Below, piece after piece: positions 1 through 64,000 of a stretch of DNA of 64,000 nt. Within the stretch, counting starts at the first letter, position 1. Each line of letters starts with the position of its first letter. The DNA comes from Candidatus Nitrosacidococcus sp. I8 (GTDB taxonomy: Bacteria > Pseudomonadota > Gammaproteobacteria > Nitrosococcales > Nitrosococcaceae): assembly GCF_945836005.1 (NCBI RefSeq), contig NZ_OX241534.1:1-64000 (forward strand), given 5' to 3'. The notes beneath the pieces were generated by a model. The model did not search any database. It saw nothing but the letters and a program-made list of their open reading frames with translations, and was not told the origin of the DNA. The position numbers were made by a program, and so were the translations under genes.

Positions 1-157
1 AGCTAACTTAAATTTAGTGTTTTATAATTTAAATCTATTAATAATGAGAATTATCTTTAAAGCGAAGGGTTAATAGCTTAACTTCTAGCTAGAATCTTAG
101 CAAGATAAACTACAAAGTCTAATTTATGTATTTTAATAATAAAGTATTAATTAAATT

Positions 158-186
158 TTGACTATATAGTTATACATAAAAATACT
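158..186 (+). promoter_or_regulatory. possible dnaN promoter
   Basis: TTGACT (158-163) and AATACT (181-186) are separated by exactly 17 bp, about 80 bp before dnaN. The -35 matches the sigma70 consensus at 5 of 6 positions and the -10 at 4 of 6. In such AT-rich DNA chance matches are common, so this is only a candidate. The rest of positions 1-267 shows no gene; dnaA, usually just upstream, is not in the window. Confidence 0.3.
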
Positions 187-267
187 TTTCTCATTACTTA
201 TACCTTAAATAAGGTAATGTGATTTATTACAAAATAGTTATTTTAAATAAAATCATTATAAATAATA

Positions 268-1371
268 ATGCATTTTTTAATTGAACGTGAAAAAATTATT
301 AGACATCTTATTATCGTTTGTGGTGTGGTAGAGCGTCGCAATACTTTACCTATTCTTTCCAATGTCTTATTTATAGTTCAGGACCAAGAATTAATTCTGG
401 TGGCTACAAATCTTGACATAGAAATAAAAACCACTCTAAACATTCAACAGAGAGTACCTGGAAGAGTAACTGTTTCTGCAAAAAAAATTTTGGATATTTG
501 CCGTACTATATCTCCACAATCCATATTAGAAATTCAAAAAAAGAATGAACAAATTTACATTAAATCAGAGAATAACCAATTTGTATTAAGTACATTACCT
601 GCAGATAATTTTCCTCTCACAGAAGAGTTCTCCGATATAGACAAAATAGAACTCACTCAAGTAGAGCTAAAAAACTTGTTGCGGCAAACTGCATTTTGTA
701 TGGCAAATCAAGATGCTCGGTATTATTTAAATGGGCTATTAATAGAAATAGAATCATGCGGAATTTCAGTGGCTGCTACTGATGGGCATCGTCTTGCTAT
801 AGGTAGCTTAGCTAAAAACTTTCAAGATAGAGAAAAAATTCAAGTCATCATTCCACGTAAAGGAGTATTAGAACTGATTAGACTACTAGGAGAAACTAAC
901 GATTCCATAACCCTAACGCTAAGCAGTAATCAGATCAGAGTTGAATTTCAAGGATTTTTCTTATTATCTAAACTCATAGATGGACAGTTTCCAGATTATA
1001 AGCAAGTCCTCCCGACAGGATATAATAAGCAATTAATAGTGCACCGAGAAACATTGAAGCGAGCCTTAGTTAAGGCGAATATTCTTATAAAGGATAAATT
1101 TCACGGAGTACGACTAGAGTTGCTAAATTCAAAACTAAAAATCACCGCTACAAACAATGAAAATGAAACAGCAAAAATTGAGGTAGAAGCTAATTATATG
1201 GGAGATGCATTAGAAATTGCCTTCAATAATACCTACCTTATAGAAATACTTAGTATTATCACTACTGATGAGGTAAAGCTAGAATTTATCAATAATAATA
1301 ATAGCTGCCTTATCACCCCAATTAGCAATCAGAATAACTACAAATATATACTTATGCCAATGCGGCTATAA
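268..1371 (+). CDS. dnaN: DNA polymerase III beta sliding clamp
   Basis: Encodes the ring-shaped clamp that tethers DNA polymerase III to DNA and recruits other repair and replication proteins. The protein has 367 residues, the normal length for this family of three repeated clamp domains. Typical features are an N-terminus with a RRNTLPILSNVL segment around residues 23-34, a central ATDGHRLA segment (about residues 171-178), and the conserved MPMRL C-terminus. It starts at ATG without a strong Shine-Dalgarno. It is followed directly by gyrB; the recF gene that commonly separates them is absent. Identification is secure. Confidence 0.97.
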   Translation: MHFLIEREKIIRHLIIVCGVVERRNTLPILSNVLFIVQDQELILVATNLDIEIKTTLNIQQRVPGRVTVSAKKILDICRTISPQSILEIQKKNEQIYIKSENNQFVLSTLPADNFPLTEEFSDIDKIELTQVELKNLLRQTAFCMANQDARYYLNGLLIEIESCGISVAATDGHRLAIGSLAKNFQDREKIQVIIPRKGVLELIRLLGETNDSITLTLSSNQIRVEFQGFFLLSKLIDGQFPDYKQVLPTGYNKQLIVHRETLKRALVKANILIKDKFHGVRLELLNSKLKITATNNENETAKIEVEANYMGDALEIAFNNTYLIEILSIITTDEVKLEFINNNNSCLITPISNQNNYKYILMPMRL

Positions 1372-1400
1372 AAAAATTCTACTTTTATGTAATTTTTCTT

Positions 1401-3880
<2,480 letters not shown>

Positions 3881-3893
3881 TTTACTGCTAGTT

Positions 3894-4583
3894 ATGAACG
3901 GCTGGTTAGCGAGTGTATCTAATCTTGATGAAGTTAAGCAGTTACTTAATAATTCATTAATTCCAGATATTCTTGATTTGAAAGAAGTAAACTCAGACAA
4001 AGATCCTTTCGGTGTATTGCCTATTAAAGTTATTCAGCAGGCTGCTCAGTTAATGCATAACCACTGTCGAATTAGTGTGACTATAGGAAGTGTTTTTACT
4101 GATTCCTCTCAGATATGTAATATTGCGATGGAAGTTGCAGCAGCTAAAGTGGACTATTTAAAAATAGGATTATTATCAAACAATATAATATCAGTTGCTT
4201 CTCAATCACTACAATCATTAGCTTCTCAGAATACTTCATTAGTTGGAGTATTATTTGTGGATAATTTATTTTCTTTTTCGTGGATTCCAGTTTTGCAAGA
4301 AAATGGATTTAAAGGTGTCATGTTAGATACTCTTACCAAAAATGGATCTGGCTTATTAAATTATCTTTCTTTAAAGCAGATTCAATATTTTATAGATATA
4401 AGCCATAGTAATAGTTTAGCTGTTGGATTAGCTGGTTCTCTTAGAATTGAAGATATACCGCTATTATTACCATTACAAGCAGATTACTTAGGATTTCGTG
4501 GCGCTTTATGTCGTAATCAAGATAGAAGAGAATCCCTGGATCTTATTGCTTCTCGATCTATTAAAGAAAAACTAAATAGCTAG
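3894..4583 (+). CDS. mfnB: (5-formylfuran-3-yl)methyl phosphate synthase, methanofuran biosynthesis
   Basis: A 229-residue DUF556/MfnB-type TIM-barrel protein. In methanogens MfnB condenses two molecules of glyceraldehyde-3-phosphate into the furan precursor of methanofuran; bacterial homologs occur in organisms using the H4MPT C1 pathway. Family signatures are visible: DILDLKEV with Lys30 (candidate Schiff-base lysine), YLKIGLL near residue 86, the MLDTLTKNG segment with Asp and Lys, and the LAGSLRIEDIP...DYLGFRGALC block in the last quarter. It begins 13 bp after gyrB and is probably cotranscribed with it. Start ATG; Shine-Dalgarno weak. Function is inferred from family resemblance and from fhc genes nearby. 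Confidence 0.85.
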   Translation: MNGWLASVSNLDEVKQLLNNSLIPDILDLKEVNSDKDPFGVLPIKVIQQAAQLMHNHCRISVTIGSVFTDSSQICNIAMEVAAAKVDYLKIGLLSNNIISVASQSLQSLASQNTSLVGVLFVDNLFSFSWIPVLQENGFKGVMLDTLTKNGSGLLNYLSLKQIQYFIDISHSNSLAVGLAGSLRIEDIPLLLPLQADYLGFRGALCRNQDRRESLDLIASRSIKEKLNS

Positions 4584-4606
4584 TTCCTTAATATTACTTT
4601 GTCTAT

Positions 4607-4634
4607 AAAAATAGCCCCTAAAAGGGGCTATTTT
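4607..4634. terminator. bidirectional rho-independent terminator
   Basis: A 12-bp stem AAAATAGCCCCT / AGGGGCTATTTT with a 3-nt loop is flanked by A and T tracts. It lies between the convergent mfnB and fbp genes and can terminate transcription from both sides. Confidence 0.85.
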
Positions 4635-4672
4635 CGTATAGGATTTAAACTACCACTAAAGATAAAATTATA

Positions 4673-5677
4673 CTACCCTTTGTGGTAAGAAATAACTTGG
4701 GATACTTCATTTCTAGAACCTATAATCACAGGTATCCGTTGATGAATATGGGTTGGTTTCACCGTTAGAATTGGTTCATAACCCGTTGAACTTAACCCTC
4801 CTGCTTGTTCAATAATAAAACTCATAGGATTAGCCTCATACATTAAACGGAGGCGCCCTGGCTTGCTAGGATCTTTATGATCTTTTGGGTACATAAAAAT
4901 CCCACCTCGAGTAAGAATACGATAAACTTCGGCTACCATAGAAGCTATCCATCGCATATTAAAATTCTTACCCCTCGGTCCTTCTTTACCTTGAAGGCAC
5001 TCTTGAATATACCGCTGTATAGGTGCTTCCCAAAAACGCTGATTAGATATATTAATTGCAAACTCAGAAGTATCTTCTGGAACAGTCATATTTGGGTGAG
5101 TAAGTACAAAATCGCCTACGTCTCGATCTAGAGTAAAACCATTTACCCCATGACCAGTGGTTAGTACAAGCATAGTAGTAGGGCCATAGACACAAAAGCC
5201 TGCGCATACTTGTTGTGTGCCTAGCTGCAAAAAGTTCTCATCTTTAGGATGAGTTACTCCATTAGGAGTATGCAGAACCGAAAAAATTGTACCTACAGAT
5301 ACATTAACATCAATGTTGGAGGAACCATCGAGAGGATCAAAAAGAAGTAAATATTTACCTTTAGGGTATTGGTTAGGAATTGAGATAATTTCTTCAACTT
5401 CTTCAGAAACCATACCACTTAGATATCCAGTCCACTCTAAATCTTTAACCATAACATCATTACTAATGATATCTAGTTTTTTTTGACCTTCTCCTTGGAT
5501 ATTTTCAGTACCGGCGGCTCCAAGTATATGCATGAGACCACTACGATTTACAAGATTTGAGATCTTTTTACAAGAAACCGCAACCTGATTTAATAATCCT
5601 GCAAGATCATGATCAATGCTTGAGTGTTTAATACTTTCTTGAGAAATAAATTGATTTAAAGAAATGTGGTTATGCAT
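4673..5677 (-). CDS. fbp: fructose-1,6-bisphosphatase class I
   Basis: Hydrolyses fructose-1,6-bisphosphate to fructose-6-phosphate in gluconeogenesis and, where present, the Calvin cycle. The protein is 334 residues, the usual class I length. The metal- and phosphate-binding signature [21 protein letters not shown] lies around residues 113-133, with EEVEEI upstream as another metal ligand region. It is last in a close-packed minus-strand array after fhcC (44-bp gap), so it may be cotranscribed with the C1 genes. Its presence does not by itself prove autotrophy. Confidence 0.95.
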
Positions 5678-5721
5678 AAGGCATATATCCTTTCTAAATT
5701 ATTATTAAAATATCCTAAATT

Positions 5722-6546
5722 TTAGATCTGTTTAATTAAGATTTCACCTTGACCTAAACAGGCCATATCGCCGCAAAAGCGATTTACTCGATGAATTGTC
5801 ATTTCAGGATTAGATAATTGGGTATCTAATTTTTTATAAGAGTCCAACATGAAAGGTAAAAATTCTAAATTATGGACTCCACAATCATTAAAAGTTGCAC
5901 TTAGTTTATTTGGCTTTTGCCAAAGTAGTAAGGAACCTCGTTTCATTCCATACCCAATATAACTCCCAGTACCACCAAGTATAGCAATTGTACCAGCTAT
6001 CATTCGAGAGCCTAAATAATCTCCTGTATCACCTTCAATTAAAAGTGTACCCCGACGCATTTGATCTCCCACTCGATCGCCACTATTTCCTTTAACAATT
6101 ACAATACCTCCAGACATACCAGTTCTATTATTAGGTGCTGCAGCCCCAAGGAAATCATTACAATTTCCATAAACTTTAAGTAACCCATCTTTCATTTCAC
6201 AAGCGGTAAAACTATCGGTATTACCATAAACAGTAATTTCTCCACCCGACATACCCATACCTGTATAAAATCCACAGGATCCTTGTATAGTAATTTTTCC
6301 ATCAGATAAATCCTTACCAATATAATCTATCTTTTGAATTTGCCCAGAAAAAATAATATGATTTATATCATTTCCATCAATATTAAAAAGTTCGCCTATT
6401 CTGATTTTTTGATTACCTACATATAAAAGATAAGCTTTAATTTCAGTTAAAGATAAATGAGATAAATTTTTTGGAATCAGAAAGGATACATCTATTCTTT
6501 GGGCTGGAGGATGATTTAGCGTGAAGGTTAGGGGCGTAGTTTTCAC
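5722..6546 (-). CDS. fhcC: formyltransferase/hydrolase complex subunit C (FwdC-like)
   Basis: A 274-residue protein with FwdC/GltB-C-terminal-like beta-helix repeats. Successive glycine-rich turns such as GMSGGEITVYGN, MKDGLLKVYGN, MSGGIVIVKGN, MRRGTLLIEGD and MIAGTIAILGG run from about residue 95 to 200. In methylotrophic bacteria FhcC is part of the Fhc complex that converts formyl-H4MPT to formate via formyl-methanofuran. Its start codon abuts the fhcD stop, which indicates translational coupling. Assignment rests on the repeats and on the fhcBADC order. Confidence 0.93.
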   Translation of the reverse strand: MKTTPLTFTLNHPPAQRIDVSFLIPKNLSHLSLTEIKAYLLYVGNQKIRIGELFNIDGNDINHIIFSGQIQKIDYIGKDLSDGKITIQGSCGFYTGMGMSGGEITVYGNTDSFTACEMKDGLLKVYGNCNDFLGAAAPNNRTGMSGGIVIVKGNSGDRVGDQMRRGTLLIEGDTGDYLGSRMIAGTIAILGGTGSYIGYGMKRGSLLLWQKPNKLSATFNDCGVHNLEFLPFMLDSYKKLDTQLSNPEMTIHRVNRFCGDMACLGQGEILIKQI

Positions 6547-7443
6547 TTAAGTTATCATATCATGGAGATGAAAGTGAAACGATCCTAGGCGACCCTCATA
6601 ATTACCTGCACTAATTTTAATAATTCCGTTTTTTTTCCCAAAATTGCATATGGTAGATATACCTACTTTCATAGCTCTATTAATATCTTCTTTTGAGAGA
6701 CCATCAATAATAATTTCCATTACCGATTCAGTTTCATAAGTGAGTTTAGTAGCTATCTGTCCTCTTAAGGTAGGGCAAAAAATCGTATTAGTAGAGGCTT
6801 TAAGCATTTTATATTTAGATCCTACTTTTGATCCGGAACTAGTCATTCCTCCAGGGAAAGGTGTGATTACATTCGGTAATTTTTTAATGGCTGATACTGC
6901 TGCTTCACAGGCAACTAAAATTTGAGATTGGGATTTAGCAAATACGAGAAAATTACCTCCACCGATTGCAGAGACTATTCCTGCTGTTTCCTCCGTAAAA
7001 AATTCCCCTCCCATAATAGGAATTCGCCAATAGCGACGATTTTGAATAAGTTTAGAAATCTGAAATCCATCACCAAAAAACCTTAAGTAACTTCCCAAAG
7101 GGATAGTTTGATCACTATTAATCCCAGAAAATAAAGCAACTGTAGGTGTAGTAAGTACACATTGGCTAACTCTGAGCGTAACCTGTTTAGTAAGGGTTTT
7201 ACTGCCTAGAGCAAATAATAAAACTGAAATACCAGGTCTTTTATCCGGGGTTTCGGTAGGCGTAAGAATCCTTTCTATACCTGCTTCACAACCACAACCT
7301 ACAATCGAGGTGGCAAATCCAGTTACTGCTGATGCCGCATGATAAGCCCATTTTAAAGTACGTGCAGTAATTATTATTCGAGTTGCTTTCATGGAGAAAG
7401 CTTCAGCATAGGTAGATTCTATTTCTACTCCATTAATCACCAT
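6547..7443 (-). CDS. fhcD: formylmethanofuran--tetrahydromethanopterin formyltransferase (Ftr/FhcD)
   Basis: Transfers the formyl group between tetrahydromethanopterin and methanofuran. At 298 residues it matches the Ftr family. The hallmark N-terminus (M)VINGVEIESTYAEAFSMKATR is present, followed by a GFATSIVGCGCEAGIE segment near residue 42 and PGGMTSSGSKVGSKYK near residue 198. It is the third gene of fhcBADC: 3 bp separate it from fhcA and it abuts fhcC. Confidence 0.96.
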   Translation of the reverse strand: MVINGVEIESTYAEAFSMKATRIIITARTLKWAYHAASAVTGFATSIVGCGCEAGIERILTPTETPDKRPGISVLLFALGSKTLTKQVTLRVSQCVLTTPTVALFSGINSDQTIPLGSYLRFFGDGFQISKLIQNRRYWRIPIMGGEFFTEETAGIVSAIGGGNFLVFAKSQSQILVACEAAVSAIKKLPNVITPFPGGMTSSGSKVGSKYKMLKASTNTIFCPTLRGQIATKLTYETESVMEIIIDGLSKEDINRAMKVGISTICNFGKKNGIIKISAGNYEGRLGSFHFHLHDMIT

Positions 7444-7446
7444 ATT

Positions 7447-9075
7447 TTATTTATAGCACGGATGAATATAAATATGACCTTGTTTATCTCCAATAATCTC
7501 TTCATCATTCATTTTAAAATTACTTAATTTTAAAGAAAGATAGCGATCAAAATAATTCTGCAAATCCTTTTCTATGGAATCATCAAAAGAAGGACGAACA
7601 ATATGGGTTGTTCCTACTAATGCAGGGTTAAGTAATTTCCCGTTCTTTACAATCAGCTCTCCATCTTTAAAAACATAGGTAGGCTGTGCAAACATTCTTT
7701 CTTTATCTTGATGATCAGTATGGATGGTAATATCTGCATCAGCCTTTATATCTAAGTGCCCTTTATTAGTAAGACCTAATAGTTTTGCAGGACCTGAGCG
7801 GGTAATAATAGCTATTTCATAAAGTGAATACTCTCTTTTTATAGATTTAAGGATACTTACTTTTACCGCATCTGGATGAAGCGTAGCGAGCATATCATCA
7901 CGAAAACTACGATCCATCAATAATCGAATAATATGAGGATACGTAGTAAATAAAGCTCCTGCTGGATGATCAGTGGTTAGGCATACTTGCCAAGGGTTAT
8001 TTATTAATAAAAAAATTTCTAACCCAATAATCCACTGTAAAGAATTTACAAAAGATTTATCTTGGTATTTAAATGGAACAATACCACAACCAGAATGACA
8101 TGATTCATCTATCCATATTCCCTTCTTAGGATAAGCATGAATAAAGTGTGCATACTGTTGCATACTATCTGCAGATACGGACACAGTCTGTCCAAATAAA
8201 ATTTGGCCTACATCAACAGTAATATTGGGATGATTATTAATTGCTTCTGCAACTTGGGCTGCTCCTGAAGAAAATTTACGGTTTCCCTCTTTACTATAAC
8301 TATGGAATTGAACATGAGCAAAGTGAGCAGGTAATCCCTCGCATGCATGAATAGTTTTTAGCGTAGTCTCTAAATTTCCAGGTACTCCTAAGTTGCACCC
8401 ATGTATATGAAGTGGATGAGGAATACCTAAGTCATAGACTGCTTGAGCTAGGTGAAGTAAAATTTGGCGAGGAGTAATTCCATAGAAAGGACCTACTTCA
8501 TCTAAATCTAATTTTCGTTGATTAAATTTAAAAGCATTAACCCCTCCTGGGTTAACTACTTTAATACCTAAGCAATAACTTGCTGATAAAACCCAAGCCA
8601 CATAGTGATTAATTAATTCTTGATCAGTATGTTTAGCAATGCTTTGAAGTAGATAATCATCATTACCTAATAAAGCATAACCTCCTTTATCAATCATGGG
8701 AATATCACCCATTTCTAGGTGAGCTTGGCGGGCATTTATAGGAGATATAGCAGGCTCAAATGCAGCAGTATAACCCATTTTTGCGTACTCATAGCCTATA
8801 TCAAACGTATTAGGAAGTACTGAAGAGAAAGAACGATTATCGATTTTCTTAGGAAATAACATCCGAGCTAAATTGAGCGATCCACCACCAATATGGCTAT
8901 GAATATCAATTGCTCCTGGCATAATAATTTTATCAACTACATCATATTCTAAATCGAAGTGGTTATCCCGAGGAGGTGCTGCAATTTGCCCGTTTTGAAT
9001 ATAAATATTTCCAATCTTACCCTCAATCTGATGAGTGGGATCGTAGATAACCCCACCTGTAAGTTTAATGATCAT
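7447..9075 (-). CDS. fhcA: formyltransferase/hydrolase complex subunit A (formylmethanofuran hydrolase)
   Basis: Amidohydrolase subunit releasing formate from formyl-methanofuran; related to archaeal FwdA. The 542-residue protein has the metal-binding His59-Ser-His61 in IDIHSHIGGG, a NAFKF segment near residue 193 carrying the lysine expected to be carboxylated, LHIHGCNLG and HFAHVQFHS histidine motifs near 223 and 252, and the TTDHPAGA aspartate region near 365. All expected ligand regions are therefore present, consistent with an active hydrolase. It lies between fhcB and fhcD on the minus strand. Confidence 0.95.
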   Translation of the reverse strand: MIIKLTGGVIYDPTHQIEGKIGNIYIQNGQIAAPPRDNHFDLEYDVVDKIIMPGAIDIHSHIGGGSLNLARMLFPKKIDNRSFSSVLPNTFDIGYEYAKMGYTAAFEPAISPINARQAHLEMGDIPMIDKGGYALLGNDDYLLQSIAKHTDQELINHYVAWVLSASYCLGIKVVNPGGVNAFKFNQRKLDLDEVGPFYGITPRQILLHLAQAVYDLGIPHPLHIHGCNLGVPGNLETTLKTIHACEGLPAHFAHVQFHSYSKEGNRKFSSGAAQVAEAINNHPNITVDVGQILFGQTVSVSADSMQQYAHFIHAYPKKGIWIDESCHSGCGIVPFKYQDKSFVNSLQWIIGLEIFLLINNPWQVCLTTDHPAGALFTTYPHIIRLLMDRSFRDDMLATLHPDAVKVSILKSIKREYSLYEIAIITRSGPAKLLGLTNKGHLDIKADADITIHTDHQDKERMFAQPTYVFKDGELIVKNGKLLNPALVGTTHIVRPSFDDSIEKDLQNYFDRYLSLKLSNFKMNDEEIIGDKQGHIYIHPCYK

Positions 9076-9113
9076 AGACTACTCTCATCTAAAGACGGGT
9101 AAATTATCTATTA

Positions 9114-10373
9114 TTATTTAAGAATAGTATTAATTATTTCTGCAGTACTAGGTAGATTCGTATTTCTTAGTTTATATAAGGGAATTACCCTATGATCAGA
9201 GCAAAAAATATGCCCACTATGATCAATTCCAGGCGTGCCTATTGGAATAAAAACTTCAGGATCTTGCGTAAAATTCATCCCAGATCTTCCTAACACTATT
9301 GTGGGTATAGAATATATAGGAGGAGAGAATTTTTGATCAAAAGCAGAAATCCAGATTAAAGAATCTGCTTCTTCTGAATTTAAAATACGCTCAGCTGCAT
9401 ACAAATAGGGGTCATATCCAGAATAACCTGAAGAGAAACTTATCCTCGTAGGATATCCTGTCTGCCAAGTGCATACTTGGTATGCACTAATTTCACTTGG
9501 CAATTCCCAAAATGGAAAAACTGAGCATCGGGTAGTGTGATTAATTAGTCCGATAAACTCGATGAGAATTTGAATAGTTAGCTCTTTATGGGAAATAGGC
9601 CACTGATCTATAGCCCAAGTTACTACGCTATAACGAGCTCGCTTTAATAATTCAACTAAAGAACACAATCGCTCTACAGGAACACCAGCAACTGTTTTAG
9701 CTTGTAGTATGCTACCTATAGTAATTGCCTTTAGCGTAGCTAATATTTCTGGAAGATCCCTAGGATCATAATTAATAATAAGTGGTGATGGGAGATAAGG
9801 CGGATGTTCTTTTAGAATCTCAAGAGAGCATCCTAAATAAATTATTTTTCTTTGTATAGGGTGTGAATAGAGCGAATCTTGATTATTCCAAATGTAGCGC
9901 TCTAAAAAATTTAAATAATTTGATTCTAAATTACCACCTATAACGAGTAGAAGATCAGCACGATTTTTAACCTCAGCTAGAGTTGTACCTATAAAACCGT
10001 TATATTGAATAGCAAAAATACTAGTTAGACCAGAGGCTGCATAATCAACAGTAGCACCATAGTACTTCGCTAATTTTAATGCGGCTTGAATTCCCGCTAC
10101 ATCAGTGGCTAGACCTGATAGTAAAGGTAGCTGTGATTGATTTAGAATACTAATAATATAATCAATAGCTTCTACCAAGCTAGCGGGATTACCTTTAATT
10201 TTAGGCTGACTATCCCCTAATTCTTGTTCAAATCCATTTTTAGTAATTTCACTATTATTTTCTAAAACAGTAGCTTGGTGGTTATGAATTTTTATCCTGA
10301 GGTTATCAGATCCAACACTATCAAATGGATTAGGTACCTCATTCCACAAATGATCTCCAATTGGGAGAATCAT
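9114..10373 (-). CDS. fhcB: formyltransferase/hydrolase complex subunit B (FwdB-like, non-redox)
   Basis: A 419-residue homolog of the catalytic FwdB/FmdB subunit of archaeal formylmethanofuran dehydrogenase. At the N-terminus, where redox-active homologs carry a CxxCxxxC-type iron-sulfur motif, this protein reads PNPFDSVGSDNL (residues 14-25), with no cysteines. This agrees with the bacterial Fhc complex working as a transferase/hydrolase rather than a dehydrogenase. First gene of fhcBADC, 38 bp after the ftsN-like gene. The ATG sits almost directly behind AAGGA, an unusually short spacing, so the exact start is less certain than the gene. Confidence 0.9.
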   Translation of the reverse strand: MILPIGDHLWNEVPNPFDSVGSDNLRIKIHNHQATVLENNSEITKNGFEQELGDSQPKIKGNPASLVEAIDYIISILNQSQLPLLSGLATDVAGIQAALKLAKYYGATVDYAASGLTSIFAIQYNGFIGTTLAEVKNRADLLLVIGGNLESNYLNFLERYIWNNQDSLYSHPIQRKIIYLGCSLEILKEHPPYLPSPLIINYDPRDLPEILATLKAITIGSILQAKTVAGVPVERLCSLVELLKRARYSVVTWAIDQWPISHKELTIQILIEFIGLINHTTRCSVFPFWELPSEISAYQVCTWQTGYPTRISFSSGYSGYDPYLYAAERILNSEEADSLIWISAFDQKFSPPIYSIPTIVLGRSGMNFTQDPEVFIPIGTPGIDHSGHIFCSDHRVIPLYKLRNTNLPSTAEIINTILK

Positions 10374-10411
10374 TCCTTAAAAATAAAGGGCAGATTCTAT
10401 GTATTTCACCT

Positions 10412-10990
10412 TTAGGATTTTATTTTATAGAGTTGGCACTCTATTTCTTTATTGCGTAACTGTTCTTGGATAATATTTAATTGATTTGGATCATTCTTAG
10501 GACCAATCCGAACTCGGTGCCAAATATTATCCCCAGTAGTTACTGTTTGTACGGTAGCTTCTATACCCATGGAGGCAAGTGTGGATCTACGCTTATTCGC
10601 CTGATCGTAACTGTGAAATGATCCAGCCTGTAAAACATAGGATTCTGAAGGAATTTGTTGAGATGAAGAGTCCCTTTGGATAGCCACTTTATTAGGCTTA
10701 TATGGTTGGGAGTTGTAGTGTTGCAAATGGGTAATTCCTGTAGTTTCTATACTAGGTAATAATGTATAGAATTCGAAGTGATGAGTATTAGATGCTTGAA
10801 TAGGATTTGTACTCTCTGATACTTCCTCTAGCTTTGCTTGAGTAGATTCTAAATCTTCCCATGGATCCCAACTTTGGAATAATACAATCAAGCTACAAGT
10901 AGCTAAAACGGCAACAAGCCATAACCAAGGTTTTAGCTCGCGGTGATTATCATCGATAAGATAAGTTTCATTATTTTGATTAGAGGACAT
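10412..10990 (-). CDS. ftsN: SPOR-domain cell-division protein, FtsN-like
   Basis: A 192-residue bitopic inner-membrane protein. It has a short charged N-terminus, one membrane segment near residues 22-42 (PWLWLVAVLATCSLIVLF), a low-complexity periplasmic linker, and a C-terminal SPOR domain (about residues 117-190; YVLQAGSFHSYDQANKRR...WHRVRIGPK) that binds denuded septal peptidoglycan. Its position directly after argS matches the argS-ftsN order of many gammaproteobacteria, although FtsN is usually longer. The start lies 4 bp from the argS stop. Alternative: a generic SPOR protein that is not functionally FtsN. Confidence 0.75.
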   Translation of the reverse strand: MSSNQNNETYLIDDNHRELKPWLWLVAVLATCSLIVLFQSWDPWEDLESTQAKLEEVSESTNPIQASNTHHFEFYTLLPSIETTGITHLQHYNSQPYKPNKVAIQRDSSSQQIPSESYVLQAGSFHSYDQANKRRSTLASMGIEATVQTVTTGDNIWHRVRIGPKNDPNQLNIIQEQLRNKEIECQLYKIKS

Positions 10991-10993
10991 AGG

Positions 10994-12748
10994 CTACATA
11001 GATTCTGGTGTAGAAACATCTAATAAGATTAAACCATTTTTTATTGTTTGTTTTACTACCATAATTAAGACTAAGCGAGCATTTCTTAACTTAGAATTTT
11101 CTATTACTAGTAAAACAGAATTATTGTAATAGATATGGAATCTTTTAGCCAACTCTAAAAGATAATAAGCAAGTAGATGAGGGGATCCTTGGGTAGCTGA
11201 ATTTTCAATGATTTCTGGATATGAAGAAAGATGATACAATAAATCAACTTCATCAGGTTGATTAAGTAAGCTAATATTTTCTTTACCTTGATTGAGATCG
11301 AAAATTAATTTTTTAGCTTCCATTTGCCGAAAAATACTAGAAATTCTAGCGTGAGCATATTGAATGTAATATACAGGGTTATCATTGCTCTTTGACTTTG
11401 CTAATTCTAAGTCAAAATCCATATGCTGATCAGCACTTCGCATAATGTAAAAAAAACGGGCTGCATCTTTGCCTACTTCTTCATATAATTCTCGCAGGGT
11501 AACAAATTCACCACTACGGGTGGACATTTGCACCTTTTCTTTACCACGATATAGAGTAGCAAACTGAACAAGCTTTACTTCTAACTGTTGCGAGTTAAAA
11601 TTTAATGCATGGAAAAATGCTTTAATTCTTGGGATATATCCATGGTGATCAGCACCCCAAATATCAATAATTTTATCGTATTTTCGCTTAACCTTATTTA
11701 GGTGATAGGCAATATCAGAAGCAAAATAAGTAAATTGACCATTTTCCCGGATAACTACCCGATCTTTCTCATCACCAAAGTTTGTAGAACAAAACCACCA
11801 AGCATTGTCTCTTTGGTAAAGATAATTAAGTTCTTTAAGTCGATTAATTACCTCTTCAACCGCACCTTCTTCTATTAAAAAGTGCTCAGAAAACCACTGA
11901 TCGTACTCAATACCAAATTCTATTAAATCGGTGCGAATATTATCTAAAATACTTCTAAGCCCTAGAGTGAAGATTATTCTGTAGTCATCATTACCTAAAA
12001 CTTGCTTAGCTCTTTGAATAAGAGAATCTAAGTATTGTTCATGATTATTTTCCGTAAGATTTGGCAAAGATTGAAAAATTTCTTCTATAGAAAAGCAAAA
12101 TTTCTCTCCATAAGTATCTTTAGCTATATTAGCTATATCCCAGACATAACTACCACGATAACCATTGTCTGGAAATAATAGAGTATTGCCCCATAATTCT
12201 AGATATCGTAACCAGATACTAATAGCCAAAATATCCATTTGGCGACCAGCATCGTTTACATAATATTCTCGATGAACTTTATAACCTACAGCAGCAAGTA
12301 ATCGAGCTAAACTATCGCCATAAGCTGCACCTCGCCCATGACCTACATGCAGAGGACCAGTAGGATTGGCTGAAACGAATTCAATATGTATTTTTTTATC
12401 TTGACCTATCTGACTATGACCAAAGAGGTCTTTTTTTTCTAGAATTTCAGGAATAATTGCTTGAAAGGCAGATAAGGTCATAGTGAAGTTGATAAACCCA
12501 GGACCAGCAACTTCTACCTTCTCTATATCAGGATGAGAAGGTAAATATTGGATAATAAGTTTTGCAAAGTCTTGTGGTGATTTTCTTGTCTTTTTGGCAA
12601 GAACCATAGCAATATTGCTCGCAAAATCCCCATGGGCTTTACTTCGTGTTTGCTCAATTAGAATTTGGATTTCACTATCAATGTTTATACCCTCTTGATT
12701 TAAAAAAGAAAGGGAAGTTTTAATGGATTGTTGAATTATACTTTTCAA
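10994..12748 (-). CDS. argS: arginyl-tRNA synthetase
   Basis: Charges tRNA-Arg. Class I synthetase of 584 residues with the HIGH-type motif HVGHGR in [16 protein letters not shown] (about residues 127-142) and the KMSKS-equivalent QMSTR near residue 409. N-terminal additional domain and C-terminal DALR anticodon-binding domain are both covered by the length. The start is a TTG codon (12746-12748) with a weak GAG-containing ribosome site. Lies between priA (25-bp gap) and the ftsN-like gene. Confidence 0.96.
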
Positions 12749-12773
12749 AAGATTCTCAAAAAATTTAAGGTGA

Positions 12774-15002
12774 TTACATTAAATTTATAGGATCTACATC
12801 TACAGACCAGTGAACTTTTCTTGCTGTTTTTAAGGAAGCAAGCTTTGGTATCCAAAGAGATAACAATTGCTGCAAGTAATTTCTTGAAGATCCTTGTAAC
12901 AATAATTGAGCATGATAGTAATTACCTTGGCGCTCCATAGATGCAGAAACCGGCCCTAATAAGGTTACCATGCCCTTAGGATCTAATTCTATAATTATAT
13001 TTCTAGAATCTTCTAAAAATAGAAGAGGTGTATTTGCGTTCAATGATTTTGCCCTTAGTAGGGCCAAATACCCATAAGGAGGTAATCTGGCTTGGTATCG
13101 TTCTTTTAAAATCAACTCAGCACTATAATCATACCCATCATTAATTAAGGATTGAAGAAGAGGATGTTCTGGATAGCGCGTTTGAATTAAAACCTCACCT
13201 AATTTACTACCTCGACCAGATCGACCTATCAATTGGGTGATAAGCTGTATCATTCTCTCTGCTGATCTAAAATTACTGCTAAATAACATTTGATCCGCAT
13301 CTAAAATACCAACTAAAGTAAGATTTGGGTAATCATGCCCCTTTGCTAGCATCTGTGTTCCTACTAAAATCTGATATTTCTTATTATGAATATCCTCAAA
13401 TATTCTGTTAAAAACCCCTTTTTTTCGAGTCGTATCTCGGTCAACACGTATTATTTTGGTATTTGGGAAAAAATGTTTTAGTCCTATTTCTACTTGTTCC
13501 GTACCTAATCCTTGTGGTTGCAGGATCGGATGAGTACATCGAGGGCATTTAGCTGGAATAGGGCTCTTATAACCGCAATGGTGGCAACATAAGTGATAAT
13601 TTTGTTGGTGGACCACCATATAAGAATCGCAATTCTGGCAAGGTATTGCAAACCCGCAATAATTACAAATTAAGGTAATCGCAAACCCTCGTCTGTTAAT
13701 AAATAATAGAGCTTGATTATCTTGTTTTATATGATTTTGTAAAGTAGAGAGCATTTCAGATGACATTCCAGCTTCTAAACTACAAGATCGGATATCAATA
13801 AGACGAACTTGAGGCATTTTAGCTGCCCCTACTCTTTGAGAGAGTTTTAATATCTGGTAGCGCTCTCGTTTAGTATTTTCTAAACTCTCCAGCGAAGGGG
13901 TCGCACTACCTAACACGATAGGTATATTTGCCTGATGTGCTCTTATAATTGCTAAATCTCTAGCGTGATAGCGAAATCCTTCCTGCTGCTTAAAGGATGG
14001 ATCGTGCTCTTCGTCAATTATAATTACACCAAGATTTTGCAATGGAGCCCATATTGCTGATCGGGTACCTATGATAATTGGTATTTTCCCTTTTAGCGTG
14101 GCAATCCAAGTATCTAGCCGTTCTTTTGTATTTAAAGAGGAGTGTAAGATTCCAATGGGATATTCAAAGCGATTATAAAACCGTGATAAAATTTGCGGAG
14201 TAAGCCCAATTTCTGGGACTAAGATGAGTGCCTGTTTTTTTTTAGCAATAATCTCAGAAATTATTTCTAAATATACCTCTGTTTTACCACTGCCTGTCAC
14301 GCCCTGAAGTAAAAATGGCTTAAATTTCAGATGATTAGCAATAATAGTGGTAGCAGTAATTTTTTGCTCGATAGTTAATTGAAAAATTATTTTTTCCCCA
14401 GAAAACTGTTTATCTTTTGCAAGGGCGATAGGACTCTCTCTGTTTTCAATCCATCCTTTAATGCTTAAACTAGAAAGGCTACTCTGGCAAGATCCTAATT
14501 TTGCCTTAATTTGAGTTGTACTTAATCCTTCTGGGTGCTGGTAAAGCAATTTTATAAGCTGTTCTTGCCGAGGTGCTTTACGAAAAATCATTAAATCAGG
14601 GGTTAGATTTTTTCCTTTAGAGGATAGAAACCATTTAGAAATGCTAGGAGGTTTAAGCACGACTCCCCGTTGTAGCTGTTGAGGTAATGCGGTAAAGAAT
14701 ACTTCCCCTGGCGGGGCGTGATAGTATTTTATGGCCCACAGAAAAAGATTCATTAAAGATTTGGGAATAATAGGAATCCTATCGATACAAGATAGGGCAT
14801 ATTTTAATTTGTGGGGAGGAACACTACTGCAGGTAACAATGGCAACTAAAATACCAATGATGTTTCTTGTCCCAAATGGGACTTGTATTCGTATTCCAAT
14901 TTTTAATTCTTGATGAGAAGCACCAAGTGGCGGAAAATAATCAAAATAGTGGAGTACTGGAGAGGGGATAGCAATCCTAAGAATCTTAGAAGAAACTGCC
15001 AT
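12774..15002 (-). CDS. priA: primosomal protein N', replication restart helicase
   Basis: A 742-residue 3'-5' superfamily 2 helicase that reloads the replisome at stalled forks. Walker [17 protein letters not shown] lies near residue 232, the DEEH box ([11 protein letters not shown]) near 325, and the zinc-binding segment with paired cysteines ([14 protein letters not shown], then CCHHCG and CPRC) at about 445-488. Helicase motif [24 protein letters not shown] is near residue 590. Start ATG; it follows the DJ-1 gene by 27 bp on the same strand. Confidence 0.96.
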
Positions 15003-15029
15003 TCATTAATAATATATGTAATCTATCTC

Positions 15030-15584
15030 CTATAATGAACGCTTCAAACCCTCCTCTACCTCAAGACGCTTAGGATTATTTATTAAAATTTCTATAAGAG
15101 TTAAAGCAAAATCCATTGCAGTACCAGGTCCTCTTGATGTGATCACATTACCATCTATTACAACCGGATCATTACAAAGCGTGGTAGTTGGTAAATTTAA
15201 CTTATCTAAAAACCCCGGGTATCCCGTTGCTTTTTTGCTATCAAGTAGCCCAATATCTGCAAATACAGTAGGTGCAGCACAGATCGCAGCAACTTTATTT
15301 CCTTGTCGTACAGTATTTTTTAGTAATACGTGAATACGAGAATCTGAATTTAAATTAGCAGCACCAGATGCTCCTCCGGGTAGCACAACCATCGTAAACT
15401 CCTGATCTACAATAGTATCGAGAGTGGTATCCGGGATTAAGCGAATACCCCGGCTACCTACAATCGGCTGATCATTAAGGCCGGCAGTAATGACTTCGAT
15501 GCCTGCGCGACGCAATAAATTAATCAATGTAACTGCTTCAAGTTCTTCACAACCTTGAGCTAAAGGGATAAGTACACGTGGCAT
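15030..15584 (-). CDS. DJ-1/PfpI family protein (YajL/ThiJ type)
   Basis: A 184-residue DJ-1 superfamily protein, closest by eye to the YajL group, which has been implicated in deglycation or oxidative-stress protection; the exact substrate is unsettled. The nucleophile-elbow cysteine is in KVAAICAAPTVF (about residue 104), with the conserved glutamate in GCEELEAVT near the N-terminus. The ATG at 15582-15584 gives the usual MPRVLIPLAQG start; a TTG two codons upstream is less likely. Falls between ctpA and priA in the minus-strand array. Confidence 0.9.
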   Translation of the reverse strand: MPRVLIPLAQGCEELEAVTLINLLRRAGIEVITAGLNDQPIVGSRGIRLIPDTTLDTIVDQEFTMVVLPGGASGAANLNSDSRIHVLLKNTVRQGNKVAAICAAPTVFADIGLLDSKKATGYPGFLDKLNLPTTTLCNDPVVIDGNVITSRGPGTAMDFALTLIEILINNPKRLEVEEGLKRSL

Positions 15585-15618
15585 TACCAACTATCTTAAA
15601 TTACCAAAAAATTAACTT

Positions 15619-16932
15619 TTACTTTCCTATTGCAGCAAGAGCACTAAGTCCTTTAAGAAGATTTAAAGCTTCATACAAAGGATAGTCCTCAATAGCAAGA
15701 TGGGCTTCTTCTTGATTCTCTTTAGGTGCTTCGTTTTTTTTACTATCATTACTTAAGTGGTGAGACAGATTTGCTTCTTTTACAGAAGAATCATTATCCG
15801 CACCATCCACTGCAGAAACTTTGATATTATCCAATTTAATATCTGGAACAATTCCCTCAGCTTGAATCGATCGTCCGGAAGGGGTGTAATACCTCGCCGT
15901 GGTTAGTTTTAGTGCGGTATCTTCTGTTAGAGGTAAAATAGTCTGTACTGACCCTTTTCCAAAGGTTTTTGTACCCATGACGATTGCTCGATGATGATCT
16001 TGAAGTGCCCCCGAAACAATTTCTGATGCAGAGGCTGACCCACCATTAACTAATACAACCATAGGTGCATTTTTAAGTACATCACCAGGAGTAGCTCTAA
16101 AGCTTTGCTTAGACTGAGGATCCCTACCTTCTGTATATACGATTAGTCCTTTTTCTAGAAAAGAATCAGAAACTTCTACTGCTGCACTAAGGACACCACC
16201 TGGATTGTTACGTAAATCTAATACTAATCCCTTTAAGTTTCCTCCACTCTCTTTTGTGAGTTTTTTAATCTCATTTTCTACATTCGCCCCAGTTTCTACT
16301 TGGAATTGGCTAATACGCACATAGCCATACCCCTTCTCTAGCGTTTTGCTTTTAACACTTTGTACCTTAATAATTGCCCGAATAATATTAAATTTAAGAG
16401 GTTGTGGCTCTCCTTGTCGAATAATAGTCAAAGTAATCTGAGTTCCTGGCTTCCCTCGCATTTTGTCTACAGCTTCTCCAAGACTGAGATCCTTGACAGG
16501 TTCATTATCAATGCGAATAATTAAATCTCCAGCTTGAATTCCAGCTTTTTGTGCAGGCGTGTCATCAATAGGGGAAACTACTCGAATGAAGCCATCTTCC
16601 ATACCAACTTCAATCCCTAGTCCGCCGAACTTTCCAGAGGTGCCAATTTTTAATTCGCTATAAGATTGAGGATCTAGGTACGCCGAGTGAGGATCTAGAT
16701 TTGATAACATTCCTCGGATAGAGCCCTCGATAAGGGTTTTATCATCCACAGGTTCAACGTAGTTACGTTTGATCTCTCCAAATATTTCTGAAAAAGCCCT
16801 AAGCTCATCCAAAGGCAAAGAATCGGGTTTATTCTCTAAACGCCCAGCAAGTACCATCGAACCAAATATGAAGCCTATACCTAAAGTAAGACTAGTAGTT
16901 GCTATAAGCACATCACGTTTTGAGAAACTCAT
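15619..16932 (-). CDS. ctpA: carboxy-terminal processing protease, S41 family
   Basis: Periplasmic serine protease of 437 residues. An N-terminal membrane/signal segment (about residues 8-30) is followed by a PDZ domain (roughly 85-170, with GLGIEVGMEDGFIRVVSPIDDTPA) and the S41 catalytic domain. The catalytic serine lies in NGGSASASEIVSGA (near 305) and the lysine in GTKTFGKGSVQ (near 330). The tail is charged and probably disordered. First gene of the minus-strand array; the usual upstream partners gpmI and envC are missing here. Confidence 0.95.
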   Translation of the reverse strand: MSFSKRDVLIATTSLTLGIGFIFGSMVLAGRLENKPDSLPLDELRAFSEIFGEIKRNYVEPVDDKTLIEGSIRGMLSNLDPHSAYLDPQSYSELKIGTSGKFGGLGIEVGMEDGFIRVVSPIDDTPAQKAGIQAGDLIIRIDNEPVKDLSLGEAVDKMRGKPGTQITLTIIRQGEPQPLKFNIIRAIIKVQSVKSKTLEKGYGYVRISQFQVETGANVENEIKKLTKESGGNLKGLVLDLRNNPGGVLSAAVEVSDSFLEKGLIVYTEGRDPQSKQSFRATPGDVLKNAPMVVLVNGGSASASEIVSGALQDHHRAIVMGTKTFGKGSVQTILPLTEDTALKLTTARYYTPSGRSIQAEGIVPDIKLDNIKVSAVDGADNDSSVKEANLSHHLSNDSKKNEAPKENQEEAHLAIEDYPLYEALNLLKGLSALAAIGK

Positions 16933-17297
16933 AAACTATCCTTTTGAATTTAAATATCTTACACAAATTCTTAAAACTATATTGGCATAAATGATTCGCC
17001 ATAGTAACTGACGATTTATTTATGACTTAATAGCCTTTTTCCTATTTTTGATAAAGCTGCTAAAGCACGGCTCATTTACTTACACTAGATAAGGAGGGAA
17101 CGTTCATTATATATGATAGAACACTATAGGGTAATTATACGGAAAAACTATATTATTTATGAAAAAATTTATTACAACACGCCAGTATAACGGTAGTGTA
17201 ACCTGATAATAAAGGAAAGAGTTAGAGTTTATATTTCGCAAGATTTTCCGATACAATAAGCAAACCCCTACATAGCTTATTAGGAATTTTTTTATTA
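16933..17297. other. divergent intergenic region without a gene
   Basis: 365 bp between the divergent ctpA and rhodanese genes. No open frame with coding character is seen on either strand. It should hold both promoters. The best candidate towards the plus strand is a -10-like TACAAT at 17252-17257, with only a poor -35 (TTATAT, 17229-17234) at 17-bp spacing. Confidence 0.5.
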
Positions 17298-17897
17298 ATG
17301 AATAATCGCCTTTTTGAATTTTTTACAAATCATTGGATGCTATCTGTTTCATTAGTAGCAATTATAGCTGCATTAGCAGTAGATCCTATCGTACGACGAC
17401 GACGAGGAATTAGAACAATTTCTGTTGTAGAGATTACTCGATTGATAAACCAAGAAAATGCTCAAGTGGTAGATATTAGAGAGGGGAAGGATTTTGATAA
17501 AGAGCATATCTTAGATTCAATGAACGCTCCTTTATCTACATTTATCACTGGAATTGCGAGATTAGATCGGTTTAAAGATCGCCCTTTAATACTTATTTGG
17601 GGTATTGGTCAAAGTGTACTGAATATTGCTGCTCAATTAAGTAAACGAGATCATAAGGCTATCTATATTATAGAGGGTGGTATTGAAACATGGCGACAAG
17701 CAGATATGCCTTTGTTTAGTGGTAGAGATAAAGATCATCACCATAAAGATAAGCCAAAAGATCAAATAACCCTTGAAAAGAGCTCTGAATCTCAGATATC
17801 ACCAGAATCTGAGCTAGGCAATCATCAACCTTCTATAATCGATAAATCCAAGAAAAAAACTAAAAAACATAAGAATAAAAAAGTGGCCTATGAATAG
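17298..17897 (+). CDS. membrane-anchored rhodanese-like protein (YibN family)
   Basis: A 199-residue protein with one N-terminal membrane segment (about residues 10-30), a rhodanese fold domain (about 42-135) and a charged Lys/His-rich tail. Where active rhodaneses have the cysteine loop, this protein reads LILIWGIGQSVLN, with no cysteine, so sulfur-transferase activity is doubtful. Position ahead of grxC-secB-gpsA matches E. coli yibN. Good ribosome site TAGGAA before ATG. The end overlaps grxC by 8 nt. Confidence 0.88.
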   Translation: MNNRLFEFFTNHWMLSVSLVAIIAALAVDPIVRRRRGIRTISVVEITRLINQENAQVVDIREGKDFDKEHILDSMNAPLSTFITGIARLDRFKDRPLILIWGIGQSVLNIAAQLSKRDHKAIYIIEGGIETWRQADMPLFSGRDKDHHHKDKPKDQITLEKSSESQISPESELGNHQPSIIDKSKKKTKKHKNKKVAYE

Positions 17898-18168
17898 GAT
17901 AATTCCTAAAGTGGTGGTTTACACTACTGCTTGGTGTCCCTACTGTATCAAGGCTAAAGCATTATTAAATAAAAAGAATATCAGCTATACAGAAATTCGA
18001 GTTGATCTTGAGCCTTGGCAGCGTGCAGTTATGATTGAAAAAAGCAGTGGTCGGAGAACTGTACCTCAAATTTTTATCGACAATGAGGCTATCGGTGGTT
18101 GTGATAATCTTTTTTCTCTTGATCACCTAGGAAAACTAGATGATCTATTTGGCCTTAATATAAATTAA
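17890..18168 (+). CDS. grxC: glutaredoxin 3
   Basis: A 92-residue glutaredoxin with the dithiol active site CPYC in TTAWCPYCIKAK (Cys near residue 16) and the GRRTVPQIFIDNEAIGGCDNL glutathione-binding region. It reduces disulfides and protein-glutathione mixed disulfides in the cytoplasm. Its ATG lies inside the 3' end of the rhodanese gene (8-nt overlap), implying translational coupling. Confidence 0.95.
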   Translation: MNRIIPKVVVYTTAWCPYCIKAKALLNKKNISYTEIRVDLEPWQRAVMIEKSSGRRTVPQIFIDNEAIGGCDNLFSLDHLGKLDDLFGLNIN

Positions 18169-18210
18169 GGCATTTTATATTTTACAAATCAAAAAATTTA
18201 GGAATTTAGC

Positions 18211-18702
18211 ATGGCAACAAATGGTACCTATCAAAAAGAGGGTAATGAACAACAAAACCAACAACCTCAATTTAATATTCAAAAAATATATGTTAAGGAT
18301 TTATCTTTTGAAACGCCTAACTCTCCTCATATTTTTACAAAGGAGTGGAAACCTGAGATAAATATCCAGCTTAGTAGTAAAAATGAGCAGATCGCTGAAC
18401 ATATATACGAAGTGGTACTATCTGTAACTGCAGCAGCTAAGATAAATGACCAAACCGCGTTTCTAACTGAAGTGCAACAAGCAGGTATTTTTAATCTGGT
18501 AGGATATACCAAAGAAAACTTAGGACCTCTATTAGGTAGCTATTGTCCAGCTGTCCTATTTCCATTTATTAGGGAGGTAGTTACAGATTTAGTCACTAAG
18601 GGAGGATTTCCTCCGCTATTGCTAGCACCTGTTAATTTTGATGCTTTTTATGCACAACAATTGCAGCAACAAAAATCATCTGTAGATACAATTAAAAACT
18701 AA
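18211..18702 (+). CDS. secB: protein-export chaperone SecB
   Basis: A 163-residue cytosolic chaperone that keeps preproteins unfolded and hands them to SecA. Recognised by the QKIYVKDLSFETPNSP segment (residues 24-39), the AGIFNL motif near residue 94 and the ending LLGSYCPAVLFPFIREVV...GGFPPLLLAPVNFDA. Preceded by TTAGGAATTTAGC before ATG. Between grxC and gpsA as in E. coli. Confidence 0.97.
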   Translation: MATNGTYQKEGNEQQNQQPQFNIQKIYVKDLSFETPNSPHIFTKEWKPEINIQLSSKNEQIAEHIYEVVLSVTAAAKINDQTAFLTEVQQAGIFNLVGYTKENLGPLLGSYCPAVLFPFIREVVTDLVTKGGFPPLLLAPVNFDAFYAQQLQQQKSSVDTIKN

Positions 18703-18736
18703 TACTACATATATTAAGTAGTTAATCCTTTGTTCC

Positions 18737-19750
18737 ATGAACTTTAATAGTCAAAATACCCTTGTACTAGGTGCCGGATCTTGGGGTACTGCTCTTGCCG
18801 TATTGCTAGCACGAAATAAAACGCCTACTTATTTATGGGGGAGAGATCAAAAACAAGTAGAGATAATGACTCGTGAGGGCTGTAATCAGCGTTATTTGCC
18901 TAATATTTCCTTTCCTCCTCTATTAACACCTATATATGATTTACAACAGGCACTGAAGCATACTAACCAAATTATTATCGCAGTTCCTAGCCATGCTTTT
19001 CGACTAACCCTTGAATGTATTACATTTAGAAATATACCTATAAAAACTCCTATTATTTGGGCTACTAAAGGATTGGAGCTAGGAACAGGAAGATTATTGC
19101 ATGAAGTTGCTATTGAGGTTTTGGGATCAGACTATCCTATTGCTATTCTCTCAGGACCTACTTTTGCCCATGAAGTTGCAATGGGATTACCCACTGCAGT
19201 TACAATAGCAACTACTTACCCTGCTGTTTTTACCTATCTTGCTCATTGTTTACATGGTAATACTTTCCGTCTTTATACAAGTAATGATCTGATCGGGGTA
19301 CAGCTAGGTGGGGCAGTAAAAAATATTTTAGCAATTGCTGCGGGTATAAGTGATGGTCTTGGTTTTGGATCTAATACTAGGGCTGCATTAATTACTCGTG
19401 GACTTGCCGAGCTAATTCGTCTTGCGTTAGCAAATGGTGCAAAAAAAGAAACATTAATGGGACTATCTTGTCTTGGCGATTTGACTTTAACTTGTACTGA
19501 TAACCAGTCTCGCAATCGTCGTTTGGGTTTAGCTCTGGCTCAAGGAAAAACTTTAAGCGAAGCACTAGCTTTAATTGATCAAGTAGTCGAAGGTATAGAG
19601 GCTGCTAGGCTTGTATCTATAAGAGCAAGACAAGCGAATGTAGAGATGCCTATTGTAGAGCAGGTTTATCAGGTATTGTATTGTAATCAAGATCCTAAAA
19701 GGGCAGTTGAAATGCTTTTAAATAGGGAGCAAAAACCTGAGCATACCTAA
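18737..19750 (+). CDS. gpsA: glycerol-3-phosphate dehydrogenase [NAD(P)+]
   Basis: Reduces dihydroxyacetone phosphate to sn-glycerol-3-phosphate for phospholipid synthesis. 337 residues; the dinucleotide-binding GAGSWGTALA is at residues 12-21, with GGAVKNILAIAAGISDGLGFGSNTRAALITRG in the catalytic part (about 190-221; lysine in the VKN motif). Functionally linked to plsY (22.8 kb), which uses the product. The lipoprotein reading frame immediately downstream may overlap its 3' end. Confidence 0.97.
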   Translation: MNFNSQNTLVLGAGSWGTALAVLLARNKTPTYLWGRDQKQVEIMTREGCNQRYLPNISFPPLLTPIYDLQQALKHTNQIIIAVPSHAFRLTLECITFRNIPIKTPIIWATKGLELGTGRLLHEVAIEVLGSDYPIAILSGPTFAHEVAMGLPTAVTIATTYPAVFTYLAHCLHGNTFRLYTSNDLIGVQLGGAVKNILAIAAGISDGLGFGSNTRAALITRGLAELIRLALANGAKKETLMGLSCLGDLTLTCTDNQSRNRRLGLALAQGKTLSEALALIDQVVEGIEAARLVSIRARQANVEMPIVEQVYQVLYCNQDPKRAVEMLLNREQKPEHT

Positions 19751-19796
19751 GTTAGTAATAAATAATATAAAGTACCAATTTTCCTTTTTTCAGCTA

Positions 19797-20660
19797 ATAA
19801 AGCTATTTTTTCTACTTTTATTATCCTTAAGCTTAATAGCATGTAGCTTTCATAAAAAAGCAATTAAAAAAGAGGAAAGCGGTGATGATAGTAAAAATAA
19901 GATTATTTGGAGTTCAGGCGATCAATATATAAGTTTAAATACTGGTGATGGGATTATAAATAACCAGCATCCAGTTTCAATTACAGAATCTGATATGCGT
20001 ACTATATTAGAATCTCTTACGATACCAAAGCGTCAACTTCTTGTTCAAGAAGAGCTTCGCCCTATTTTTTCTCCCGCTGAAATTTTACAACTAAGCACAT
20101 ATTTACCCAAAGGACTCGTTTTAGCTGATCCAGATCAGGATATTATTTTTGTAATCATGGGATTTCAAAAAGGGATTATGGCTAAGGAAAAGGTTGTAAA
20201 TACTGGGCGAGTATTTTTTAGGGATAACAAGTTAAATATTATTTTTGGAAAACTTCAAGAGGAGGTTCGAGGTATAAATCATCAAACTGGTGAGATGATT
20301 GATCGTCGTTTACATCCATTTACAGTAGGATCTCGCCGTTTTGAATCTAAAATACCTACCACCATTACTCTAGGAGATGGTAAAGCACTCTATTTAGACT
20401 ATAAGAGTAATAGGATGAGAAGAGATTGGCTAGTTTTAGACGTACCCACTATTCTTGCAGAGGCTAAAAACTCAAGTAACAAAGCAGAAAATGAAGCGAG
20501 TGGTAGTGGTACAGGTAATGCTCAAATCAGTGCAGAAGTTTTAGAGGATATTAATAATAATAAATTGGATATTCAGAACATGAAAAAGGATCTATCAGGC
20601 ATTAAAGAAGTACTTTTCGAGCTTAAGGAACATATGTTGGAATTACAGCAAGAAAAGTAA
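19797..20660 (+). CDS. predicted lipoprotein with coiled-coil tail, no canonical start codon
   Basis: Conserved-looking hypothetical protein. An in-frame ATG occurs only at 19995, but the same frame continues upstream and encodes a convincing lipoprotein signal: KLFFLLLLSLSLIAC with lipobox LIAC and Cys at 19842-19844. No ATG, GTG or TTG exists between that signal and the upstream stop at 19719-19721. Candidate starts are ATA at 19797, giving a normal 15-residue signal before Cys, or CTG at 19737 behind AGGGAG with a 7-nt spacer. From ATA the protein has 287 residues. The middle (about 90-215) holds a globular domain; the last 40 residues look coiled-coil. Function unknown. It could be a start-codon mutant. 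Confidence 0.7.
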   Translation: MKLFFLLLLSLSLIACSFHKKAIKKEESGDDSKNKIIWSSGDQYISLNTGDGIINNQHPVSITESDMRTILESLTIPKRQLLVQEELRPIFSPAEILQLSTYLPKGLVLADPDQDIIFVIMGFQKGIMAKEKVVNTGRVFFRDNKLNIIFGKLQEEVRGINHQTGEMIDRRLHPFTVGSRRFESKIPTTITLGDGKALYLDYKSNRMRRDWLVLDVPTILAEAKNSSNKAENEASGSGTGNAQISAEVLEDINNNKLDIQNMKKDLSGIKEVLFELKEHMLELQQEK

Positions 20661-20662
20661 AA

Positions 20663-21859
20663 TTAAAGACGTGCGCGCCGATCTCTAAGTTTAAAGCCCA
20701 AAAGGGATTGCTCAATTCCTCGAGTTAAAGCAAGCACCTTAAATAGCTCTCCCATTTCACCGGGTAAGATGAGTCGCTTTACTTGATTGCTTATTTCTAG
20801 CATAGTACGCGTTGCTCTTTGCGATTCTTTAGCAATTAATTTATCTAAACCGCAAGATAGTAAAAAATCTGCTTGGCTACAATAGCCTGCAATACTAAGA
20901 TTGCTATTTTTCCCTGCTTCTGCAAGAGCAGTAAAATCTATATGGGCAGTAATATCCTGTAATCCTGGGAAAAAAAATGGATCTGAATGAGCATGTTGTT
21001 GGTAGTGGCACATTAGCGTACCTTCAGATCGTTGCCAATGATAATATTCATGCTGTGGAAATCCATAATCGACGATAAAAATCACTCCCTGATGTAAACA
21101 ATGAGCAAACTCAGTAATCCAGCGCTCCATCATTAAATTAATTTCGGAAATATAACTAAATTCAGCGCTGAGATCAAAATTAAGGAAGGGTCTGATATTA
21201 TTAATTCGATTATCTAAGATGAGATCACTCAGTGGCCCACTTTCCCAAATAAATTCTCCTTGCCGATCGCAGCTTACATAGCGCTCCCAACTACAATCTG
21301 CTTCAATCTGAATACAATGTATTGGCATTGCATCGCAAACTTCATTAGCAAAAATGATGCCCTGAATAGAATTAGGTAGCCTATCTAGCCAAATAATTCT
21401 TGGCATAAGATTTGGAATTCTCTGAGATAAATAGGTTTGTTGTCGTTGTCGAAGATCTGCACTTAATTCTAAAATAAGATACTGCTCAGGGAGGCAATCC
21501 CTATCTGCTAGTTCGATAAGAATATCTGCAGCCATTCGTCCTGATCCAGCACCAATTTCTAAAATATTGCCTTTTTTTAAGATCGCTAGAACTTCTTGTG
21601 CTGCCAGAGCTAAACAACGGGAAAAGAAAGAAGAAATTTCAGGAGCAGTAATAAAATCTCCTAGGTAACCAATTTTAGGCAATGATGCCATGTAATATCC
21701 CAACCTTGGTGTATACAGGGCTAGTTCCATAAAACGAGAAAAAGGGATTGCTCCACCTGCTTGGTAAATATTCTCTTGGATTAAACCTTGTAATTCCTTG
21801 CTATGAATAATCGCCTCTGGGCTGGGATAGGGTAGACTTTGAGAAGAAGCTATGGGCAT
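20663..21859 (-). CDS. SAM-dependent methyltransferase, MidA/NDUFAF7 (DUF185) family
   Basis: A 398-residue class I methyltransferase of the family whose eukaryotic member NDUFAF7 methylates an arginine of respiratory complex I. The SAM-binding GNILEIGAGSGRMAADIL lies near residues 95-112, with FSRFMELALYTPRLGYY near the N-terminus and GFITAPEIS-type segment (GDFITAPEISSFF) near 67. The FANEVCDAMPIH motif is near 170. Bacterial substrate unknown. Convergent with the lipoprotein gene (2-bp gap) and followed upstream by folK. Confidence 0.9.
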   Translation of the reverse strand: MPIASSQSLPYPSPEAIIHSKELQGLIQENIYQAGGAIPFSRFMELALYTPRLGYYMASLPKIGYLGDFITAPEISSFFSRCLALAAQEVLAILKKGNILEIGAGSGRMAADILIELADRDCLPEQYLILELSADLRQRQQTYLSQRIPNLMPRIIWLDRLPNSIQGIIFANEVCDAMPIHCIQIEADCSWERYVSCDRQGEFIWESGPLSDLILDNRINNIRPFLNFDLSAEFSYISEINLMMERWITEFAHCLHQGVIFIVDYGFPQHEYYHWQRSEGTLMCHYQQHAHSDPFFFPGLQDITAHIDFTALAEAGKNSNLSIAGYCSQADFLLSCGLDKLIAKESQRATRTMLEISNQVKRLILPGEMGELFKVLALTRGIEQSLLGFKLRDRRARL

Positions 21860-21881
21860 AAGTAGAAGATAGAGTAATAAG

Positions 21882-22376
21882 CTATAGCGCTATCTCAATA
21901 GGCCATAAATTACTCAGAGATTTATTGAAACTAGACCAAAGATCTATATAAGTTCTCTTTAAGATTGGATGGGTACCATGAGGTGCAATTTCTGCGAGAG
22001 GTCGTAGTACAAAAGCATAGTGAATAATATCTTCCCTAGGAATTTGGATTTTTGGCTGTTGAAGATTAAGTATAAAATCATCATAGAGCAGTAAATCTAA
22101 ATCAAGAGGGCGAGAACTAAATCGAGTACCACTTCGTTTACGACCGCACAATTGTTCAATATTATTAAAGTAGGATACTAAATACTCTACTGAATCAGTA
22201 GTATCAAACCCTACTACTAAATTGTAAAAACTATCTCCCTGAAATCCTATAGATTCACTTTCAAAGACTTGTGAAATTGTAAGAGGGGAATATTGGCTTT
22301 GTAATAAACAAATGCTAGTGCGAATATTTTTTTCTTTTTCAATATTACTTCCAATACTCACATATACACGGGCCAT
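21882..22376 (-). CDS. folK: 2-amino-4-hydroxy-6-hydroxymethyldihydropteridine pyrophosphokinase
   Basis: Activates the pterin for condensation with 4-aminobenzoate in folate synthesis. 164 residues, with the family N-terminus RVYVSIGSNIEKEKNI, ESESIGFQGDSFYNLVVGF (residues 39-57) and the metal-binding SSRPLDLDLLLYDD signature near residue 87, followed by IPREDIIHYAFVLRPLAEIAP. Placed with folB on the same strand (47-bp gap), both acting in one pathway. Confidence 0.95.
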   Translation of the reverse strand: MARVYVSIGSNIEKEKNIRTSICLLQSQYSPLTISQVFESESIGFQGDSFYNLVVGFDTTDSVEYLVSYFNNIEQLCGRKRSGTRFSSRPLDLDLLLYDDFILNLQQPKIQIPREDIIHYAFVLRPLAEIAPHGTHPILKRTYIDLWSSFNKSLSNLWPIEIAL

Positions 22377-22423
22377 ATTATGTAAATTACAAGTTAACTA
22401 TAGCTATGAGTTAGTATAAATTC

Positions 22424-22777
22424 TTAAGATTGAGAACGCTCTATAATTACCCCCACACCTTGAGCACCTCGAACCGCATCTAATTTATCTACTCTAAGAC
22501 GTAGCCAAGAAATTTTAAATTCTTGTAATATAATTTGAGATACTTGTTCTGCTAAAGTCTCTATGAGGAAAAACTCACTATTACCTACAAAATCAATCAG
22601 TCGTTTTGCCACTGCTTTATAATCGCAAGCATCATTAATGTCATCACTCATTGCAGCTTTAGCTACATCGGTTGCCATCTCTAGATCTAGGGAAATCGTT
22701 TGTTTGGTTTTACGCTCCCAATCATATATACCGATGATAGTTTCAATGCGTAAATTACTTAAATAAACGATATCCAT
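22424..22777 (-). CDS. folB: dihydroneopterin aldolase
   Basis: A 117-residue FolB. It cleaves 7,8-dihydroneopterin to the hydroxymethyl pterin used by FolK. Signatures are YLSNLRIETIIGIYDWERKTKQ at the N-terminus with the active-site glutamate (Glu in LRIETIIGIYDWER), CDYKAVAKRLIDF (about 50-62) and the LIETLAEQV segment near residue 73. Divergent from plsY, as in many gammaproteobacteria. Confidence 0.94.
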   Translation of the reverse strand: MDIVYLSNLRIETIIGIYDWERKTKQTISLDLEMATDVAKAAMSDDINDACDYKAVAKRLIDFVGNSEFFLIETLAEQVSQIILQEFKISWLRLRVDKLDAVRGAQGVGVIIERSQS

Positions 22778-22820
22778 TTTTAACTCACATATAATTTATA
22801 CATAAATTGTTAATCATAAC

Positions 22821-23402
22821 ATGCTTATTTATTTAACTCTGCTTATAGCAGGCTATATTTTGGGATCTTTATCCAGTGCAATTATTGTCTCAAAACTAGC
22901 CCATTTAGGAGATCCTAGAAATTATGGATCAGGTAATCCAGGTGCAACTAACATATTACGCATAGGTGGTAAACGACTTGCTGCAATTGTATTGCTTGGA
23001 GATACCTTAAAGGGGTTCTTTCCAGTATGGGTTACAGGGTATATGAGTGATTATCCTTGGATAATTTCAGGTGTTGGACTAGCCGCATTTTTAGGTCATC
23101 TTTATCCTGTTTTTTTTAACTTTCGTGGAGGCAAGGGAGTTGCAACCGGATTAGGCGTCCTATTAGGGTTCAATTGGCTCTTAGGTATATTAGTTCTTGC
23201 AGTTTGGTTGTTTGTTTTTGGGTATAAAAAAATCTCCTCTTTATCTGCACTTAGTGCAGCAATTGCCGCACCTTTCCTTGCTTGGTGGCTTATTTCAGTG
23301 CCTGCTATTTGTATCGTAACTACAATAATGGCATTACTTTCCCTTTGGCGGCATCGTTCCAATATTGCTAGAATATTAAATCGCCGGGAAGATGGATTTT
23401 AA
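22821..23402 (+). CDS. plsY: glycerol-3-phosphate acyltransferase PlsY
   Basis: Polytopic inner-membrane enzyme transferring acyl groups from acyl-phosphate to glycerol-3-phosphate. 193 residues with about five membrane segments. The family's loop motifs are present: [16 protein letters not shown] (residues 37-52), [21 protein letters not shown] (about 92-112) and the C-terminal [11 protein letters not shown]. Convergent with tsaD, 9 bp apart. Confidence 0.95.
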
Positions 23403-23411
23403 AATATTTAT

Positions 23412-24419
23412 TTAGATTAAGTATAAATCACTCAACGACCATTTAGAGCGTACTTTGAAATTAGGATCTGTTTTTCGACCTGAAATCAGCGACTGATAGC
23501 CTGCAAATGCAATCATAGCCCCATTATCAGTACAAAAATCTAATCTAGGATAGTACACTTTAATTTTCATTTTTTTACTTATAACAGAGAATTGATTTCT
23601 TAGTGCCTGATTAGCACTTACTCCGCCTGCAACAATTAGATTCTCGTATCCTGTGTGCTGGATTGCTCGACAGCTTTTAGATACAAGTACATCAACTACT
23701 GAATCTTGGAAAGCACAGGCAATATCAGAAGCTGCTTCTATTCCATATTTTTTAAAAGTATTGAGAGCGTAAGTTTTAAGACCACTAAAACTAAAATCAA
23801 GATCGGGCCGATCAAGCATGGGTCGAGGAAAATAAAATCTATGGGAGTTTCCAACTTCAGCAAGTTTTGCTAGTGCTGGACCACCGGGGTAAGTTAGACC
23901 TAGTAGTTTTGCGGTTTTATCAAAAGCCTCTCCAGCTGCATCATCGAGAGATTCCCCTAAAACATGATATTTACCTATTTTTTCCACAGCGATTAATAAA
24001 GTGTGACCACCAGAGACTAATAAAGCACAAAAGGGAAGATCAGGTGGATCTGATTCTAACATGGGTGAGAGTAAATGCCCCTCCATATGATGAATTGGAA
24101 TAGCGGGTATATTCCATGCCCAAGCTAAACTTCGACCTACAGATGCTCCTACTAAAAGGGCTCCAATTAATCCTGGTCCCGCTGTATATGCAACAGCATC
24201 TATATCTTGCTTGTTAAGATGCGCATATTCTAGAGATTCACGAATTAACGGCAAAAGTTTGCGAATATGATCTCGAGCGGCTAGCTCCGGTACAACTCCT
24301 CCATATTCAGCGTGAGTTGCTATTTGGCTATGAAGAAAATTTGCAAGTATTCCTTTTTCACTATCATAAATAGCAACTCCTGTTTCATCACAGGAGGTTT
24401 CTATCCCTAATATTCGCAC
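23412..24419 (-). CDS. tsaD: tRNA N6-adenosine threonylcarbamoyltransferase
   Basis: Catalytic subunit that installs t6A at position 37 of ANN-decoding tRNAs. 335 residues of the ASKHA fold: [20 protein letters not shown]-terminus, the metal-binding HMEGHLLSP (residues 111-119), SGGHTLL near 136, and the C-terminal [12 protein letters not shown] and [10 protein letters not shown]. Divergent from rpsU, the standard tsaD/rpsU-dnaG-rpoD arrangement. Confidence 0.97.
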
Positions 24420-24525
24420 AGTATAAAATACAATTGATTTTTTAATTAATGATCCGTAGAATTCTTTAGTTTTAATCTATTAATAGATGCTTATTCAATA
24501 CATTTTTATAAATTAAGGAGATTTC

Positions 24526-24741
24526 ATGCCAAATGTTAGAGTGAAAGAAAATGAACCTTTTGATATTGCTATTCGTAGATTTAAAAGAATTTGCGAAAAA
24601 GCAGGTATTCTATCAGAAGTTCGTCGTCGTGAATTTTATGAAAAACCTACCTCTGTTCGCAAGCGTAAGGCTGCTGCAGCTGTAAAACGTTCGATGAAAA
24701 AAGTAGCAAGAGAGCGAGCAAGGTATATTCGCTTATATTAA
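24526..24741 (+). CDS. rpsU: 30S ribosomal protein S21
   Basis: 71-residue basic protein beginning [21 protein letters not shown] and ending in a [13 protein letters not shown] tail, typical of S21. TAAGGAG at 24514-24520 gives a strong ribosome site. First gene of the rpsU-yqeY-dnaG-rpoD series on the plus strand. Confidence 0.98.
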
Positions 24742-24776
24742 TTATTTATTCTAAAAGAAGCATAGAATAAAAATTA

Positions 24777-25238
24777 ATGACGATAGAAACTAGCCCATTA
24801 AAATTACGTTTACAGGAAGATGTTAAAACAGCAATGCGTACTCAAGATAGAGCTAAGCTTGGTGTTTTACGGATGATAATGGCATCTCTTAAGCAGTATG
24901 AAGTAGATACACGATCTATACTAGATGATGAAAAAATTATTGCATTACTAGATAAAATGCTGAAGCAAAGGCGAGAATCTACTGAACAGTATGAAGCAGC
25001 AGGTAGAAAAGAATTAGCAGAAAAGGAGTTATTTGAGGAGACTATAATACAAAACTACATGCCTGCTTTGCTAAGCGAAGATGAACTTGAAATCATGATC
25101 CGAAAGGCAATTGAGCAGGTGCAAGCAGTCACGGTTAAAGATATGGGGAAAGTAATGAATTTGCTTAAACCGCTTATCCAAGGTCGAGCTGATATGAAAG
25201 TAGTAAGTAATCAAATAAAAGGGAAACTTATAGCTTAA
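24777..25238 (+). CDS. yqeY: GatB/YqeY domain protein
   Basis: 153-residue helical protein sharing the tRNA-binding tail domain of GatB. Recognisable are LKLRLQEDVKTAMRTQDRAKLGVLRMI at the start and a C-terminal GKVMNLLKPLIQGRADMKVV. Such genes commonly lie between rpsU and dnaG in proteobacteria. A role with tRNA-dependent amidotransferase is suspected from homology, not demonstrated. Confidence 0.93.
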   Translation: MTIETSPLKLRLQEDVKTAMRTQDRAKLGVLRMIMASLKQYEVDTRSILDDEKIIALLDKMLKQRRESTEQYEAAGRKELAEKELFEETIIQNYMPALLSEDELEIMIRKAIEQVQAVTVKDMGKVMNLLKPLIQGRADMKVVSNQIKGKLIA

Positions 25239-25274
25239 ATATAAATTTTTAAGGAAGTTTTCTAATTTCAAGTA

Positions 25275-27008
25275 ATGAAAGGAAAAATTCCTCAGGCTTT
25301 TATTAGCGATCTTATTGAGCGTACCGATATTGTATCTTTAATTGGTAGTCGGGTTGCCCTGCGTAAATCAGGTTACCAATATATTGCCTGTTGTCCTTTT
25401 CATAATGAAAAAACCCCATCATTTACCGTAAACCCACAAAAGCAATTCTATCATTGTTTTGGGTGCGGTACCCACGGAAACGCTATTAGCTTTCTTATTG
25501 CCTTTGATCACTTAAATTTTGTTGAGGCAGTAGGGGAGCTAGCCAAGCAAGCGGGTGTACTTATCCCAGGAGAAGAAGGACAATCTCTAAGTATTAACCA
25601 AAAGCTATACGATCTACTTGCATTTGCAGCTAGCTTCTATGCGGCCCAATTAAGAAAATATATAAATCATCAATATATTAAAACGTTTATTCAAAGAAGA
25701 GGATTAACTGAGTCTATTATCGATAAGTTTCAAGTTGGATTAGCTTTACCTTATTGGGATGGTTTGTTAAAAGCCATTCCTTCACCATTAAAACCCCATA
25801 TTAAAAATTCTGGATTAATTATTAATAGGGGAGAAAAACCTAGTTACGATCGATTTAGAAACCGTCTTATCTTTCCAATTCATAATCGACAGGGAAAAAT
25901 AATAGGCTTTGGTGGGCGACTTTTAGAAGATCATCCTACATATCCAAAATACCTAAATTCTCCTGAAACACCGTTTTTTCATAAAAGAAGAGAGCTATAT
26001 GGTTTATATCAAGTTATTCAAGCATCACATAACCATGAGAAATTGCTAGTGGTTGAAGGATACATGGATGTACTTACACTTTTTAATCACGGTATAGAAT
26101 ATGCTGTAGCTACTTTAGGCACTGCCACTACTGTAGATCATCTAACTCGTCTATTCCAGATTGCTTCTACAATTGTGTTTTGTTTTGATGGAGACAACGC
26201 AGGTAAAAAAGCAGCTTGGCATGCTCTAGAAGTTGTACTACCTTTATTAAGTCAAGGGCGGGAAATTCAGTTTATTTTCCTACCTTATGGGGAGGATCCG
26301 GATAGCTTAGTTCGAAGTAAAGGGCGTAATACTTTTGAAGAATATATTGAAGGGGCGCAGCCACTATCTGAGGTGTTATTGAGTACAATAAAAGAGAAAG
26401 TAAATTTATATAGTATCGATGGTCGAGCTCGCTTAGTTGAATTGGCTTGGCCTTTAATATGTAAGATTCCTTCAGGTATCTACCGAGATATGCTACTTCT
26501 GCATCTTGCAGAAATAGCAAAAATAGAATACAACGTGCTAGTTAATAGGCTAGAGGCGAAAAAAAATAACTCTACAATTATTAGCCAAGAGCTAAAAAAA
26601 AATAAAAGTAAAGAAAATATATCTACACCAATACAAAAAATAATCACTATTCTTATTCAAAACCCTCATTTAATTGCGTTAGTTCCCAAAGATTTCTCGC
26701 TAGATGGAGTTGTGGGGTTAGATGTAGAATTACTCAGTAGTATTATTAAGCTGCTAATAGACAAACCTAATTCAAGTACAGGTGTTTTACTTGAACACTG
26801 GAGAAATTCAGGGTTAAATCCTTATTTAGAGCAGCTAGTAAAGAAAGAGTTATTCATTACTGATGAGAACATAGCAGTTGAATTAGAAAGTACAATTAAT
26901 TGTTTAAAAAAACAAATTGCAGGCAAACAGGCGACTGTATTAGCTAATCATTTAGCTTTAAGTGATACAGAACAGAATAAATTACGTGCGTTATTAACTG
27001 TTAGATAG
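25275..27008 (+). CDS. dnaG: DNA primase
   Basis: Makes RNA primers at the replication fork. 577 residues. The CHC2 zinc finger is at about residues 39-64 (ACCPFHNEKTPSF...FYHCFGCG), the Toprim domain carries VVEGYMDVLTLFNHG (about 259) and FCFDGDNAGKKAAW (about 303), and the C-terminus is a DnaB-interacting region. The helicase-binding end seems standard in length. Between yqeY and rpoD. Confidence 0.97.
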   Translation: MKGKIPQAFISDLIERTDIVSLIGSRVALRKSGYQYIACCPFHNEKTPSFTVNPQKQFYHCFGCGTHGNAISFLIAFDHLNFVEAVGELAKQAGVLIPGEEGQSLSINQKLYDLLAFAASFYAAQLRKYINHQYIKTFIQRRGLTESIIDKFQVGLALPYWDGLLKAIPSPLKPHIKNSGLIINRGEKPSYDRFRNRLIFPIHNRQGKIIGFGGRLLEDHPTYPKYLNSPETPFFHKRRELYGLYQVIQASHNHEKLLVVEGYMDVLTLFNHGIEYAVATLGTATTVDHLTRLFQIASTIVFCFDGDNAGKKAAWHALEVVLPLLSQGREIQFIFLPYGEDPDSLVRSKGRNTFEEYIEGAQPLSEVLLSTIKEKVNLYSIDGRARLVELAWPLICKIPSGIYRDMLLLHLAEIAKIEYNVLVNRLEAKKNNSTIISQELKKNKSKENISTPIQKIITILIQNPHLIALVPKDFSLDGVVGLDVELLSSIIKLLIDKPNSSTGVLLEHWRNSGLNPYLEQLVKKELFITDENIAVELESTINCLKKQIAGKQATVLANHLALSDTEQNKLRALLTVR

Positions 27009-27091
27009 TTTTATAGGTATATAATAATTACACATTTAATGTAAACTACATACTAATATATAAACATACAACTTTGTATAAAGTTTGAAAA

Positions 27092-28888
27092 ATGGAACAA
27101 GATCGCCAATCCCAGTTAAGATTGCTAATTATTAAAGGAAAAGATAGGGGTTACTTATCCTATAGTGAAGTTAATGATCACTTACCTGAAGATATTATAG
27201 ACCCAGAACAAGTAGAAGATATCATTACTATGTTTAATGATATGGGGATTACTGTTCATGAGGACATATCAGAGACGGATGATCTAGCCCTTATGGATTC
27301 AACAGACATTGCTGATGAGGAAGTTGTAGAAGAGACTGCTGCTGCCCTTGTTTCTGATGGAGAATTTTCTCGAACCTCTGATCCTGTTCGCATGTATATG
27401 CGAGAGATGGGTAGCGTTGAACTTCTAACTCGTGATGGGGAAATTCATATCGCTAAAAAAATTGAGGAAGGCATGTATCAAGTTTACAGTGCTTTATCTC
27501 GGTTTCCAGATAGCACCGCAAAGCTGTTACAACAATATAAAAAAGTAGAATCAGGTGAGATTCGCATCTCTGATGTAATATCTGGATTTCATGATCTAGA
27601 TGATAATACTACTACCCAAGTAGCTTCAGAGGAAGCTGAGGATTCAGAAAATATTGGTAAAGAAGAAGATAGCCAACTTGATCCTCAAAAAGTTAAAAAA
27701 CAGTTTAACCAGCTTAAAAAAGTATATAAGCGTTATCAAGATACCCTAGTGGGCGGAGATGATAAAAAGCGGGTTAAAGCACTAGAAGCAATGAGTAAAT
27801 GTTTTCTGGAGTTTAAACTTGTACCTAATACTTTTAAAGATCTTACAGATGAGCTGCATTCAACCGTTACAAAAATTCGTGAGCATGAGCGAGTTATTAT
27901 ACAAGTTGTCGTACATGAATCAGGAATGTTACGGCAAGAATTTTTGTCTTGCTTTCAAGGGCATGAAAGTGATTTGAGCTGGGTAGAAACTCACATTGAA
28001 GCAAAAAAGAATTACTCTCCTACTTTAAAGAATAATAAAGATATTATTCAAGCAGCTCAGAGAAAACTAGTTGCTTTAGAAAAAGCTGCTTGTATGAGTA
28101 TTACTGAAATTAAAGAAACAAACCGATCTTTATCTATCGGTGAAGCTAGAGCTAAAAGAGCTAAAAAGGAAATGGTTGAGGCTAATTTACGCCTAGTCAT
28201 TTCAATCGCTAAAAAATATACTAATCGTGGTCTTCAGTTTTTGGATTTAATTCAAGAAGGTAATATCGGCTTAATGAAAGCGGTAGATAAATTTGAATAT
28301 CGCAGAGGATATAAATTTTCTACTTATGCTACTTGGTGGATACGGCAAGCAATTACCAGATCTATTGCAGATCAAGCACGGACCATTCGAATTCCTGTCC
28401 ATATGATTGAAACAATCAATAAATTAAGTCGAATTTCTCGACAAATGCTGCAAGAAATGGGTAGAGAGCCCACTCCAGAAGAGCTTGCTGAGCGAGTAGA
28501 GATGCCAGAGGATAAGGTACGTAAAGTATTAAAAATATCAAAAGAACCTATTTCAATGGAAACTCCTATAGGAGACGATGAAGACTCTCACTTAGGAGAT
28601 TTCGTTGAAGATATAGATACTGTTTCTCCTGCAGATTCTGCAATTTTTTCTGGATTACAGGAAACAACACAGGTAATATTATCAGGATTAACACCTAGAG
28701 AAGCTAAAGTGTTGAGAATGCGCTTTGGGATTGATATGAATACGGATCATACCCTAGAGGAAGTAGGAAAACAATTTGATGTTACCCGAGAGCGAATTCG
28801 TCAAATTGAAGCAAAGGCACTGCGTAAGCTGCGTCATCCTTCTCGTTCTGAGCAATTACGTAGTTTTTTAGATATAGGTAGAAAATGA
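27092..28888 (+). CDS. rpoD: RNA polymerase sigma-70 factor RpoD
   Basis: Primary sigma factor, 598 residues. N-terminal region 1.1, a non-conserved acidic insertion (about 180-215), then region 1.2 ([21 protein letters not shown], near 97), region 2 ([47 protein letters not shown]), and region 4 ending [22 protein letters not shown]. Ribosome site is weak. A tRNA follows the stop by 7 bp. Confidence 0.97.
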
Positions 28889-28895
28889 TTAAGCG

Positions 28896-28972
<77 letters not shown>

Positions 28973-29000
28973 AGTTCTACTAATGGTTTTAAATAACTAA

Positions 29001-29267
29001 ATGATAACCTTGATAAATTCAGCTAGGTTACAGCTCACTATAATTATTTGTATCATTTCTTGTTCTATCTTTTATTTTAGTGGGGAGTATCTAGCACTTC
29101 ATCCTAGAATATTTGGGAATCAAATGTTTATTCCTAATATTACTACAGGAAGTTTTGCGTTTTTACTTAAAACAATAGGGCAGATTCTTTCTGTACCTGC
29201 TGTAATTATTACTATTAGGATATATATTGCAGAGAAGAATCGTATTCTAAATCAAAAAAATAGCTAA
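29001..29267 (+). CDS. small two-helix membrane protein, unknown
   Basis: An 88-residue reading frame between two tRNA genes. Two hydrophobic segments (about residues 10-27 and 52-73) flank a short loop, and the tail is basic. No recognised domain. There is no clear Shine-Dalgarno before ATG, which lowers confidence, but composition (regular hydrophobic blocks, charged ends) looks like a real small membrane protein. Confidence 0.5.
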   Translation: MITLINSARLQLTIIICIISCSIFYFSGEYLALHPRIFGNQMFIPNITTGSFAFLLKTIGQILSVPAVIITIRIYIAEKNRILNQKNS

Positions 29268-29296
29268 AACTACCATAATTGCTATTTATATCAGGT

Positions 29297-29372
29297 TGGT
29301 GGCCAGGGGCAGAATCGAACTGCCGACACAGGGATTTTCAGTCCCTTGCTCTACCGACTGAGCTACCTGGCC
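29297..29372 (-). tRNA. tRNA-Phe (GAA)
   Basis: Read on the minus strand: acceptor GGCCAGG, D arm AGCTCAGTCGGTAGAGC, anticodon loop CTGAAAA with GAA, T arm GGCAGTTCGATTCTGCC, and encoded CCA. Single-copy position, opposite in direction to its neighbours. Confidence 0.96.
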
Positions 29373-29482
29373 TTATTAGGATAATAACTATCCTCCATAT
29401 ACTATCACATATGAATTATTTAACAAGATTGTATCAATAGTTATATCGGATAGAATAGATCTTTTACTTACCAAGGTGGCTT

Positions 29483-29929
29483 ATGTTTCCTGTCCTACCT
29501 ATATTTCTTCTTGGATTGCCCTTTATTGAAATTTATTTATTTATCGTAATCGGTAGTAGAATTGGAGCAGGAGCTACGATTCTACTCTGCCTTATTACCG
29601 CATTATTAGGGGGAAATTTAGTCCGGTATCAGGGATTCTCTATTTTACGTAATGTCCAATCTATAGGAGCTAGAGGAGAGACTCCAGCACTCGAGATGCT
29701 AGAAGGTGTAGTGATTCTTATATCTGGTATTCTTCTAATTATTCCGGGATTTTTTACTGATTTTTTAGCTCTTTTAGGATTAATACCCAATATACGCAAG
29801 CTATTTATTACTTCTTTTATTTTTCGTAACTTTTCTAAAGTAACAATGTATAGTATCGGAACACAGGGTACTTCCTATCAAAATAAGACTCGTATTATCG
29901 AAGGACAAGCTAAAAAAGAGAAAGAATAA
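29483..29929 (+). CDS. fxsA: FxsA family membrane protein
   Basis: 148-residue inner-membrane protein with hydrophobic segments near residues 3-25, 28-48 and 72-95. FPVLPIFLLGLPFIEIYLFIVIGSRIGAG is the usual FxsA N-terminus. E. coli FxsA modulates exclusion of phage T7 by plasmid F; its chromosomal role is unclear. Its place just before groESL also resembles E. coli. Confidence 0.9.
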   Translation: MFPVLPIFLLGLPFIEIYLFIVIGSRIGAGATILLCLITALLGGNLVRYQGFSILRNVQSIGARGETPALEMLEGVVILISGILLIIPGFFTDFLALLGLIPNIRKLFITSFIFRNFSKVTMYSIGTQGTSYQNKTRIIEGQAKKEKE

Positions 29930-29952
29930 ATATTTATTTATTCTTTCTCTTT
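29915..29952 (+). terminator. terminator-like hairpin after fxsA
   Basis: A perfect 17-bp stem (29915-29931 with 29936-29952) and a 4-nt loop include the fxsA stop codon. The stem is AT-rich but long, and ends in a T-rich strand. It separates fxsA from the groESL promoter just downstream. Confidence 0.6.
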
Positions 29953-29954
29953 AA

Positions 29955-30009
29955 TTGACTTATTTCTAAGTTTTATCTATTATTAGCACTCATTATAGGT
30001 GAGTGCTAA
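29955..30009 (+). promoter_or_regulatory. groESL promoter with CIRCE operator (HrcA site)
   Basis: TTGACT (29955-29960), a 17-bp spacer and TATTAT (29978-29983) form a good sigma70 promoter. Starting at its last base is a perfect CIRCE element: TTAGCACTC (29983-29991), nine bases, GAGTGCTAA (30001-30009). HrcA bound to CIRCE represses groESL until heat shock. hrcA itself is not in the window. Confidence 0.93.
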
Positions 30010-30123
30010 TAATTCCTAGCTTGTACTCTCTTGAAAATTGATAAAGAGTATTCCTGTAATGATCAATATAGTAATTAAAAAATTTCTATTATTTATAGAC
30101 ATTAAAGTAGTGAGGAAAAAGTA

Positions 30124-30414
30124 ATGAAGATTCGCCCGCTTCATGATCGTGTGATTGTTCGCAGAACAGAAGAAGAAAAAACCTCTGCTGGTGGAATTGT
30201 GATTCCAGATACAGCTGCCGAAAAACCCATTCGCGGAGAAGTAATTGCCGTAGGCAATGGTAAAATCCTAGAAAATGGGCAAACCAGATCTCTTGATGTT
30301 AAGGTTGGAGATAAGGTGCTCTTTGGTAAATATTCTGGTACAGAAGTTAAAGTAGACGGTGAAGAATTACTTGTGATGCGCGAAGACGATATCGTAGCAG
30401 TTTTTCACGGCTAA
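30124..30414 (+). CDS. groES: co-chaperonin GroES
   Basis: 96-residue lid of the GroEL chamber. [35 protein letters not shown] and the C-terminal [15 protein letters not shown] are characteristic; the mobile loop ([11 protein letters not shown]) is intact. GAGG precedes the ATG. Controlled with groEL from the CIRCE promoter upstream. Confidence 0.98.
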
Positions 30415-30463
30415 AAAGTAGCTTATATAGAAATAGGTTTATTTAACTAATTAATTATAATAG

Positions 30464-32128
<1,665 letters not shown>

Positions 32129-32163
32129 AGCTCTTATTGCTTTCACTTTAGTTGCCTCTTAAG

Positions 32164-32209
32164 ATAAGAGGGATCTCCAGAGATTTCTGGGGATCCCTCT
32201 TATTTTTTT
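32164..32209 (+). terminator. rho-independent terminator of groESL
   Basis: 18-bp stem ATAAGAGGGATCTCCAGA paired with TCTGGGGATCCCTCTTAT (one G-U), 4-nt loop, then a run of T to 32209. Confidence 0.93.
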
Positions 32210-32227
32210 GAAAGATAGGAAAATTTT

Positions 32228-32623
32228 ATGAATCAAATAACTAATCTTATAGCTAGAATGTTGTTAGCCCAGGTTTTTATTTTGGCTGGTATTTCTAAAT
32301 TAGGATCAGGCTATGGAGGTACTCAAGAATATATGAGCTCAGTAGGAGTTCCGAGTGCTTTATTACCTCTAGTAATACTAATTGAGTTTGGGGGAGGAAT
32401 AGCTTTAATCCTCGGTTTCTTTACTCGTTGGGTTGCACTAGTTTTAGCTGTCTTTGCCATAGCAGCTGCAGCACTTTTTCATAGTGATTTTTCTAACCAA
32501 ATGGAAGTAATTGCTTTTACAAAAAATATAGCAATCTCTGGCGGATTATTGCTATTAATGTGCTATGGTGGCGATAAATATAGTTTAGATGCAAGGAAGG
32601 CTAAAGACAAAACAAGCGTTTAG
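32228..32623 (+). CDS. DoxX family membrane protein
   Basis: 131-residue four-helix membrane protein: RMLLAQVFILAGISKLGSG at residues 10-28 is the classic DoxX start, followed by ILIEFGGGIALILGFFTRWVALVLAVFAIAAA. DoxX-like proteins are linked to redox or thiosulfate metabolism in some species, but the family is broad and substrates are mostly unknown. Ribosome site GATAGGAAAATTTT before ATG is moderate. Followed by a small periplasmic protein gene. Confidence 0.88.
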   Translation: MNQITNLIARMLLAQVFILAGISKLGSGYGGTQEYMSSVGVPSALLPLVILIEFGGGIALILGFFTRWVALVLAVFAIAAAALFHSDFSNQMEVIAFTKNIAISGGLLLLMCYGGDKYSLDARKAKDKTSV

Positions 32624-32665
32624 TTCTATACTTAATACTTTAAATCTATAGTAAGGAGAGTATAG

Positions 32666-32932
32666 ATGAAATCTTTATTAACTACTTTAAGTTTATTGTT
32701 ATTATGCTCTATATCATTTGCTACATTAGCAGAAGAAACTGCTACTGAAAAGCTAGAAGCAAAAACTAATGATGCCAAGAGATCAGCTCAAGCAAAAGTG
32801 AACAGGGCTAAAGAAGCGACCTGTACGGATGGTACAATGAAATGTCTTGGAGAGAAAATTAAAGACAGAACGGTGGAAGCATACGATGCTACAAAAGATA
32901 AAGCCGTAGAGCTTAAACATAAAGCTGATTAA
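32666..32932 (+). CDS. small periplasmic helical protein, unknown
   Basis: 88 residues with a clear signal peptide (MKSLLTTLSLLLLCSISFATLA, about 22 residues) and a mature part of mostly Ala, Lys, Glu and Asp that should form one or two amphipathic helices. Two cysteines (CTDGTMKC) could make a disulfide. Strong ribosome site AAGGAGAG. No recognised family; the composition recalls stress-related helical periplasmic proteins. Confidence 0.75.
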   Translation: MKSLLTTLSLLLLCSISFATLAEETATEKLEAKTNDAKRSAQAKVNRAKEATCTDGTMKCLGEKIKDRTVEAYDATKDKAVELKHKAD

Positions 32933-32940
32933 AAATGATT

Positions 32941-32980
32941 AAGGTAGTTATATCTTTATGAATAGATATGACTACCTTTT
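32941..32980 (+). terminator. rho-independent terminator
   Basis: 15-bp stem AAGGTAGTTATATCT / AGATATGACTACCTT (one G-U) with an 8-nt loop, then TT. It lies 8 bp after the small periplasmic protein gene and ahead of the convergent EF-hand cluster. Confidence 0.8.
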
Positions 32981-33012
32981 AAGTTATTCCACTTGGTGAA
33001 ATTAATAAATTA

Positions 33013-33381
33013 TTATTTTTCTGTTTTTTGAGCTTGATCATCAGCCACCTGATCCATTTCTAGCTCGCTGATTTTTCCATCTTTGTTCCTATCCATATCT
33101 CTGAATAGAGTTTTACTATATTGATCTATTTCTAACTCACTTATTTTTCCGTCTTTATTTTTATCCATGTCTTCAAACAACTCTTTATTATATAGATCTC
33201 TCTCTAATTCGCTAATTTCTCCATCTTGATTTTTATCCATATTTTTAAATAGAGCTCTATTGTACTCTTTAGATTTATCTATCATTCCATTGTTAGATTC
33301 GCTATCTCCGCTTAAACTAGGAGTTGATAGGAATGCAAATAAAAACCCAATAAAATAGGTAATTCTTATATTCTTAGTCAT
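33013..33381 (-). CDS. secreted EF-hand protein 1 (three loops)
   Basis: 122 residues from the ATG at 33379-33381, which overlaps the stop of the preceding EF-hand gene by 8 nt and fits a signal peptide (MTKNIRITYFIGFLFAFLS). An upstream in-frame start would add 13 residues and spoil the signal. The mature protein has three almost identical EF-hand units, each with the loop DKNxDGxISELE or DRNKDGKISELE, all with acidic positions 1, 5 and Glu12. It should bind calcium in the periplasm or outside; no enzymatic domain is seen. Confidence 0.88.
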   Translation of the reverse strand: MTKNIRITYFIGFLFAFLSTPSLSGDSESNNGMIDKSKEYNRALFKNMDKNQDGEISELERDLYNKELFEDMDKNKDGKISELEIDQYSKTLFRDMDRNKDGKISELEMDQVADDQAQKTEK

Positions 33382-33703
33382 TTGTAACCCCCATTTCCTT
33401 TTTGCTGATATAGCCATCACGATCAGTGTCTAAGTGTCCAAAATTACGTTCTGTGCCTGCTTCAAACTCTTCAACGCTTACTCTTCCATCTCCATTCCTA
33501 TCAAGTAATCTAAGCAAATTATGAACCGCCTTTTTGCGTTCTTCTTCTTCATATTTAGGGTGCTCGGGAGGTATATAATCTGGGCTCATAGGAAATGGTA
33601 GACCGCCAGTAGCAATAGCCCGATCCGGGGTACCTACTATTGTAGTTAGATAAATAGCAAATAGTAGAAAAATCCCTAAAACTCTAAAGAGAGCTTTACC
33701 CAT
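33374..33703 (-). CDS. secreted EF-hand protein 2
   Basis: 109 residues. A hydrophobic N-terminal export segment (residues 4-24) is followed by ATGGLPFPMSPDYIPPEHP, a motif shared with EF-hand protein 3, then two canonical loops DRNGDGRVSVEE and DTDRDGYISKKE. AGAGGGGAGG precedes the ATG. Coupled to EF-hand protein 1 by overlap. Looks like a tandem duplicate of the next gene. Confidence 0.88.
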   Translation of the reverse strand: MGKALFRVLGIFLLFAIYLTTIVGTPDRAIATGGLPFPMSPDYIPPEHPKYEEEERKKAVHNLLRLLDRNGDGRVSVEEFEAGTERNFGHLDTDRDGYISKKEMGVTND

Positions 33704-33776
33704 AAGCCTGCCTCCCCTCTAGTACTTAATTCCAAGAAATTAGAGTTAGGTTTAAGATTTAAACTCTTAATGATTG

Positions 33777-34139
33777 CTATTTATGAATAGTACCCATCAT
33801 TTCTTCTCTGCTAATATAGCCATCTCTATTAGTATCTAGGTGGCTAAAATTACGTTCAGTACCTTCCTCAAACTCCTCTATACTTACTCTTCCATCCCCG
33901 TTTCTATCTAGAGATCGCAGTAATTCATGAATCATTTTTCTACGTTTTTCTGCATCGTACTTAGGGCGGTCTGGATGGCTTGGGGGAATATATTCAGGGT
34001 CCATAGGAAATGGTAGCCCACCAGTAGCAAAAGCTGAAGGAGTAGTCAAAGATAGCAAAAAAACGGAGGAAGTAGCTAGGGGCAATAAAAAAAGCCCACC
34101 AAGGGTAAAATTACCTATCGTCCTAATAATCTTTTCCAT
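33777..34139 (-). CDS. secreted EF-hand protein 3
   Basis: 120 residues; signal sequence up to about residue 38 (ending TTPSAFA), then TGGLPFPMDPEYIPPSHP and two EF-hand loops DRNGDGRVSIEE and DTNRDGYISREE. From the FATGG motif on it aligns closely with EF-hand protein 2, which shows recent duplication. AAGGGAG before ATG. A strong GC-rich stem-loop lies 40-65 bp upstream. Confidence 0.88.
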   Translation of the reverse strand: MEKIIRTIGNFTLGGLFLLPLATSSVFLLSLTTPSAFATGGLPFPMDPEYIPPSHPDRPKYDAEKRRKMIHELLRSLDRNGDGRVSIEEFEEGTERNFSHLDTNRDGYISREEMMGTIHK

Positions 34140-34179
34140 GATCTTTTACTCCCTTATCTTATATATAACAGCCACTCAC

Positions 34180-34204
34180 GCCCTGCAGTTAAGTGCTGCA
34201 GGGC
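34180..34204. other. GC-rich stem-loop upstream of EF-hand protein 3
   Basis: Perfect 9-bp stem GCCCTGCAG / CTGCAGGGC with a 7-nt loop in otherwise AT-rich DNA, about 41 bp before the ATG of EF-hand protein 3. No T tract follows on either strand, so a simple terminator is unlikely. Could be a leader structure or protein site. Confidence 0.6.
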
Positions 34205-34298
34205 ACGGATAAATTGATTAGGCAAATAATGTATTAATGAAACTAATATACCATACTGTTGTTTACTATTAAAATTCTATCAGTATGGAAATCTAAAA

Positions 34299-34637
34299 CT
34301 AGTTGGTAGGATTATGTTCTAATTGCAATAACCCTACATTATACGTTTCTTCTTGTTTTAAGACAGCTAAATAAAGCTCTTGATCACTAAGATAGCCATC
34401 TCCGTCAAGATCTATTGCATGAAACCGATCATCAGCAGCTAAATCTACTTCTAATTCACTGATTCTACCATCTTTATTTTTATCTAATTCTTGAAAGAAT
34501 TGCTCATTAGCTTCTTTCTGCATATTTTTATAAGAATTAGTAGATACTTTATCTTGGGCAAAGCCAGGGATAGTTAGCATTAGTGCAAAAATTCCACTAA
34601 GAATAGCTGAGCAGCTTATAAATTTTGAATTCTTCAT
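34299..34637 (-). CDS. secreted EF-hand protein 4
   Basis: 112 residues with signal peptide (MKNSKFISCSAILSGIFALMLTIPGFA) and two EF-hand loops: DKNKDGRISELE near residue 53 and DLDGDGYLSDQE near 74. Preceded by AAGGAGAG. It is most similar to EF-hand protein 5 in the second half (AADDRF/AAGKRF then DLDGDGYLS). Confidence 0.88.
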   Translation of the reverse strand: MKNSKFISCSAILSGIFALMLTIPGFAQDKVSTNSYKNMQKEANEQFFQELDKNKDGRISELEVDLAADDRFHAIDLDGDGYLSDQELYLAVLKQEETYNVGLLQLEHNPTN

Positions 34638-34783
34638 ATTATGTATACTCTCCTTTTTAGTATGGAAGGACTTATAGATATCCTCCTACCCTAAGGATAG
34701 GATCTATTGTGAAAAATTCAAGATGATGAGAGATATTTTTATAAAAAACATCTATAATAGATAAACCAAGTTAGTAGCTCTAG

Positions 34784-35212
34784 CTAATTCTCAGCTAGCA
34801 TACCGATAAATATTTGATCTGTACTCTCACTCTCGGGTGTAATTAATCTAGATTGGGCAACTTTAGTATAGTTAGCCTCTTGATTCAACTGGGCAATATA
34901 GAGTTCATCTTCACTAAGATAACCATCTCCATCTAGATCCATATTTTTAAATCTCTTACCTGCTGCTAGATCAATTTCAAGCTGGCTAATTTTTCCATCC
35001 TTATTTATATCTAGCTCCCTAAATAACTGTTCTTTATTTATATCTAGCTCTCTATAGAGTTTTTCTTCTTGAGTTTCTTCCCGTACCTTATATTTATAGC
35101 TAGAATCAGAACTGGGTCGATCACCAGCGAAGACAGAAAAAGATACACTAATAGCAAGGATTCCACTAAAAATTGTTAAGCAACAAGCATTTTTCAAATT
35201 TCTTTTTTTCAT
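34784..35212 (-). CDS. secreted EF-hand protein 5
   Basis: 142 residues from the ATG at 35210-35212, chosen because AAGGAGAG lies upstream at normal spacing and a signal peptide follows (MKKRNLKNACCLTIFSGIL). A longer frame to 35302 lacks both. There are two canonical loops, DINKDGKISQLE and DLDGDGYLSEDE, plus an internal duplication RELDINKEQLFRELDINKDG that creates a degenerate third half-loop. Confidence 0.86.
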   Translation of the reverse strand: MKKRNLKNACCLTIFSGILAISVSFSVFAGDRPSSDSSYKYKVREETQEEKLYRELDINKEQLFRELDINKDGKISQLEIDLAAGKRFKNMDLDGDGYLSEDELYIAQLNQEANYTKVAQSRLITPESESTDQIFIGMLAEN

Positions 35213-35372
35213 AACGTCTCTCCTTATTTTGTACTCACTTCTATCATAGGAATGAGTGTCTCTCTCATCAATTAAGATTAGACAGCATCTGCGAAAAATC
35301 AAGAAAATTTATTGAAAAGTAAAGAGAGAGTACTAAAAATATTTTTAGGGAAAGACTTAAAATGGAGGGAAT

Positions 35373-35406
35373 AAATTAGCCTTACAAAAAGATGTAAGGC
35401 TAATTT
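35373..35406 (-). terminator. rho-independent terminator
   Basis: 14-bp perfect stem AAATTAGCCTTACA / TGTAAGGCTAATTT with a 6-nt loop, between EF-hand genes 6 and 5. It ends the transcript of EF-hand gene 6, so EF-hand gene 5 probably has its own promoter. Confidence 0.8.
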
Positions 35407-35440
35407 TTAAAGTGTTAGTAAAGCAATCTACTAACCGTTA

Positions 35441-35749
35441 TTAGTCTGAATGTTCATTGTGTTTTTTCTTCATTTCTTTAGCAGCCGCTGCCGCTTCGTC
35501 TTTAGTAACATATCCATCTTTATTAGTATCTACTTTATCAAATCGTGCAGCAGCCGCTGCTTGTGCTTCTCCTTTACTAATCTTACCATCCCCGTCTGTA
35601 TCCATTTTACTAAACATTTTTTCCATATGTTTTTCATGTCTACCTTCCTTATCTGAAGAGCCGGCAAAAGCAGAAGCAGAAAATATCAGTGATAAAGCAC
35701 CACCGAAAATGAATAAATTACGTAACATTTTAATAGAGGCGATCTTCAT
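35441..35749 (-). CDS. secreted EF-hand protein 6
   Basis: 102 residues starting at ATG 35747-35749 behind AAGGAGT with 7-8 nt spacing; an upstream in-frame start has no ribosome site. Signal peptide MKIASIKMLRNLFIFGGALSL ending SASAFA, then two loops DTDGDGKISKGE and DTNKDGYVTKDE embedded in Lys/Ala/Met-rich helices. Closest in the cluster to EF-hand protein 7. Confidence 0.88.
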   Translation of the reverse strand: MKIASIKMLRNLFIFGGALSLIFSASAFAGSSDKEGRHEKHMEKMFSKMDTDGDGKISKGEAQAAAAARFDKVDTNKDGYVTKDEAAAAAKEMKKKHNEHSD

Positions 35750-35812
35750 TAGAATACTCCTTTTAAAGTTTAAAAAATAAATAAGGAAAATAATATCTAG
35801 CGATACCTTCAA

Positions 35813-36178
35813 CTAATTATTGTTGTCTGAATCTCTATGATGTTTTTCCCAATTGCCACGATTGCCCCCATGGTGTTCCTCTCCTTCATTCCCATAATTA
35901 CCATGGTGCTTATTACCTTTGCTTTCATTTTTCATAGAAGAACCAAGCTCATCTTGAGTAATATATCCGTCACTATTGGAATCAACTTTATCAAATCGAT
36001 CTTTTAATGATCCTTTGGCTTCATCTTTGCTGATTTTACCATCTCCATTCGAATCCATTTTGCTGAACCACTCTCCTTTGTTTCCTTCTTGAGATGAAGC
36101 AGCAAATATTGGAGTAGAAAATATTAAAAACAGTGCACCACCAACTATTAACAAATTACGCAAAAAAATAGTTTTCAC
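35813..36178 (-). CDS. secreted EF-hand protein 7 with His/Asn/Gly-rich tail
   Basis: 121 residues. The start is GTG (36176-36178), 7 nt after AAGGAGT. Signal peptide about 26 residues (ending TPIFA), two loops DSNGDGKISKDE and DSNSDGYITQDE, then a low-complexity tail with repeated HH, GN and EE that may bind transition metals. First gene of the EF-hand series in the direction of transcription. Confidence 0.87.
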   Translation of the reverse strand: MKTIFLRNLLIVGGALFLIFSTPIFAASSQEGNKGEWFSKMDSNGDGKISKDEAKGSLKDRFDKVDSNSDGYITQDELGSSMKNESKGNKHHGNYGNEGEEHHGGNRGNWEKHHRDSDNNN

Positions 36179-36269
36179 TGAACACTCCTTCTAGTATTTA
36201 TAGCATTTAAAAATGAAAATTAGTTAAGAAAACAGCTCTATCGCTTATATCTATTACGATGAAATGTAT

Positions 36270-37013
36270 TCAAACTCTTGCTTTGACTAGTTGATATATC
36301 AAATTGTTCCACATCATCCCAAATTTTTGACTCCTCTTTAATAATTCTTGAATCTCAGACCAGCTAAATAGGGAATTTTTTAAAATATCATAGGTGTTAA
36401 ATAGAACTTTTAAGTAATTATTATTTTTCCTATAATCAATCCATTTTTTTCCTAACCATCCGAGGGTAATTACTATCCATAGGATGGGGGTAATAGGTAA
36501 ATGAAGAAAGATGGTATTTAGTGAATAGGGAGGAATAGTAGTGAATGAAAAAATAATTATCCATGCCAATATTTTTAAGATAAATAATCCAAATCGCCAA
36601 AGTTCTGCTAAAATTCTAAACGTAGAATTACCTGATTTTTTAGATTGATAACGGCTATGGGGCATAGTTTGGACTCGAATAGCATCAAGTGCATTTAAAC
36701 AATCTCTATAAATCAAAATATCCATCATTAACCAATCTAACTCTTGACAATGGATTTGGGGAAACTTTAAATAGTCAGTAATTACAGTTTCTAACTCTGT
36801 CTCTTTAAAAGACAAGTTCTGCCAGTCATATTCCTTATTTTCTTTACTTCTATGATTCCAAATTATTTCAGGGATACTTTTATCATTCTTCCAATGGATA
36901 GAAGTAGATAAATTATCAATTATAGATTCTGCTTTTTTTAGAAGATAATCTTGGTTGGGATCTTTAGCTGTTTGAGTAGTGATTTGCTGAATAAGCGTAT
37001 CTTTATTTGTCAT
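36270..37013 (-). CDS. hypothetical membrane protein
   Basis: 247 residues, not recognised. The first 135 residues are soluble and charged; two hydrophobic segments follow (about 142-162 and 168-190), then a basic C-terminal region of about 55 residues. No clear ribosome site. Divergent from lgt. Probably cytoplasmic domains on both sides of a hairpin in the membrane. Confidence 0.7.
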   Translation of the reverse strand: MTNKDTLIQQITTQTAKDPNQDYLLKKAESIIDNLSTSIHWKNDKSIPEIIWNHRSKENKEYDWQNLSFKETELETVITDYLKFPQIHCQELDWLMMDILIYRDCLNALDAIRVQTMPHSRYQSKKSGNSTFRILAELWRFGLFILKILAWIIIFSFTTIPPYSLNTIFLHLPITPILWIVITLGWLGKKWIDYRKNNNYLKVLFNTYDILKNSLFSWSEIQELLKRSQKFGMMWNNLIYQLVKARV

Positions 37014-37073
37014 TATTTGATTTTAGTCATTTAAAAATAAAAATTATATTTGTAAATACCGACAATTTTTACC

Positions 37074-37865
37074 ATGATAAGCTACCCTAATATCAATCCA
37101 ATAGCACTTTCTTTAGGACCAATTCAAGTTCATTGGTATGGTCTTATGTATCTGATTGGGTTTATTGCTGGTTGGTGGTTAGGACGAATCCGAGCTAACA
37201 AACCACAATCAGGATGGACTCAAGAGCAAGTAGATGATCTCCTTTTTTATGTAGTTTTAGGGATTATCTTAGGAGGACGTATTGGTTATATGTTCTTCTA
37301 TAGTTTTGATTATTTAATTGAAAATCCGCTGAGCATTTTTAAAGTATGGCAGGGGGGTATGTCCTTTCACGGTGGATTACTTGGTGTACTTACGGCGATG
37401 GCTATTTATGCGTATAAAACAAAAAAGAGCTATTTCCAAGTTACAGATTTTATTGCACCTTTAATTCCTATTGGATTAGGAACGGGGCGAATTGGAAACT
37501 TTATCAATGGTGAATTATGGGGAAAAGTAACCGCTCTGCCTTGGGCCATAGTATTTCCTGATCCTAGAGCAGGGGATCTACCCCGTCATCCCTCCCAACT
37601 TTATGAAGCTGGATTAGAAGGTCTTGTTTTATTTTTAATTTTATGGCTTTTCTCTGGAAAAAAAAGACCTACTAAGGCAATTTCTGGCTTATTTTTAATC
37701 TGTTATGGGTTATTCCGATTTGCAGTAGAGTTCGTGCGGATACCCGATTCCCAGCTAGGTTATTTGGCATTTAATTGGCTTACTATGGGGCAGATTCTGA
37801 GTTTTCCTATGATTATCCTAGGTATTACTCTTTTCGGATGGTCTTATTTAAAGCGTACTTCCTAA
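37074..37865 (+). CDS. lgt: prolipoprotein diacylglyceryl transferase
   Basis: Transfers diacylglycerol to the lipobox cysteine of prolipoproteins. 263 residues, polytopic. The signature [14 protein letters not shown] lies at about residues 137-150; [11 protein letters not shown] near residue 20 and [11 protein letters not shown] near 90 (His) are other conserved blocks. First gene of lgt-thyA-folA, acting in the same pathway as lnt at 44.7 kb. Confidence 0.97.
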
Positions 37866-37882
37866 ATTTGCAAATTTTCAAT

Positions 37883-38677
37883 ATGCAGCAATACCTTAAT
37901 TTGCTTAAAATAGTCTTAGAAACTGGTAAGCATCGGGGAGATAGGACGGGAATGGGTACTCAATCAATTTTTGGGTATCAAATGAGATTTGATCTGCAGC
38001 GGGGGTTTCCCTTAGTCACTACTAAAAAATTACATACCCGCTCTATCTTCGTAGAACTACTTTGGTTCTTAAAAGGAGACACCAATATTCAATACCTTCA
38101 TGAACATAGCGTTACTATTTGGGATGAGTGGGCAGATACTCAGGGAGAATTAGGTCCCGTTTATGGTAAACAATGGCGTGCTTGGCCCCTAATGAATGGA
38201 GAAACTTTAGATCAGATATCAAGCACTATAGATCAACTTAAAAGTAATCCCTATAGCCGTCGTCATGTAGTGGTAGCCTATAATCCTGCGGATATAGATA
38301 AGATGGCGTTACCTCCATGCCATGCACTATTTCAATTTTATATAGCAGAGAATAAATTATCTTGCCAGCTTTATCAGAGAAGTGCTGATTTATTTTTGGG
38401 TGTACCCTTTAATATCGCCTCTTATGCACTTCTTACTCATTTAGTGGCTGAACAATGTAATTTAGAGGTAGGAGAATTTATCTGGACAGGAGGTGATATA
38501 CATCTTTATCAAAACCATATTATCCAAACAAAAGAACAGCTTACCCGTACTCCTTACTTACTACCTAAACTTCATATTAAAAGAAAGCCTAGTTCTATAT
38601 TCGAATACAGCTACGAAGATTTAGAAATTTTAGATTATAAAAGCCATCCAACGATTAAAGCAGCTATCTCTATATAA
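37883..38677 (+). CDS. thyA: thymidylate synthase
   Basis: Makes dTMP from dUMP with methylene-tetrahydrofolate. With the ATG at 37883 the product is 264 residues, the standard length, beginning [23 protein letters not shown]; an earlier in-frame ATG inside lgt is not supported. Catalytic cysteine in [12 protein letters not shown] (about residue 146) and [20 protein letters not shown] follow the family pattern. Confidence 0.97.
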
Positions 38678-38683
38678 ATTAAA

Positions 38684-39169
38684 ATGGCAATTTCTCTTGT
38701 GGTAGCCATGGATAATAACCGTTTAATTGGCAACCAAAATAAATTACCTTGGAAACTACCTGCTGATTTGAAGTATTTTCGTAAATTAACTATAGAGAGA
38801 TCAGTGCTTATGGGAAGAAAAACCTATGAGAGTATTGGACATCCCTTAGAGGGTAGAGAGAATATTATTCTTACCAGTGATTCTCGCTATATTGCAAAGA
38901 ACTGCACTATAGTGAATAGCTTAAGCGAGGGATTACAATTCGCTCAAGAAAAAAAACTCATGGTAATTGGTGGTGCTTCTATATATGAGCAAATGCTTCT
39001 CTATGCTCAGAATATTTACTTAACTCATATTCATGGAGAATTTCATGGAGATAGCTGGTTTCCGTATATAGATTGGAGGCAGTGGAAGGAGTTTTGGAAA
39101 GAATCTCATAATTCTGATGATAAAAATCCTTATCGTTATGATTTCATTAAATTAGTGAGGCTAAATTAA
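38684..39169 (+). CDS. folA: dihydrofolate reductase
   Basis: 161 residues. Regenerates tetrahydrofolate oxidised by ThyA. ISLVVAMDNNRLIGNQNKLPWKLPADLKYFRKLT at the N-terminus contains the substrate-binding Asp (PADLKYF), and GRKTYESIG and VIGGASIYEQML bind NADPH. Six bp after thyA, so the two are coupled. Its end meets that of radC. Confidence 0.96.
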   Translation: MAISLVVAMDNNRLIGNQNKLPWKLPADLKYFRKLTIERSVLMGRKTYESIGHPLEGRENIILTSDSRYIAKNCTIVNSLSEGLQFAQEKKLMVIGGASIYEQMLLYAQNIYLTHIHGEFHGDSWFPYIDWRQWKEFWKESHNSDDKNPYRYDFIKLVRLN

Positions 39170-39847
39170 TCAAATCATCCCTTTCTCTGCAAACGAAAGG
39201 GAGCTTTCTCCATCACCTACAATGATATGATCTAATACCTTTATATCTATCAGTGCTAAAGCCTCTTTTAAGTGTTGCGTAATTCTTTTATCCGCTTGGC
39301 TTGGTTCTGCTATACCAGAGGGGTGATTATGGGCAAAAATTACTGCTGCTGCATTATGGTTTAATGCTTTTTTCACTACTTCACGAGGATAAACACTTGC
39401 ACTATTAACGGTGCCTCGAAATAATTCTTCAAAGGCAAGTATCTGGTTTTGATTGTCTAAAAATAGACAAGCAAAAACTTCAAATGGATAAGATCGTAGA
39501 TGTGCTACTAAATATCGTTTAGTGTTTTGAGGATCGGTCAAAATATCTTTTTCACTCAAGGTAGATGCTAAGTAGCGACGACTCATTTCTAAACATGCCT
39601 GTAGTTGGGTATATTTGGCTATGCCTAAACCAGGAACATCGCAAAACTCCTTTTGATTAGATTCTAACAGTGGGCGTAATCCATCAAAACGCTCTAAAAG
39701 ATCTCTAGCTAAATCAACTGCAGTTTTTCCAAAAATACCAGTACGTAAAAAAATAGCCAGCAATTCCCCATCAGATAGAGCACCTGCTCCTCGCTGTAGA
39801 AGCTTTTCTCGTGGCCTTTCTTCTACTGGCCAGTCAGTTATCGCCAT
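39170..39847 (-). CDS. radC: RadC family JAB-domain protein
   Basis: 225 residues with an N-terminal helix-hairpin-helix region (about 40-80) and a JAB/MPN metal site with [23 protein letters not shown] (HxHPSG near residues 174-179) and a final Asp. Despite its name, a DNA-repair role is unproven. Convergent with folA with no gap, and divergent from miaB. Confidence 0.93.
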
Positions 39848-39983
39848 AAAATTTTAACCCTAAAATCCCTTTATATAGCTTTATTGCATAAATGTATGGT
39901 AAATATACTCTAATAACACTAGGCATTAAAAAAGAATTACTTATATATCTATTGATTTTGAATTTAAGTAAAATAATACTTCT

Positions 39984-41309
39984 ATGGGAAATAAGCTTTA
40001 TATAAAAACCTACGGCTGCCAAATGAATGAATATGATTCTACAAGAATGGCAGATATGCTTTATAAATCCCATGGATTAGAGCGTACTTCAAACCCTGAT
40101 GAAGCTGAAGTGTGGTTACTTAATACTTGTTCTGTTAGAGAAAAAGCACAAGAGAAAGTATTTTCCCAGCTAGGGCAATGGCAGGCTCAAAAGAAAGCAG
40201 ATCCTAAACTAATCATTGGAGTTGGCGGCTGTGTTGCTAGTCAAGAAGGAGAAGCAATTCGAGCACGTGCCCCTTATGTAGATCTTGTCTTTGGCCCTCA
40301 AACGATCCATCGCTTACCAGCTATGATTACTCAAGCTAGGGCAACTGGAAAACCAGTGATTGATATTTCTTTTCCAGAAATTGAAAAATTCGATAAATTA
40401 CCTGAACCTAGAGCAGAAGGACCTACTGCATTTGTCTCTATTATGGAAGGCTGCAGTAAATACTGTTCTTTTTGTGTAGTCCCTTATACCCGTGGAGAGG
40501 AAATTAGCAGATCCTTCGACGATGTGCTTGCTGAAATTGTAAGTTTAGCAGATCAAGGGGTACGTGAAGTTACCCTTCTGGGGCAAAATGTAAATGCCTA
40601 TAGAGGTCTAATGAGCGATAAAGATATTGCTGACTTAGCACTACTGATACATTATGCTGCAGCAATTGATGGCATAGATCGTATTCGCTTTACTACTTCT
40701 CACCCAGTAGAATTTTCAGATAGCCTTATTCAAGCTTTTGCTGAAGTACCTGAACTTGTCAGCCATCTGCACTTACCAGTGCAAAGCGGATCAAATAAAA
40801 TGCTTAGCTTAATGAAACGAGGGCATACTATTGAGGAGTATAAAGCCAAACTTCAGAAATTACGTAAAGTACGTCCTCATATCAGTATCTCTAGTGATTT
40901 TATTGTTGGATTGCCTGGGGAAACTGAGAATGATTTTCAAGCCACCCTAGATTTAGCAAAAGAAATAGGCTTTGATCACTCTTTTAGTTTTATTTATAGT
41001 CCTAGACCAGGTACACCTGCCGCTAGTATTCCTGATTCAACACCTACTGAAGTAAAAAAAGAGCGTCTTTCCAGATTACAAGAATTACTTCTTTCCTCAG
41101 AACAAGTAATTAGCCAAAACATGATAGGTACAATGCAACGAGTACTTGTTGAAAAACCATCTAAGAAAAATTCTACCTTTTTGTCTGGGCGCACCGAAAA
41201 TAATCGAGTAGTGAATTTTCCTGCTAATAAGGAGTTAATTGGTAGTTTTATGAATATACAAATTACTGAAGCACTTTCGAATTCTCTTCGTGGTAGAATT
41301 TACCAATAA
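39984..41309 (+). CDS. miaB: tRNA-2-methylthio-N6-dimethylallyladenosine synthase
   Basis: Radical SAM methylthiotransferase, 441 residues. Three N-terminal cysteines for the auxiliary cluster ([27 protein letters not shown]) and the radical SAM CxxxCxxC in [16 protein letters not shown] (about 152-167) are present; a TRAM domain closes the protein. Modifies A37 of tRNAs reading UNN codons. Heads the miaB-phoH-ybeY-corC-lnt gene order. Confidence 0.97.
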
Positions 41310-41382
41310 AATATCATAATACTATTTCCTTAATGATTTTTAAGGTTTAATCTTGAATATCACATGTCATTTCTGATATATC

Positions 41383-42360
41383 TTGGATAACAACGAATCC
41401 GCTATTCTCCACACTAGTAATACCAGTAGATTTATTTTAGAACCGCTAAGTAATCGGCGATTAGCTAATCTTTGCGGTCAATCTGATAATAATCTACGTT
41501 ATATAGAAAAAAATTTAGGGGTAGAAATCAATAATCGAGGTAATAGATTTCAAATTACAGGGGATAGCCTTTCAGTAGAAAAGGCAACTAAGATTATCAA
41601 ATCCTTATACGATAGGGCAAGTAGAAATTACGTTAGCCCAGATTATATACATCTCTCTCTTCAAGAATCAGATATATCTATACAAAATATAGAAGAAATT
41701 TCAATTAAAACTCGTCAAGGGACAATTAAAGGGAGAAACCCACAGCAAACTTGTTACTTATATAATATTGCTCATTATGATATTAGTTTTGGGGTTGGTC
41801 CAGCAGGTACTGGTAAAAGCTATTTAGCAGTAGCCAGTGCTATAGAAGCATTAAAACAGGAAAAAGTTCAAAAATTACTCCTTATTCGCCCTGCGGTAGA
41901 AGCGGGAGAGCGATTAGGATTTCTTCCCGGAGATTTAACTCAGAAGATAGACCCCTATCTTCGCCCTCTTTATGATGCACTCTACGATATGCTAGGGTTT
42001 GAGCGAGTTAATAAGCTTATTGAGCGCCATATCATTGAGGTGGCCCCTTTGGCCTATATGCGCGGCCGTACACTCAATGAATCTTTCATTATTTTAGATG
42101 AGGCCCAAAATACAACAATTGAACAAATGAAAATGTTTCTTACTCGTTTAGGGTATGGGTCTACAGCGGTAATTACCGGAGATATAACACAAATCGATCT
42201 TCCTAAAGGGCAAAAATCTGGATTACGCCATGCTATTCAGGTATTAAAAGATGTACGAGAGATTAGCTTTACTTTTTTTAAATCTACGGATGTAGTACGA
42301 CATCCATTAGTCCAAAAAATAGTACAGGCCTACGATCATTTTGATAAACAATCCCTCTAA
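41383..42360 (+). CDS. ybeZ: PhoH-like ATPase (YbeZ)
   Basis: 325 residues with a KH-like N-terminal region and a PhoH ATPase domain: Walker A GVGPAGTGKSYLA near residue 140, and Walker B FIILDEAQNTT near 235. It probably acts with YbeY in ribosome or RNA quality control. The best start is TTG at 41383; no in-frame ATG fits the conserved N-terminus, and no good Shine-Dalgarno is seen. Six bp before ybeY. Confidence 0.94.
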   Translation: MDNNESAILHTSNTSRFILEPLSNRRLANLCGQSDNNLRYIEKNLGVEINNRGNRFQITGDSLSVEKATKIIKSLYDRASRNYVSPDYIHLSLQESDISIQNIEEISIKTRQGTIKGRNPQQTCYLYNIAHYDISFGVGPAGTGKSYLAVASAIEALKQEKVQKLLLIRPAVEAGERLGFLPGDLTQKIDPYLRPLYDALYDMLGFERVNKLIERHIIEVAPLAYMRGRTLNESFIILDEAQNTTIEQMKMFLTRLGYGSTAVITGDITQIDLPKGQKSGLRHAIQVLKDVREISFTFFKSTDVVRHPLVQKIVQAYDHFDKQSL

Positions 42361-42365
42361 GCCTT

Positions 42366-42839
42366 ATGAAGGTCACAATTCACGTTCAATACGCTATATC
42401 TAACGCAAAAAATTTTCCTTCTAAACCTGATTTTAAGCTTTGGGTAAACACAACCTTAGTAGGTTATCCGAAAGATACGCAGATAACAATACGTATTGTA
42501 GATTCTCAAGAAATGGAGGATCTAAATTGGAGATATCGAGGTAAAAAAGGAACAACAAACATTTTATCTTTTCCTATTGGTAATGATTCTACAACCTCTC
42601 ATAAAATTCCTTTAGGAGATTTAATAATCTGTGCTCCTGTAGTAGCTCGTGAAGCCTTAGATCAAAATAAAGATGAAAAATCCCACTGGGCTCATTTAAC
42701 GATCCATGGGGTATTACATTTACTTGGATTTGATCATCAATATGAAAATGAAGCTCAATATATGGAAGCTAAAGAAATAGATATCCTAAAACAGCTGGGG
42801 TATCCCCATCCTTATGAAATTAATAGTGAGTATTTATGA
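42366..42839 (+). CDS. ybeY: endoribonuclease YbeY
   Basis: 157-residue zinc-dependent RNase for 16S rRNA maturation and ribosome quality control. The HxxxHxxxxxH site is clear in TIHGVLHLLGFDHQYE (about residues 118-133), with RGKKGTTNILSFP near 58. The stop overlaps the corC start (ATGA). Confidence 0.96.
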   Translation: MKVTIHVQYAISNAKNFPSKPDFKLWVNTTLVGYPKDTQITIRIVDSQEMEDLNWRYRGKKGTTNILSFPIGNDSTTSHKIPLGDLIICAPVVAREALDQNKDEKSHWAHLTIHGVLHLLGFDHQYENEAQYMEAKEIDILKQLGYPHPYEINSEYL

Positions 42840-43705
42840 ATAAAGATCGACCTAGTCATGCTCTAGATCATCCCTCTTGGCGGGAACGATTAGGGCAAGT
42901 ATTACTGGGAATGCTACAAGATCGAAAGCAATTTATCAACCTTTTATATAACGCTTCAGAACGTGATCTTGTTGATCCTGAAGTGTTTAATATCATTAAA
43001 AGTGCACTTACTCTGGAAGAAATACAAGTATGTGACATTATGGTGCCCCGCACCCAAATAGAAATGATAGAAGAGGGGTCTTCACCAGAGAGGATTTTTG
43101 AAAAAATTACTCAATCTATTCATTCACGATTTCCAGTTATGGGTAAAAATAGAGATGATATAGTTGGAATCATGATGGCTAAAGACATACTAGCTCGCTT
43201 TCATAGTAATAAGCTTTCTTCTTTTACTATAGCAGATATCATTAGACCAGCTTTATTTATTCCTGAAAATAAACGCCTTAATACTCTATTAAAAGAATTT
43301 CGTGCTAGCCGTAATCATATTGCGATAGTAGTAGATGAATATGGAGGCACTGCAGGACTAGTGACTATTGAGGATGTATTAGAGCAAATTGTAGGGGATA
43401 TTGAAAATGAGCATGGTTTTTCGGAGGAGAAAAATCATATTATTCCTTGTGGAAATGATAGTTATTTTGTAAAGGCACTTACCTCAATTGAAAATTTTAA
43501 CCATTACTTTAAAACTAATTTCAATGATGAAGATTTAGATACAGTTGGTGGTTTAGTACTTAATGAATTAGGTTATGTGCCTAAAAAAGGAGATCAAGTT
43601 ACTATTGGTAACTTTGAATTTAAAGTATTACGAGGAGATAATTGTCGCCTCCACCTGTTAGAACTACGTTTAGTGCCAAATATAAAAGAGTCTCTTTCAT
43701 GCTAA
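42836..43705 (+). CDS. corC: CorC/YbeX family CBS-domain protein
   Basis: 289 residues, two CBS domains (about 68-190: VCDIMVPRTQIEMIEE and FRASRNHIAIVVDEYGGTAGLVTIEDVLEQIVGDI) and a C-terminal CorC_HlyC domain. Associated with magnesium/cobalt efflux or ribosome maturation with YbeY/YbeZ. Overlaps both neighbours: ATGA with ybeY and 7 nt with the transporter downstream. Confidence 0.94.
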   Translation: MNKDRPSHALDHPSWRERLGQVLLGMLQDRKQFINLLYNASERDLVDPEVFNIIKSALTLEEIQVCDIMVPRTQIEMIEEGSSPERIFEKITQSIHSRFPVMGKNRDDIVGIMMAKDILARFHSNKLSSFTIADIIRPALFIPENKRLNTLLKEFRASRNHIAIVVDEYGGTAGLVTIEDVLEQIVGDIENEHGFSEEKNHIIPCGNDSYFVKALTSIENFNHYFKTNFNDEDLDTVGGLVLNELGYVPKKGDQVTIGNFEFKVLRGDNCRLHLLELRLVPNIKESLSC

Positions 43706-44682
43706 AGCTGATCCGTTTGTTATTTAGCGGATTTACTTTACTTTTAATAGGGATTGTAATTTTTGCTACCCTTTTTCCTATTAACGGCAGTAGTGCGATT
43801 CTTCTAGATCAAATAACTACCTTTGCAATTGTATTATTATTTTTTATGCATGGGGCTAAGTTATCCCGTAGTGCAATTATTGCAGGAATTACTCATTGGC
43901 GATTACATAGCCTTATTTTTATCTTTACTTTTGGTATTTTTCCTCTCATTGGTTTTATTACACTTCCCTTTATAAAGCCACTGATCGGTTTTAGCCTTGC
44001 AGTGGGTGTACTTTTTTTATGTACGCTACCTAGTACTGTACAATCTGCTATTGCATTTACTTCTATTGCTCGAGGTAATGTACCTGCTGCAATTTGTAAT
44101 GCTTCTGCCTCTAGTATTATTGGTATTGTATTAACCCCGCTTATATTTAGCTTAATGGTAGAAACTCATTCAAATGGGAGTCAGCCATTACTAACACCTA
44201 TTATTGAGATTAGTGAAAAGTTATTGCTGCCATTCCTTATTGGGCACTTAATGCGTCCTTTAATAGGAAGTTTTATAGAAAACCATACCAAGTTAGTCTA
44301 TTTTGTCGACCAAACTTCTATTCCGTTGATCGTTTATTCTGCTTTTAATGAGTCGGTTATAAACGGAATTTGGCACCAAATACCTATGAAATCTCTTTTT
44401 ATTCTCACTGTAATTTGTAGCGTTTTGTTAGCTATAGTGCTCACTGCTACAACTTGGTTGGCTCGTTATTTTCATTTTAATAAAGAAGATGAAATTACTA
44501 TTGTATTTTGTGGCTCTAAAAAAAGCCTTGCCTCTGGTGTACCTATAGCGCAAGTAATGTTTTGGGGGAGCAGTAGCACCATTGCAATTGGTCCTATTTT
44601 GTTACCTATTATGATTTTTCATCAAATACAGCTCATGATATGTTATGCCCTCGCAGAGCATTATGCCGCTCGCTTTGAGTAG
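43699..44682 (+). CDS. SBF-like (bile acid:Na+ symporter superfamily, YfeH-type) transporter
   Basis: 327 residues and about ten membrane segments; the pattern (FMHGAKLSRSAIIAGITHWRLH near 49-70, LPSTVQSAIAFTSIARGNVPAAICNASASSIIG near 110-142, CGSKKSLASGVPIAQVMF near 270) fits the PF13593-type SBF-like family. Substrate unknown. The ATG at 43699 is inside the corC end and is preferred over an earlier in-frame start. It separates corC from lnt, which are adjacent in most relatives. Confidence 0.88.
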   Translation: MLKLIRLLFSGFTLLLIGIVIFATLFPINGSSAILLDQITTFAIVLLFFMHGAKLSRSAIIAGITHWRLHSLIFIFTFGIFPLIGFITLPFIKPLIGFSLAVGVLFLCTLPSTVQSAIAFTSIARGNVPAAICNASASSIIGIVLTPLIFSLMVETHSNGSQPLLTPIIEISEKLLLPFLIGHLMRPLIGSFIENHTKLVYFVDQTSIPLIVYSAFNESVINGIWHQIPMKSLFILTVICSVLLAIVLTATTWLARYFHFNKEDEITIVFCGSKKSLASGVPIAQVMFWGSSSTIAIGPILLPIMIFHQIQLMICYALAEHYAARFE

Positions 44683-44731
44683 CTTTCTACTATATAGAAA
44701 ACCCTTTCTATAGCTTAGTAATTTTTTATTT

Positions 44732-46225
44732 ATGCCCATCCAACGAAACATAAAGAGTATTCTAGCACTCGTTGCAGGAGGAATACTTCCGCTTGCTTTT
44801 GCACCCTATCACATCTATATAAATGCAATTATTAGCCCTATTTTTTTGTTTACTATTTGCCGTAACGCACTAGCTAAGCAAGCACTATGGTATGGATGGT
44901 TATTTGGTATAGGCTACTTTGGCGTAGGGGTTTCTTGGATTTATATAGCTATTCATGATTTTGGTCATACTAGTATTGTTTTAGCTCTGTCTATCACTGG
45001 GTTATTTATTGCCTTTCTTAGCCTTTTTCCTGCAGTATTAACAGGGCTAGTCGCATTTCTCTTTCCTAATGAAAGCAAAATTAAATATCTCTTAGTTTGG
45101 CCTGCTTTATGGGTAATTCTTGAATGGATTCGAGGTTGGATTTTCACAGGGTTTCCATGGCTAAGCCTAGGCTATAGCCAGCTTGAAAGTCCTCTTTCCA
45201 ATTTAGCTCCTATTTTAGGAGTGTACGGAGTTTCTTTAGCTGTTACATTGAGTGCCGGCTTGATTATACTTGCGTATTGCTGGAAAAATTCTGCACGTTT
45301 TATTGCCATCGGAGGGCTAGGATCACTGTGGATTTTTAGCTTTTTTTTATCTTATATACCATGGACTATTCCTATAGGTAATCAAATGCAAGTTACCTTA
45401 ATTCAAGGAAATACGCCTCAAGATATAAAATGGGAGGCTAATCAAGTGAAATTAGCACTTGAGAAATATCATCAGCTTACAGAACGGCACTGGGATAGCG
45501 ATCTTATTGTTTGGCCAGAGGGTGCATTACCGGTGCTATATCATCAGATTGAGCAAGGTTATTTAGCTCATCTCGAGGCCGAAGCAAAAATTCACCATAC
45601 AGATTTATTAATCGGGTTACCTTTTTATAATCAAGAAAGCGGAAAATATTATAATGGGTTACTGAATCTTGGTACTAAAAGATCTTTTTACTACAAGTAT
45701 CACTTGGTCCCCTTTGGTGAATATATCCCTCTTGTCTCTTATCTACAGGGAATTATTGATTTTTTTAACTTACCCATATCTTCTTTTAGCTCAGGGGAAA
45801 AACAACAGCCTTTATTACAAGTTGCAGGCTATCCTATAGCGGCATCCATTTGCTATGAAGATGCTTTCGGTGAAGAGATCACTAAAAAATTACCTGAAGC
45901 TAAATTTCTAATCAACGTAACAAACAATGCTTGGTATGGGGATTCTTTAGCTCCTCATCAGCATTTACAAATTGCTCAGATGCGCTCATTAGAAGTCGGG
46001 CGAGATTTAGCACGGGCTACTACTAATGGAATTTCAGCTATTATCAACGCTAAGGGACAGCTAATAGCAACAACAGAGCAATTTATTACTACCACTTTAA
46101 CAGGAAGCATTCAGCCAAGGGAAGGTAAAACACCTTATGTTTTTTTGGGTAATGATTCTATTATTGGACTCTGCTTTATAAGCTTTGTATTTAGCGTTAT
46201 TAAAAATCGCCGAGTAGCTAAATAA
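44732..46225 (+). CDS. lnt: apolipoprotein N-acyltransferase
   Basis: Adds the third acyl chain to lipoproteins. 497 residues: about six N-terminal membrane segments, then a periplasmic nitrilase-like domain with the catalytic Glu in VWPEGALP (about 262), Lys in YYKYHLVPFGEY (about 328) and Cys in AASICYEDAFG (about 380), and a final membrane helix. Complements lgt in this window. Confidence 0.96.
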   Translation: MPIQRNIKSILALVAGGILPLAFAPYHIYINAIISPIFLFTICRNALAKQALWYGWLFGIGYFGVGVSWIYIAIHDFGHTSIVLALSITGLFIAFLSLFPAVLTGLVAFLFPNESKIKYLLVWPALWVILEWIRGWIFTGFPWLSLGYSQLESPLSNLAPILGVYGVSLAVTLSAGLIILAYCWKNSARFIAIGGLGSLWIFSFFLSYIPWTIPIGNQMQVTLIQGNTPQDIKWEANQVKLALEKYHQLTERHWDSDLIVWPEGALPVLYHQIEQGYLAHLEAEAKIHHTDLLIGLPFYNQESGKYYNGLLNLGTKRSFYYKYHLVPFGEYIPLVSYLQGIIDFFNLPISSFSSGEKQQPLLQVAGYPIAASICYEDAFGEEITKKLPEAKFLINVTNNAWYGDSLAPHQHLQIAQMRSLEVGRDLARATTNGISAIINAKGQLIATTEQFITTTLTGSIQPREGKTPYVFLGNDSIIGLCFISFVFSVIKNRRVAK

Positions 46226-46230
46226 TTATT

Positions 46231-47673
46231 ATGGTGCTGCGAATTTTAGGTCTATTTCTTATTTTATTTAGCACAGTATTAATTCCGCCTGTAATAATAT
46301 CTTGGCTTTACCATGATGATGCAGTATCAGTTTTTTTAGTTGCTTTTAGTCTAATTGTTGGGTTGGGGTTATTATTCTGGCTCCCAAGGCATAAGTATCG
46401 TAGAGATTTAAGACGAAAAGATGGATTTATTATTGTTGTCATGTTTTGGGTGGTCTTAAGTCTTTCAGGATCTCTACCATTTTTTTTAGCCGAAAACCCA
46501 AACCTATCTTTTACTGATGCGGTTTTTGAATCGGTATCTGGACTAACCACAACAGGTGCAACTGTCATTAGTGGTCTCGATGAATTACCCAAATCCTTAC
46601 TTTTTTATCGTCAAGAATTACAGTGGTTAGGAGGTATGGGATTAATTGTACTTGGAGTTGCTATTTTACCAATGTTAGGGATTGGAGGTATGCAGCTTTA
46701 TCGGGCAGAAATTCCTGGCCCTATGAAAACAGACAAATTTACCCCACGTATTGCTGAAACGGCAAAAACATTGTGGTTAATATATATAGGTTTGACGATT
46801 GCTTGTGCAACAGCATACTGGCTTGCAGGAATGAGTCTATTTGATGCAGTGGCTCATAGTTTTTCAACGATTGCGATTGGCGGATCTTCAACTCATGATG
46901 ATAGTTTTGGCTATTTTGATAGTCCTTTAATTGAAGCAATTGCAGTATTTTTTATATTTCTAGCAGGCATGAATTTTTCCCTCCATTTTTTTGCTCTTAA
47001 GAACCATTCTATAAAGCATTATTGGAAAGATGAAGAATGCCGAGCCTATTTATTTATCCTTGTATTTGTAGCATTATTTGCATCTATCTACTTATGGATT
47101 TATCAAGATTTCTCTGATCCCTATTCAGCTTTTCGCTATGGGATTTTTTATACTGTTTCTATTAGTACTACTGCAGGGTTTAGTACTGGTGATGGATATG
47201 GAAATTTACCTAGTTTTTTTCCTGTTTTATTACTTATGGTTGCTTATATTGGTGCTTGTGGTGGTTCCACTGGTGGTGGAATGAAAGTTATTCGAGCACT
47301 ATTGCTTTATAAGCAAGGAACACGAGAAATAAAGCGATTAATTTACCAAAGTGCTACGATTTCAATTAAAATGGGGGATAAAAGTATCCCAGATCAAATC
47401 ATAGAGGGTGTAAGTGGTTTTATGGCTATTTACATGGTTTGCTTTATTTTATTGTATTTAATATTGCTAGCTACTGGATTAGATATGATAACGGCTTTTT
47501 CTGCGGTAACTTCCTGCTTAAACAATGTAGGGGTAGGGCTAGGAGAAGCAATTAATAACTATGAGAGTATTAATACCATTTCTAAATGGACTTTATGCTT
47601 CGCTATGCTATTGGGACGTTTAGAAATTTTTCCTATCATTGTGCTTATGACACCCATATTTTGGAAACAGTAG
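46231..47673 (+). CDS. trkH: potassium uptake protein, TrkH family
   Basis: 480-residue K+ channel subunit with four repeated pore units. Filter-like segments are visible: [15 protein letters not shown] (about 101-115), [19 protein letters not shown] (about 211-229), [13 protein letters not shown] (about 311-323) and [13 protein letters not shown] (about 429-441). Works with a cytosolic TrkA, not in this window. Six bp after lnt; likely cotranscribed though unrelated. Confidence 0.95.
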
Positions 47674-47710
47674 CCATTTTTTAATTTTAGAATCTTATAA
47701 AGGAGTAAGT

Positions 47711-47914
47711 ATGAAAAAAAATATTCACCCAAAATATAATAAAGTTGCAGTAACTTGTAGTTGTGGTAATACGTTTACTACTGGTTCCACTAAAGAAGGA
47801 GAACTGCACATAGAAGTATGCTCTTCCTGCCATCCCTTCTATACAGGTACTCAAAAACTTGTAGATACTGCAGGACGTGTAGATAAATTCCGTCAAAGAT
47901 ACGAGAATAAATAA
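47711..47914 (+). CDS. rpmE: 50S ribosomal protein L31 (zinc-binding type)
   Basis: 67 residues. [22 protein letters not shown] and the second pair [14 protein letters not shown] give four zinc-ligating cysteines (Cys16, Cys18, Cys37, Cys40), the zinc-dependent L31 form rather than the zinc-free paralog. Strong AAGGAGT ribosome site. Confidence 0.98.
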
Positions 47915-47949
47915 TCAAAATTTTTTTACTCATCGTGCTTATTTAAAGA

Positions 47950-49185
47950 ATGCTTACAGAACATTTAGATATAGAATCTCAGGCGCTTGCATATCATGCC
48001 AATCCTCAGCCCGGAAAAATTGCTGTAAGCATTACTAAGCCTTTAGATACACAAAAAGCCTTAAGTTTAGCTTATAGCCCCGGTGTTGCAGCTCCTGCTA
48101 AAGAAATTGCTGCTGATCCAAGCAAAGCTTATAAATACACTGCAAAAGGTAATTTGGTTGGGGTAATTACTAATGGCAGTGCAGTACTTGGTTTAGGAAA
48201 CATTGGTCCTTTAGCAAGCAAACCTGTAATGGAGGGCAAAGCTGCTTTGTTTAAAGTGTTTGCGGGGATAGATGCGATTGATATTGAAATAGAAGCAGAT
48301 TGTCCAAAAGATTTTATTGAGACAGTAATACGTATCGCCCCAACTTTTGGAGGGATTAATTTAGAAGATATCGCATCTCCTCATTGTTTTGAAATTGAGC
48401 AAGCACTTATCAAACAACTTAATATTCCAGTTATTCATGACGATCAACATGGCACTGCAATTACAGTAGCAGCTGGGTTAGAAAACGCTTTAGAGTTACA
48501 AGGGAAAGTTCTATCTCAGGCTAAAATTACTTGTGTAGGTGCCGGGGCAGCAGGAATTGCGATTCTACAATTATTGGTTTTATTAGGTGCCTCAAAAAAT
48601 AATATTTTATTAGTAGATCGGCAAGGAATTATTCACAAGGATGATTCCCCTTTGCATGCCTATAGCCATCAGTTTGCCGTTCAAACATCTGCACGTACTT
48701 TAGCAGAAGCAGTTGCAGAAGCTGATGTTTTTATTGGCGTAGCTACTGCTGATTTATTAACGCCACAGATGCTTAAAACTATGGCTCCTAATCCTATTGT
48801 TTTTGCCCTATCTAACCCTAATCCGGAAATTGATCCAAAATTAGCCTATGCTACTCGAAAAGATTTAATCTTAGCTACCGGTCGTAGTGACTATCCTAAT
48901 CAAGTTAACAATGCTTTGGTTTTTCCTTTTCTGTTTAGAGGGGCATTAGATGTAAGAGCTACACGTATTAACAATGAAATGAAAATAGCTGCGGTACAAG
49001 CACTTATAAAATTAACCAAAACCCCTGTGCCTCAAGAAGTATTAAATGCTTATGGAGAACGAGAATTAGCTTTTGGAGTCAAGTATATTCTTCCTAAGAT
49101 AATAGACCCTCGCTTAAAGCCTGTACTTTCTTCAGCTATTAGTCAAGCAGCTATTCAATCTGGTGTTGCACAAAAAAATCTGTAA
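47950..49185 (+). CDS. maeB: malic enzyme
   Basis: Oxidative decarboxylation of malate to pyruvate. 411 residues, the short form without the phosphotransacetylase domain of E. coli MaeB. LAYSPGVAAPAKEIA (about 36-50) holds the active-site tyrosine region, KGNLVGVITNGSAVLGLGNIGPLASKPVMEGKAAL follows, DDQHGTA is near residue 158, and a dinucleotide fold GAGAAGIAI near 196. Cofactor preference cannot be told by eye. The rpmE-malic enzyme order is known from other gammaproteobacteria. Confidence 0.95.
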   Translation: MLTEHLDIESQALAYHANPQPGKIAVSITKPLDTQKALSLAYSPGVAAPAKEIAADPSKAYKYTAKGNLVGVITNGSAVLGLGNIGPLASKPVMEGKAALFKVFAGIDAIDIEIEADCPKDFIETVIRIAPTFGGINLEDIASPHCFEIEQALIKQLNIPVIHDDQHGTAITVAAGLENALELQGKVLSQAKITCVGAGAAGIAILQLLVLLGASKNNILLVDRQGIIHKDDSPLHAYSHQFAVQTSARTLAEAVAEADVFIGVATADLLTPQMLKTMAPNPIVFALSNPNPEIDPKLAYATRKDLILATGRSDYPNQVNNALVFPFLFRGALDVRATRINNEMKIAAVQALIKLTKTPVPQEVLNAYGERELAFGVKYILPKIIDPRLKPVLSSAISQAAIQSGVAQKNL

Positions 49186-49191
49186 TTAACT

Positions 49192-49794
49192 TTACAAATA
49201 AGATTTAAATAACCTTTCTACTTCTTTATATTTAGCTCGCTTCATAGGTTTCTTATCTACTGGGCTAAGTGGGCTGAGACGAACACCTGAGATAGGGAAT
49301 ACTACTAGTCTTATTATTAAATTTTCTATCGTAATCTGAAATGCAGAAAAAGATTTATTCTCTCCTGTGGTAAAAGAGAATATTTTCGATTCTAACTTAA
49401 ATAAAATACGTGCCTCTGTAAGAAGTAAGGCTATATCATTTTCTGAATCTGCAAAAACATGAATATAAATATCAGAGTACTCCGATACTATCCCTTGTAG
49501 TATATCTCCCGTCAATCTAGGATTGAAAGCAGAGAAAAAACCCATAACTTTCAGTGCAGCCTGATATTTTTCTTGTAAAATTTTAGCTTGTGTCTCAATC
49601 TTAAATATACCTAAATAAGATTGAGTAGCTTGTGCAATTTCTAAATTTGTTGGTAAATTCCTATGATCGTATACCTTTAGCATTGCAGCAGCTTTGGTTT
49701 TAGCATGATAATAACTTTGAATACCATGCTCTATCATAAGTCGAGCGGCTTCGAGTGCAATATATGATTTTATCCGCTGATTTTGAGATGGCAT
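49192..49794 (-). CDS. conserved hypothetical protein next to PBP1A
   Basis: 200 residues, no recognised motif. An N-terminal helical region (residues 5-60, KSYIALEAARLMIEHGIQSYYHAKTKAA) precedes a mixed alpha/beta part with IYIHVFADSENDIALLLTEARI (about 112-133), which by appearance may be a nucleotide-binding or nucleotidyltransferase-like fold; that is speculative. Six bp downstream of the PBP1A gene on the same strand, so cotranscription is likely. Confidence 0.75.
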   Translation of the reverse strand: MPSQNQRIKSYIALEAARLMIEHGIQSYYHAKTKAAAMLKVYDHRNLPTNLEIAQATQSYLGIFKIETQAKILQEKYQAALKVMGFFSAFNPRLTGDILQGIVSEYSDIYIHVFADSENDIALLLTEARILFKLESKIFSFTTGENKSFSAFQITIENLIIRLVVFPISGVRLSPLSPVDKKPMKRAKYKEVERLFKSYL

Positions 49795-49800
49795 AAACTT

Positions 49801-52227
49801 TTAAAAAAGTTGATCTATTGCCGACGAATCCTTTAGTTCAGGATCATTAAGGTTATTTTTCTGGCGATTATTTACATGTTCAGTAGGCACATGTCCAGCA
49901 CTGAAAATTTCAAAAATCCCCTTTGAATTAGATCCAGCTAATAATCCAGTCGTAGGATCTATACGTATAGTAACTATATCAGAGGGTTTTATAAAATTAT
50001 GGCTAGGTATATCTTTGAGTACTGTACTCATGTAATCCACCCACATAGGTAGGGCTACCCGTGCCCCAGTCTCCAAATTTCCTAGAGACTCAGGCTGATC
50101 AAAACCAACCCAGCACACAGCAACAATATCTGGATTAAATCCAGCAAACCAAGCATCATACTGATTGTTAGTCGTTCCAGTTTTACCGGCAATGTCGCTC
50201 CTACCTAGTATTTTAGCGCCTTGTCCAGTACCGATACGAATTACATCTTGTAGCATTGTGTTTATGATATAGGCATTTTGCGGGGTAATTACTCTAGGGG
50301 CAATAGGTGCAGTTTCTATTTCCTCTATTGGTAATATTTGAGTGTCGATAGTCTTTCCTTCTATACTTAGATCTTTACAAACTTGGCAAATTCGTGGAGG
50401 ATTAGCTTGGAATATCACCTCTCCACGTGAAGTTTCTATTTGGTTAATAAAATAGGGGGTAACTAAAAACCCCTCATTTGCAAAAACTGCAAAACCTCGT
50501 GCCATTTCTAATGGAGAGGTATCACCACTACCTAGTGCTAAAGATAGGCTTCTAGGTAATTGTTTTGAACTAAATCCAAATCGCTCTATATAGCTAATAG
50601 CATAATCAATACCAATATCTCGTAGCAGCCGGATGGAAACTAAGTTCCTAGAGTGAGTAAGAGCAACTCTAAGCCGAGTTGGTCCGAAAAATCGACCATT
50701 GTAATTTTTAGGTCGCCATACTTTTTCAAATTGAGGTTCATCAATCACAATAGGTGAATCATTGATTACACTAGCAGCAGTATATCCTTTCTCTAAAGCA
50801 GCAGAATAAAGAAAAGGTTTAAAGCTTGATCCTGGCTGACGTTTTGATTGTATGGCTCGGTTAAATTTGCTTTGGTTAAAATCAAATCCACCACTTAAAG
50901 CAGTAATTGCTCCATCGGTAGGAGATACGGATACTACTGCTCCTTCTACTTCTGGTATTTGGGCAAGTTTCCATGTATTATCGGATTGAGATTCTACCCA
51001 AATAATATCTCCTTGGTTTAGAATATCTGCAGTCTGTGCCGGTTTTTGACCTAATCTGTTTATATCAATATAAGGTTGTGCCCAGGATAACCCACTCCAA
51101 GAAATCGTGTGTTCTCCCTTATCTTTTATGTAAACCTGAGTACTTTGTATCCCTACTTTAAGTACAATTCCAGGATGTAACCGCCCAATAGAATAGTATT
51201 TATCTAATATTTGATTATAAAAATCTGTGGAATAATCAGATATATCTATATGATATTTCGAGCCTCGATAGCCATGTCTTTGATCATAAGAAAGTAATGC
51301 CGCATATAATGCCCTATTTGCAGATTTCTGGTGCTGCGCTTGAATAGTGGTATATACATTGTACCCAGAGGTATAAATCTCAGGTCCATATTTCTTAGAC
51401 AATTCAACCCTTACCATTTCTGCAATAAATGGTGCCTGTACTTCAATAGAGTGCTTATGGTATTTTGCAGTTACTACAGCATTAGCTGATTTTTTATAGT
51501 CATTTTCAGTAATGTAACCTACCTCATACATACGGTGTAGCACGTAATTTCTTCTTTGTAGGGCACGAGTTGGGTTTACCACAGGATTATACCCAGAGGG
51601 TGCTTTAGGTAACCCTGCAATCATAGCAAATTGAGGAAGAGTGAGTTGATCTATAGTAGTACCATAATATACTTGAGCAGCTGCCCCTACGCCATAAGCT
51701 CGATTACCTAAGTAAATTTTATTTAAATAAAGGGCAATAATTTCATCTTTACTCAATTTTTGCTCTATTTGAAGTGCAAGTAAAATTTCTTGCAATTTAC
51801 GTAAATAAGTTTTTTCTCTACTTAGGAAAAAATTTCGAGCAACTTGCATGGTTATCGTACTGCCCCCTTGGGCTTTTCTTCCAGTCTTAAGTAAATAGTA
51901 GGCAGCACGCAGAATACCTTGGTAATCTACCCCCGGATGTTCATAGAATCGATCGTCTTCTGCCGCTAGTATGGCTTTTACCATTAAGGGGGGTATTTGC
52001 TCGAATGTTAGTGGAATACGGTGCTTGTCCCCATACTCAGCAATCAGTTTTTTTTCTTTAGAAAAAATTCTTAAGGGAACTTGTAGTTGAATATCTTTAA
52101 GGGTGTCTATGGGTGGGAGCTGAGGAGTAAGATAAAAGTATATACCGATTGCAGAAAAAAAAATAAATAGGGTAGCTGCTAATGTTAGGTTAAACACCCA
52201 ACGAAAAATAAAAAGTAGTCCAGCCAT
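49801..52227 (-). CDS. mrcA: penicillin-binding protein 1A
   Basis: Bifunctional peptidoglycan glycosyltransferase/transpeptidase, 808 residues. One N-terminal membrane anchor (about 7-30); the glycosyltransferase motif AAEDDRFYEHPGVDY (about 89-103) and GGSTITMQVARN (about 120-131); an OB-like insertion; transpeptidase SxxK in PGSSFKPFLYSA (Ser near 470), SRN (about 532) and KTGTTN (about 689). Divergent from pilM, the usual mrcA/pilM arrangement. Confidence 0.97.
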   Translation of the reverse strand: MAGLLFIFRWVFNLTLAATLFIFFSAIGIYFYLTPQLPPIDTLKDIQLQVPLRIFSKEKKLIAEYGDKHRIPLTFEQIPPLMVKAILAAEDDRFYEHPGVDYQGILRAAYYLLKTGRKAQGGSTITMQVARNFFLSREKTYLRKLQEILLALQIEQKLSKDEIIALYLNKIYLGNRAYGVGAAAQVYYGTTIDQLTLPQFAMIAGLPKAPSGYNPVVNPTRALQRRNYVLHRMYEVGYITENDYKKSANAVVTAKYHKHSIEVQAPFIAEMVRVELSKKYGPEIYTSGYNVYTTIQAQHQKSANRALYAALLSYDQRHGYRGSKYHIDISDYSTDFYNQILDKYYSIGRLHPGIVLKVGIQSTQVYIKDKGEHTISWSGLSWAQPYIDINRLGQKPAQTADILNQGDIIWVESQSDNTWKLAQIPEVEGAVVSVSPTDGAITALSGGFDFNQSKFNRAIQSKRQPGSSFKPFLYSAALEKGYTAASVINDSPIVIDEPQFEKVWRPKNYNGRFFGPTRLRVALTHSRNLVSIRLLRDIGIDYAISYIERFGFSSKQLPRSLSLALGSGDTSPLEMARGFAVFANEGFLVTPYFINQIETSRGEVIFQANPPRICQVCKDLSIEGKTIDTQILPIEEIETAPIAPRVITPQNAYIINTMLQDVIRIGTGQGAKILGRSDIAGKTGTTNNQYDAWFAGFNPDIVAVCWVGFDQPESLGNLETGARVALPMWVDYMSTVLKDIPSHNFIKPSDIVTIRIDPTTGLLAGSNSKGIFEIFSAGHVPTEHVNNRQKNNLNDPELKDSSAIDQLF

Positions 52228-52306
52228 AGAAAATAAAAATAAATTTTATATTTAATATAAATAATGAGATGGAGAATTTTTTAGTTAAAAAATCTTTAAA
52301 CTGCTT

Positions 52307-52312
52307 TATAAT
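52307..52312 (+). promoter_or_regulatory. possible -10 element of the pil operon
   Basis: A perfect TATAAT lies 69 bp before pilM in the mrcA/pilM divergent region (52228-52380). No convincing -35 is seen at 16-18 bp, so it is only a weak candidate. Confidence 0.25.
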
Positions 52313-52380
52313 TTAGCTTAAAACTAAAAATATATTAACAAAATATACATCTTCTATCTTTACCAAGTGATCTCAATACT

Positions 52381-53502
52381 ATGCCTTATGTATTAGTAGA
52401 CTCTACTAAACACACCTTATCCTCCCTTAAAAATAAAATATCAGGGTTTTTCCCTAAAAAAATTCCACCTCTATTGGGAATAGATATTAGTTCATCTGCA
52501 ATTAAATTAATTGAGCTTGCTCAAGGCAGTAGTGGACTTTATGTTAAACACTATTCAATAGAGCCTCTACCACCAAACACCATCATTGACAATAACATAG
52601 AGGATGTGAATAAACTTAGCAAAGCACTAAAAGATATCATTCAACAGCTGGGGACCCGTACTAAAAAAGTAGCAACTGCCATACCTAGCTCACATGTTTT
52701 TAATAAAATAGTACCCATTCCTATTGATCTCTCAGGGAGTGAATTAGAAGCTTACATTGAAACTGAGGTAGAACAGCATGTTCCCTATTTGAGGGAAGAA
52801 ATAAATTTCGACTTCGAAGTACTAGGCACTTCAGAATCAGATCCAGATTATATGGATACCTTACTTGTCGCTTGCCGTAGTGAGTATATTAATACTCGAA
52901 TTACTGCATTAAAAAACGCTCACTTAATACCTACTGTCATAGATGTAGATACCTATGTTATGGAGAAAGTCTTTCCTTTTATCCTAGAGGCCATTCCAAA
53001 TCAGGATTCAAATAATACGATTGCAACCATAGATGTAGGTGCAACACTAATTATAATGAATGTATTTCATAACGGAAGAATCATCTACACTCAAGAGCAA
53101 GCCTTCGGAGGTAATCAACTTACTCAAAATATACAGTATCACTACAACTTATCCTATAGTGATGCAGATTTGGCAAAACAAAGAGGAAATCTACCAGAGA
53201 GCTATACTAATCAGATTCTTATTCCTTTTGAAAATGAAATTATAAAAAGGATACAAAATCTTATAAAAATATTTATTTCCTCAAGCCATTATGACAGTAT
53301 TAGCCACCTTATATTATGTGGTGGTTGTGCCACCGCCCCTAAGTTAAGGGAAATAGCTGAAATTTCACTTAAAACACCTACCTCGATTGCTAATCCTTTT
53401 AGTTCTATGATGCTAGGATCAGAAGTTAATCCTAAATCACTATTTAGTGATGCTCCTAGATTAATTATCGCTTGCGGATTAGCCTTAAGACATTTTCCCT
53501 GA
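52381..53502 (+). CDS. pilM: type IV pilus inner-membrane platform protein PilM
   Basis: 373-residue actin-like ATPase of the alignment complex. LLGIDISSSAIKLIELAQ (phosphate-1 type motif) near residue 34, TIDVGATLIIMNV near 221 and ILCGGCATAPKLREIA near 305. It binds the cytoplasmic N-terminus of PilN. First gene of pilMNOPQ. The stop shares one base with the pilN start (TGATG). Confidence 0.95.
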   Translation: MPYVLVDSTKHTLSSLKNKISGFFPKKIPPLLGIDISSSAIKLIELAQGSSGLYVKHYSIEPLPPNTIIDNNIEDVNKLSKALKDIIQQLGTRTKKVATAIPSSHVFNKIVPIPIDLSGSELEAYIETEVEQHVPYLREEINFDFEVLGTSESDPDYMDTLLVACRSEYINTRITALKNAHLIPTVIDVDTYVMEKVFPFILEAIPNQDSNNTIATIDVGATLIIMNVFHNGRIIYTQEQAFGGNQLTQNIQYHYNLSYSDADLAKQRGNLPESYTNQILIPFENEIIKRIQNLIKIFISSSHYDSISHLILCGGCATAPKLREIAEISLKTPTSIANPFSSMMLGSEVNPKSLFSDAPRLIIACGLALRHFP

Positions 53503-54068
53503 TGACTCAAATTAATTTACTGCCTTGGCGAGCTATTCAAAGAAAGCGGCGAGAGAAGAATTTTTATATTGCTCTAGGTATTTGTACTGCACTTATAGTA
53601 GGTGTAATTACTTTAATTAATTTCTATATCAATGACCTAATTAGCTATCAAAATCAAAGAAATAACTATTTACAAGAGGAAATTAACAAATCAACTAAAG
53701 TGGTAGGAGAGGTCAATAAACTAGATAAAGAGAAAGAAAAAATTTTAACCTATATGGAAATTATCCAGCAACTACAAGTAAGCCGACCACTTATCGTACA
53801 AATTTTTAGCAAAGTAGGGCAATCCATTCCAGATGGGATGTATTTAGAAAGTATGGAGCGTAAAAATCATACCATTACACTTATTGGATTATCCGAATCG
53901 GATAGCAGAATTTCTACATTTATACACCACTTAGATGATTCCTCCCTATTTGAAAAGACTCAATTAAAAGGGGTAGAAAAAATAGAAAAGGATCAGAATA
54001 TTGTTCGTAAACAATTCATTTTGGATACTACCGAGAAGTGGCTAGGTTCTACTCTTAAAGAAAAATAA
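53502..54068 (+). CDS. pilN: type IV pilus assembly protein PilN
   Basis: 188 residues from the ATG at 53502, giving the conserved INLLPWR motif right at the N-terminus (residues 4-10), the PilM-binding site. One membrane helix at about 23-44, then a periplasmic coiled coil and a ferredoxin-like domain. A TTG start 30 bases upstream is not needed. Confidence 0.94.
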   Translation: MTQINLLPWRAIQRKRREKNFYIALGICTALIVGVITLINFYINDLISYQNQRNNYLQEEINKSTKVVGEVNKLDKEKEKILTYMEIIQQLQVSRPLIVQIFSKVGQSIPDGMYLESMERKNHTITLIGLSESDSRISTFIHHLDDSSLFEKTQLKGVEKIEKDQNIVRKQFILDTTEKWLGSTLKEK

Positions 54069-54099
54069 AGATTCATTAAAAAAATAGCGATTAAACACT

Positions 54100-54702
54100 A
54101 TGGATCTAGATTTTAATGATATTGGTAATTGGCCAATCACTACAAAAATTATCTTTATCCTACTAGCTTGCCTACTGGTTGCTGCTGGTGGATATTTTCT
54201 TTTTACCCAAGATCAACTACAACAGCTTAAAAATCTTGAAAATCAAGAGCAGCAACTTAAAACATCTTTTCAAACTAGGCAATTACAGGCCTCTAAATTA
54301 TCTAGCTACAAAGAACGGATAGGGGATTTAGAAACATCTTTTAATGAAATGTTACACCAGCTCCCAGATAAAGCTGAAATTAGTAATTTACTCACAGATA
54401 TTTCACAAGCAGGAAAAGCGAGTGGGTTAGAGTTTGAATTTTTTAGACCAGGGCAAGAAAAAATTGAAAGGTTTTACGCAGAGTTACCTATACAAATTCA
54501 AGTACTTGGTCATTACCATCAACTTGGAGAATTCATAAGTAAGGTAGCTGCCCTACCTCGTATTGTCACTTTCCATGATTTCTCAATTAAGCGTGGAAAA
54601 ACAGATGTTTTAGTAATGACCGCTACAGCAAAAACCTATCGTTATCTTGATGACACAGAGAGAGAGGCGAACGAGGCAGATTCAAATAAAAAGAAAAAAT
54701 AA
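54100..54702 (+). CDS. pilO: type IV pilus assembly protein PilO
   Basis: 200-residue partner of PilN with an N-terminal membrane helix (about 16-34), coiled coil (about 38-85) and C-terminal PilO domain (LPDKAEISNLLTDISQAGKASGLEFEFF near 89). Ends with a Lys-rich tail. The stop is directly followed by the pilP start. Confidence 0.94.
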   Translation: MDLDFNDIGNWPITTKIIFILLACLLVAAGGYFLFTQDQLQQLKNLENQEQQLKTSFQTRQLQASKLSSYKERIGDLETSFNEMLHQLPDKAEISNLLTDISQAGKASGLEFEFFRPGQEKIERFYAELPIQIQVLGHYHQLGEFISKVAALPRIVTFHDFSIKRGKTDVLVMTATAKTYRYLDDTEREANEADSNKKKK

Positions 54703-55266
54703 GTGATGAATGCTTCATTGGGTTATAAAAAGAAAAACAAATTACTTACTATTTGTACTATTGCCGTTAGTTTCTTAGGATTGCTCGGATGCAATAATCA
54801 GAATCAAGGGATAGCAGATTTACAACAATATACACAAACAATTAAGTCCCGTCCTGCTGCAAAATTAGAATCCTTACCTGAGGCAAAACCTTACGAAAAA
54901 TCCATTTATAAATTTGTACGGATTCGTGATCCGTTTGTACCGATTCTAGATATGGCAGAAGAAAAAATCAGCCCATCTAATATTGTTGCCCCTGATCAGG
55001 ATCGTCCTAAAGAGGCCCTAGAGGAATATGCTTTAGGTGCCCTTAAAATGGTAGGTATCTTAAAACAAAGAGAGGAAATATGGGCACTAGTTCTTACCCC
55101 AGATCGTCATTTATACCGAGTTCAATCAGGCAATTACATTGGGAAGGATTACGGAAAAATAAGACGTATTGACGATGGAAGTATTGAAATTTTAGAGACT
55201 TTCTTTGAGCACGGAAGTTGGTTTGAACGGGAAGTAAAACTTGAGCTAAGTACTATAGAAAATTAA
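54703..55266 (+). CDS. pilP: type IV pilus lipoprotein PilP
   Basis: 187 residues. Lipoprotein signal with lipobox LGLLGC (Cys near residue 30), disordered linker, then the beta-sandwich PilP domain beginning FVRIRDPFVP and ending in LRVQSGNYIGKDYGKI-like strands. It links PilNO with the PilQ secretin. The start may be GTG at 54703 or the adjacent ATG at 54706. Confidence 0.94.
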   Translation: MMNASLGYKKKNKLLTICTIAVSFLGLLGCNNQNQGIADLQQYTQTIKSRPAAKLESLPEAKPYEKSIYKFVRIRDPFVPILDMAEEKISPSNIVAPDQDRPKEALEEYALGALKMVGILKQREEIWALVLTPDRHLYRVQSGNYIGKDYGKIRRIDDGSIEILETFFEHGSWFEREVKLELSTIEN

Positions 55267-55270
55267 AAAA

Positions 55271-57559
55271 ATGAATAAAATCCATCGATATATTAAAAAG
55301 CTATCTATCAATCGTTGTTTCTTACTCTCTATTGGATTATTCCTGCTGCCTATATGTGCTCGAGCTACAACACAATTACAAGATATAAAATATGCCTCTT
55401 TAACAGGAAATCAAACCCAAATTCAATTTATATTTTCAGAGTTTGCCTCCTATCCGCAATTTTTTACCATAGAGGATCCCTCAAGGATTATATTAGATTT
55501 TTCAGAGACACAAATTGCTTTAGATGCTAAATCCAAGTCCGTTGGATTAGGTGCTGTTAATAACCTTATTATGGCTGAAGATACCAATCGCACAAGGGTA
55601 GTCGTAAATCTAACCCATTCAGCACCTTTCAAAATTAAAGAAAATGGAAATATTATTGAGCTATTAATACAAGATACTGAAGCCAATTCCCGTCCGAATT
55701 CAAAATTAATTAATAATTACCTATATCGAATCAAAAATATTGATTTTCGTAGAGGCGAACATGGAGAAGGGCGTATTATTGTACTGCTTTCTGATCCCCA
55801 TATATCTGTTGATATTAAAGAAGAGGGCGGAGATATTATTGCCGATTTTTCTAATACCCATCTACCTGATAAGTTTAAGCAACGCTTAGATGTATTAGAT
55901 TTTGCAACACCAATTAAGTTTATAGATATTTTCCCTAGAGAAAAGGGGGCAAGAATTCATATTATCCCAATAGATTCTGATCACGAATATCTCTCCTACC
56001 AAACTGATAATACTTTGGTGATAGAAGTAAAACAGGGTAAAAAACGAGGAGAGGAAGATGATGATGAATATATGGGAGAGAAACTTTCTCTAAACTTCCA
56101 AGATATTGAGACAAGAACTGTATTACAGTTACTAGCGGATTTTTCTGAATTTAATTTAGTTACCAGCGATGCAGTACAAGGCAATGTTACTTTAAGATTA
56201 AAAAAAGTACCCTGGGATCAAGCCCTAGACATTATTTTAAAAACTAAGGGGTTAGAAAAACGCCACAGGGGAGATATTACCTTGATTGCTCCTAGTGAAG
56301 AGTTAGTAAGTAATCAAGAACAGGAGTTAAAATCCCAGAAACAAAGTGAGGAACTTGCACCACTTCGTGCTGAATTTATTAAAGTTAAATTTACTAAAGC
56401 AACTTCTCTCGCTAGTCTCCTTACCACAGGAATAAGCCCAATAGACAACTCACCTATGGGCATGATGGCAATGATGGGTGGCGGTATGGGTGGCGGTATG
56501 GGTGGCGGTATGGGTGGCGGTATGGGTGGCGGTATGGGTGGCGGTATGGGTGGCGGTATGGGTGGCGGTATGGGTGGCGGTATGGGTGGCGGTATGATGG
56601 GCGGTATGATGGGCGGTGGCAGTGGTGGTAGTAATTCTAATAATTCTTTTATCTCTAAAAGAGGAAAAATTATTATAGATGGTCGCACTAATACCCTATT
56701 TATTATGGATACTCAAGATAGTTTGGATCAAATCCACAAAATTATCGCTAAATTAGATGTCCCAGTACGTCAAGTACTCATTGAATCTAGGATTGTTATT
56801 GCAAGTACTCAATTTAGTAAAGAACTTGGGGTCAGATTTGGGCTTAACAAGCAATCTGGTGCTGGAAATGGAGCATTTCAGAATTTCACTACCTCTGGGT
56901 CTCTAGATGGTACAAATACAATCATGACGAGTGGTACTGCGGGGGATCTTTCAAATCGTTTAAATGTTAATTTTCCCTCACCTCCTTCAACAGGAGGCGT
57001 AAATGCAGCACAAATGGCACTTGCATTTACCAAACTTCCTTTAGGAACTTTATTAGAATTAGAACTCTCTGCGTTACAAACAGAGCAAAGGGGTAAGATT
57101 CTGTCTAATCCACGGGTAGTTACTGCTAATAATAAAATGGCTATTATTACGCAAGGTACTCAAATTCCTTATCAACAAGCAGCTTCGAGTGGAGCAACTT
57201 CTATTTCATTTAAAGAGGCAGTATTAAGTTTAATGGCTATTCCCCAAATTACTCCTGATGATCATATTATTATGGATTTAAAAGTAAATAATGATGCTGT
57301 AGGTGCAATTTTTGGTGGGGTGCCAAGTATTAATACCCGAGAGCTTATGACTCAAATACAAGTAGAAAATGGACAAACAATTGTACTGGGCGGAATATAT
57401 GAAGAACAGGGCAATAGACAAAAAAACAAAGTACCTTTTCTAGGAGGTATACCCTACATTGGTGCATTATTTCGTGGTACTGTAGATAGTACCCAAAAAA
57501 GTGAATTACTGATTTTCATAACGCCTAAAATTATCGAAGAATCCGCTCAATTTAGCTAA
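55271..57559 (+). CDS. pilQ: type IV pilus secretin PilQ
   Basis: 762-residue outer-membrane secretin through which the pilus leaves the cell. Signal peptide (about 1-32, ending ICARA), two AMIN domains for peptidoglycan binding (about 35-130 and 150-250), an STN/N0 domain (LSLNFQDIETRTVLQLLADFS near 273), N1 domain, and the secretin core (VLIESRIVIAS, then VPFLGGIPYIGALFRG near 726). Unusual is a run of ten perfect GGGM units (about residues 403-442) inside the N1 region. The operon continues with aroK. Confidence 0.96.
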   Translation: MNKIHRYIKKLSINRCFLLSIGLFLLPICARATTQLQDIKYASLTGNQTQIQFIFSEFASYPQFFTIEDPSRIILDFSETQIALDAKSKSVGLGAVNNLIMAEDTNRTRVVVNLTHSAPFKIKENGNIIELLIQDTEANSRPNSKLINNYLYRIKNIDFRRGEHGEGRIIVLLSDPHISVDIKEEGGDIIADFSNTHLPDKFKQRLDVLDFATPIKFIDIFPREKGARIHIIPIDSDHEYLSYQTDNTLVIEVKQGKKRGEEDDDEYMGEKLSLNFQDIETRTVLQLLADFSEFNLVTSDAVQGNVTLRLKKVPWDQALDIILKTKGLEKRHRGDITLIAPSEELVSNQEQELKSQKQSEELAPLRAEFIKVKFTKATSLASLLTTGISPIDNSPMGMMAMMGGGMGGGMGGGMGGGMGGGMGGGMGGGMGGGMGGGMGGGMMGGMMGGGSGGSNSNNSFISKRGKIIIDGRTNTLFIMDTQDSLDQIHKIIAKLDVPVRQVLIESRIVIASTQFSKELGVRFGLNKQSGAGNGAFQNFTTSGSLDGTNTIMTSGTAGDLSNRLNVNFPSPPSTGGVNAAQMALAFTKLPLGTLLELELSALQTEQRGKILSNPRVVTANNKMAIITQGTQIPYQQAASSGATSISFKEAVLSLMAIPQITPDDHIIMDLKVNNDAVGAIFGGVPSINTRELMTQIQVENGQTIVLGGIYEEQGNRQKNKVPFLGGIPYIGALFRGTVDSTQKSELLIFITPKIIEESAQFS
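56477..56596 (+). repeat. 12-bp tandem repeat in pilQ, ten copies
   Basis: Ten uninterrupted identical copies of GGTGGCGGTATG encode (Gly-Gly-Gly-Met)10, followed by imperfect MGGM units to about 56628. The unit keeps the reading frame, so copy number changes would alter PilQ length without breaking it. The opposite strand gives a Pro-Ile frame that is only a shadow. Confidence 0.97.
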
Positions 57560-57579
57560 TTGGCAAAATTATCTCCAAA

Positions 57580-58098
57580 ATGGTCCAGCAGAATATTTTC
57601 TTTATTGGCCCAATGGGCGTAGGAAAAACAACCATTGGAAAATCTTTAGCAAAAATTTTAGGAAAAACTTTCTATGATAGCGATCATGAAATTGAACAAA
57701 GTACACAAGCGAGCATTCCTACAATTTTTGATATAGAAGGAGAGGAAGGATTTAGGCTACGAGAATATAAAACAATTACCGAGCTAGTAAAACTAAACAA
57801 TATTGTACTTGCCACCGGAGGAGGAGCAATTCTTAATGAGAAAAGCAGAATGTTGCTGGCAGCACAAGGCTTAGTAGTTTATTTATATGCACCAGTAGAG
57901 TTTTTATATCGCCGTATTGCTTATGATAAAAATCGCCCGTTACTTCAAAAAGATAATCCATTAGATTATTTAACCCAGTTATTTCATAAACGGGATCCGC
58001 TCTATCGAGAAATCTCGGATATAACTATTTGTACTGAAAAAAAAACAATTAAGGCAATTACTGACGAAATCCTTCATCGATTAAGACCCATTGAATAA
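57580..58098 (+). CDS. aroK: shikimate kinase
   Basis: 172 residues. Walker A FIGPMGVGKTTIGKSLAK at residues 8-25; shikimate-binding DSDHEIE (about 34) and LATGGGAILNE (about 78). Phosphorylates shikimate in the chorismate pathway that feeds PabB. Twenty bp after pilQ, the common pilQ-aroK-aroB order. Confidence 0.97.
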   Translation: MVQQNIFFIGPMGVGKTTIGKSLAKILGKTFYDSDHEIEQSTQASIPTIFDIEGEEGFRLREYKTITELVKLNNIVLATGGGAILNEKSRMLLAAQGLVVYLYAPVEFLYRRIAYDKNRPLLQKDNPLDYLTQLFHKRDPLYREISDITICTEKKTIKAITDEILHRLRPIE

Positions 58099-58104
58099 CC
58101 TCTC

Positions 58105-59181
58105 ATGATAACCCTCTCAATTGATATTCAAGATCGTGGTTACCCAATTTATATTGGAAGTAATTTACTTTATCAAAAATCCCTATTGGATCGTCATATT
58201 GCTGGATCTGAAGTTGTGATTGTCACAAATGAAACAATTGCTCCTTTATATTTATCTAGAGTGATCAATAATTTAAGCAATTATCGCTGCACTGAAATTA
58301 CTCTACCCGATGGAGAGCAATATAAAACCTTAGAAGGAATCACGCCAATCTTCGATAGGCTTCTTAAAGATAAATTTTCTAGGAAAACTACTCTAATTGC
58401 TTTAGGTGGTGGCGTAGTGGGTGATATGGCAGGGTTTGCCGCTGCGTGTTATCAACGGGGCATTCCCTTTATTCAAATTCCTACCACACTACTTGCACAA
58501 GTAGATTCTTCGGTAGGAGGAAAAACAGGAGTCAATCACCCTTTAGGGAAAAATATGATTGGAGCTTTTTATCAGCCCCTATGTGTTTTAGCCGATATAG
58601 ATACTTTGAATACCTTAGATGAAAGGCAATTTAAAGCAGGTATTGCAGAAATTGTTAAATACGGGTTAATTCGAGATCTTGATTTTTTTCTATGGCTTGA
58701 AAAGCATATGGATCGGCTATTAAAGCGGGATCAAAATATACTGATACAGGCTATCGAGCGTTCTTGCCAAAATAAGGCAGAAGTGGTTGCAGCTGACGAA
58801 AGAGAGTCGGGAATTCGAGCAACTTTAAATCTAGGTCATACTTTTGGTCATGCTATAGAAACAGGAATGGGCTATGGTAATTGGCTTCATGGAGAAGCTG
58901 TTGGCGTAGGGATGATCATGGCAGCAAATCTATCTCGTCGCTTAGAGTGGTTATCTGACTATGATGTTAAGCGAATTACCCACCTACTTACCCAAGTAGG
59001 GCTTCCTACACAACCCCCTCAAGAAATAAATACCCAACGCTTCTTAGAACTAATGGCAGTAGATAAAAAAGTGGCTAATGGTCAATTACGGTTAGTATTA
59101 CTTAAACAGTTAGGAGAAGCAGTAGTGACCAGTGATTTCCCATATTCTTTACTAGGAGAAATTATTCAAGAATTTCAATAG
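58105..59181 (+). CDS. aroB: 3-dehydroquinate synthase
   Basis: 358 residues. NAD- and metal-dependent second... step enzyme that cyclises DAHP to 3-dehydroquinate. [24 protein letters not shown] (about 96-119), [24 protein letters not shown] (about 132-155) and the metal-ligand stretch [12 protein letters not shown] (about 246-257) are intact. Six bp after aroK. Confidence 0.97.
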
Positions 59182-59182
59182 A

Positions 59183-59218
59183 TACTTAGTCTATAGGCAA
59201 AATGCCTTAGGCTAAGTA
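59183..59218 (+). terminator. possible terminator hairpin after aroB
   Basis: Two nested inverted repeats, TACTTAG / CTAAGTA outside and AGGCA / TGCCT inside around an AAA loop, 2 bp after the aroB stop. No T tract follows, so termination efficiency is doubtful. Confidence 0.4.
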
Positions 59219-59269
59219 CTAAGCAATTTATCAATGAGATTAAGCAGTAATACGTAGTGCTGTTATTGA

Positions 59270-60161
59270 TTATTTTCTGTAAAAAATAAGTCTGAAGCTT
59301 ACCAGCCCTAGTAACATCATTAAAAGTGAGGAAGGCTCTGGTACAGTTGAAGTGCCAGAGTCGCCCGCAGTTGGATCGCTAGGGTCGCCACTATCACCAG
59401 TAAATCCACTATAACCGACATAATTTACGGTAGCACTACCAGTGATACTACTCTTACTTTTACCTCCAGCTAAAATGCTACCGTTGATAACCTTACTACC
59501 ACTGAAAAATACCATTAGCTAGAAGAAAAGTTCCTGCAAAAGAAGCACTAGATCCAGTAGCACTAAAATCTCCACCTACGTTAAATAGCACATGATCTGC
59601 GGTTAGACCACCGGCAAGAATAATAGCAGATGATCCTTTGAGGCTTACATCACCAGTTACATTAATAATAAACTCATCTGTTGCTGATCCGCTAAGTGTT
59701 AGTGTGTTTGAGCCTGTAAGGTTTATATTTCCTGAAATATCAAACACGGATCCATCTGCACTACTTAGGGTAGTAGTACCACTAATGCCACTTAAACTTT
59801 GATCTGCAGTTGTACTGTTGGCAGCATCAGAAACATTTTTTATGTCACTATATAAATCATTCCAATAACTACTATTTGTATTTTGGGTAGCTGTACCAGT
59901 AACATGGGAGCTATTTCCACTAAAACTATCACCATACTCCGTATTTCCATTAATAGTTCTACTACCAGTTAATGTTAATGCACCACTGGTACCTACATTT
60001 CCATTGATAGATCCACTACCAGTCATTGAAGTAGTACCCGCAATCATTCCACCATTTGTGGTGAGTAATGCAAAATTTCCTGCATCACCTAGGTTAATAG
60101 GAGAAGCAAGAGTAATACTAGAGGCTCCAAGGAGAATTAATGCTAATAATTTTTTATTTAT
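59270..60161 (-). pseudogene. broken PEP-CTERM protein gene (DUF3494-like), frameshifted
   Basis: Two overlapping frames join into one protein like the intact paralog at 60598-61551. The 5' part encodes a signal peptide (NKKLLALILLGASSITLASP), the INLGDAGNFALL start of DUF3494-like domains, and repeats up to TFLLANG. The frame then ends at FQW-stop. Dropping one T from the T5 run (A5 on the plus strand, 59505-59509) restores NGIFSGSKVINGSILAGG, matching the paralog's NGNLNLSGG...IGNVLTGG, and leads to a PEP-CTERM tail VPEPSSLLMMLLGLVSFRLIFYRK-type (VPEP, hydrophobic helix, basic end). There is also no ATG/GTG/TTG for the signal peptide: the frame opens with ATA at 60159-60161. Two defects suggest decay. 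Confidence 0.8.
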
Positions 60162-60257
60162 AATCAGAATTATTCTTTTATATTATTTATGTGCTTAAAT
60201 AAACTTTTTTTGTTATTCGTTTTGGGCTAAATAACCCATATATCGCAAAACATGAGT

Positions 60258-60273
60258 AGCAACTTTTATACCA
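60258..60273 (-). promoter_or_regulatory. candidate sigma54 (RpoN) promoter
   Basis: On the minus strand TGGTATAAAAGTTGCT fits the -24/-12 pattern TGGCACR-N4-TTGCW, with GG and GC exactly 10 bp apart and only two mismatches. It points at the broken PEP-CTERM gene, about 97 bp before the ATA. No other support. Confidence 0.45.
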
Positions 60274-60340
60274 TCATCGCTATCTTATTAATTATAATAA
60301 ATAGAATATTTATGTTTTCTACCGATATAACTTAAAAATA

Positions 60341-60355
60341 TGACGTAAATTGTCA
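60341..60355. promoter_or_regulatory. palindromic operator-like site, copy 1
   Basis: TGACGTAAATTGTCA, an inverted repeat TGAC-N7-GTCA, 180 bp upstream of the broken PEP-CTERM gene and 68 bp upstream of the sigma54-like element. It shares 13 of 15 bases with copy 2 upstream of the paralog. Confidence 0.55.
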
Positions 60356-60539
60356 CTTTGGAATTTTAGAGTAGGTTCTCAATAAAATATTGAGGCTTAT
60401 AAGGGATTTTATCTATAGCTCTAAAGAGAAAGGCTTAAGCGATAATTGTCTTTAAATCTTTAAGAACTGGCTTGTTTTATAAGCAAAAAAGCTAGGATAA
60501 ATTTGTGGAAATGAGAGAAGGAGTAAAGTAATACAAGAT

Positions 60540-60570
60540 CTCGCTTAGGATTATTCTATCCCTAAGCGAG
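60540..60570 (-). terminator. terminator hairpin of the intact PEP-CTERM gene
   Basis: 10-bp perfect stem CTCGCTTAGG / CCTAAGCGAG with an 11-nt loop, 28 bp after the stop codon of the intact PEP-CTERM gene. Only a short T-rich stretch follows on the minus strand. Confidence 0.6.
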
Positions 60571-60597
60571 TATTTATAATTTTTTTAGTTTAATTTC

Positions 60598-61551
60598 TTA
60601 TAGATAATAGGTTATTTTTCTCATACGGGTAATCATGCTAAGACCTATTAATCCTAGCAAAATCATGAATAGGGGAGTAGGCTCTGATATTGCACTAGAA
60701 TCATTTCCATTATTTGGATTTATTAATCCTGGAAGCACAGTATTAGTAGCAGTATCAGCAGTAGGTCCAGTATAGGGGATTCCTGATGTACCAGGGCTAA
60801 TTGACATATTCATCATTGATCCACTTGAGATACTATCTGTACCAGTACCGCCAGTTAAAACATTGCCTATTAAACTTGCACCACCAGATAAATTCAAATT
60901 ACCATTTGGTAAAAGAAAAGTACCAAATAATTTAACACCTCCCAACCCTTGAAGATCGCCATTTTCTATATTAAAAAGAACGTGATTAGCGGTGACACCG
61001 CCATCAAGGACAATAGAGGATCCAATACCAAAAGTTGCACCTCCATCGACATTAATTATAAATTGCTCATCGGCTGAGCCACTAAGAGTCAGAGTATCAG
61101 CACCTCCTAAATTTATACCCCCAGAGATATTAAATACAGAGGGTTCAGCATCTCCTGTGCCAGTTAATACAGTATTTCCCGTAATGCTACTCAAGGAATT
61201 ATTTGGATCTACAGTCATACCACTAGCAGCACTAGAAGCAGCAGAAATATCATCATAAAGACTATTCCAGTAGCTAGAATCTATATTCTGATTAGCAGTG
61301 TGGGGTGATTGAATTGCAGTAGTAGTAGTATTAGAGTCTGGATCTAAAAAATTGCCATAGAGCACATCTCCATAAATTTTAGCCCCCAAATACATATTAA
61401 GAGTATTACTACTACCTATATTTCCAGAAATTGAACCGCTAATATTCGTGTTTCCACGAGTAGAGAGTAAAGAGTAATCTTGTAGTAGTGGAGTTGCAAA
61501 TGAAGTACTAGAAATGATAAATAAAGTGATGGTTATTAATATTTTTTTCAT
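60598..61551 (-). CDS. PEP-CTERM sorting-domain protein (DUF3494-like)
   Basis: 317 residues. Signal peptide MKKILITITLFIISSTSFA, then Ser/Thr/Gly/Asn-rich beta-repeat sequence with NISGGINLGGADTLTLSGSADEQFIINVDGG and ANHVLFNIENGD, a Thr/Gly/Asn linker and a C-terminal sorting signal SEPTPLFMILLGLIGLS with basic end RMRK. This signal is normally recognised by an exosortase and linked to exopolysaccharide or biofilm matrix. No exosortase is in the window. AGAGG ribosome site 9 nt before ATG. The domain resemblance to DUF3494 is by eye. Confidence 0.87.
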   Translation of the reverse strand: MKKILITITLFIISSTSFATPLLQDYSLLSTRGNTNISGSISGNIGSSNTLNMYLGAKIYGDVLYGNFLDPDSNTTTTAIQSPHTANQNIDSSYWNSLYDDISAASSAASGMTVDPNNSLSSITGNTVLTGTGDAEPSVFNISGGINLGGADTLTLSGSADEQFIINVDGGATFGIGSSIVLDGGVTANHVLFNIENGDLQGLGGVKLFGTFLLPNGNLNLSGGASLIGNVLTGGTGTDSISSGSMMNMSISPGTSGIPYTGPTADTATNTVLPGLINPNNGNDSSAISEPTPLFMILLGLIGLSMITRMRKITYYL

Positions 61552-61694
61552 AAATTAAGCCTCTTTATAATAAAAGCTATAGACTTTAGTTCTTATACAT
61601 TAAGTGACTATTTTTATCACATAATAAGACCATATTTTACATTAAAATTATTAAATATTAATAATTACAGCTAGATAAATACATATTACGTTTG

Positions 61695-61709
61695 TGACAT
61701 ATATTGTCA
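61695..61709. promoter_or_regulatory. palindromic operator-like site, copy 2
   Basis: TGACATATATTGTCA, an inverted repeat TGAC-N7-GTCA, 144 bp upstream of the intact PEP-CTERM gene. It differs from copy 1 at only two positions. A TGG-containing element at 61617-61632 sits at about the same distance as the sigma54-like site of copy 1 but lacks the GC at -12. Confidence 0.55.
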
Positions 61710-61722
61710 TATAATTAGTAAA

Positions 61723-62328
61723 TTAACTATTTGTAATATTGAAATATGTATCTACATCAGATATCTGATTGTACTGATCAGCATGGAGGATATAACAAGA
61801 AATATTATGCGTATTTAGTAATACAGGAAATATGGGATCAACAATCCCCTGTTGCGCAAGGTCTATCGCTTTTAATTTAGTTTGGCTTAGTTTTATACTT
61901 TTAACTAAAATAAGTCGGCTAGCTGCTAATTGGTAGGTTAGCCATAGAGCTAGACTATCTGAGGTCATTTCCCAAGTTTGGGGAATATCTGAATGGTTAA
62001 TAAGTTCTTTTGAAGGTAACCAAATGGGTATTTTATTTTCTTCTAATGCCTTATTTATTTCTGCTATACCAGCGGCTAGGGAGAGTTCTGGAGCTAAGCT
62101 TTGTAATAGATAACCAAATTGATCCATTGCAAGCAAAGCCATATGATGGGCATAGGAATCAGCAAACTTCCATTGCTTTTGAGCGGTACGAACTTGATCA
62201 GCAAAAGGACCACCTCCCGGTACAATGACACACTTTCCTTTATTTTTTATTTGATCAAGCCAAAGCGGAAGGCAGCTACTACTATAGAGGCTTCCTCCTA
62301 GTTTAATTATCCAGATATCTTGAAACAT
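61723..62328 (-). CDS. mfnE: amino-acid-kinase-family protein, probable [5-(aminomethyl)furan-3-yl]methyl phosphate kinase
   Basis: 201 residues of the amino acid kinase fold: WIIKLGGSLYSSSCLPLWL at the N-terminus, VIVPGGGPFADQVR near residue 34 and WEMTSDSLALWLTYQLAASRLILVKS (about 119-144). In methanogens MfnE phosphorylates the aminomethylfuran phosphate in methanofuran synthesis; short bacterial homologs of this size accompany H4MPT genes. The neighbour downstream of the window end looks like mfnF, and pabB is next to it, which supports the assignment. Confidence 0.8.
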   Translation of the reverse strand: MFQDIWIIKLGGSLYSSSCLPLWLDQIKNKGKCVIVPGGGPFADQVRTAQKQWKFADSYAHHMALLAMDQFGYLLQSLAPELSLAAGIAEINKALEENKIPIWLPSKELINHSDIPQTWEMTSDSLALWLTYQLAASRLILVKSIKLSQTKLKAIDLAQQGIVDPIFPVLLNTHNISCYILHADQYNQISDVDTYFNITNS

Positions 62329-62333
62329 TTTAG

Positions 62334-63728
62334 CTAACGATAATATGGGTTCAGTGCTTGAAAAATAGCTGCTGCTTTATCTAAGGTCTCTTGATATTCA
62401 GCACTTCGATCTGAATCCGCTACAATGCCACTACCTACCCAAAACCGTAGAGAGTTTTGATTATATACTAGAGTGCGTATGGCAATGTTAATATCCATAT
62501 TACCTTCAAAGCTAATATAGCCAAGGCTACCACAATAGATTCCACGACGATGAGGTTCTAGTTCCTCTATAATTTCCATGGCACGTATTTTAGGGGCGCC
62601 TGTTATAGATCCCCCCGGAAAGCAGGCTTGTAATAAATCAAGGGTATTTTTTCCGGAAGCAAGTTGTCCGTGGATAGTGCTGGCTAAATGATGTACTGTA
62701 GCAAAAGATTGAACAGTGCAAAGTTGCATTACTTGGATAGATCCTAGAGTACATACTCGACCTAGATCATTACGCAATAGATCTACAATCATAATGTTCT
62801 CTGCTTGATCTTTACTACTATTTTGTAGATTAACTGCCAATTGAGTATCAATAACAGGGTTTATATCTCTAGGTCGAGTTCCTTTAATTGGGATAGTTTC
62901 AACTCTATCTCCAGATACTTTTAAAAACCTTTCCGGAGAAGTGCTTAAAATACTACCCTCTGGAATAGAAAAAAAACTGCTAAAAGGGGCAGGGTTAATT
63001 TCTCGTAAATAAGAGTAAAGAGCCCAAGAATCGCCATAGGCTTTTGACTCAAAGCGTTGGGCTAAATTAACTTGATAGCAATCTCCTGCACAGATATAGT
63101 TTTGAATACGATCAAAAGCCCAATTATAGCTTTCTTTGCTTAAATTGGATTGGGGATAATTTTCAATATGAAAAAAATGCTGATTAGATCGTATTGCTTT
63201 ACTTAAGCGTGCTTTTAAAGAATCCCAATGAACTTGGGTATGAGGATCATAACCTTGTGTTACTAAAAAAGTTGCTTGGCAGTGATGATCTACGATAACC
63301 ACCCAATCATAGATGCCAATTGCCATTTCTGGCATTTGTTCTATATCTGCGGTTATGCTAGGTAGGGTTTCAAATCGACGTGCTAAATCATAACTGAAAT
63401 ACCCCATAGCTCCTCCTGATAACGGAATTTCAGAAAGAAAGTTAGGGAGTTGTTTACCACTGAAACGATCTAACTCTCTTTGCAGTAAGATAAGAGAGTT
63501 TTGGGTGCTTAAAATTTTGCTAGTGCGATAGCCAATTTCAGTGATTAACCCTTTAGTTTTTAGGGTAATAAAAGGATCAGCGGCAATAATATCAAAACGA
63601 CCTGACCGATCACTAGGCCAGCCACTATCTAAAAAAATAGGCCATGGCTCTGAATAAATTGTTTCAAATAAGGATGCAGAGCATTCAGAGTAGGGTAATT
63701 CAACCCATTGTACCTGTTGCTGATGCAT
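62334..63728 (-). CDS. pabB: aminodeoxychorismate synthase component I
   Basis: 464-residue chorismate-binding enzyme that makes aminodeoxychorismate, the precursor of 4-aminobenzoate. The diagnostic PIKGTRPR (near residue 275) has lysine where anthranilate synthase has alanine, so PabB is favoured over TrpE. Also present: AGDCYQVNLAQRFE (near 214), NIMIVDLLRNDLGRVC (near 310) and FPGGSITGAPKIRAMEIIEELE (near 368). Product feeds both folate and methanopterin. Five bp before mfnE. Confidence 0.93.
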   Translation of the reverse strand: MHQQQVQWVELPYSECSASLFETIYSEPWPIFLDSGWPSDRSGRFDIIAADPFITLKTKGLITEIGYRTSKILSTQNSLILLQRELDRFSGKQLPNFLSEIPLSGGAMGYFSYDLARRFETLPSITADIEQMPEMAIGIYDWVVIVDHHCQATFLVTQGYDPHTQVHWDSLKARLSKAIRSNQHFFHIENYPQSNLSKESYNWAFDRIQNYICAGDCYQVNLAQRFESKAYGDSWALYSYLREINPAPFSSFFSIPEGSILSTSPERFLKVSGDRVETIPIKGTRPRDINPVIDTQLAVNLQNSSKDQAENIMIVDLLRNDLGRVCTLGSIQVMQLCTVQSFATVHHLASTIHGQLASGKNTLDLLQACFPGGSITGAPKIRAMEIIEELEPHRRGIYCGSLGYISFEGNMDINIAIRTLVYNQNSLRFWVGSGIVADSDRSAEYQETLDKAAAIFQALNPYYR

Positions 63729-63734
63729 AGAAAA

Positions 63735-64000
63735 TTAATGTTTTTGTAATTGCTCCCAACCTAATTGGGCAATAGCCAATGCAGGACCGTGGCTAGAATC
63801 TATGGTATCTACACCTAATTTTAATACTTGAGAAAAATCAAAATAAGGTCGATTTATTCTTCTGGCACACTCAAGGGCTAAAAACCGTCCAATACCTACG
63901 CCAATAATGGGAGTCTCAGCAACTAAAGATATTCTAGAGAGGATTTGAAAAATTGCTTCAGTCAACTGCTGGCATTGCTTCTCATAAAAATAGATAGCTA
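63735..64000 (-). CDS. mfnF: hydantoinase/oxoprolinase-like protein, mfnF-like, partial (C-terminal end)
   Basis: Open reading frame running out of the window on its 5' side; 87 C-terminal residues are visible, and a TTG inside is not the real start. The sequence ETPIIGVGIGRFLALECARRINRPYFDFSQV followed by SSHGPALAIAQLG resembles the end of the H4MPT-linked hydantoinase/oxoprolinase family (MfnF in methanofuran synthesis). Six bp upstream of pabB. Assignment rests on this short piece plus the mfnE context. Confidence 0.65.
   Translation of the reverse strand, partial: AIYFYEKQCQQLTEAIFQILSRISLVAETPIIGVGIGRFLALECARRINRPYFDFSQVLKLGVDTIDSSHGPALAIAQLGWEQLQKH

Follow-up and report, generated by a model that had tools for sequence, protein, structure and literature searches.

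The closest characterised counterpart of the proteins described here, likened to them by description rather than by direct sequence comparison, is CaBP of Caulobacter vibrioides (CCNA_02838), a periplasmic protein of 133 aa with three EF-hands that is induced by acid and by low Ca2+ and whose deletion raised biomass without harming the cell (PMC13171946). EfhP of Pseudomonas aeruginosa, a small protein with two canonical EF-hands that is predicted to be periplasmic, binds about one Ca2+ per protein with a Kd of 13.7 uM and undergoes a conformation change (PMC9132961). Lanmodulin (Methylorubrum/Hansschlegelia), likewise a small exported EF-hand protein, has four hands, spaces adjacent loops by 12-13 residues and carries Pro at position 2 of the loop in at least one hand, and Asp at position 9 (PMC10232371), and the Buf_EGKC|EF-hand MNIO precursors are exported EF-hand proteins whose clusters may include DoxX (PMC12452194). 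The locus analysed here, from Candidatus Nitrosacidococcus sp. I8, shares with CaBP the small size, the Sec export, a make-up of almost only EF-hands and a probable tie, in an environmental bacterium, to acid stress and calcium (PMC13171946), and with EfhP the small size and the two canonical EF-hands of most members. However, CaBP is encoded by a single gene that overlaps the sigV promoter and EfhP is also a single gene, whereas the locus comprises seven tandem paralogs and no sigma factor gene. The statement of a first-pass annotation that no known system matches this layout goes too far: taken singly, the proteins are ordinary representatives of the small periplasmic EF-hand class typified by CaBP and EfhP and thus of a known general type, while an array this large and tidy is unusual.

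The window, that is the whole stretch of 64,000 nucleotides that was analysed, belongs to a genome of 1,848,551 bp (G000) and carries the array as seven consecutive ORFs on the minus strand (33013-36178; Table 1). ORFs and Pfam bore out this organisation as first annotated, all seven products exceeding the EF-hand cut-offs (EF-hand_5/EF-hand_1). A strict loop pattern, D-x-[DN]-x-D-G-x-[ILVFM]-x3-E, searched as DNA, matched 15 times in the window, each time inside the array, compared to a mean of 0.00 in 100 shuffles, in agreement with the annotated total of 15 loops at two or three per protein: three in gene 1, the last gene, and two in each of the other six. Every loop has D1, N/D3, D5, G6, I/V/L8, S/T9 and E12 and is thus a canonical 12-residue EF-hand loop (D1, D/N3, D/N/S5, G6, a hydrophobic residue at 8, E12). 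The export signals that had been noted were likewise recovered, as all seven products start with what we judge from the sequence to be a Sec-type signal (charged, then hydrophobic, then an AxA-like site, SLS in gene 1). The mature chains span 73-113 residues, of which roughly one fifth to one third is loop, contain no Cys (0/7) and are mostly acidic (pI 4.3-5.6 in 6/7). That the proteins hold almost nothing besides loops is broadly correct, and with an N-terminal Sec signal and a mature chain of little but EF-hands they fall into the small exported EF-hand class; the description does not extend to the long tails that follow the loops in genes 7 and 5, nor to the segment TGGLPFPMxPxYIPPxHP, common to genes 2 and 3, which precedes them. 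N- and C-terminal extensions vary by subtype. We strongly infer from these features that the array products bind Ca2+ and are exported.

Table 1. Features of the EF-hand array and its immediate surroundings (positions are those of the window).
Feature	Coordinates	Strand	Loop coordinates	Description
DoxX-family membrane protein	32228..32623	+		convergent neighbour, context, outside array
gene 1	33013..33381	-	33202-33237, 33130-33165, 33058-33093	exported EF-hand protein, 122 aa; its three loops recur at exactly 24 residues
gene 2	33374..33703	-	33467-33502, 33395-33430	C-type exported EF-hand protein, 109 aa, TGGLPFPMSPDYIPPEHP segment
gene 3	33777..34139	-	33873-33908, 33801-33836	C-type exported EF-hand protein, 120 aa, TGGLPFPMDPEYIPPSHP segment
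gene 4	34299..34637	-	34449-34484, 34377-34412	B-type exported EF-hand protein, 112 aa
gene 5	34784..35212	-	34976-35011, 34904-34939	B-type exported EF-hand protein, 142 aa; one degenerate loop, DINKEQLFRELD, upstream of its two loops
inverted repeat	35373..35406	.		between genes 6 and 5; perfect 14 bp, 6-nt loop
gene 6	35441..35749	-	35567-35602, 35495-35530	A-type exported EF-hand protein, 102 aa
gene 7	35813..36178	-	36020-36055, 35948-35983	A-type exported EF-hand protein, 121 aa, GTG start; Gly/His/Asn-rich tail after loops
247-aa protein	36270..37013	-		unknown family; upstream neighbour, context

The start of gene 1 is the ATG at 33381 rather than the GTG at 33420, which leaves an 8-nt overlap with gene 2. 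The inverted repeat between genes 6 and 5 is possibly a terminator or processing hairpin; a terminator scan did not flag it. The intergenic regions of the array matched no RNA element in Rfam, and a sigma-70 promoter scan gave fewer matches than in shuffled sequence and was thus not informative.

In calmodulin, paired loops lie about 25 residues apart. Neighbouring loops within the array proteins, by contrast, are always 72 nt apart, corresponding to a linker of 12 residues (8/8 pairs), and the label calmodulin-like does not survive this difference in geometry. AlphaFold models of moderate confidence (pTM 0.48-0.50) show helix-loop-helix-loop-helix; in a fold search against the PDB they gave weak matches (best Z 4.2-4.3), and those listed are generic EF-hand proteins only, at Z ~4 (polcalcins, S100, calmodulin), lanmodulin not being among them, an absence from which nothing follows. 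Comparison with the three-helix bundle of the lanmodulin fold likewise set this helix-loop alternation, at pTM ~0.5, against weak PDB matches. Two other identities were rejected. The adjoining DoxX gene had prompted us to consider an MNIO/bufferin-type EF-hand RiPP; however, the mature chains lack Cys, and no MNIO enzyme (PF05114) was found in G000, in a sister-genus genome (G001) or in a larger genome of the same family (G004), while two control genomes were positive. Scores against the type III effector XopAW (NF041410, 29.8-44.8 bits vs a cut-off of 120) reflect common EF-hands only.

Search of the relatives for the cluster and its size revealed a collinear array of three genes in G001, at the same place, between rlmJ and doxX-groEL, so that DoxX adjoins the array there too and the worry that the cluster might be absent from all relatives does not apply. 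The upstream 247-aa neighbour is kept in 5/5 family relatives examined (46-48% identity), and a contig scan with it as query found no related locus. G004 holds six dispersed EF-hand paralogs and G003, also a larger genome of the family, two; the A-type paralogs of these genomes resemble the array members in a similar signal peptide (GG-xLSL), a 12-residue-linker pair and a charged, His-containing tail, but are spread across the chromosome rather than in tandem, and several (4/6 of the G004 paralogs) are oriented divergently from a gene for a response regulator of the FixJ/NarL type or from a STAS-like gene. So many genes side by side are indeed unusual, as first remarked: the largest other run is two genes among 184 sampled Gammaproteobacteria genomes, and G000 has the highest density of canonical loops per Mb among 199 Pseudomonadota genomes. 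A C-type group unites genes 2 and 3 with G001c (support 96/94), and the A and C types are therefore older than the genus split. Between paired paralogs synonymous sites are saturated (pS 0.73-0.86) while amino-acid differences are few (pN 0.11-0.22), which indicates that selection maintains the paralogs; the array is under purifying selection.

The reading that we favour, with a probability of roughly 0.55, is that the array products are periplasmic Ca2+ buffers or a Ca2+ reserve, or sensors, expanded in acid-tolerant ammonia oxidisers. Seven small Sec-exported proteins would reside in the periplasm (or the lumen of intracytoplasmic membranes) and bind Ca2+ via canonical EF-hand loops, each mature protein being predicted to run helix, Ca loop, helix, Ca loop, helix, its loops connected by 12 residues. 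The short loop pairs would probably become ordered upon Ca2+ binding, and EF-hand pairing may be completed between chains. Acting jointly, the proteins would most likely provide a high-dose envelope Ca2+ buffer and reserve, with some members as sensors. Since coordinating carboxylates protonate at low pH, Ca2+ loading should drop as the periplasm acidifies, and in this acid-tolerant nitrifier the proteins could link Ca2+ at the envelope with the pH outside. A pure buffering role in acid is weakened, because ordinary EF-hands should lose Ca2+ at pH 2.5-4, and the gain in biomass on CaBP deletion in Caulobacter (PMC13171946) also speaks against the reading. Tandem duplication at a single site of the chromosome would have enlarged the array in acid-tolerant ammonia oxidisers. 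The calcium-buffering or acid-stress link proposed in the first-pass annotation is reasonable, the organism being acid-tolerant and CaBP responding to acid and to scarce calcium by induction (PMC13171946).

Dedicated signalling is a possible, clearly less probable alternative, in which periplasmic Ca2+/pH sensors in their loaded form bind membrane partners and switch regulators, the seven copies serving different thresholds or partners. Precedents have been proposed in the Caulobacter CaBP-SigV loop (PMC13171946) and in Pseudomonas EfhP (PMC9132961), and the differing extensions of the subtypes and the divergent response-regulator or STAS-like genes of G004 fit this proposal; yet neither the window nor G001 has a regulator gene within or next to the array, the G004 regulator has no close homologues in G000 and G001, and segmental duplication could account for the G004 layout. 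That the proteins are instead secreted acidic Ca2+ binders which, in flocs and biofilm, cross-link surface proteins or polysaccharide appears unlikely. RJ19 does form flocs and biofilm (PMC8115276), deletion of CaBP altered the extracellular matrix of Caulobacter (PMC13171946), and the acidity of six mature proteins would suit such a matrix role, but beyond the Sec signal we saw no anchoring, sorting or carbohydrate-binding segment, and no matrix gene adjoins the array. The suggested link to pili or PEP-CTERM proteins did not materialise either, a PEP-CTERM-like ORF lying ~24 kb away.

Binding of a lanthanide or other trivalent metal in the manner of lanmodulin would accord with the short length, with the exact 12-residue spacing, which falls within the 12-13 residues between adjacent lanmodulin EF-hands (PMC10232371), with lanmodulin as the best match of gene 6 in a PDB sequence search and with the fhc-like (formylmethanofuran) genes, named by sequence, in the window. 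The 72-nt spacing is not diagnostic, however, since it is the commonest (30/66) among loops listed from other Pseudomonadota, and two of the three published hallmarks fail, with two or three hands per protein instead of four and Pro at position 2 in 0/15 loops. Position 9 is Ser/Thr, not Asp, in 15/15 loops, the NCBIfam LanM model (NF053806) scores 19.4-34.4 bits vs a cut-off of 135, and the genome contains no PQQ alcohol/methanol dehydrogenase above cut-off. The number of hands, the lack of Pro2, the NCBIfam score and the missing methanol dehydrogenase led us to reject lanmodulin membership, and we regard this role as very improbable; Ca2+ is the likely ligand, because the Pro2 and four-hand hallmarks and a PQQ methanol dehydrogenase above cut-off are missing. 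Equally improbable is amplification of a repeat-prone locus without function: the tandem layout and short repetitive coding sequence would permit it, but each paired core combines saturated synonymous sites with low amino-acid change, none of the 15 loops, the seven reading frames or the signal peptides is disrupted, and the array is kept across genera. Only slightly less remote is a combinatorial envelope calcium system, in which two-loop chains unable to pair alone would form Ca2+-driven homo- and hetero-oligomers acting as a graded, pH-gated store and switch; if true, it would be without a described bacterial precedent.

Our preferred reading of envelope Ca2+ buffers, reserve or sensors bears on acidophilic ammonia oxidisers, whose physiology is poorly understood. 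Ca. N. urinae I8 is an acid-tolerant nitrifier (PMC9574496), and in Ca. N. tergens most canonical acid-stress genes respond minimally to pH (PMC13170337). The link to acid tolerance has two genera as its basis. The main text of the two Nitrosacidococcus transcriptome papers mentions neither calcium nor EF-hands, and a search for publications on EF-hands in Nitrosococcus or Nitrosacidococcus found nothing relevant. The array, old, under selection and confined to one locus, thus provides a concrete candidate, not commented on so far, for a set of calcium binders in envelope homeostasis of these bacteria. The seven short-linker proteins also form a natural set for separating calcium-type from lanthanide-type short-linker EF-hand proteins. 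One further EF-hand-like gene lies elsewhere in the genome, far from the array.

The window carries seven consecutive minus-strand ORFs (genes 1–7, numbered by rising coordinate), all of whose products exceed the Pfam EF-hand cut-offs and begin with a hydrophobic stretch that, by sequence, is a Sec-type signal; its closing motif is AxA-like, with gene 1 having SLS. ORF calls, Pfam hits and signal inspection agree with the first-pass annotation, which had described seven such genes with export signals and 15 canonical calcium loops: used as a DNA pattern across the 64-kb window, the strict loop was matched exactly 15 times and only inside the array genes, compared to 0.00 expected in the shuffled window. 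The loops make up 21–37% of mature chains of 73–113 residues, none of which contains cysteine. D1 and E12 occur in 15/15 loops, along with N/D3, D5, G6, I/V/L8 and S/T9, while Pro2 and Asp9 are both absent; loop starts lie 72 nt apart in all eight adjacent intra-protein pairs (12-residue linker). AlphaFold predicted a helix-loop-helix-loop-helix chain of moderate confidence for mature gene 6 (pLDDT 78, pTM 0.48) and gene 1 (pLDDT 72, pTM 0.50), and the PDB structures matching these models were generic EF-hand proteins (Z about 4). A perfect 14-bp inverted repeat parts genes 7-6 from genes 5-1, suggesting that the array may form more than one transcript.

Features and their coordinates
Feature	Location	Strand
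Seven-gene EF-hand array (gene 1 start 33381; 8-nt overlap with gene 2 end)	window 33013-36178	-
Exported Lys-rich protein, 88 aa, two Cys	window 32666-32932	+
Run resembling formylmethanofuran dehydrogenase / H4MPT formyltransferase (fhc) genes	window 5722-10373	-
Long Gly-Gly-Met repeat within PilQ/secretin-like protein (ORF 55271-57559)	window 56314-56688	+
Two tandem Ice_binding (PF11999) domain proteins	window 59496-61551	-
Further exported EF-hand-like gene, 112 aa, adjoining transaldolase-like gene	G000:C1 about 1005338-1005676 (L092:2339-2677)	
EF-hand paralog divergent from FixJ/NarL-type response-regulator or STAS-like gene	G004 L085:3855-5778, L087:12909-14707, L088:2540-4287, L089:3757-4899	
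Three very acidic exported EF-hand proteins, spacing mostly 14 residues	G007 L078:959-4474	

The ammonia oxidiser "Candidatus Nitrosacidococcus urinae" strain I8 tolerates acid and was obtained by enrichment on urine (PMC9574496), and its genome (G000) is a single contig of 1,848,551 bases. The proposed search of relatives recovered a three-gene EF-hand array at the equivalent position in the sister genus (G001, 2.0 Mb), between rlmJ and doxX-groEL (gene names from sequence). The lgt-side neighbour gene is kept in all four larger family relatives (G002-G005), and no EF-hand array was found beside it there. Dispersed paralogs of the gene 6/7 type occur in G004 (six) and G003 (two); the EF-hand proteins of G002 and G005 are distant ones only. 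In a tree of short sequences with several open forks, genes 2 and 3 group with one of the three G001 genes (96/94 support), and genes 1, 4 and 5 with each other (95/90). It follows that at least two subtypes are older than the genus split, with additional enlargement of the array in this lineage. Saturated pS (0.73-0.86) in the paired cores of paralogs, versus non-synonymous differences of 0.11-0.22, shows that the copies are old and maintained. The EF-hand-like gene elsewhere in G000 has imperfect loops and spacing unlike the array; a relative is present in G004 (L071).

A profile of the short-linker pair (two loops 12 residues apart) matched 55 of 184 sampled gammaproteobacterial genomes, and the run of seven neighbouring genes in G000 compares with two in the next largest visible, a comparison biased in favour of the array, from which the profile was built. 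Canonical loops number 16 in G000, on a single strand, and their density (8.7 per Mb) is the highest among 199 Pseudomonadota genomes, with G344 close behind (8.4). Absolute counts are not extreme (at E <= 1e-6, nine short-linker pairs in G458 versus eight in G000). A looser cluster of about three differently spaced EF-hand genes is present in another family of the order (G007). It is the tight arrangement and density that are exceptional, not the protein type itself: we judge the array to be real, conserved, selected and bigger than usual, its components belonging to a known protein class.

Given these loops, there is little doubt that the predicted products would bind a metal cation, calcium being the default. 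Lanthanide is suggested by lanmodulin, the top phmmer match in the PDB for gene 6 (E 4.7e-8), whose linkers of 12-13 residues resemble those of the array, calcium-responsive EF-hand proteins typically having ~25 residues between loops (PMC10232371). However, 72 nt was the commonest neighbouring-loop spacing (30/66) among the matches listed in the Pseudomonadota survey, so short linkers are ordinary for bacterial EF-hand proteins rather than a lanthanide mark. Array proteins score 19-34 bits on the NCBIfam lanmodulin model (cut-off 135), and lanthanide use is disfavoured by the missing Pro2, too few hands and the absence of any PQQ alcohol/methanol dehydrogenase above cut-off in the genome. An MNIO-modified peptide, raised because a DoxX gene neighbours the array and Buf_EGKC|EF-hand fusions are known (PMC12452194), was rejected, since no MNIO enzyme was found in G000, G001 or G004 and the mature chains lack cysteine.

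The characterised proteins nearest in kind are Caulobacter CaBP, which is periplasmic and induced by acid and by calcium limitation (PMC13171946), and Pseudomonas aeruginosa EfhP, a Ca2+ sensor with a Kd of 13.7 uM (PMC9132961); with these as guides, we favour a periplasmic calcium buffer or reserve, with some sensing besides. The main rival, sensing only, is hinted at by G004 paralogs divergent to response-regulator or STAS-like genes, but no close homologue of the G004 regulator was found in G000 or G001. Because EF-hand carboxylates take up protons in acid, the favoured buffering and sensing could be coupled to pH through their protonation. The divergent layout itself, seen in 4/6 G004 copies, is possibly a duplicated cassette that may link periplasmic calcium with a regulator.

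Elsewhere in the window, the run that we presume from its sequence to be fhc-like lies in an ammonia oxidiser without an above-cut-off methanol dehydrogenase. The Lys-rich protein matched no Pfam family above cut-off; among six family genomes it occurs only in G000 and G001 (62% identity, at another place in G001), and is therefore confined to the acid-tolerant pair. The longer Ice_binding protein of this small-genome nitrifier ends in a PEP-CTERM-like tail (SEPTP, a hydrophobic stretch, then RMRK).
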